The translations under genes and the position numbers were made by a program. The notes below the pieces were generated by a model. That model saw only the letters and a program-made list of their open reading frames with translations. It had not been told where the DNA came from and made no database searches. Positions 1-26,496 of a stretch of DNA of 26,496 bases are shown piece after piece. Each line of letters begins with the position of its first letter. Positions within the stretch are counted from its first letter, which is position 1. The stretch spans positions 1 through 26,496 of IMG/VR virus record IMGVR_UViG_3300017768_000068; one strand, given 5' to 3'. The DNA comes from a virus.

Positions 1-569
1 TAAGTAAATATGGTGATGCATCAGGACATGGTAAGCGTGGAACATTACAACTTAAAAAATTAAAAGAAATAGCTGATGAAATTTATGTAATGGATTTTGA
101 ATCTTTCAGAGGTGGAACCAAAGCATTGAAAGCTAAAAGAGCTGAATTGAAATTAGGTAAAGATACATTTAAAGATGCACCATCATGGAGGCGTGCAAAT
201 CTTAAAAGATATAAAGATATTCTAAATGCAAGAGTAGGATCAAGAGATAATGTAGATTCTATGGTTGCTAAGATAGTTAAGCTAGCAAATGAAGCAATTG
301 CAGAAGGAATGGCAGTAATTAAGGTAGGTAGATATGATGAATTAGTAACTACTATTAATGGTAATGAAGTTGCAATGAAAGATGTTACATCAACAATGTC
401 AAGAGCATTGAGATCATATGGTGAATATATTAGGCAAGATAATGCTGCAGAAAGAGAAAAGGCTCAAGGTTATGGATCTTATAATCTTGATGCATCAAAA
501 GAAACTGCAGGATATATTAAAGAAATGTTAAGAGCATTTGAAACAGGCAAAGGAATTAATAGATATTAA
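1..569 (+). CDS. Conserved phage protein of unknown function, 5' end outside window (partial)
   Basis: The frame is open from base 3 to the TAA at 567-569, so the gene begins upstream; the ATG at 90 is internal. The visible 188 or so residues are helical and charged. They begin with a Gly/Lys-rich stretch (GHGKRGTLQLKKLKEIADE), then FESFRGGTKALKAKRAE, and end in ETGKGINRY. There is no signal peptide or membrane segment. I do not recognise a named family, though the style matches conserved unknowns of marine and Bacteroidota phages. The next gene starts 3 bases after the stop, so the two are probably co-transcribed. The reading frame is certain; the function is not. Confidence 0.75.
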   Translation, partial: SKYGDASGHGKRGTLQLKKLKEIADEIYVMDFESFRGGTKALKAKRAELKLGKDTFKDAPSWRRANLKRYKDILNARVGSRDNVDSMVAKIVKLANEAIAEGMAVIKVGRYDELVTTINGNEVAMKDVTSTMSRALRSYGEYIRQDNAAEREKAQGYGSYNLDASKETAGYIKEMLRAFETGKGINRY

Positions 570-571
570 TC

Positions 572-709
572 ATGGCCAGAAAAGCAACCGGATATACTCA
601 TACATCAGCAAAACGTAAAAAACGTCCTGGAGTACATGCAAAAAGCAAAACTTCTAACTGTAAACAATCAAAGTTTTATAAAAAGAAGTATAAAGGTCAA
701 GGAAGATAA
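572..709 (+). CDS. Very small, strongly basic phage protein (45 aa)
   Basis: The ATG at 572 follows the previous stop by two bases; the frame ends with TAA at 707-709. The product starts MARKATGYTHTSAKRKKRPG and ends in KKKYKGQGR. About a third of the residues are Lys or Arg, there is a single Cys (residue 30), and there are essentially no acidic residues. From memory, tiny proteins of this pattern (KRPGVHAKxKTS...KKxYxGQGR) occur in marine phages without known function; this was not searched. The composition suggests nucleic-acid or ribosome contact, but that is inference. Its short length and lack of a Shine-Dalgarno sequence are the weak points. The pattern conservation and tight packing argue that it is real. 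Confidence 0.65.
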   Translation: MARKATGYTHTSAKRKKRPGVHAKSKTSNCKQSKFYKKKYKGQGR

Positions 710-727
710 TTTAAATAGGTTTTAATT

Positions 728-922
728 ATGGGTCATTATGAAGATTTATGGTATGAAATTACCGAATCAATTAATAAATTAGGCTTAAAAAAAGAATTTG
801 ATGCACAATTGAGTAAAATGAATTGGCAAGATCATCATAAGTACAAAGAAACTCGTGAAAAATGGGCATATGCGTACGAAAAAGTTATAAAAAATACAAA
901 AAATGAAAGCAATACTAGATAA
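728..922 (+). CDS. Hypothetical protein, 64 aa
   Basis: The ORF starts at ATG 728, 18 bases after the preceding stop, and overlaps the next gene by 20 bases. The product is charged and helical with an aromatic N-terminus (MGHYEDLWYEITESINKLG) and a Lys/Glu-rich C-terminus. There is no signal peptide or membrane segment, and I recognise no family. The upstream sequence (AATTTAAATAGGTTTTAATT) offers only a weak AGG ribosome-binding site. The overlap with the downstream start suggests translational coupling. It is likely a real gene because it fills the gap in a dense same-strand array. Confidence 0.6.
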   Translation: MGHYEDLWYEITESINKLGLKKEFDAQLSKMNWQDHHKYKETREKWAYAYEKVIKNTKNESNTR

Positions 923-1421
923 TTTTAAAAAAATTTCAGATTCTGAATTTCATCTTAAAAAAGATATGCAATTTGCTACAATTATACAAGATGAAAATGA
1001 AAATGTTAAAATTGTAGACTATCAAGACAACCAAAATATAGAAATTGGTGATATTTTATCATATAATAGTACAGATTATACAATTACTGCAATAGATGCA
1101 AACGATTTTCATGAATTAAAAGTAGCTGTACAAAAAATTGAACAGCCAGGACAAGATGTTCCTGATAAAACTAATTATGTACCAAGAAAAATGACTCCTA
1201 GAAAGGCTAGAAGAGTAATATCTACTGCTCCTGTATCATCTAATGTCATAAAAACAGAAACAGATAAACCAATCCAGCGTTTATACGTTCCTAAAACCAA
1301 TCCTATCAAAGAAGAAACTACAAAACCAAAGCCTACAGAACCAAAATCAACGAAACAGAACATATTTAAACGATTTGCAGGTTGGATATCTAGGAAACTA
1401 TCTAACTATTCCAATAGTTAA
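903..1421 (+). CDS. Hypothetical protein, 172 aa, with proline-rich basic tail
   Basis: Starts at ATG 903 inside the end of the previous gene. Residues 1-80 look like a compact, beta-containing domain (IIQDENENVKIVDYQ, IEIGDILSYNSTDYTITAI). After about residue 85 the chain becomes low-complexity, rich in Pro, Lys and Thr (VPRKMTPRKARR, then KEETTKPKPTEPKSTK). It ends in a basic amphipathic segment (FKRFAGWISRKLSNYSNS). The layout suggests a folded head, a flexible linker and a short terminal helix that might bind a partner or a membrane; this is inference. I recognise no family. A 7-base inverted repeat overlaps its stop codon, and a putative late promoter follows. Confidence 0.7.
   Translation: MKAILDNFKKISDSEFHLKKDMQFATIIQDENENVKIVDYQDNQNIEIGDILSYNSTDYTITAIDANDFHELKVAVQKIEQPGQDVPDKTNYVPRKMTPRKARRVISTAPVSSNVIKTETDKPIQRLYVPKTNPIKEETTKPKPTEPKSTKQNIFKRFAGWISRKLSNYSNS
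1404..1419 (+). terminator. Small inverted repeat at the end of a gene, possible weak terminator
   Basis: AACTATT (1404-1410), CC, AATAGTT (1413-1419) is a perfect 7-base inverted repeat overlapping the stop codon at 1419-1421. It lies 16 bases before a putative late promoter, so it marks a boundary between transcription units. There is no T-run and the stem is AT-rich, so any termination would be weak. Confidence 0.3.
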
Positions 1422-1434
1422 ACTCTTGTAACTC

Positions 1435-1450
1435 CATATTTATATTAAAA
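1435..1450 (+). promoter_or_regulatory. Putative phage late promoter, motif CATATTTATATTAAAA
   Basis: The 16-mer CATATTTATATTAAAA begins 37 bases before the ATG at 1472. It recurs identically at 19190-19205 and nearly so at 2820, 8193 and 15052, each time just before a gene. The core TATTTATA is the reverse complement of the T4 late promoter box TATAAATA. Use by the gp55-like sigma encoded at 14204-15046 is inference. Confidence 0.5.
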
Positions 1451-1471
1451 TAAATAACAGGAAGAATAGAT

Positions 1472-2197
1472 ATGGGTTTATTAGGATTGGGTAACGTATT
1501 TAATGGGTTCAGGGGGCGTAATAGTTCAAGGAAACCAAGGGGACCTCAAGTCTTAGTTGGTCGTAGACCTAGAGTAAGCAATCCAGAAATGGAAGCAATT
1601 GCTGCTGCAATGGAACCAGGTGATGTAAAATTACCACAAAAATCAACCGGATATATTCTTATTACATCTAATGCAGATCCTGAGGAATCATATTTAGGAC
1701 GTATATTAGATTTTGATGTTAATAGAGGTAAGGTACACCAAATGTTTGGTAAAAATAAAAGAGGTGGTACTGAAAAAGTTTTATTAGATGGCCATGTTAT
1801 TTATGAAACACAATTAAGAAATGCAAGTCGTACAAAATTAATTGAAGAGTTTGCTGAGGAGTTTGATATACAACAATTATCAGCATCTCAAGTAGCTAAT
1901 ATATTAGCAGACGAAGAAGATGATCCGCAAATGTTTGGTGCAACTGCCCAATTAGATGATGCAATAGAAGATCAAATGGATGAATTAAGGTCTGAACTAG
2001 AAGCTGAATACCTTGAAAGGTTTGAAGAAGATTACCAAATGAGACTTAAACAAGAATATCCAGGAATGTTTAGTAATGATTTCCAAGAACATTATACTGA
2101 TATGGTTCAAGATGAATTAGATGATGTGGTTGAAGATCATGAAGACTTATATACAGAGTATATAGTAACCGATAAACACATAAGATATAAAAGGTAA
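1472..2197 (+). CDS. Acidic hypothetical protein, 241 aa, probably virion-associated
   Basis: Starts at ATG 1472 after an AGGAAG ribosome-binding site at about 1460. The N-terminus is Gly/Arg-rich (GLLGLGNVFNGFRGRNSSRK). Residues 60-120 look beta-rich (GYILITSNADPEESYLGRI, KVLLDGHVIYETQ). Residues 120-241 are helical and very acidic with coiled-coil character (DELRSELEAEYLERFEEDY). It lies 2 bases before another acidic protein and downstream of a putative late promoter, so a structural or assembly role is plausible. The Arg-rich start and acidic body resemble scaffold or internal virion proteins in composition only. I recognise no family. Confidence 0.7.
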   Translation: MGLLGLGNVFNGFRGRNSSRKPRGPQVLVGRRPRVSNPEMEAIAAAMEPGDVKLPQKSTGYILITSNADPEESYLGRILDFDVNRGKVHQMFGKNKRGGTEKVLLDGHVIYETQLRNASRTKLIEEFAEEFDIQQLSASQVANILADEEDDPQMFGATAQLDDAIEDQMDELRSELEAEYLERFEEDYQMRLKQEYPGMFSNDFQEHYTDMVQDELDDVVEDHEDLYTEYIVTDKHIRYKR

Positions 2198-2199
2198 TT

Positions 2200-2814
2200 A
2201 TGGAAAGAGATGACTTTTTTTACGAGTTTCAAGAAAAAGAAACTGATACAGTATACCAAGGCCAAGAAATAGAAATGATGGTCGATGATGAAAAGGATCT
2301 AGGAGAAGTCTACCTAGATGGAAATTTAATATTTCAAGAAACAGATGTATATTCAGAAGATGAACTTAAAGGATTATTTTTGGATGCATTTGAAGTTATA
2401 AAATCTGAGCCAGAAGGTTTAGATGAGATAGATTTTCCAGAATCAAATTCAGATAGATATAAAGAAGATATAGGAGAAGAACAAGAATTTGATGATGATG
2501 ATCCTGATTATCAACCTAGGTTGTATTCAAAGGGTGGTGAATTTATGACAACAGATGATAGAGAATTTGTTGGTGATTATCATATGCATCCACAATTTGG
2601 ACCTGTCATTGGTAAATTTGCACGTCGTGATAAAATACTAAAATCTGATATTTTACTTGAAATGGAAGATGATGATATAATACAAATTAGAAAGAAAGGC
2701 AAAGAGCCTGCAACAATAATAGACTATACCGTAGACGCCGATTTTGAGATGGATGATATGGATGATATAGATTATAGAGAAGAAGATGGTGTTGATAGTG
2801 GTGATTTCTACTAA
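2200..2814 (+). CDS. Very acidic protein, 204 aa, with GGEF...YHMHP...GP motif
   Basis: Begins two bases after the previous stop, in the same transcription unit. It is strikingly acidic, with Asp/Glu runs near residues 90-100 and again at the C-terminus (DMDDMDDIDYREEDG). In the centre (residues 109-140) is a compact motif with GGEFMTTDDREFVGDYHMHP followed by FGPVIGKFARRDK. From memory this GGEF/YVGxYHxHP/GPxxGxxH-like block appears in structural proteins of marine phages; this was not checked. The His-x-His-Pro cluster might bind a metal. No signal peptide or membrane segment. Function unknown; context suggests a virion or assembly protein. Confidence 0.7.
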   Translation: MERDDFFYEFQEKETDTVYQGQEIEMMVDDEKDLGEVYLDGNLIFQETDVYSEDELKGLFLDAFEVIKSEPEGLDEIDFPESNSDRYKEDIGEEQEFDDDDPDYQPRLYSKGGEFMTTDDREFVGDYHMHPQFGPVIGKFARRDKILKSDILLEMEDDDIIQIRKKGKEPATIIDYTVDADFEMDDMDDIDYREEDGVDSGDFY

Positions 2815-2819
2815 AGACG

Positions 2820-2835
2820 CATATTTATTTTAAAT
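2820..2835 (+). promoter_or_regulatory. Putative phage late promoter, motif CATATTTATTTTAAAT
   Basis: CATATTTATTTTAAAT begins 38 bases before ATG 2858, matching the motif at 1435, 15052 and 19190. It lies directly after the stop codon of the preceding gene and before a GGAG ribosome-binding site. Confidence 0.5.
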
Positions 2836-2857
2836 TAACAATAATAGGAGAAAAGTT

Positions 2858-3043
2858 ATGAGTACAACTCAGTTATATGATACATTGAATAACCTTTGGG
2901 AAGAGTTTCAAGAGAATCATAGAAAATTTACCGATAAAGGTAATAAGGCGGCAGCAACAAGAGCAAGAAAATCAATTGGTGAAATAAAAAAATTAGTAAC
3001 CGATTACAGAAAACAATCAGTATTAGAATCTAAAAGATCATAA
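2858..3043 (+). CDS. Histone H1/Hc1-like small DNA-binding protein (61 aa)
   Basis: The start ATG 2858 is preceded by a strong AGGAG. The protein has a short helical N-terminus (LYDTLNNLWEEFQENHRKF) and then a basic helix, KGNKAAATRARKSIGEIKKL, ending VTDYRKQS. The GNKAAxTRxRKxxxEIKKLxxxxRK pattern is what I recall of the bacterial Hc1/histone-H1-like family common in Bacteroidota, where small proteins of about this size bind and compact DNA. The residues are seen; membership is by memory of the family. A nucleoid-type role, on packaged phage DNA or on host DNA, is inference. The putative late promoter would fit packaging. Its first 8 leader and codon bases repeat those of the small gene at 10324. 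Confidence 0.7.
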   Translation: MSTTQLYDTLNNLWEEFQENHRKFTDKGNKAAATRARKSIGEIKKLVTDYRKQSVLESKRS

Positions 3044-3047
3044 TAAT

Positions 3048-3260
3048 ATGGCACGATTAACAAACCAACAACTGCATGATGAACTTTTATCAATTAAGGC
3101 AGATGTAAAAGAAATTAAAATTAGATTATTAGATCCAGATGATGGAACTATATCTAGAGTTAATCGTAACACTGATTTTAGAAAAAAGGCTAATGGTGCT
3201 TTATGGTCTGTATGGATTGCAGTATTAGGCATATTAGGTAAATTAATATTTTGGAATTAA
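3048..3260 (+). CDS. Small coiled-coil protein with C-terminal membrane helix (XhlA-like layout)
   Basis: 70 aa, starting four bases after the H1-like gene. Residues 1-45 form a charged helix (LHDELLSIKADVKEIKIRL then a VNRNTDFRKK segment). Residues 50-69 are a hydrophobic helix (ALWSVWIAVLGILGKLIFW) that ends the chain. This order, a coiled coil followed by one terminal transmembrane segment, is that of XhlA-type haemolysin/holin-associated proteins and of small phage membrane anchors. I see no enzyme motif. It might be a lysis accessory or an anchor for a phage complex. The assignment rests on layout only. Confidence 0.65.
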   Translation: MARLTNQQLHDELLSIKADVKEIKIRLLDPDDGTISRVNRNTDFRKKANGALWSVWIAVLGILGKLIFWN

Positions 3261-3263
3261 GAA

Positions 3264-3659
3264 ATGGAAGGTAAAGATTTAAAAGGTAGATTGAAGCAAA
3301 TTATACGAGAAGAAGTTCATTCGCTTATGAATGAAGAATCGTATAAATTTGGAACATTAGCAGATCCTAAAGATATGGACCCAAACGACCCAATGGTAAA
3401 AGTATCAGGATTTGCTTCTCTCAATCGATCATCTATTAGAACACAAATAGTTGATAGGCTATCAGGAGCATTAGCTACTGCAAAAGATGCAGCAAAGGGC
3501 GGAGATGCATCTTATGAAGCATATAAACAATTACAAGACTTAATTAGTGATGCGGGTATATTGTATAAATTAATAGGAGCTGAATTAGATATTGCTAATC
3601 AATTAGAAGGTAAAAGATTGAAAGGTGGTAGAAGATCTATTCCTATTCCAAAACAATAA
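3264..3659 (+). CDS. Phage protein with N-terminal IIREEV helix tag, 131 aa
   Basis: Starts at ATG 3264, three bases after the previous stop. The N-terminus, LKGRLKQIIREEVHSLMNE, is an amphipathic helix that closely resembles the N-termini of the proteins at 3666 and 19221. The remainder is helical (AYKQLQDLISDAGILYKLI) with a basic end (GKRLKGGRRSIPIPKQ). In T4, short N-terminal helices of head-internal proteins act as capsid-targeting tags removed by the prohead protease. A similar role here is inference from position, repetition and the Glu-ending pattern (LMNE). I recognise no other domain. Confidence 0.7.
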   Translation: MEGKDLKGRLKQIIREEVHSLMNEESYKFGTLADPKDMDPNDPMVKVSGFASLNRSSIRTQIVDRLSGALATAKDAAKGGDASYEAYKQLQDLISDAGILYKLIGAELDIANQLEGKRLKGGRRSIPIPKQ

Positions 3660-3665
3660 TATGTC

Positions 3666-3965
3666 ATGAAACAATCAGATATTAGAAAAATAATAAAAGA
3701 AGAAATTAACAATATTAATACCGAAGCTACCAAAACGGTAGTACAAAGAGGTACAGTTACGGATAATGCACGACTAGCTATGATTTTAAATAGTTTAGGG
3801 AAACGTGCAAAAGGATCTTTCCAAAAAAGGAAAGTGGTTTCACAGGTGATAATGAATTTAGCTACGGCATTAGAAATTACACCTAACGAAGTTTTAAGAG
3901 CTTACATAGATTATAAAAGAGATGCAAAAGGTGATGCATCGACTAAAGTAAAAAAAGATGACTAA
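3666..3965 (+). CDS. Small basic protein with N-terminal IIKEEI helix tag, 99 aa
   Basis: An earlier ATG at 3661 is closed by TGA two codons later, so ATG 3666 is the start. Residues 5-20 (DIRKIIKEEINNINTE) match the tag of the neighbouring protein at 3264. The body is basic (LNSLGKRAKGSFQKRKVV) and helical (NLATALEITPNEVLRAYID), ending in a Lys-rich tail (TKVKKDD). It is the last gene before the membrane cassette and its promoter. No named family recognised. The body could bind nucleic acid on composition alone. Confidence 0.7.
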   Translation: MKQSDIRKIIKEEINNINTEATKTVVQRGTVTDNARLAMILNSLGKRAKGSFQKRKVVSQVIMNLATALEITPNEVLRAYIDYKRDAKGDASTKVKKDD

Positions 3966-3967
3966 AG

Positions 3968-4006
3968 ATTAGGACTAACGAATAATATTTTATATATTAT
4001 ACATTA
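3968..4006 (+). promoter_or_regulatory. Putative promoter of the membrane cassette (TTAGGACTAACGA class)
   Basis: ATTAGGACTAACGA (3968-3981) is followed by an AT block with TATATATTATAC (3991-4002). The same arrangement occurs at 5823 (ATTAGGACTTACGA, 13 of 14 bases identical) and 9180, and more loosely at 4901 and 12121, always before a gene. This spacing implies a leader of roughly 100 bases before ATG 4112. Confidence 0.5.
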
Positions 4007-4026
4007 GTATTATGAATTAGGAGATT

Positions 4027-4046
4027 TACGCTATACGTATGGCGTA
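4027..4046. promoter_or_regulatory. 20-base imperfect palindrome in the outer-membrane gene leader
   Basis: TACGCTATACGTATGGCGTA is symmetric except for one position pair (T opposite G, which can still wobble-pair in RNA). It sits about 25 bases downstream of the putative -10 region. It could be an operator or, in RNA, a hairpin in the leader of the gene at 4112. Confidence 0.45.
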
Positions 4047-4050
4047 CATA

Positions 4051-4550
4051 AATTAGAGAGCTCCTTACATAAAAAGCCAATAGTGGCATAATAAAACAAA
4101 GGAGAAATTTTATGAAAAAATTGATTTTAACATTAGCATTAGTATTCTCAACGATAGTTGGAATGAATGCACAAACAACAGGAGACTGGTACGTAGGTAC
4201 AGGTGATGTAGCAAATACAGCATGGACTGAATGGTCAGTATCTCCAACAATCGGCTACGGTGTAATGGATAACCTAATGATAGGTGCTTCAGTAAGCCAA
4301 GCAGATTCAACAGTGGATATGGATATCGATTTCCATGCAAGATATTTTATAAAAGGATATTTTGCTTATTTAGCAACCGACGGACTATCTACGGATGGAA
4401 TGTCAATTGGAGCTGGTAAATTATTTACTTTAAGAAGTAATATTTACGTAGATCCAAAAGTCGTTTATAATACAGGGACTAAGACTACAAACCTTACATT
4501 AGGGTTTGGGTTTAAGTTTTAATAAGTAACAGTAAACGAGCTCTCTAATT
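4051..4550. repeat. Perfect 13-base inverted repeat flanking the outer-membrane protein gene
   Basis: AATTAGAGAGCTC (4051-4063) is the exact reverse complement of GAGCTCTCTAATT (4538-4550). The arms lie in the 5' leader and just after the stop codon of the gene at 4112-4522, about 475 bases apart. Bases 4061-4066 (CTCCTT), at the inner edge of the left arm, are also complementary to the AAGGAG ribosome-binding site at 4099-4104, with a small GCCA/TGGC hairpin (4076-4087) between. The arrangement could be a cassette boundary or a long-range RNA switch. Confidence 0.6.
4112..4522 (+). CDS. Small outer-membrane beta-barrel protein with signal peptide (136 aa)
   Basis: Strong AAAGGAG before ATG 4112. 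Residues 1-20 are a Sec signal peptide (MKKLILTLALVFSTIVGMNA) with likely cleavage before Gln21; a final NA|Q is typical of Bacteroidota exported proteins. The mature part of about 116 residues alternates hydrophobic and polar residues (YGVMDNLMIGASVSQ, KGYFAYLAT, MSIGAGKLF). It ends in TNLTLGFGFKF, with the terminal Phe of an outer-membrane barrel insertion signal. The size suits an eight-strand barrel. It is probably placed in the host outer membrane during infection. Possible roles are receptor masking against other phages or envelope change; neither is shown. It has its own promoter and terminator, as accessory (moron) genes do. Confidence 0.8.
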   Translation: MKKLILTLALVFSTIVGMNAQTTGDWYVGTGDVANTAWTEWSVSPTIGYGVMDNLMIGASVSQADSTVDMDIDFHARYFIKGYFAYLATDGLSTDGMSIGAGKLFTLRSNIYVDPKVVYNTGTKTTNLTLGFGFKF

Positions 4551-4551
4551 A

Positions 4552-4563
4552 GGCAATTTTGCC
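4552..4563 (+). other. Small GGCAA/TTGCC hairpin after the outer-membrane gene
   Basis: GGCAATTTTGCC can fold as a 4-5 base-pair stem between the outer-membrane gene and the small membrane gene, directly after the right arm of the 13-base repeat. It has no T-run, so it is more likely an RNA-stability or attenuation element than a terminator. Confidence 0.3.
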
Positions 4564-4595
4564 ACAAAATAATTAAATAAAAAAGAGGATTAAAT

Positions 4596-4820
4596 ATGGA
4601 TTCAGTAATTAAATATGTAACAGGATTTTTTGGTGGACTATTATCAGTAATGATGGCAGTAATACCAGTATCAATCTTGTGGACCGTTTTAACAGGTGGT
4701 ACAGTATTTGGCATGGATGTAATAGCTAATTTATCAGCTCTTGTAGAAGCACTAGGTAATGGTGGTTTTGTAGGATTGATCGTATTAGTAATTGTAATGT
4801 CATTTTTTACTAAAAAATAA
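4596..4820 (+). CDS. Small two-helix inner-membrane protein (holin-like, 74 aa)
   Basis: AGAGGA precedes ATG 4596. Two hydrophobic segments, about residues 8-33 (VTGFFGGLLSVMMAVIPVSI) and 56-71 (GGFVGLIVLVIVMSFF), flank a short loop with FGMDVIANLSALVEAL. The chain ends in a KK charge cap. Size and layout fit class II holins, and from memory the FGMDVxANLxxLxxxLGxxGFVGLxVL pattern occurs in small membrane proteins of marine phages. It lies between the outer-membrane gene and a terminator, so both proteins come from one transcript and could act on the two envelope membranes. Holin function is inference; no lysin is adjacent. Confidence 0.7.
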   Translation: MDSVIKYVTGFFGGLLSVMMAVIPVSILWTVLTGGTVFGMDVIANLSALVEALGNGGFVGLIVLVIVMSFFTKK

Positions 4821-4840
4821 TTAGTTTAATTTGTTATATA

Positions 4841-4868
4841 AGAAAGGCGTTTCGGCGTCTTTCTTTTT
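4841..4868 (+). terminator. Rho-independent terminator closing the membrane cassette
   Basis: AGAAAGGCG (4841-4849), loop TTTCGG, CGTCTTTCT (4856-4864) gives a 9-base-pair stem with one G-T pair, followed by a T-run to 4868. It is the clearest terminator in the window, 20 bases after the stop at 4820. Confidence 0.85.
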
Positions 4869-4900
4869 GTAAACTTTTTCAAAAAAAGCTGTAAAAAGAT

Positions 4901-4936
4901 TTGGTTAATTGAAATATTTTTCTTATCTTTATATAA
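4901..4936 (+). promoter_or_regulatory. Putative promoter, flavobacterial-like TTG / TATCTTTA
   Basis: TTG at 4901, a 20-base spacer, and TATCTTTA at 4924-4931 fit the published Bacteroidota sigma pattern TTG / TAnnTTTG apart from the last base. The stretch AATTGAAATATTTTTCTTAT is nearly identical to that upstream of uvsE (9189 onward), supporting a shared promoter class. It lies just after the terminator and starts a new transcript. Confidence 0.55.
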
Positions 4937-4950
4937 ATAAAAAAGGTAAG

Positions 4951-4972
4951 AGGTCTAGCCAGAAGTAGACCT
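4951..4972 (+). promoter_or_regulatory. Perfect 7-base-pair hairpin at the 5' end of a transcript
   Basis: AGGTCTA (4951-4957), loop GCCAGAAG, TAGACCT (4966-4972). It lies about 20 bases past the putative -7 box and 17 bases before ATG 4990. The rest of the leader is plain A-rich. It could be an mRNA-stabilising 5' hairpin or a binding site for the product of the following gene. Confidence 0.55.
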
Positions 4973-4989
4973 AAATTAAAAATTAAAAA

Positions 4990-5322
4990 ATGTTAAATAG
5001 TTATTCAAGAAAAGAAATGGGATTATCAAAAAATAATTCAGTACACGAAATGGTAGATGTCTTAAAAAGAATAGGTCCAATGACCGAAACAGAAATCCAT
5101 AAAGCAGCATTTGGTTATGACAGAAATCGTTCAAGCCAATCAAATAAAAAATATGCTGATATGCTTCGTAGAGGTTTGAAGAAAGGTATTATTGATAGAA
5201 TGGAATGGCCTAAAGATGCAATTAAGCATGGTAGAGCTCAATTTATATATTATGCAACCAGAACGCCAGAAGTAGAATGTTCTGCGGAATTAGATAATGC
5301 AATGTATAACGAATCTATATAA
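4990..5322 (+). CDS. Small putative winged-helix protein, 110 aa
   Basis: Starts at ATG 4990 behind an A-rich leader (AATTAAAAATTAAAAAATG, identical before the gene at 6119) and no Shine-Dalgarno. Residues 17-75 read as a helix-turn-helix arrangement: a helix (VHEMVDVLKRIG), PMTETEIHKAAFG, a basic DRNRSSQSNKKYADMLRRGL segment and a KKGIIDRM turn. A wing-like strand follows (GRAQFIYYATR). No named family recognised. It is the first gene after the terminator and has a hairpin in its leader, so a regulatory role, perhaps of its own operon, is plausible but inferred. It is followed two bases later by the phosphatase gene. Confidence 0.65.
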   Translation: MLNSYSRKEMGLSKNNSVHEMVDVLKRIGPMTETEIHKAAFGYDRNRSSQSNKKYADMLRRGLKKGIIDRMEWPKDAIKHGRAQFIYYATRTPEVECSAELDNAMYNESI

Positions 5323-5324
5323 GT

Positions 5325-5804
5325 ATGAATAAAGATAAATGGGTAATATTCGATTTAGATGGCACGTTAGCCAATATCGAAATACGTAGAAAATTAGCAT
5401 CTAAGTCTGGTAAAATGGATTGGGATATATTTTTTTCAGATAAACTTGTCGCATCTGATGAACCAAATCAACCAGTAATTATGATGGCTCAAGCATTAAA
5501 AGCTTTTGGATATAAAATAGCAATATTTTCAGGTAGAAGTGCATCATCAGAACAAGTTACTAAAGACTGGTTAAAAGAATATGAAGTTGAATATGATATA
5601 TTAAAAATGCGTCCTATTAAACATCCATTCAAATTTATGCCTGATGAAAAATTAAAATTAGGTTGGTTTGAAGAAGTATTTGTTAAGCCTGAAGATATGG
5701 ACGAAGTAGAAGTAGTAGCAGTATTTGATGATAGAGATAAAGTTGTCAATATGTGGAGAGAAATAGGATTAACATGTATGCAAGTAGCACCAGGAAACTT
5801 TTAG
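5325..5804 (+). CDS. HAD-family polynucleotide 3'-phosphatase-like protein (159 aa), no kinase domain
   Basis: The N-terminus has the HAD nucleophile motif FDLDGT (Asp10, Asp12). Motif II is FSGRS (Ser69, Arg71), a motif III Lys lies near 109-111, and motif IV is FDDRDKVVNMWREIGL (Asp135, Asp136). The ending CMQVAPGNF closely resembles the end of the 3'-phosphatase domain of T4 polynucleotide kinase. That domain removes 3' phosphates from nucleic acid ends during repair. The kinase half is absent and the length equals the phosphatase domain alone. A role in repairing DNA or RNA 3' ends is a family inference. Two bases separate it from the upstream gene. Confidence 0.8.
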   Translation: MNKDKWVIFDLDGTLANIEIRRKLASKSGKMDWDIFFSDKLVASDEPNQPVIMMAQALKAFGYKIAIFSGRSASSEQVTKDWLKEYEVEYDILKMRPIKHPFKFMPDEKLKLGWFEEVFVKPEDMDEVEVVAVFDDRDKVVNMWREIGLTCMQVAPGNF

Positions 5805-5808
5805 AAAC

Positions 5809-5856
5809 TTTTCATGAAAAACATTAGGACTTACGAGAAAAAGTTTTTATATTTAT
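5809..5856 (+). promoter_or_regulatory. Palindrome plus putative promoter (TTAGGACTTACGA class) before DUF4494 gene
   Basis: TTTTCATGAAAA (5809-5820) is a perfect 12-base palindrome. It abuts ATTAGGACTTACGA (5823-5836), which shares 13 of 14 bases with 3968-3981. A T-rich spacer and ATATTTATATATTAT follow. The AT block also resembles the late motif core TATTTATA. The palindrome is placed as an operator would be. Confidence 0.45.
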
Positions 5857-5885
5857 ATATTATTAATCATAAAAAAAAATAAGAA

Positions 5886-6086
5886 ATGGCATATTATACA
5901 GCTAAGGTTAGAATCGCAGTAGATTCAGCAAAAGGAGTAAAAAGAGTAACAGAAATGTATCTAGTAGATGCTCAATCTGTAACCCATGCGGAAGCAATGG
6001 TAGTAAAAGACTTTGAAGGTTCGGGAGTTGACTTTGAAGTTAAAGCAGTATCTAATTCCAAGATTATCAAAGTAATCGAAAAATAA
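5886..6086 (+). CDS. DUF4494 family protein, 66 aa
   Basis: Starts at ATG 5886 behind a pure A-rich leader. The sequence has the DUF4494 pattern as I recall it: an opening strand (YYTAKVRIAV), then GVKRVTEMYLVDAQSVTHAE, and a closing FEVKAVSNSKI-type strand pair. Family members are about this size or somewhat longer and occur mostly in Bacteroidota and their phages; their function is unknown. This gene is one of the better host indicators in the window. It has its own putative promoter with an upstream palindrome. Confidence 0.75.
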   Translation: MAYYTAKVRIAVDSAKGVKRVTEMYLVDAQSVTHAEAMVVKDFEGSGVDFEVKAVSNSKIIKVIEK

Positions 6087-6118
6087 ATAAAAATTAAATA
6101 ATAATTAAAAATTAAAAA

Positions 6119-6559
6119 ATGGCTAAAAAAGTTAAGATTAAAAGTAATAGCGTAAAGTATTACGAAGGAGATAAAGTAGTAGTTAAAACAAAATCATGGA
6201 ATTCTGAAGAATTTAAATTAAGAGTTGCATTGGTAACTAATGTTCGTCCGGCTGGTAAAATGCCTAAACGAAGTTATGATGTTAGAACAGAAGATGGTTC
6301 AGGACTAATAATGATAGGTGTTGACGAACCTAAATCAACTCAAACAATTTTGTCATCTGTTACAGATGCATGGATATCAAATGGTGGAACCAATAATATG
6401 TTTATTCATAAAAAACATGGACATACAAGAGGAAATTATTCTGATAAAACCAGATTAAGAGCAGATGGTGAAGATATGAATTCAGGAGATTTAATGGTAG
6501 GTCAATTTGAAAAGTATAATGACTTTGTATTTCCATGCCAAGGACCTAGATCGTTTTAA
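6119..6559 (+). CDS. Hypothetical protein, 146 aa
   Basis: Starts at ATG 6119 after AATTAAAAATTAAAAAATG, the same 19 bases as at 4974-4992. The N-terminus is Lys-rich and beta-like (VKYYEGDKVVVKTKSWNSEE, then RVALVTNVRPAGK), suggesting a small barrel of the SH3/OB type. The C-terminal part is charged with Gly turns (HKKHGHTRGNYSDKTRLRAD). There is no signal peptide or membrane segment. No family recognised. It is followed one base after its stop by the next gene. Confidence 0.65.
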   Translation: MAKKVKIKSNSVKYYEGDKVVVKTKSWNSEEFKLRVALVTNVRPAGKMPKRSYDVRTEDGSGLIMIGVDEPKSTQTILSSVTDAWISNGGTNNMFIHKKHGHTRGNYSDKTRLRADGEDMNSGDLMVGQFEKYNDFVFPCQGPRSF

Positions 6560-6560
6560 T

Positions 6561-6860
6561 ATGAGAGAAGAAATAAAAAAAGCTAGACTTAGAAAAAAAG
6601 TTTTAAAACAGTATCCTGATGCAAAGATAATTTATGGTAGTACAGGTGCTCAAATAATGTCCGGAGATATATTTATTGCTGAAGAGTTTTATTTGCCTGC
6701 AACGCATTCCGAAGATAAGGCTTGGGAATATGCAGCGCTTGCATGTAAAACATCTCAACAATTTAACAGAACACATCCAATGAGAATGGATCTATCTGAT
6801 ATTGAAAGTAAAATAAATAGGATTAACAAACGACGAGGTCCTAGAAATAAACGTAAATAA
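6561..6860 (+). CDS. Hypothetical protein, 99 aa
   Basis: The frame is open from 6507, but that start lies inside the previous gene. The ATG at 6561, right after the preceding TAA, is the natural start. The protein begins with a basic helix (REEIKKARLRKKVLKQYPD). It continues with SGDIFIAEEFYLPATHSEDK and a helix (AWEYAALACKTSQQFNRT), and ends in a very basic tail (NKRRGPRNKRK). The middle looks like a small folded domain; the basic ends could contact nucleic acid. No named family recognised. Confidence 0.65.
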   Translation: MREEIKKARLRKKVLKQYPDAKIIYGSTGAQIMSGDIFIAEEFYLPATHSEDKAWEYAALACKTSQQFNRTHPMRMDLSDIESKINRINKRRGPRNKRK

Positions 6861-6873
6861 AAAAGTTAATAAT

Positions 6874-7674
6874 ATGAATGAAGAAAACAAAGACTTAGAA
6901 CAAGTTGTTCAAGAGCAAGATTTGAATCTACAACCAAATGTAGTATCAGATCAAGAAGTATTTGAAGCACAAGTACAAACTAAAAAAGAATCTGAAGATG
7001 TTCCTGCAGATGCAGAACCAATAGAAGAACAAGAAGGTTATGTAGAAAATTATCCAGTATCCGAAGAAGCTTTAGGTGAACTTGAAGGAGATTATCTTAA
7101 AGTTGATCCAAGAGTAGTTGGATATAGAAATTTAGAAGAACAATCAATTATGTATGATTTTGTTGCTTCTAATTTTGATGCATCAGCCGAATCTGTTTTA
7201 GATATTGGTTGTGGTAGAGGAGATTTCCTTAGACATTTAGAAGGAATATATCAAGATGATGTATCATATCATGGAATTGATTTAAATAAAGTATTAATTG
7301 GTACGGCTAAAGAATTAGTACCAACAGGTACATTTACAGCTACTAATTTATTTAAACTAGATGGAAATTATGCAGCTGATTGGGTTGTTAATATTGGTGG
7401 GTTATCAATTATGTATGAACCGGCTGGTAACGATTTTGATCAAATGAATGCATTAAAAAATACAGTTTCAAAGATGATGGAATTAGCTGATACAGCAATT
7501 GTAATTTCATTATTAAGTTTAAATACTTCAGAAGATTATGATGAATCATATATAGTATATGATCCAGTAGAAGTATTAGATTGGGCATTAAATGAATATG
7601 GCCAATTAGGAGGAAATGTAAGACTAGATCATAGTGTTGCAGATTCAATATTCACATTAACAATATATAAATAA
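6874..7674 (+). CDS. Class I SAM-dependent methyltransferase with acidic N-terminal extension (266 aa)
   Basis: Residues 1-80 are acidic, Gln/Glu-rich and probably disordered. The Rossmann methyltransferase domain starts near residue 90. Motif I is VLDIGCGRGDF (108-118) and the acidic strand end is YHGIDLNKVL (Asp136), the usual SAM adenosine-ribose contact. WVVNIGGLSIMYE fits the motif IV strand. C-terminal strands (SIFTLTIYK) complete the fold. The substrate is not evident: I see no DPPY/NPPY motif of adenine-N6 or cytosine-N4 DNA methylases, so protein, small-molecule or RNA targets are open. It sits among small unknown genes with no restriction partner. Confidence 0.8.
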   Translation: MNEENKDLEQVVQEQDLNLQPNVVSDQEVFEAQVQTKKESEDVPADAEPIEEQEGYVENYPVSEEALGELEGDYLKVDPRVVGYRNLEEQSIMYDFVASNFDASAESVLDIGCGRGDFLRHLEGIYQDDVSYHGIDLNKVLIGTAKELVPTGTFTATNLFKLDGNYAADWVVNIGGLSIMYEPAGNDFDQMNALKNTVSKMMELADTAIVISLLSLNTSEDYDESYIVYDPVEVLDWALNEYGQLGGNVRLDHSVADSIFTLTIYK

Positions 7675-7679
7675 AACAT

Positions 7680-7955
7680 ATGAGTGTAAACATGACATCG
7701 GCGCACGATACTAAAAAGACGCGTCATTTAGGAAAACTTTGGTCAACAATTGACTTTGAATTAAAAGAACGTGTTAATCCAGACGACTTTAAATATTCAA
7801 AAATGAAACCAGTTATAGGTAAAATAGAAATAGGTAATCGTTCATTTGATGTAACATATTCAGAATTAAATCAATTAATGAGAACATGTAGTGCAGCAAT
7901 GGATCAAGCGGAAAAGGCATACCGTTTAGGTAAATGGGGTAAAACAACTAAGTAG
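7680..7955 (+). CDS. Hypothetical protein, 91 aa
   Basis: Starts at ATG 7680, five bases after the methyltransferase; a second in-frame ATG at 7692 is possible, and neither has a clear ribosome-binding site. Contains a beta-hairpin-like segment (MKPVIGKIEIGNRSFDVTYS) followed by a helix (ELNQLMRTCSAAMDQAEKAY) and a basic end. No named family. Its TAG stop overlaps the GTG start of the next gene by one base (TAGTG), which indicates translational coupling. Confidence 0.65.
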   Translation: MSVNMTSAHDTKKTRHLGKLWSTIDFELKERVNPDDFKYSKMKPVIGKIEIGNRSFDVTYSELNQLMRTCSAAMDQAEKAYRLGKWGKTTK

Positions 7956-8194
7956 TGGGATTCCATAAACGGTATATCAATGACGGACAAGTAATTGATA
8001 TTTATAAAAGGGATGGATGTCAAGCCGTCATTGACTGGTTCCTTAAAGGAAATGATGCAATAATATTATCAGGACCATTATCTGAATATATACATACATT
8101 ATTAAATATATATGAAGTTGACGCGGTCCGCGGATTCAATAGAATCTCTGAAGAAATTTCCAAGGCATCATTACAGAAAGATTCTAGTAATTGA
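7955..8194 (+). CDS. Hypothetical protein, 79 aa, GTG start
   Basis: No ATG lies near the 5' end. GTG at 7955 overlaps the preceding TAG by one base and gives MGFHKRYINDGQVIDIYKRD, then VIDWFLKGNDAIILSGPLSE. From memory this opening (GFHKRYI...VI.IY...G...V.DWF.KGxDALI) recurs in small proteins of Bacteroidota phages, which supports the GTG choice. The helical remainder shows no motif of known function. A putative late-type promoter starts at its stop codon. Confidence 0.65.
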   Translation: MGFHKRYINDGQVIDIYKRDGCQAVIDWFLKGNDAIILSGPLSEYIHTLLNIYEVDAVRGFNRISEEISKASLQKDSSN

Positions 8195-8208
8195 TATTTA
8201 TATAAAAG
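8193..8208 (+). promoter_or_regulatory. Putative late-type promoter, GATATTTATATAAAAG
   Basis: Differs from the CATATTTATATTAAAA motif mainly in the first base and one position near the end. It lies 25 bases before ATG 8218, whose leader then has AAGGGATAAGAG as ribosome-binding site. Confidence 0.4.
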
Positions 8209-8217
8209 GGATAAGAG

Positions 8218-8421
8218 ATGAGTAAATTTGGATTATATACAAAAGGTCAAGTTGAAGGAAGTGGTCATATTAATACAGTTGATATGCCATCAGTTAATCA
8301 AGCGGAAGCATATTTTGCAGGCGTTAAACAATTAACGTTAGAACAATTCCGTAATCTATTTGTTGTAAAAGAAATGACCAATGGTGCTTCAAACAAAGGA
8401 TTGTTATATGCAAATAGATAG
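8218..8421 (+). CDS. Hypothetical protein, 67 aa
   Basis: ATG 8218 with GGGA/AGAG upstream. Starts MSKFGLYTKGQVEGSGHINT, then a helix (VNQAEAYFAGVKQL, LEQFRNLFVVKEM) and a short polar C-terminus. No signal peptide, membrane segment or recognised family. Overlaps the next gene by 14 bases. Confidence 0.6.
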   Translation: MSKFGLYTKGQVEGSGHINTVDMPSVNQAEAYFAGVKQLTLEQFRNLFVVKEMTNGASNKGLLYANR

Positions 8422-8881
8422 TTTACATATACACGAACAAGAATTTGATTTATTCGTAAATTTAAAACCAAAACAAAAAATTGAGTTTTTATACGATCTT
8501 CAATCTAAAGGTATGGATGCAGCATTATCCAAAGTAGTTATTCCTCCTCTACAAGAAGAATTTGAAGTAGAATTTGAAGCAGATTTTGAAATAGAAGATC
8601 AACAAGATAAAGATCAGCCTATTAATGAATTGTTCCAAGATACACAATATGAACAATTCTTATGGGGAGACCATAAATTAAATTTATTAGTAATTAATAG
8701 ATCAATACATATCAATTCAACTAGTTTAAAATGGTTAAGGCGTATGATACTTAAATTATGGATGGATGGACATATTTTAATACGAAATAAATTTGCTAAA
8801 AAAATACCAGGTATAGACAAATATCGATATTATAGGTGTTATGATATTATTGGTACTGTTCCACCAATTTGTTTAAGTTAA
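8408..8881 (+). CDS. Hypothetical protein, 157 aa, with acidic centre
   Basis: The frame is open from 8381, but ATG 8408 is preferred because it gives a 14-base overlap rather than 41 and has AAAGGA upstream. Residues 1-55 are helical (FDLFVNLKPKQKIEFLYDLQ). Residues 57-80 form a Glu/Asp-rich linker (EEFEVEFEADFEIED). The C-terminal half is basic and hydrophobic, alternating helices and strands (NLLVINRSIHINSTSLKWLR, LWMDGHILIRNKFAKKI). That half could be a small winged-helix-like domain, but I cannot identify it. The stop overlaps a 14-base palindrome. Confidence 0.6.
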   Translation: MQIDSLHIHEQEFDLFVNLKPKQKIEFLYDLQSKGMDAALSKVVIPPLQEEFEVEFEADFEIEDQQDKDQPINELFQDTQYEQFLWGDHKLNLLVINRSIHINSTSLKWLRRMILKLWMDGHILIRNKFAKKIPGIDKYRYYRCYDIIGTVPPICLS

Positions 8882-8943
8882 TGTTAACATTAAAGCAACC
8901 TATAATCAACCAGGTTAAACCACCTTATAAGAACGATTAACAT
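8879..8943. promoter_or_regulatory. Palindrome at gene end and short spacer
   Basis: TAATGTTAACATTA (8879-8892) is a perfect 14-base palindrome that includes the stop codon of the upstream gene. The following 50 bases carry AACCAGGTT and a 19-codon frame from ATG 8881 that I do not call a gene. There is no T-run. It could be a weak transcript end or a protein site. Confidence 0.3.
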
Positions 8944-9180
8944 ATGTTACAAGTCGGCCATTATATAGATTTTAATGATAGTAAACTTATCATAAAACGA
9001 GCCATTAGATTAAGCCAATTAAAACCTAATTTTGATTCCAATATCATGAAACAATGGACTAGGTCTGATATCTTATTAAAGAAGGATGGATGGCTATATT
9101 GTTGCGAAACAATCCAAGATGCTATTATCTTCAAACCTGAAGATAATATACAATTACAATTAGAGTTTCCTGAAGAATAA
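8944..9180 (+). CDS. Hypothetical protein, 78 aa
   Basis: ATG 8944 lacks a clear ribosome-binding site. The product is mixed alpha/beta (LQVGHYIDFNDSKLIIKRAI, SDILLKKDGWLYCCETIQDA) with an acidic C-terminus (NIQLQLEFPEE). Two adjacent Cys lie at residues 53-54. No recognised family. The promoter of uvsE begins at its stop codon. It may be an independent small gene or the last member of the preceding operon. Confidence 0.55.
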   Translation: MLQVGHYIDFNDSKLIIKRAIRLSQLKPNFDSNIMKQWTRSDILLKKDGWLYCCETIQDAIIFKPEDNIQLQLEFPEE

Positions 9181-9222
9181 TTAGGATAATTGATATATTT
9201 TTCTTATATTATATATAATAAA
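9180..9222 (+). promoter_or_regulatory. Putative promoter of uvsE
   Basis: ATTAGGATAATTGA (9180-9193) aligns with ATTAGGACTAACGA at 3968. AATTGATATATTTTTCTTAT (9189-9208) differs by one base from AATTGAAATATTTTTCTTAT upstream of the gene at 4990. This site links the two forms into one promoter class. An A-rich leader without Shine-Dalgarno follows. Confidence 0.5.
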
Positions 9223-9235
9223 AAATATTAAGTAT

Positions 9236-10207
9236 ATGAATGAAAATGTAAGACTAGGCTATGCTTGTGTCAATATGACATTAACAAATAGACCTAAAAA
9301 GGCCGGTGGTAGAGTAACTACTTCTAGGACAGCACGAAAAGCAACATGGTATCCAGATCGAAACTATGAACTAATAGGTGAACGTGCATTAAAAAACGCA
9401 ACTGATTTATTACATTATTTACAATGGAATATCGAACATGATATAACATTGTTTAGAATAGGTTCTGAATTATTTCCATGGCATGATCATTATGAACTTA
9501 ATCAATTACCTCAGATCAAAGAAATCTCTGATAGATTATATGAAGCCGGCGAATATGCTCGTAAACATAATATGAGGTTAACTACACATCCAGGACCATT
9601 TCATGTATTAGGTTCTCCAAGGCAAGAAGTTGTAGAAAAATCTATTATAGGATTAGAACGTCATTCAGAAATGTTTGACCTTATGGGATATAAGCCTTCA
9701 TTTGAAAATAAGATAAATATTCATGTAGGTGGTATGTATGGTGACGCCGAAGGCACCGCAAAACGATGGATTGCTTCATGGCATAGATTATCAGATAGTC
9801 TTAAATCTAGATTGGTTTTAGAAAATGATGATAAACCAAGTATGTGGTCAACTCGAATGCTATATCATTATTTTTATAAAGAGATAGGTATTCCAATTAC
9901 ATTTGATTACCACCACCATACATTTCATCCAGATGAATTATCAGAAAGGCAAGCATTAGAATTAGCCAGTGAGACATGGCCAGATGATATTAGGCAATGT
10001 TGTCATTATTCAGAAAGTAGAGCCCGTGAATATCAAGATGAAAAGATTAGAAAACAAGCCCATTCAGATTATATTCGTGATGAGATTAGAACATATGGAT
10101 TAGATTTAGATATTGTTGTTGAAGCAAAAGCGAAAGAATTGGCAGTATTAGAACATAGAAGTTTATATAAACAAAAAAATAGGCCAATAATGGCCGAAGT
10201 TAGTTAA
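9236..10207 (+). CDS. uvsE: UV-damage endonuclease UvsE/UVDE (323 aa)
   Basis: Full-length UVDE-type TIM-barrel enzyme. It nicks DNA 5' to cyclobutane dimers and 6-4 photoproducts, starting repair without photoreactivation. The family opening RLGYACVNMTL is at residues 6-16. Metal-ligand-type residues follow in order: FRIGSELFPW (74-82), THPGPFHVLGS (His118), INIHVGGMYGD (His163), LENDD (Glu196), TFDYHHHTFHPD (Asp224, His227), QCCHYSES (His257) and AHSDYI (His276). Length is normal for the family. It is transcribed from its own promoter as a single gene, which suits expression to repair infecting DNA in sunlit water. Recognition is confident; timing is inferred. Confidence 0.93.
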   Translation: MNENVRLGYACVNMTLTNRPKKAGGRVTTSRTARKATWYPDRNYELIGERALKNATDLLHYLQWNIEHDITLFRIGSELFPWHDHYELNQLPQIKEISDRLYEAGEYARKHNMRLTTHPGPFHVLGSPRQEVVEKSIIGLERHSEMFDLMGYKPSFENKINIHVGGMYGDAEGTAKRWIASWHRLSDSLKSRLVLENDDKPSMWSTRMLYHYFYKEIGIPITFDYHHHTFHPDELSERQALELASETWPDDIRQCCHYSESRAREYQDEKIRKQAHSDYIRDEIRTYGLDLDIVVEAKAKELAVLEHRSLYKQKNRPIMAEVS

Positions 10208-10323
10208 AATATAATATATTAATCTATTAATAATATTAATAATATATATATTTATAATAAATAATAATTTAAAAATAATTATGCATAAGCATAGTCAAAC
10301 CACCTAAAAAAAGGAGAAAAGTT
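10208..10323 (+). promoter_or_regulatory. AT-only intergenic spacer with small hairpin and ribosome-binding site
   Basis: The first 70 bases are almost entirely A and T and include TATATTTATAATAAAT (10247-10262), a weak relative of the late motif. TATGC (10280-10284), ATAA, GCATA (10289-10293) form a small hairpin. AAGGAG at 10311-10316 serves the next gene. The 20 bases AGGAGAAAAGTTATGAGTAC (10312-10331) are identical to 2846-2865. Confidence 0.4.
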
Positions 10324-10503
10324 ATGAGTACAGTAAAAAATGCACCACAAGTGAAGATGCAATTAGATGAAGCCGACAATATGTTGCAAATCTTGCAGGA
10401 TATTATTAGACGCGGAATGAAGATTGATCCATCTGAAGCACAACGTAGATTTAAAGTTATACGCGCTAAAATAAAATTTGCCCAAGATAATATACAAAAC
10501 TAA
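10324..10503 (+). CDS. Small helical protein, 59 aa
   Basis: Strong AGGAG seven bases before ATG 10324; stop TAA at 10501-10503. The product is one or two charged helices (MSTVKNAPQVKMQLDEADNM, then RFKVIRAKIKFAQDNIQN), with Arg/Lys in the second half. It looks like a small coiled-coil or nucleic-acid-binding protein. No family recognised. Its leader and first codons are identical over 20 bases to those of the H1-like gene at 2858, and both begin Met-Ser-Thr. The next gene starts three bases later. Confidence 0.75.
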   Translation: MSTVKNAPQVKMQLDEADNMLQILQDIIRRGMKIDPSEAQRRFKVIRAKIKFAQDNIQN

Positions 10504-10505
10504 TT

Positions 10506-11591
10506 ATGAAAAAAAGACTTTTTCCATTCTTAATAGGACTTTCTGCTTTAGCTGTATCCGGCTCAGCCGCGTTCTATTCTGTATTTGGATTAAGTAAATT
10601 ATTTGCAGGTGCAAGCCTGCAGGTAATAATAATGGCTGGTTCTTTAGAATTTGCTAAATTAGTTACTGCTTCTTTATTATATCAATATTGGGGTACAATA
10701 AATAAGTTTTTAAGATTTTATTTATCTGTAGCAGTATTTGTTTTAATGGTAATTACATCTGGTGGTATATATGGATTCTTATCTGGGGCTTATCAAGAAA
10801 CAGCAACCAAATCAGAATTCCTAGATAAATCATTAGCAGTGTTAGAAACCAAGCAAGAAAGGTTTGAAGAACAAAAAGGTGATCTGACAATAGAAAAATT
10901 ACAATTGAATACAACCATATCAGATTTAAGGAAGTCATTATCTAGTCCAACATCAGTATCTTATTGGGATGAAAATTCTCAATCTGTAATTACTACTACA
11001 TCTAGTTCTACTAGAAGGGCATTACAATCAGAATTAAAAACTACAATTGAAGATAGAGATAATATAAATCTGAAATTAGAAGCTGTTATGGATTCTGTAA
11101 TGAGAATAGATACAGAATTATTAGATTTAGAAATAGGTAATGAAGAACAAAGAGAACTAGGACCACTTAAATACCTATCAGAAACAACTGGTAAGGATAT
11201 GGGACAAGTAGTGAATTGGTTCTTATTACTTATTATATTTGTATTTGATCCATTAGCAATATGTTTGGTAGTAGCAGCTAATTTTGCTTTTGCTCAAATA
11301 AAATCAAAAGAAGATTATGACATTCCAGCTAAGGTTCCTGATATGAGAGAGCCATATCCAGTTGAAGAAATGATAAAAAAGAATGAAGAAATTCTAGCAA
11401 CAGCAAATATTAAAAAAGAAAAAGTAATACAGGTAGATAATACAGGTGGCCACAAAGTAGTAGAAGTAATTAAAGACTCAAAAGAAGATATCTATAAAGA
11501 CCAGAAAAAGGCAAACCATGCACTTAATCCAGGTGTAGATGGAATGGGAAGAATACCAGGACCACCAAAAAATAAAACTAAAAATTTATAA
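10506..11591 (+). CDS. Four-helix membrane protein with long coiled-coil loop (361 aa)
   Basis: Hydrophobic segments lie at about residues 5-28, 36-60, 70-95 and 237-263. Between the third and fourth is a 140-residue charged, coiled-coil-like region (FLDKSLAVLETKQERFEEQK, IEDRDNINLKLEAVMDS). The C-terminal 95 residues are soluble and basic. GSLEFAKLVTASLLYQYW in segment 2 and FVFDPLAICLVVAANFAFAQ in segment 4 recur, from memory, in membrane proteins of many marine and Bacteroidota phages whose role is unknown. The topology puts the coil on one face of the inner membrane. Candidate roles are superinfection exclusion or organising phage complexes at the membrane; neither is shown. Confidence 0.75.
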   Translation: MKKRLFPFLIGLSALAVSGSAAFYSVFGLSKLFAGASLQVIIMAGSLEFAKLVTASLLYQYWGTINKFLRFYLSVAVFVLMVITSGGIYGFLSGAYQETATKSEFLDKSLAVLETKQERFEEQKGDLTIEKLQLNTTISDLRKSLSSPTSVSYWDENSQSVITTTSSSTRRALQSELKTTIEDRDNINLKLEAVMDSVMRIDTELLDLEIGNEEQRELGPLKYLSETTGKDMGQVVNWFLLLIIFVFDPLAICLVVAANFAFAQIKSKEDYDIPAKVPDMREPYPVEEMIKKNEEILATANIKKEKVIQVDNTGGHKVVEVIKDSKEDIYKDQKKANHALNPGVDGMGRIPGPPKNKTKNL

Positions 11592-11592
11592 T

Positions 11593-12114
11593 ATGGCAAA
11601 AAAGAAACAAGTTACAAAATTTAAAACAAAGAAGAAAGATAGAACAACTTATATGATATGCAGAAATAGCATTGAAGATAAATCATATTGGGGTTGGCAG
11701 ATATTATCAAAACATCCAAGATGCAATGAATGGTCAGAAGTAGGTGAAGGCGCAACTGCGGTGTTATGTTATAAATGTGTTAATAAAACAGTAGGACCAC
11801 CTGACATTAGAGGAGGGTATAAATCATCTGGTAGATTGCGTGGTTGGCAATTCATGAAAGAATTTGTTGATAAAGAAGGAAATGTATTTTATAAAGGAAA
11901 AGAACAACCTAAACTAAAAGGAACATTAGAACCAACAACTGCAAAGCCTGAAAAAAAGAAACTAACTAAACGAGAAAAAGGTTTACTACGAACTAAGATA
12001 CTTGAACAAATGGTAATGGTTAGAGGCGATCTAAAGAATGCTAAATACAAAAAGGATATTAGGTCAAGCGGTGTTAAGTTAAGAAAGTTAGAACGTCAGT
12101 TAAAAAAGTTATAG
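11593..12114 (+). CDS. Basic protein with possible zinc ribbon, 173 aa
   Basis: The frame is open from 11539 inside the previous gene; ATG 11593, one base after that stop, is the sensible start. The N-terminus is Lys-rich (MAKKKQVTKFKTKKKDRTTY). Cysteines at 23, 44, 59 and 62, the last two as CYKC, could hold one zinc. The central GGYKSSGRLRGWQFMKEFVD, then EGNVFYKGKEQPKLKGTLEP, suggest a small folded unit. The C-terminus is a basic coiled coil (KLTKREKGLLRTKILEQM, KLRKLERQLKKL). Nucleic-acid binding is likely by composition. I do not recognise the family. Confidence 0.7.
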   Translation: MAKKKQVTKFKTKKKDRTTYMICRNSIEDKSYWGWQILSKHPRCNEWSEVGEGATAVLCYKCVNKTVGPPDIRGGYKSSGRLRGWQFMKEFVDKEGNVFYKGKEQPKLKGTLEPTTAKPEKKKLTKREKGLLRTKILEQMVMVRGDLKNAKYKKDIRSSGVKLRKLERQLKKL

Positions 12115-12120
12115 TGAAAT

Positions 12121-12150
12121 TTGTTATTACGAAAATAATTTATTATATTA
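12121..12150 (+). promoter_or_regulatory. Putative promoter of the ClpP-GroES-HD-sigma operon
   Basis: TTACGAAAATAATTTATTATATTA (TTACGA at 12127-12132, TATATTA at about 12144) has the TTACGA element and AT block of the promoter at 5823. TTTG at 12120-12123 could be a flavobacterial -33 box. It lies in a 43-base gap before ATG 12158 and is the weakest member of its class. Confidence 0.35.
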
Positions 12151-12157
12151 AAGTATT

Positions 12158-12796
12158 ATGAGTGATTTATATAACGAACGACCAAATAGGCAAGCGCCTG
12201 AAGAAATTATAACAAACATGCAAGAATCATCACCGTATACAGAATTAAATGAAATTTTAGCAAATCAAATTGAACTAGATGATTCTGTAATATATCTTAA
12301 TGATGAGATAGAAGGACATACTTTATTTGATTTGGTGATACGTATTCGACGTACATTAAAGTTTAGACAATCAAAAGATTTTAAAGGATCACAAACAGAT
12401 CCTATTAATTTAATGATAAATAGTCCAGGTGGTGATATTCATGAAATGATGGGAATTATAGATTATATAAACTCATTAGATGTAAAGGTAAATACAATAT
12501 GTAGAGGAAAAGCCTTTTCGGCAGCCTCGGTTATATTAGCATGTGGTACAGGAACACGAATGGTTAGTAAAAATTCTACTATAATGTTCCATCAAGCATC
12601 ATCAATGATATCAGGAAAATTAACAGATGTAACAGCTACTGTTGATTTTGTAAAACAAGTAGAACAAGATATATACAACTTACTTGCAGAAAAAACAAAA
12701 AAAGATGCAAGTTGGTGGAAAGACCAAATGAGAACAGATATGTATTTGACATCAAATCAAGCATTAGATTTAGGTGTAGTAGATACAATAATTTAA
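12158..12796 (+). CDS. clpP: ClpP-type serine protease (212 aa)
   Basis: Complete ClpP fold. The Gly-rich strand is MINSPGGD (86-93). The nucleophile motif is CRGKAFSAAS with Ser121, followed by the MFHQAS motif with His145 and by Asp194 in RTDMYLT. The closing helix is SNQALDLGVVD. The His-Asp spacing of 49 equals that of E. coli ClpP. About 35-40 N-terminal residues precede the core. ClpP degrades unfolded substrates when docked to an AAA+ unfoldase. None is encoded in the window, so it would need host ClpX/ClpC or act alone. It heads an operon with GroES, an HD enzyme and the late sigma factor. Prohead-protease use is possible but not indicated. Confidence 0.9.
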   Translation: MSDLYNERPNRQAPEEIITNMQESSPYTELNEILANQIELDDSVIYLNDEIEGHTLFDLVIRIRRTLKFRQSKDFKGSQTDPINLMINSPGGDIHEMMGIIDYINSLDVKVNTICRGKAFSAASVILACGTGTRMVSKNSTIMFHQASSMISGKLTDVTATVDFVKQVEQDIYNLLAEKTKKDASWWKDQMRTDMYLTSNQALDLGVVDTII

Positions 12797-12807
12797 AGAG
12801 AACAGTT

Positions 12808-13110
12808 ATGAAAATGAAACCAATGGGTGACTCGCTTTTATTAAAAGCAAAGGAAAGACAAACTAAAACAAAAACAGGAATAATCTTATCATCAAATGAA
12901 TCAGCATTTGAATATGCAGAAGTAATTCTAGTTGGAGATGGATTATATACTCAAACAGGAGACCGAATTCCAATGACATGTAAAGTTGGAGATACAATTA
13001 TGGCACCTGCAAGATTATTATCAGGAAAAAATGGAAATGATGTAACAATCGATGATATTGATTATGTGTTAGTAAGAGAATCAGAAATACTAATGGTATC
13101 AACAAAATAA
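12808..13110 (+). CDS. groES: GroES/Cpn10 co-chaperonin (100 aa)
   Basis: The frame extends upstream to 12712 inside clpP, but ATG 12808 behind AAAGAGAAC gives a GroES-like start, MKMKPMGDSLLLKAKE. The mobile loop (about 18-33) carries GIIL (24-27), the tripeptide that docks in GroEL. The family strands (KVGDTIMAPARLL, VTIDDIDYVLVRESEILMV) follow. Residues 44-57 are a roof-loop region. Length is normal. Phage co-chaperonins such as T4 gp31 replace host GroES to fold the capsid protein; that use here is inferred. It is 11 bases downstream of clpP. Confidence 0.9.
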   Translation: MKMKPMGDSLLLKAKERQTKTKTGIILSSNESAFEYAEVILVGDGLYTQTGDRIPMTCKVGDTIMAPARLLSGKNGNDVTIDDIDYVLVRESEILMVSTK

Positions 13111-13116
13111 TAAAAT

Positions 13117-13920
13117 ATGAAATTACCAGCAGAAATAATTGTAGACAATTGGAACGAGTTATTAAGAGTTATTGATGATAACTTTGAAGGCGAAAGAAAA
13201 GATAAACTAAAAGCAATGTATACAGATCTAGAAGATAGAATGTGTATGCAACCTGCTTCAAGCATTGATCATTATCATAACGCATTTGAAGGTGGATATG
13301 TAGACCATGTATTGCGAGTTATTAAATGTGCTAAACAAGTATATATGTTGTGGAAATCAATGGGATCTGATTGTGATGGATATACAATGGAAGAATTGAT
13401 CTTTGTTGCATTGAATCATGATATTGGTAAGATGGGATTTCCTGGAGAAGGAAATGAAACATATATTCCAAATGATTCAGAATGGCATAGAAAGAATATG
13501 GGAAGGATGTATAAAGTTAATCCTAACAACCAATTTACCCTTGTAAATGACCTATCTATTTGGTTATTGCAGCATTATGGTATTGAGATCACTTGGAATG
13601 AAATGTTAGGTATTAAATTAACTGATGGATTATATGATGAACATAATAAACCTTATTTCATGTCTAGAACAGCAGATTCAAAATTAAAAACTAACTTAGG
13701 TTTTGTAATGCATCAAGCAGATTGTATGGCAGCAAGAATAGAATATGAGATGTGGGCAAAAACAAAATCATCACAAGCATCAGCAGTTAAATCTTCTATT
13801 TCAGGATTTAACAAAAATAATAAAAAAAATAATTTTAAGAAATTAGGTAATATAGCATCAAAGGGCGAAGCTGGAGCAGCCATGAAAATGTTTGATGATT
13901 TATTTGGAGATAAAAAATGA
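13117..13920 (+). CDS. HD-domain phosphohydrolase (267 aa)
   Basis: Metal-binding HD pattern: His64 in EGGYVDHVLRV, His101-Asp102 in LNHDIGKMGF, and Asp202 in MHQADCMAAR. Extra His residues at 52, 54, 124 and 153 lie near the site. HD enzymes of this kind hydrolyse phosphate esters of nucleotides or related signals; the substrate cannot be read from the sequence. After residue 225 comes an Asn/Lys-rich linker and a short end, AAMKMFDDLFGDKK, that resembles the sliding-clamp-binding tails of T4-type replication proteins. It overlaps the next gene by four bases (ATGA) and lies between groES and the late sigma gene. Confidence 0.8.
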   Translation: MKLPAEIIVDNWNELLRVIDDNFEGERKDKLKAMYTDLEDRMCMQPASSIDHYHNAFEGGYVDHVLRVIKCAKQVYMLWKSMGSDCDGYTMEELIFVALNHDIGKMGFPGEGNETYIPNDSEWHRKNMGRMYKVNPNNQFTLVNDLSIWLLQHYGIEITWNEMLGIKLTDGLYDEHNKPYFMSRTADSKLKTNLGFVMHQADCMAARIEYEMWAKTKSSQASAVKSSISGFNKNNKKNNFKKLGNIASKGEAGAAMKMFDDLFGDKK

Positions 13921-14204
13921 TAACAACAATAATAGTAATATCGGTAATATTAGCAATATCATTATTTGTTAATATAAATCAATTAAAAAAACAAGAAGAC
14001 CAAACAGATTACATTAGTGATTTAGAACAATCAAATGTAGCCTATTACGACTTTTTAGAACAATTAAAAACAAAAATTAATCAAGCCAACTCTGAAATAA
14101 GAAACGCAGATAGACAAGGAGCATTTGAAGCTTCAGACGAAGTAGGCACATCTTTTAAACTTATTAAAGAAGTAATGGATGACCTAAATCGTGGAGTTAA
14201 CTAA
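13917..14204 (+). CDS. Membrane-anchored coiled-coil protein, 95 aa
   Basis: ATG 13917 overlaps the HD gene stop (ATGA), and its own TAA overlaps the next ATG (TAATG), so the three genes are translationally coupled. Residues 2-19 are a membrane helix (ITTIIVISVILAISLFVN). The remainder is a soluble helix (DYISDLEQSNVAYYDFLEQ) ending with GAFEASDEVGTSFKLIKEVM. The short positive segment after the helix (QLKKQ) suggests the C-terminus faces the cytoplasm. No family recognised. Its coupling to the HD enzyme and sigma factor hints that it works with one of them. Confidence 0.7.
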   Translation: MITTIIVISVILAISLFVNINQLKKQEDQTDYISDLEQSNVAYYDFLEQLKTKINQANSEIRNADRQGAFEASDEVGTSFKLIKEVMDDLNRGVN

Positions 14205-15046
14205 TGAATGAGCAACAACAAGACTTACAAGAAGAACAGCCAATAGTATACAAAGATGGTGAATCGCCTGTAGATAAATTTTATATATGGTTAGAAGAAG
14301 ATAAGGCACGAATTGAAGCTGAATCTTTATTACCAAAGAAAAAAAGAAGAGGACGAAAACCTACTAAAAAGCAATATTTTACATATATTACAGACCAAGC
14401 AATTGTAGCATATAATAACGAACCTGAGTATTTAAAACGTAATAAAGTTTATTCACAACATATACATTATGCATTTGATAAGTTGGCTGAAAATATTATT
14501 CATACATTTAAATTTTATTATTTTGATGTACCTTATGTAGATGTTAAATGTGAAGTAGTTGCATTTTTAAATGAAAAAATACATAAATATGTTTTAGGTA
14601 AAGGTAAGGCTTTTTCATATTTTTCTATTATTGCAAAAAATTATCTTATTATTGCAAATAATGCAAATTATGCAAAAATGAAAGCAAAGACAGATATAAC
14701 AGTTATAGATGATTCTCGAGACTTAGGAGGTGAAGCAGTTTATAATGATTATCAAGAAAGTCTTAAAGACTTTACAAATCAATTTGTTGAGTATTATTCT
14801 ACCAATCTTAATACTATTTTTACAAATAAAAGAGATATAATTGTAGCAGATACTTTATTAGAACTATTTCGTATTAGAGATAATATAGAAAACTTTAATA
14901 AGAAGGCTCTTTATATACTAATCCGAGAACGTACAGGTCTCAAAACACAAAACATTACCAAAGTTGTTAACATAATGAAAAAACATTATGCTACAATGTT
15001 CAAAAACTATTCAGATAGAGGGTTTATAGGTACTCATAAATCATAG
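14204..15046 (+). CDS. gp55: T4 gp55-like late-transcription sigma factor (280 aa)
   Basis: The diagnostic stretch is GKAFSYFSIIAKNYLIIANN (132-151 or so), a divergent sigma region 2 as found in gp55-type phage sigma factors. It is preceded by AFDKLAENIIHTFKFYYFD. A C-terminal helical region (ALYILIRERTGLKTQNITKV) could be a reduced DNA-contact domain. Residues 45-57 (KKKRRGRKPTKKQ) form a basic AT-hook-like patch. In T4, gp55 directs host RNA polymerase to late promoters. The repeated CATATTTATWTTAAA motif in this window is the obvious candidate target. It is translationally coupled to the two genes before it and lies immediately before the tail module. Family assignment is by pattern memory. 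Confidence 0.75.
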   Translation: MNEQQQDLQEEQPIVYKDGESPVDKFYIWLEEDKARIEAESLLPKKKRRGRKPTKKQYFTYITDQAIVAYNNEPEYLKRNKVYSQHIHYAFDKLAENIIHTFKFYYFDVPYVDVKCEVVAFLNEKIHKYVLGKGKAFSYFSIIAKNYLIIANNANYAKMKAKTDITVIDDSRDLGGEAVYNDYQESLKDFTNQFVEYYSTNLNTIFTNKRDIIVADTLLELFRIRDNIENFNKKALYILIRERTGLKTQNITKVVNIMKKHYATMFKNYSDRGFIGTHKS

Positions 15047-15051
15047 TTGTA

Positions 15052-15067
15052 CATATTTATTTTAAAG
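15052..15067 (+). promoter_or_regulatory. Putative late promoter of the baseplate module, CATATTTATTTTAAAG
   Basis: Same motif as at 2820 (14 or more identical bases), 26 bases before ATG 15078 and followed by AAAGGGAA as ribosome-binding site. It lies between the sigma factor gene and the first gene of the tail module, where a switch from middle to late expression would be expected. Confidence 0.5.
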
Positions 15068-15077
15068 GGAATAAACT

Positions 15078-15455
15078 ATGCATGATGAATTTGAATTGTT
15101 CAAAGGAACTACATTTTCTGATTTAATGAAAGATATCTATCATAATTCTAAAAAGAAAGATAGACAAATAAATACATTGATTCAAGAACTACAGCCATTA
15201 ATAAAAAATATAGGTGATGCAACAGTAATAGTTCCTTTGATAAAAGAATACCTTGATGTATCGGTAAAAAATGATGAACATTTAGTTAAATTAGCAGCTG
15301 TAGTACAACGGTTAGTAGGATCTGCTTCTAAAGATGGTGGCGATGAATATGGAATGAGTGAAGAAGAAAAAGCTAGACTATTACAAACAGCTCAAGAAGA
15401 ATTAGATGCGATACATAAAGAACAAGATGAAATAAATTTAGGAGGAACTAAATGA
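15078..15455 (+). CDS. Conserved phage protein preceding the baseplate hub, 125 aa
   Basis: Starts at ATG 15078 after AAAGGGAATAAACT. It is all-helical and charged: ELFKGTTFSDLMKDIYHNSK, then INTLIQELQPLIKNIGDATV, IVPLIKEYLDVSVKNDEHLV and KLAAVVQRLV, with an acidic tail. From memory the FKGTTFSDL...LVPLIKEYLDV pattern is found beside tail genes in marine phages, without a known role. It ends with an AGGAGGA ribosome-binding site for the next gene and overlaps it by four bases. A baseplate or tail assembly role is inferred from position. Confidence 0.7.
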   Translation: MHDEFELFKGTTFSDLMKDIYHNSKKKDRQINTLIQELQPLIKNIGDATVIVPLIKEYLDVSVKNDEHLVKLAAVVQRLVGSASKDGGDEYGMSEEEKARLLQTAQEELDAIHKEQDEINLGGTK

Positions 15456-17743
15456 GTAGTATAACTTGGGGCTATGGTGAAGTTGTTAGCATTGATAATG
15501 CATTCAACCAAAAAACTGCTGCAAAAGAAAAAACAAAACAAGGTGGCGGTGAAGACGAAGCTAAAGATACTGTACGTGGTGAAATAGAAGTAATGTTACA
15601 AGGTAACATGACAGGTGCAGGAAATAAAACATCAGGTAAAAAAATAACAGCATATCCAGCAGATGGAAACATTATAAAAACACCATTGGTTGGAGAACAT
15701 GTTATATGCTTCCAAGGTCCTGGACCAGAAGCAGGATCAGCGCCACCCGATACAAAATCAGGAGATAAAAAAACAGGAAATCAATTTGATGTTGATTGGT
15801 ATTATCTTCCGCCAGTATATCTTGGTGGTAATGTACATTTAAATGCAAATCCTCAAGCTGCAGATGGTGGGGTAAAGAGTAAGACAAATACTGTACAAGA
15901 TGGAGAAAAAAAATCTAAAACTGAGGCATATGAAAATATAGAATCAGGAAATCCATCAACAACAAATAAAGCACCGACGGATGCAGGTACAGTTAATACA
16001 AAACAGAATATGGATAAACTTCCACCAAACATGGATTATTTATCAACTTCTATGGTAGAAAAATTTCAAAAATTAGAAGAAGCTGTACTTGTATATAAGA
16101 ACCAATTAGATTTAGGAGCTCCTGGTAAAGATGAAGCAGGCCTAAAAGATAAAGAACAAAAAATTGAAGATTATAAAAAAGAATTAGAAGAAGGAGGATA
16201 TACAGGAGAATTTAAAGAGTCTGAAGAAAAATTTGGATATGATACAAATACAGGTTATTTAGAATTATCTACATTAGGAGCTGAAAATTACGATTTTCAA
16301 AAACAATATGATGCAGGACAAACTACTTTTAGTTATGATAAGATAAAAAGTCTTCCACAAAATTCAAGAGGTATGGGAGATAAAAACTTTTATACATTAG
16401 AAGAATTAAATAATTTTACACCTAATCCTAAACCACCTGGAGGAGGAGGTCCAAACTCTAATCCAAATACTAGCAATCCTAGAGGAGGGAAAAATAGAGG
16501 TGAAAATCAAGATTTTGTTGAACAAGAAGATTTAAATAATTTACAGCCATATGAAGGTGATATGCTTATCCAAGGTAGGTTTGGCCAAAGTATTAGATTA
16601 GGATCAACAATTAATCCAAAAGATCCAAAACGATATGTAGTACAGCCATCATATAGTGCTGGTACAGCAGGACAACCAGCTCCAATTAATATATTAAGAG
16701 CCGGTCAATCTACCAACCAAACAAATCAAAATAATGATTATATAATTGAAGATATTAACGGAGATAAGGCTTCAATATATATGTGTTCGGGTCAACAAAT
16801 TCCAATAACATTAGCAAGTCCAACATTTGATGCATTACAAGAATGTATAGGTGGTAATTCAGGAGACTCAACCGGTTGTGCAGGATCAAGATATGATTCA
16901 AATGGAAATGTAATGCCATCTTACAATTGTAGTGGAGGCTCTAGTGGATTAATTGATGCAAGTGCAGAAATGAGTTTAGATGAGGTTGCAGATATATCAG
17001 ACCTAGAAGAATTAGATGGTGATTATGAATACTTTAATACTACAAAAGGAACTCCTAATTATGCAAAAGTAGTAGGAACAGATAAGCTTGTATTGATACA
17101 AGGAAATCCTGTACGTAAGACAATGGCACCTCGAGTTCTTGCATTATTTAGAGCTGCAAAAGAAGATGGAATATCTTTAAAATTAAATAGTTCATTCAGA
17201 GGTTTATATCAAATAAACCACCCTAAAACAGGAAAGAAATTAGCATCTGGACAAGTAAATTGTAGATATTCATGTGCTATAAATAAAAGTTGGTCTACAA
17301 AATCAAACATGGAGAACAGAAAAAGTCCATTATGGACAGCAGGTTCTACTAAATTTAAGCCATGGGTAGCAATTCCAGGAACTAGTAGACATCAAAGTGG
17401 TACTGCAATTGATTTAGATTATAAACGATATAAAGATGGTAAGAAAACAAGAACTACTGATAAAGATGGTGTATATGCTTGGTTAGTTGCAAATTCATAT
17501 AAATTTGGATTTGTAAGATCAGTAAAATCAGAAGAATGGCATTTTGAATATAATCTTGGTTGGGCAAAGAAAGGACCATTTGGAAGATTAAGACCAAGTA
17601 GTGGAAATAAATGGCACGGCCAAGACCAATATTTCCAAGATGGAACTAATGCTTGGTTAAAACCAAAAAGGTCAGGAGGTCAGGCTATAACGGAAGTATT
17701 GACACTTGGTCTTTTAGGTGATGGTGATGGAATAATAGGTTAA
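15452..17743 (+). CDS. Baseplate central hub (gp5-like) with C-terminal M15 D,D-carboxypeptidase/endopeptidase domain (763 aa)
   Basis: Residues 1-130 form an OB-like hub domain (SSITWGYGEVVSIDNAF, GEIEVMLQ, TPLVGEHVICFQGPGP, DWYYLPPVYLGG). Residues 200-360 are a charged, Gly/Asn/Pro-rich linker. Residues 368-455 carry a second hub-type unit (GDMLIQGRFGQSIRLGST, INILRAGQS, ASIYMCSGQQI). The C-terminal 535-710 domain is a VanY/M15 peptidase: SRHQSGTAIDLD gives His647 and Asp654, and EEWHFEYN gives Glu694 and His697, the zinc ligands and catalytic Glu. It would cleave peptidoglycan peptides as the tail crosses the cell wall, taking the place of T4 gp5 lysozyme. The four-base overlap with the upstream gene shows coupling. 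Confidence 0.85.
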   Translation: MSSITWGYGEVVSIDNAFNQKTAAKEKTKQGGGEDEAKDTVRGEIEVMLQGNMTGAGNKTSGKKITAYPADGNIIKTPLVGEHVICFQGPGPEAGSAPPDTKSGDKKTGNQFDVDWYYLPPVYLGGNVHLNANPQAADGGVKSKTNTVQDGEKKSKTEAYENIESGNPSTTNKAPTDAGTVNTKQNMDKLPPNMDYLSTSMVEKFQKLEEAVLVYKNQLDLGAPGKDEAGLKDKEQKIEDYKKELEEGGYTGEFKESEEKFGYDTNTGYLELSTLGAENYDFQKQYDAGQTTFSYDKIKSLPQNSRGMGDKNFYTLEELNNFTPNPKPPGGGGPNSNPNTSNPRGGKNRGENQDFVEQEDLNNLQPYEGDMLIQGRFGQSIRLGSTINPKDPKRYVVQPSYSAGTAGQPAPINILRAGQSTNQTNQNNDYIIEDINGDKASIYMCSGQQIPITLASPTFDALQECIGGNSGDSTGCAGSRYDSNGNVMPSYNCSGGSSGLIDASAEMSLDEVADISDLEELDGDYEYFNTTKGTPNYAKVVGTDKLVLIQGNPVRKTMAPRVLALFRAAKEDGISLKLNSSFRGLYQINHPKTGKKLASGQVNCRYSCAINKSWSTKSNMENRKSPLWTAGSTKFKPWVAIPGTSRHQSGTAIDLDYKRYKDGKKTRTTDKDGVYAWLVANSYKFGFVRSVKSEEWHFEYNLGWAKKGPFGRLRPSSGNKWHGQDQYFQDGTNAWLKPKRSGGQAITEVLTLGLLGDGDGIIG

Positions 17744-17755
17744 TGGAGAAATAAT

Positions 17756-19165
17756 ATGTCACAAAAAAGCGCAGATAATATAGTAGTAAGAGCAGAAACC
17801 GTATATGGAGCTAGTCATTGGGGTGAAGAAAATGTATATGTATTTCCACCTGATGGAAAACAACCGCGTGGCGTAATTTGGGTAATACCTCCACCATCAC
17901 ATACTGAATTCGAATACAAAGATAACCCAGGATTTCCTGGACAACATTTTGCATATGATTATGTAATGAATGCAATCCAGATGGGAGATATACCTCAAGA
18001 TGATTGGATTGTTGTAATAGCACATACACATGAAACGTCGGTTGAAAGAGCAGCATGGAATGCAAAAGAAACATTTAACGAACGAGGATTTAATTATATT
18101 AAGCATATTAACTTATGTGGTTGTTGTTCTGATGATAGAGATTATCCATTTGAAAATGTTGTATTTGCAATGGGAGCAGGCGCCCAAGCTGTTGATTTTA
18201 ATGACCCAACATTAACAGGAGTAGCATTAGTTGATCCAGCAATAATACCTCCATTAGATATTCCTGATGATTTAGTACCTAATATTACGATGATAAGTAA
18301 TCCAAATAATTTTGATACAACAACAACTGGTGGACAACAAGCCATAATTGCACAAGAACAATTAGCAGACAAATTAGGAGATAATGCAAAAACATCTTTA
18401 TCAGATGCATTTAATTTTGCTGCAATGGCAGCTGCATTATTAGCAGCTTTAAATTTTAAAGGTGGACCTGGAAGTGGAGGAATAACAGATGGTATGGAAG
18501 AACCAGGAGCCACTACATGTTATAAAAAGGCAAATGAATCAGGAGAAATAGATTCATATGAAGAAGCTGTATTAGATGATAATGGAGATGAAATAGAAGG
18601 ACAATCACCAGAAATAAAATATCGAACTACTGATAATCTTGAAGAGGCTTGGGTAGATGAAAGAGGAAAGCCAATACAAGTGGAGTGTCCAGATACACCA
18701 GATGCAGATGCAAAAGAAGTAGGTGCAGATAAAACTGCAGTAGATGAAAAACCATTAAATCAAAATACACCGCCTCCTACTAGTCCAACATCAGGAGGAG
18801 GAGAATATGCTGGACCACAAGTAATTATTACATCTGATAGGCTATTGTTTAATGCAAGAGCAGAATCTATTCTAATGTCAGCAGGAACTCATATAGGACT
18901 TTCAGCATTAGAAGTTGTTGGCGTAGATGCAGGACAACACTTTACAGTAAATGCTCCAGAAATATATTTAGGTTTAGGAGCAGAAGAACCAATAGTGTTA
19001 GGAAATGAGTTAGAACAATGGTTAGATGGATTATTAGATGTATTGTCTAAACTGACTTATACAAATGCAGGAGGACCAACCGGACCAGCTATTAATATAG
19101 CATTAATAAACCCATTACGTTCAAGCCTTCCTCAAATTAAAAGTCCTCAGAATAAGACCTTATAA
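17756..19165 (+). CDS. Tail spike/puncturing protein with N-terminal alpha/beta-hydrolase-like domain (469 aa)
   Basis: Preceded by GGAGAAATAAT. Residues 353-420 (QVIITSDRLLFNARAESIL, HIGLSAL, HFTVNAPEIYLGL) are a repeating beta segment of the type that forms the spike tip in baseplate puncture proteins. Residues 38-190 instead read as an alpha/beta-hydrolase order: strand GVIWVIPPP, helix AYDYVMNAIQMG, strand WIVVIAHTHETS, helix, strand HINLCGCCSDD, helix, strand GVALVDPAI, strand NITMISNPNNFD. GCCSD (122-126) sits at the nucleophile elbow, with Cys124 as candidate nucleophile. Residues 218-232 are Ala-rich, and 240-350 form an acidic linker. The spike tip is fairly certain; the enzyme domain is a proposal. 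Confidence 0.7.
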   Translation: MSQKSADNIVVRAETVYGASHWGEENVYVFPPDGKQPRGVIWVIPPPSHTEFEYKDNPGFPGQHFAYDYVMNAIQMGDIPQDDWIVVIAHTHETSVERAAWNAKETFNERGFNYIKHINLCGCCSDDRDYPFENVVFAMGAGAQAVDFNDPTLTGVALVDPAIIPPLDIPDDLVPNITMISNPNNFDTTTTGGQQAIIAQEQLADKLGDNAKTSLSDAFNFAAMAAALLAALNFKGGPGSGGITDGMEEPGATTCYKKANESGEIDSYEEAVLDDNGDEIEGQSPEIKYRTTDNLEEAWVDERGKPIQVECPDTPDADAKEVGADKTAVDEKPLNQNTPPPTSPTSGGGEYAGPQVIITSDRLLFNARAESILMSAGTHIGLSALEVVGVDAGQHFTVNAPEIYLGLGAEEPIVLGNELEQWLDGLLDVLSKLTYTNAGGPTGPAINIALINPLRSSLPQIKSPQNKTL

Positions 19166-19169
19166 CAAG

Positions 19170-19185
19170 TACCTAAATTTAGGTA
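19170..19185. terminator. 16-base perfect palindrome between tail genes
   Basis: TACCTAAATTTAGGTA lies five bases after the stop of the spike gene and four before a putative late promoter. As RNA it folds into a 6-7 base-pair stem, but no T-run follows. It may be a weak terminator, a processing site or an operator. Confidence 0.4.
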
Positions 19186-19189
19186 TCTT

Positions 19190-19205
19190 CATATTTATAT
19201 TAAAA
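19190..19205 (+). promoter_or_regulatory. Putative late promoter, CATATTTATATTAAAA
   Basis: All 16 bases are identical to 1435-1450. It lies 31 bases before ATG 19221 and probably starts the transcript of the wedge genes (gp25, gp6 and the following structural proteins). Confidence 0.5.
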
Positions 19206-19220
19206 TAATTGGAGAAAACT

Positions 19221-19670
19221 ATGGATACAAAGAGTTTTGTAAAAATTTTACGAAAAGTAATTCGAGAAGAAGTTTCTAAAGCTGTAACAAAAGCTTTAAA
19301 TGAAAATGTAATATCGGATAAACAAGTTATGGATCATGGTATAAATTTATCTGAAATTGCAGAAAATCCTATGCCAACTCGTCCGTATGCAAAAAAGAAA
19401 AAATTTGCAAAAAATTCAATGATTAATGACTTATTAAATGAAACAGCAGCAACTGGTGATTTTGCATCAATGATGGAAGGACCTGCAGTAGGAATGATGG
19501 ATGATTATCCTCAAATGGGCCCTACTAGAAAATCTCAAATGGTTGGTATTAATGGAGAAGCAGTTAAGCCTGCAACTAAAGAATTAGAAGCAGTTAATAA
19601 TGCTATTAATAAAGATTATAGTCATTTAATAAAGGCAATTAATAAGAAAAATGGTAAAATGGGAGTATAA
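19221..19670 (+). CDS. Protein with N-terminal VIREEV helix tag, 149 aa, before gp25
   Basis: A longer frame would begin with TTG at 19209, but that TTG is part of the TTGGAG ribosome-binding site, so ATG 19221 is the start. Residues 4-28 (KSFVKILRKVIREEVSKAV, then KALNEN) are an amphipathic helix matching those of the proteins at 3264 and 3666. The rest is low-complexity with a Lys cluster (YAKKKKFAKN) and Met/Gly/Pro-rich stretches (FASMMEGPAVGMMDDY). It seems largely disordered, as scaffold or tail-assembly proteins can be. No named family recognised. It heads the baseplate wedge operon. Confidence 0.7.
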   Translation: MDTKSFVKILRKVIREEVSKAVTKALNENVISDKQVMDHGINLSEIAENPMPTRPYAKKKKFAKNSMINDLLNETAATGDFASMMEGPAVGMMDDYPQMGPTRKSQMVGINGEAVKPATKELEAVNNAINKDYSHLIKAINKKNGKMGV

Positions 19671-19675
19671 GATAA

Positions 19676-20293
19676 ATGGCAAATAATAGGACATTTAATA
19701 AAGAGCGACAATCTGCATATCTCAAAGGAGGTGGCAGACCATTGTATTCTTACAATCCTATTGATATAGAAGAAGATATTGCTATTGGTGTAATGTTACC
19801 ATTTAATGGAGCAAATAATGCAGTTGCAGAATTTAAACCAACCGATGCATATGAATCAGTATCAGGATCTGCGGCAACAACAGTAAATGCTAGTGCAAAA
19901 AAAATACCTGGTAAATTTCCATTGTCATATACAACCGAAGAACAAGCCTTATCAAATTTAAAAAATTTATTATTAACATATCCAGGTGAAAGATATATGC
20001 AGCCAACATTTGGAGTAAGAATTAAAGATAGAGTATTTGAACCTAATTCACCAGAATTAGTGGTAAAACTAAATAAAGAAATTCAAGATGCAATTAGCTA
20101 TTGGTTACCATATATTAAAGTATCAGCAATTAATATTGATAATAAAGAAAAAGATGGTTTAATTCAAAATACATTATTTATTAAACTAACGTTTAGAGTA
20201 ACTGAGCAAGGTGCAGAACAAGCAATAACATTGGTAAGTAATGGAGATTCAACTACAACTGTAGATGCATCTACAATGGCAGGAGCATATTAA
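19676..20293 (+). CDS. gp25: Baseplate wedge protein, T4 gp25-like (205 aa)
   Basis: The gp25/TssE-type core is at residues 88-125: EEQALSNLKNLLLTYPGERY, then MQPTFGVRIKDRVFE, followed by a helix (LVVKLNKEIQDAISYWLPYI) and strands (TLFIKLTFRVTEQ). gp25 joins the sheath to the baseplate wedge in contractile tails. The N-terminal 80 residues are an extension not found in the roughly 130-residue T4 protein and contain a short IGVMLPFNG strand region. It is followed after 13 bases by gp6, the usual order in T4-like phages. Confidence 0.88.
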   Translation: MANNRTFNKERQSAYLKGGGRPLYSYNPIDIEEDIAIGVMLPFNGANNAVAEFKPTDAYESVSGSAATTVNASAKKIPGKFPLSYTTEEQALSNLKNLLLTYPGERYMQPTFGVRIKDRVFEPNSPELVVKLNKEIQDAISYWLPYIKVSAINIDNKEKDGLIQNTLFIKLTFRVTEQGAEQAITLVSNGDSTTTVDASTMAGAY

Positions 20294-20306
20294 TAGGGAA
20301 TAACTT

Positions 20307-22187
20307 ATGGCGGATTTAATTAAAAAAGATGTAAAATATTTAAGTAAGGATTTTGGTGAATTTAGACAAAATTTAATAAATTTTTCAAAAAATTATTTTC
20401 CAAATACATATAATGATTTTAATGAAACATCACCTGGAATGATGTTTATGGAAATGGCATCATATGTAGGCGATGTATTAGCTTATTATACTGATAGTAA
20501 TCTTAAAGAATCATTATTAGGAGCAGCTGAAGAAAGATCAAATGTTAATGCAATTGCGCATGCATTTGGATACCAAGCAAAAAATATGGTGTCATCATTA
20601 GTTGATTTAGAAGTATACCAAACAGTACCAGCAATTGGAACTGGTATCAATGCAAAACCAGATTATAAATATGCATTGACACTTGAAGCAGGAATGGTAG
20701 TGCAATCAAATACAGGAATTAATTTTAGATCATTAATGCCAGTAGATTTTAATGCAACAGGTTCAGGAATAGGTTCTAGAACAGTTACTGTATATCAAGT
20801 AGATGAGAGTACAGGAACACCGACATATTATCTTATTAAAAAACGAGTTCAAGCAGTTTCTGGAGAAATAACTACAATGGATTATAATTTTCAGGAACCA
20901 AAAACATATGATAAAATAGTATTACCAGATGAAGATATCATTGAAGTAATTGATGTATATGATGACCAAGGTAATCGTTGGTATGAAGTTCCATATTTAG
21001 CACAAGATACAATACAAGAATCAATAAGAAATACTCCTAATATTGATCCAGAACTAAGTTCTTATAATAGTAGTGTTCCATATATTTTAAAATTAAAACG
21101 AACAGCAAAAAGATTTGTAACAAGATTTAGAGCAGATAAAAAGTTAGAATTACAATTTGGAGCAGGTATATCAGAAGAACATGATAGAGATTTAGTACCA
21201 AATCCAGAAAATGTTGGATTAGGAATTAAAGGATTAAAAAGAGAAGTAGATTTATCTGTAGATCCAGCAAACTTTTTATATTCAAGTACTTATGGACAAG
21301 CCCCATCACAAACAACATTAACTGTACGATATTCAAAAGGTAAAGGTCTTCAAGACAATGTTCCTGCAAATACAATACAAAATGTTACATCAAAAACATA
21401 TACAAGTCAAACAAATAATTTAGATGTATCATTATTAAAACAAGCCAAAGATTCATTAGCCGTAAATAATCCTGTACCATCAAAAGGAGCCGCATCTATA
21501 GAACCAATTGAAACTGTTCGACAAAAAGCATTAGGTATATTTGCAGCACAAAACAGAGCAGTAACAAAAGAAGATTATATATTAAGGTGTTATACAATGC
21601 CATCAAAATTTGGATCTATATCAAAAGCTTATATTATACAAGATGAACAAGTGGATTCAACAGATCCAGATGCAAAAATACCAAACCCATTAGCAATGAA
21701 TATTTATTGTATGGGATATAATTCAATTAAACAAATAGTACCACTTAATCCTGCAATAAAACAAAACGTAAAAACATATTTATCTCAATTTAGATTAATG
21801 ACTGATGCAATAAACATTAAAAATGCATTTGTTGTTAACTTTGGAGTTGATTTTGAAATAATACCAAAACCAAATTATAATGGATCAGAGGTTGTAGTTA
21901 AATGTATAGATAAATTAAAGGATTTATTATCTGCAGATAATATGCATATCAATGCTCCAATTGTAATATCAGATTTATATACTAATTTAGATAATGTAGA
22001 AGGAGTTCAGACAGTATCGGATGTAACAGTTAAAAACTTATATGATACAAATTCAGGATATGCAGGAAATGTATATGATATAAAGGCGGCAACATTAAAT
22101 AATATAATTTATCCATCATTAGATCCATGTATATTTGAAATAAGATATCCTAATTCAGATATTAAAGGTAGAATTGTAGGAATATAA
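20307..22187 (+). CDS. gp6: Baseplate wedge protein, T4 gp6/baseplate J-like (626 aa)
   Basis: Residues 10-95 show the gp6 opening: SKDFGEFRQNLINFSKNYFP, then FNETSPGMMFMEMASYVGDV, LAYYTDSNLKESLL and NAIAHAFGYQAK. The baseplate-J core spans the middle, including ETVRQKALGIFAAQNRAVTK, then EDYILRCYTMPSKFGSISKA. The C-terminal domain includes INAPIVISDLYTNLDNVEGV. gp6 forms the ring that links the wedges around the hub. The length matches T4 gp6 (about 660). The ribosome-binding site is AGGGAA. Neighbours gp25 and later structural genes confirm the baseplate module. Confidence 0.88.
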   Translation: MADLIKKDVKYLSKDFGEFRQNLINFSKNYFPNTYNDFNETSPGMMFMEMASYVGDVLAYYTDSNLKESLLGAAEERSNVNAIAHAFGYQAKNMVSSLVDLEVYQTVPAIGTGINAKPDYKYALTLEAGMVVQSNTGINFRSLMPVDFNATGSGIGSRTVTVYQVDESTGTPTYYLIKKRVQAVSGEITTMDYNFQEPKTYDKIVLPDEDIIEVIDVYDDQGNRWYEVPYLAQDTIQESIRNTPNIDPELSSYNSSVPYILKLKRTAKRFVTRFRADKKLELQFGAGISEEHDRDLVPNPENVGLGIKGLKREVDLSVDPANFLYSSTYGQAPSQTTLTVRYSKGKGLQDNVPANTIQNVTSKTYTSQTNNLDVSLLKQAKDSLAVNNPVPSKGAASIEPIETVRQKALGIFAAQNRAVTKEDYILRCYTMPSKFGSISKAYIIQDEQVDSTDPDAKIPNPLAMNIYCMGYNSIKQIVPLNPAIKQNVKTYLSQFRLMTDAINIKNAFVVNFGVDFEIIPKPNYNGSEVVVKCIDKLKDLLSADNMHINAPIVISDLYTNLDNVEGVQTVSDVTVKNLYDTNSGYAGNVYDIKAATLNNIIYPSLDPCIFEIRYPNSDIKGRIVGI

Positions 22188-22199
22188 AGGGAATAGATT

Positions 22200-23351
22200 A
22201 TGGCACATTATCAAATATATACAGAAAGAGATGCAACTATATATGAAAAGTATCCGGAAAGGAATACTGGAATAGATCAAATTTTAGAATTAGTAAAAAC
22301 AACTTCTGGTTCTAGATTAGATGACTTGTTTCAAGTTGCTTCTTTTAATACTCGTATATTAGTAGACTTTAATGGAACTCAATTTACTGAATTATCTAAG
22401 TCAATTAGTAATGGAGAAATGGGATCATCAGTACATACACGAAAATTTTATTTAAATATGAAAAGTGTTTATGCATCCGACTTACCTATATCATATTCAT
22501 TACATGCCTATCCAGTTTCTGAGTCTTGGAATAATGGAGCAGGTAATTATGCAGATCTGCCAGAAACTAGAAACGGAGTTTCTTGGTATTATAGAGATAA
22601 TGACGATAACAAAACTGTATGGAATACAGGATCAGCCCATAGCGCAAATACATCAGCAGGCCTAACAAATGCACAAGGAGGAGGTGCATGGTGGACAGGA
22701 TCAGGATATGAAGCATCGCAGCAATTTAATTATATATCACCTGATGTAAGAATGGAAATAACTCCTATAGTAATAAAATGGATGAACGGCCATATTCCAA
22801 ATAATGGTCTTATAATTAAACAAAAATATGAAGATGAAGTAAACAATGCAGAAAACTTTAATTTAAAGTTTTTCTCTAAAGATACTCATACAATATATGC
22901 TCCTAAGTTAGAAGTTGTCTGGCCAGATATATCAAATGCAGGTACGGCAAGTTTAACAGAAACAAATGTAACAGCATCTGGAGGACCAATAGTATATTTT
23001 AAAAATATAGAAGAATCATATCCAGAAGGATCTAGAACACAATTTAGATTAGGAATAAGATCACAATACCCAACTAAAACATATTCTACAGCATCTCATT
23101 ATACAACAAATGAAATATTACCTCCAAATTCAGCATCTTATGCAGTATGTGATGCAGTAACAGGAGAAACGTTATTAGATTATGATGATACATATACATG
23201 TATTAGTAATGATAAACAAGGAAGTTATTTTAATTATTGGATGGATGCATTGAGTCCTGAACGATATTATAAGTTTAAAATTAGAGCAAAATATGATAAT
23301 AACATTATAAAATATTTTGATAATGGTTATTATTTTAAAGTGGTAAGATAA
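22200..23351 (+). CDS. Tail/baseplate structural protein with DNRLRE-like N-terminal domain (383 aa)
   Basis: Residues 8-60 follow the DNRLRE pattern: ERDATIYEKYPERNTGIDQI, then LELVKT and FNTRILVDFNG. Residues 85-210 continue as a jelly-roll with the usual W..G/TWN-type marks (SESWNNGAGNYADLP, then KTVWNTG and GGGAWWTGSGYEASQ). Residues 255-383 form a second, beta-rich domain (YFKNIEESYPEGSRTQFRLG, ending RYYKFKIRAKYDN). DNRLRE domains are structural stalk or adhesive modules. Position after gp6 corresponds to gp7/gp8-type wedge genes, but the sequence does not resemble those. Probably a baseplate-attached or fibre-linking protein. Confidence 0.65.
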   Translation: MAHYQIYTERDATIYEKYPERNTGIDQILELVKTTSGSRLDDLFQVASFNTRILVDFNGTQFTELSKSISNGEMGSSVHTRKFYLNMKSVYASDLPISYSLHAYPVSESWNNGAGNYADLPETRNGVSWYYRDNDDNKTVWNTGSAHSANTSAGLTNAQGGGAWWTGSGYEASQQFNYISPDVRMEITPIVIKWMNGHIPNNGLIIKQKYEDEVNNAENFNLKFFSKDTHTIYAPKLEVVWPDISNAGTASLTETNVTASGGPIVYFKNIEESYPEGSRTQFRLGIRSQYPTKTYSTASHYTTNEILPPNSASYAVCDAVTGETLLDYDDTYTCISNDKQGSYFNYWMDALSPERYYKFKIRAKYDNNIIKYFDNGYYFKVVR

Positions 23352-23352
23352 A

Positions 23353-25206
23353 ATGGCAAATATACCAACTAAACAAGCAGTAGAAACAAGAGTAGCTACG
23401 GATGATCAAATCTTTAAGAGGCTTAACAAAAGACTCAATGGATTAGACCAACCGCTAGGTCTTAAACCTACTATCCAAAATCAAGGAGATGCGATTAAAC
23501 CAGATGGAACAATTGCAAAAACTGATGATGATATTGCTTTAATTGAAGGAAAGCCGTTACGAACTCCTACTGGTGTATTAGAATATAAAGAAGAAAAAGA
23601 AGATGAAAACTTTCCAGTAAAGGTTCCATTATTAACTGAGGCGCCAACTGTTGAATCATTTATGGAAGCTGTAGATACAACTTTTAGTCATTTCTTATCA
23701 GGATATGGAGAAGATCCTTTATACGGAACATCAGAACAAATTACAGTTGTAGATGGACCAGAAATACAAGATAAAGATATTGAAGTAGTAACTGTTGATA
23801 ATACAGTTACAAAAGATGACCCAGATGAAGATGATAATCCAAAAACAGCTGAAGAAGAATTTGGAAAAGATTGGGAAATAAAAACTGAAATCAATGTTGC
23901 TGGAGACTTAACAGGTGTTGCTGGTAGGATGTATATGTGCTGGAAAGGAATTAGATATAGATTCTATGATGGTGAACCAGGCGGAAAAAATGCAATAAAA
24001 AGTAGTAGAATTCATACAACAGATGGAGATTCTGTAGTATCACAAGATGTTGCAATCCATGGTTTAACAAATCATATATCAGGAAGAAATCTTGAAGTTT
24101 TCATGAAAGATAGACAATTAACATATGGTGATATTGAGATAGTTCCAAGAGCAGAAATATCAGAGATACTTACAATAGCGAAGTTTTTACGTGCTTTTGA
24201 TGATGATGAAATAGAATGGGGTAAACCAGCTAGAGATGGATTCCAATATAATACAAATACTGTATTTTCAAAACTTAATGGGTGTGAATATGAAGCAGGA
24301 GATATAATTAAACCTGCAAAAGATAAAGAAGATCCAAGATATTTACCTAACTTAGCACAAAGATGGACAGAATACCATCCAGATGCAACAATGAAGCCAG
24401 CTAAAGAATCTCAAATTTATAAACCTAATGCTGAAGAAATATTAACAAAGAAATGGGAAGGAACTTTAATTGTTGCATATGATCAAGGAAAATATGTAAA
24501 ACGTTTTTATGTCAGTAAGGGTCGAATGTACAAAGTAAGTTTTGGATTTGATCATTTTGCAACAATAATGAAAAAGCCACCTCATAGAGATCCAAGAACA
24601 GATAAAAGCTGGGACAAAGATAATGATACAACACAAACAGCTATGAATTGGAGTCAATTACAGCATCTTGGTATAGGACCAAATAATAAAGTTACGCGAG
24701 GAGACTTTAATGCAAATGATAAAGTTAGATTTGCTCAACATACAAATATGGGAGGATGGACAAAAGATTTAGGAATTGGCGAATATAGCAAGGGTAGTCA
24801 ATTAGGTGGTAATGATAATGTTTCATCAATTCGTATACCACATGGATATACTGTAAAAATATATCAAAATGGTTCATTTAAAGGCAAGAAACAAACATTA
24901 AGAGGACCAGCTAATGCAGACCAATATAAGATATGGAATGCGACATCTGATACAATGGACTCCACGACAGTAACAAGATATAGTAGGCGTGGATTCCTTG
25001 GACTAGGAGGTCTCGTAGGGACTACATCTGTTAACAAGGTATCTTGGAATGACCAAATTAGTAGCGCTAAAATTGAAAGAGATGCACCAGGTTATGGTAA
25101 TGGGGCAGGAGCAATGAACAAGAAAAAATTTGAAAGGCATATGAAAGATGGCCCATATTTTAAAAAGTCTCATTTAGCTAATTATAATAAATTATTTGAT
25201 TTATAA
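23353..25206 (+). CDS. Tail structural protein with betagamma-crystallin-like domain (617 aa)
   Basis: Begins one base after the previous stop. Residues 1-175 are acidic and partly disordered. The region 176-260 is beta-rich (MYMCWKGIRYRFYDGEPGGK, IHTTDGDSVVS). Residues 365-405 contain further beta strands (WEGTLIVAYDQGKYVKRFYV). Residues 457-576 show two Greek-key motifs of a betagamma-crystallin: VRFAQHTNMGGWTKDLGIGEY ending in NDNVSSIRIP, and VKIYQNGSFKGKKQTL ending in NDQISSAKIE. The paired N/D-N/D-x-x-S-S signatures (487-492, 566-571) are the calcium sites of the family. An insertion of about 35 residues splits the second motif. Calcium-stabilised or glycan-binding tail function is inferred. 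Confidence 0.7.
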   Translation: MANIPTKQAVETRVATDDQIFKRLNKRLNGLDQPLGLKPTIQNQGDAIKPDGTIAKTDDDIALIEGKPLRTPTGVLEYKEEKEDENFPVKVPLLTEAPTVESFMEAVDTTFSHFLSGYGEDPLYGTSEQITVVDGPEIQDKDIEVVTVDNTVTKDDPDEDDNPKTAEEEFGKDWEIKTEINVAGDLTGVAGRMYMCWKGIRYRFYDGEPGGKNAIKSSRIHTTDGDSVVSQDVAIHGLTNHISGRNLEVFMKDRQLTYGDIEIVPRAEISEILTIAKFLRAFDDDEIEWGKPARDGFQYNTNTVFSKLNGCEYEAGDIIKPAKDKEDPRYLPNLAQRWTEYHPDATMKPAKESQIYKPNAEEILTKKWEGTLIVAYDQGKYVKRFYVSKGRMYKVSFGFDHFATIMKKPPHRDPRTDKSWDKDNDTTQTAMNWSQLQHLGIGPNNKVTRGDFNANDKVRFAQHTNMGGWTKDLGIGEYSKGSQLGGNDNVSSIRIPHGYTVKIYQNGSFKGKKQTLRGPANADQYKIWNATSDTMDSTTVTRYSRRGFLGLGGLVGTTSVNKVSWNDQISSAKIERDAPGYGNGAGAMNKKKFERHMKDGPYFKKSHLANYNKLFDL

Positions 25207-25217
25207 AAAAGGACAGC

Positions 25218-26496
25218 ATGTTAGAACAATATCTAAACGGTGAAAATATTAAAGCTTCAAGTCGTCCATTGGATGCGGTCCAGCTTACAGCTGATGATAA
25301 AGAAATTATCAAAACTGAATTAATTGAAATAAACAAATTTGATGATCCGGCATTAGATGAAGTAATTGAGTTACACATATATAATACACAAGGAAGTTAT
25401 CTAACAAGTGACCATACAGCCGAACATTGGAAACATTTTTCTACAGATGAAAGTTTTCTTCAATTTGATGTTTATAAAAACTTTCAAGATAATGGTATCT
25501 CTCAAGGAACGTTTAAATTTGTTTTAAATTTTCATAGAAATCTTGTTGGTGATGATAATAATCCAAACTTATTTATTAAAGAAATATCTCCAGATAAAAC
25601 AGAGATATTAATTAAAGTAGGCCAGGAAGAAGTTACTGTTTCACAAAAAGAAACTAAGAATTTAGATGTTCCAGAAGTTACTACATATGATCAATTAAAT
25701 ATGTTCCATGAACGAAGAATGGAATTATGTGGTGATAATGGATATGTAAACTTTTTATTTTTAAACTTTGGTGCAAATGAAACATACCAATTTGTAAATT
25801 ATAGATGGCTTGCAAATACAAAAGAATTGTATATTAAATTATACCAACCATTACCAGATGATGTAAAAGAAAAACGTAAATTTTGGATTGTACAACAAGT
25901 AAGACAACCATATTCAGATAATACAGTATTATACAGAAAGCCAGTAGAAGCACCAGTTAATAACTTGAAAGGACCTAACTGGGAAATAGATGTTAAATAT
26001 GGTAAGATATCAGAAACCAATTTCCAAAACTGGAACGATTTATTAGGCTCATCAACAGCCACATCACAACAGATAATTGATAAATTATTTTCAGGTTCAT
26101 TATCAGGAGCTCATTTAGGTATAGATTATTCAGGATTTCAAAACTTTGTAAATTATTCTTCTGCAAAAGAACGTCTTGCAAACTTTAAATATAAAGTTGA
26201 ACTTATTGAATATTATGATTCGCAGATAGGAACGTTAAATAACATCTCTGAATCAAATGAAATAAATGCAAATAAATCGTTGTACAGAAGGTATAAAGAT
26301 AATATAGTAGGAGGATTTGATGGGTTTGAACAATATATGTATCGTGAACAAACTGGAAGTTTTTATACGCATGGTATATCAGGTTCTGCAATCCACCAAG
26401 AAGGATTTACTGTTCAGCCATGGCCAAAAGAAGCTTATGGAAAAACTATATCAGGAAAAATATTTACTAAAAATGAATATACATTACATCACTCAA
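25218..26496 (+). CDS. Large phage structural protein, N-terminal part (cut by window end)
   Basis: ATG 25218 follows an AAAGGACAGC ribosome-binding site; the frame stays open for 426 codons to the window edge. The N-terminus is MLEQYLNGENIKASSRPLDA. A beta-rich region includes FKFVLNFHRNLVGDDNNPNL, then FIKEISPDKTEILIKV, a pattern I recall from long tail or fibre proteins of marine phages. Later come VNFLFLNFGANETYQFVNYR, then KFWIVQQVRQPYSDNTVLY, and a helical charged part. No enzymatic motif is seen. Its place after the baseplate wedge genes suggests a baseplate-attached or tail-fibre protein; the C-terminus, which would show the receptor-binding part, is missing. Confidence 0.75.
   Translation, partial: MLEQYLNGENIKASSRPLDAVQLTADDKEIIKTELIEINKFDDPALDEVIELHIYNTQGSYLTSDHTAEHWKHFSTDESFLQFDVYKNFQDNGISQGTFKFVLNFHRNLVGDDNNPNLFIKEISPDKTEILIKVGQEEVTVSQKETKNLDVPEVTTYDQLNMFHERRMELCGDNGYVNFLFLNFGANETYQFVNYRWLANTKELYIKLYQPLPDDVKEKRKFWIVQQVRQPYSDNTVLYRKPVEAPVNNLKGPNWEIDVKYGKISETNFQNWNDLLGSSTATSQQIIDKLFSGSLSGAHLGIDYSGFQNFVNYSSAKERLANFKYKVELIEYYDSQIGTLNNISESNEINANKSLYRRYKDNIVGGFDGFEQYMYREQTGSFYTHGISGSAIHQEGFTVQPWPKEAYGKTISGKIFTKNEYTLHHS

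Follow-up and report, generated by a model that had tools for sequence, protein, structure and literature searches.

A betagamma-crystallin domain in a baseplate-cluster protein of an uncultured tailed phage: sequence, predicted structure and possible role

Background

The window considered here is the whole of a 26,496-nt stretch of DNA (positions 1 to 26,496 of IMG/VR record IMGVR_UViG_3300017768_000068) from an uncultured tailed phage. It encodes a 617-amino-acid protein whose C-terminal part was proposed, in an initial annotation, to consist of two crystallin-type motifs ending in calcium signatures. The double-Greek-key, calcium-binding fold so implied is that of the eye-lens and bacterial spore-coat crystallins, and its placement in a phage tail protein raises two questions, namely whether the domain is a betagamma-crystallin at all and, if so, what it would do on a baseplate.

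Gene organization

The placement of the gene in a phage tail agrees with its surroundings (Table 1), since gp25-like and gp6-like genes, the homologs of both members of the T4-type baseplate module (gp25/gp6), are encoded nearby upstream. Across contigs the gp6-like protein, a protein of ~380-700 aa and the large protein recur, and the gene lying between them varies from ~100 to 1160 aa. The contents of this variable slot (L008-L095) look unrelated to one another; one of them matches the Hint-domain-like Vint family of Pfam and another AXH, and Pfam analysis of the other slot proteins gave scattered matches with no family common to them. The segment at aa 69-115 of the crystallin protein turns up again in proteins that are shorter or otherwise different and are encoded at this position, and it is a candidate baseplate anchor. 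In profile comparison, the middle region weakly resembles a type of 900-aa protein that fills the slot in related phages. These matches suggest an anchor held in common, with outer parts that can be exchanged. Downstream, the ~1950-aa relatives of the large protein in L089 and L087 contain Laminin_G_3 (E ~4e-18) beyond the part that lies inside the window.

Elsewhere in the window are a protein of the endonuclease family phrog_8420 (3e-51; 9236-10207), a ClpP-like head maturation protease (phrog_94, 3.1e-39; 12158-12796) and, in the tail region, a 763-aa protein (15452-17743) with a weak tape-measure match and a VanY-type D-Ala-D-Ala carboxypeptidase domain near its C-terminus. The last is probably a tail-borne cell-wall peptidase.

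Table 1. Features of the baseplate region and of the crystallin protein (positions in the window)
Feature	Position	Strand	Evidence
gp25-like baseplate wedge protein	19676..20293	+	PF04965 E 1.8e-15
gp6-like baseplate wedge protein	20307..22187	+	phrog_219 E 4.3e-18; 49% identical full-length to Microcystis phage protein
383-aa DNRLRE-like protein	22200..23351	+	NCBIfam NF033679 E 1.8e-7, 31.4 bits, just under cut-off of 34
617-aa baseplate-cluster protein with crystallin domain	23353..25206	+	open frame; eight further distinct relatives, ~40-48% identical
N-terminal segment, aa 69-115	23557..23697	+	HMM matches to L008 (116 aa) and L009; weak hhalign matches
Middle region, aa 245-411	24085..24585	+	hhalign E 0.0024, probability only 12%
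Betagamma-crystallin domain, two Greek keys, aa 457-576	24721..25080	+	phmmer/profile matches, Foldseek, VIA
Calcium signature of motif 1, NDNVSS, residues 487-492	24811..24828	+	direct sequence; fits N/D-N/D-X-X-S/T-S
32-residue insertion, hydrophobic Gly-rich loop (RRGFLGLGGLVG), residues 534-565	24952..25047	+	missing from all relatives
Calcium signature of motif 2, NDQISS, residues 566-571	25048..25065	+	direct sequence; fits N/D-N/D-X-X-S/T-S
Conserved C-terminal tail with KxHLxxYNxLF	25132..25203	+	invariant in seven-sequence alignment A6
Large baseplate-region protein, start only (window ends inside)	25218..26496	+	relatives ~1950 aa

The betagamma-crystallin domain

The assignment of residues 457-576 to the betagamma-crystallins is well supported by homology and by fold prediction. 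When the whole protein was compared with solved structures using phmmer, bacterial betagamma-crystallins were ranked on top: clostrillin (2.9e-5), hahellin (5.8e-5) and Protein S (3.5e-4). The domain alone gave 1.5e-6 with Protein S and 3.6e-6 with clostrillin, the full-length family profile 1.7e-6, and the C-terminal profile A6 2.5e-7, in a match spanning both Greek keys. Profile support is thus present, though the Pfam model PF00030 scores the window protein at only 16.8 bits (E 0.0075), under its curated cut-off of 25 bits, which applies to the whole-protein score and is a model threshold rather than a structural criterion. That score, the failure of PF00030 to match any other member of the family at E 1 (one of eight matching in all) and the value of only 0.54 to hahellin when the relative L090 was used singly are what could be said for chance signatures within an unrelated beta-rich protein, a reading which is extremely improbable and already largely refuted, as betagamma-crystallins rank best in four sequence searches and in the fold searches as well.

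Within the domain, motif 2 has the classical Y-x4-F-x-G (Y504, F509, G511) and motif 1 a degenerate form of Y/F/W-x4-Y/F-x-G (F460, N465, G467), both read off the sequence. Such an element opens motifs of the A/B type and is missing from those of the S type. Both calcium signatures described in the initial annotation as ending the two motifs are present in ORF 23353-25206, and they conform to the consensus N/D-N/D-X-X-S/T-S (PMC3551895). They are the sole two [ND][ND]xx[ST]S matches in the 617 residues, and N566 and D567 of the second are invariant in the seven-sequence alignment A6. Since composition shuffles of the protein contain at least two such matches in 0.26% of cases, the signatures taken alone are modest, suggestive evidence, and homology is the stronger argument. 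Calcium binding by the window protein is nevertheless likely, to judge from the canonical form of both signatures.

The initial annotation had made its proposal hinge on paired Greek keys, and these appear in the predicted fold. Two AlphaFold models were built from shallow alignments of 7-8 sequences, and their confidence is low to moderate. The full-length AlphaFold2 model has a mean pLDDT of 44, too low for placing the domains relative to one another; among its Foldseek matches the top 19 are betagamma-crystallins without exception (best 1.6e-4, target-normalised TM 0.74). In the model of residues 440-616, where pLDDT is ~60-80 in the domain core, the two Greek keys are predicted to pack as one beta-sandwich domain. 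With this model VIA returned the Flavobacterium johnsoniae crystallin 3hzb at Z 9.7 (86/90 residues, 2.3 A); an equal Z of 9.7 is reached by a C-terminal part of the GH29 fucosidase 4ni3, and the other top rows are mostly betagamma-crystallins. Sequence searches and structure matches therefore point to the same family, and two kinds of evidence agree.

The Gly-rich insertion that had been noticed in the second motif is borne out: it comprises about 32 residues, sits just before NDQISS and is unique to the window lineage. It includes GFLGLGGLVGT; among 11-residue stretches of the protein, only a predicted helix near residue 269 is more hydrophobic. Strands are modelled at model residues 95-102 and 123-125, with pLDDT under 50 between them, so that part of the insertion may form a beta-hairpin, a prediction of low confidence. 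Its exact placement varies with the alignment, some alignments setting SDTMDST against the NDDISS of relatives; the structure model was built on an alignment in which NDQISS was matched and consequently lends the placement no independent support.

Relatives and signature erosion

The near-identical contigs (L001/L084 and L002) differ from the window in this ORF by 1-2 nucleotides, every one synonymous. More distant relatives were found in IMG/VR (L004, L085, L086, L087, with L088 and L092 of the same type, L089, which is the L005 contig, L090 and L091), and a scan of a genome collection added one, L100, on a 3.9-kb contig in a Candidatus Nitrosopelagicus bin. The crystallin domain is kept in all of these, that of L086 being cut short by the end of its contig.

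The signatures are another matter. Motif 1 reads NNDASY in L004, L086, L089, L090 and L091, ENSLTS in L085 and L087, and FNGLSY in L100. Motif 2 reads NDDISS, NDDISR, NDDISA or NDDVSS in L004, L089, L090 and L091, NDVFDT or NDDYDT in L085 and L087, and NDKFNY in L100. Both are canonical only in the window lineage, and one relative possesses neither, which indicates that the calcium signatures are less strictly conserved than the domain itself. In L085 and L087, the lineage with degraded signatures, a His-rich stretch (HSHGSYNYHAH, HRHGNSTHSH) is inserted in motif 1 and is possibly a metal-binding loop.

Candidatus Nitrosopelagicus is a marine archaeon, and the bin in which L100 was found supports a marine habitat for the family. 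The VanY-type peptidoglycan peptidase domain encoded in the window argues for a host with peptidoglycan, and for this reason L100 is probably a misbinned phage contig and not an archaeal virus. The GC content is 30-34%.

Function

The reading that we favour, at slightly less than even odds, is that the crystallin protein belongs to a contractile-tail baseplate as an accessory part, which displays a calcium-binding domain and binds the host surface with it. We infer that the protein is part of the virion, that the domain is displayed outward and binds calcium, and what its ligand is, as follows. The N-terminal and middle regions would dock onto the baseplate, and the C-terminal region would hold the betagamma-crystallin domain outward, where its target on the host surface would most likely be a glycan of the envelope or capsule. 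Bound at the two signatures, calcium would stiffen both Greek keys, and the hydrophobic Gly-rich hairpin peculiar to this lineage could serve as a second contact surface.

A baseplate-mounted, surface-binding module is judged most likely on account of the variable slot, which is as expected of a host-adapted module, the carbohydrate-binding-type domains of the neighbours, and precedent: in the Vibrio adhesin RbmC, betagamma-crystallin domains arranged in tandem bind mucin, and in Bap1 adhesion to lipids and surfaces is conferred by a loop inserted in its beta-prism (PMC10102183). From these neighbours and the literature, glycan binding by the phage domain is plausible by analogy. The C-terminal region containing the crystallin is 26-34% identical between relatives and the window, as against 41-48% for the whole protein, and this faster divergence is also in keeping with a surface binder. 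Against it stand the erosion of the signatures among relatives and the strongly conserved tail that follows the crystallin, so that the domain does not lie at the very end of the chain. The true receptor binder may instead be the large neighbouring protein, with its lectin-like domain in relatives.

The main and serious rival, somewhat less probable in our estimate, is a structural clamp, in which a rigid crystallin joins neighbouring baseplate subunits or stabilises the baseplate, calcium adds only stability, and that in the window lineage, and there is no host ligand. Retention of the domain in all relatives, even those whose calcium signatures are gone, speaks for it, as do the conserved parts of the same protein on both sides of the domain, including the invariant tail motif. 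Moreover, betagamma-crystallin domains are often stability modules, and the vibrillin domain self-associates, with Ca2+ shifting its monomer-dimer balance (PMC3551895). A clamp would not, however, be expected to diverge faster than the rest of its protein, and the shorter proteins without a crystallin domain at the same gene position indicate that related baseplates assemble without one.

That the product is a non-virion protein of the baseplate cluster, such as an assembly factor or chaperone, is unlikely. The protein has no match in PHROG and its virion membership is deduced from genes, but its position within a run of structural genes is conserved across many contigs. Very unlikely, too, is a calcium-gated adhesin, in which environmental calcium would fold or rigidify the domain and so expose the Gly-rich hairpin for outer-membrane insertion or glycan binding; attachment would then be committed only at adequate calcium. 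The link between infection and seawater calcium that was raised in the initial annotation loses force, since the domain persists in related phages from which one or both signatures have gone.

The crystallin domain adds one fold to the candidate host-contact modules of phages. The graded loss of signatures among the relatives makes the calcium dependence of this tail protein directly testable by comparison of homologs.

Comparison with known systems

Searches of phage records with the protein and with the domain gave no match, and a relative used as query gave only chance-level pieces (E 6-7); no crystallin protein was found among cultured phage records. When clostrillin was compared with phage records, two candidates were considered and set aside. 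MT839921 is an unverified short scaffold whose crystallin ORF begins like a bacterial lipoprotein and is therefore probably not of phage origin, and the match in Klebsiella phage N1M2 (E 0.8) is a hypothetical protein without a crystallin signature. PF00030 gave only two sub-threshold matches over 43 related records, both in frames with stops; as this model misses the family's own members, its null result leaves room for other crystallins. Giant-virus proteins head the matches in the viral structure library BFVD, where just one match falls below 0.001 and a siphovirus protein, ctiMP24, appears at E 0.02; betagamma-crystallin-like proteins are present in giant viruses, one of them so named. A search of the literature for a phage-tail betagamma-crystallin found no paper describing one. 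By the literature and phage records searched, this appears to be the first betagamma-crystallin domain described in a phage baseplate gene module.

Two phages resemble the locus in gene order: Flavobacterium phage immuto and Microcystis phage Mel-JY01 have, in the same sequence, a gp25/tail-lysozyme gene, a gp6-like gene, a gene for a ~380-aa protein, the slot gene and a gene for a large protein, but their slot genes (112 and 413 aa) have no match to the crystallin domain. The Charybdis elements, marine and virus-like, encode as their hallmark a double Greek-key protein, Gp3, which is weakly betagamma-crystallin-like (DALI Z 4.9 in that study; PMC12324425). These are, however, small archaeal elements, and Gp3, which lies outside known Greek-key clusters, is proposed to be capsid-like and is not a tail protein. 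The M1M2 part of Vibrio RbmC (PMC10102183) likewise places betagamma-crystallin in a multi-domain protein, there with a role in glycan or surface binding; RbmC is a cellular biofilm adhesin and not a phage protein.

The closest counterparts are the microbial betagamma-crystallins, including clostrillin (3snz/3i9h), the Flavobacterium johnsoniae protein (3hzb), hahellin (2kp5) and Protein S (1nps/1prr), with which the window domain shares two consecutive Greek keys, the N/D-N/D-X-X-S/T-S signature and, once the insert is subtracted, a similar size. It differs from them in being part of a phage baseplate-cluster protein, in having a Gly-rich insert of ~32 residues within or beside the second Greek key, and in the conserved C-terminal tail. 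The fold is known; the architecture is new.
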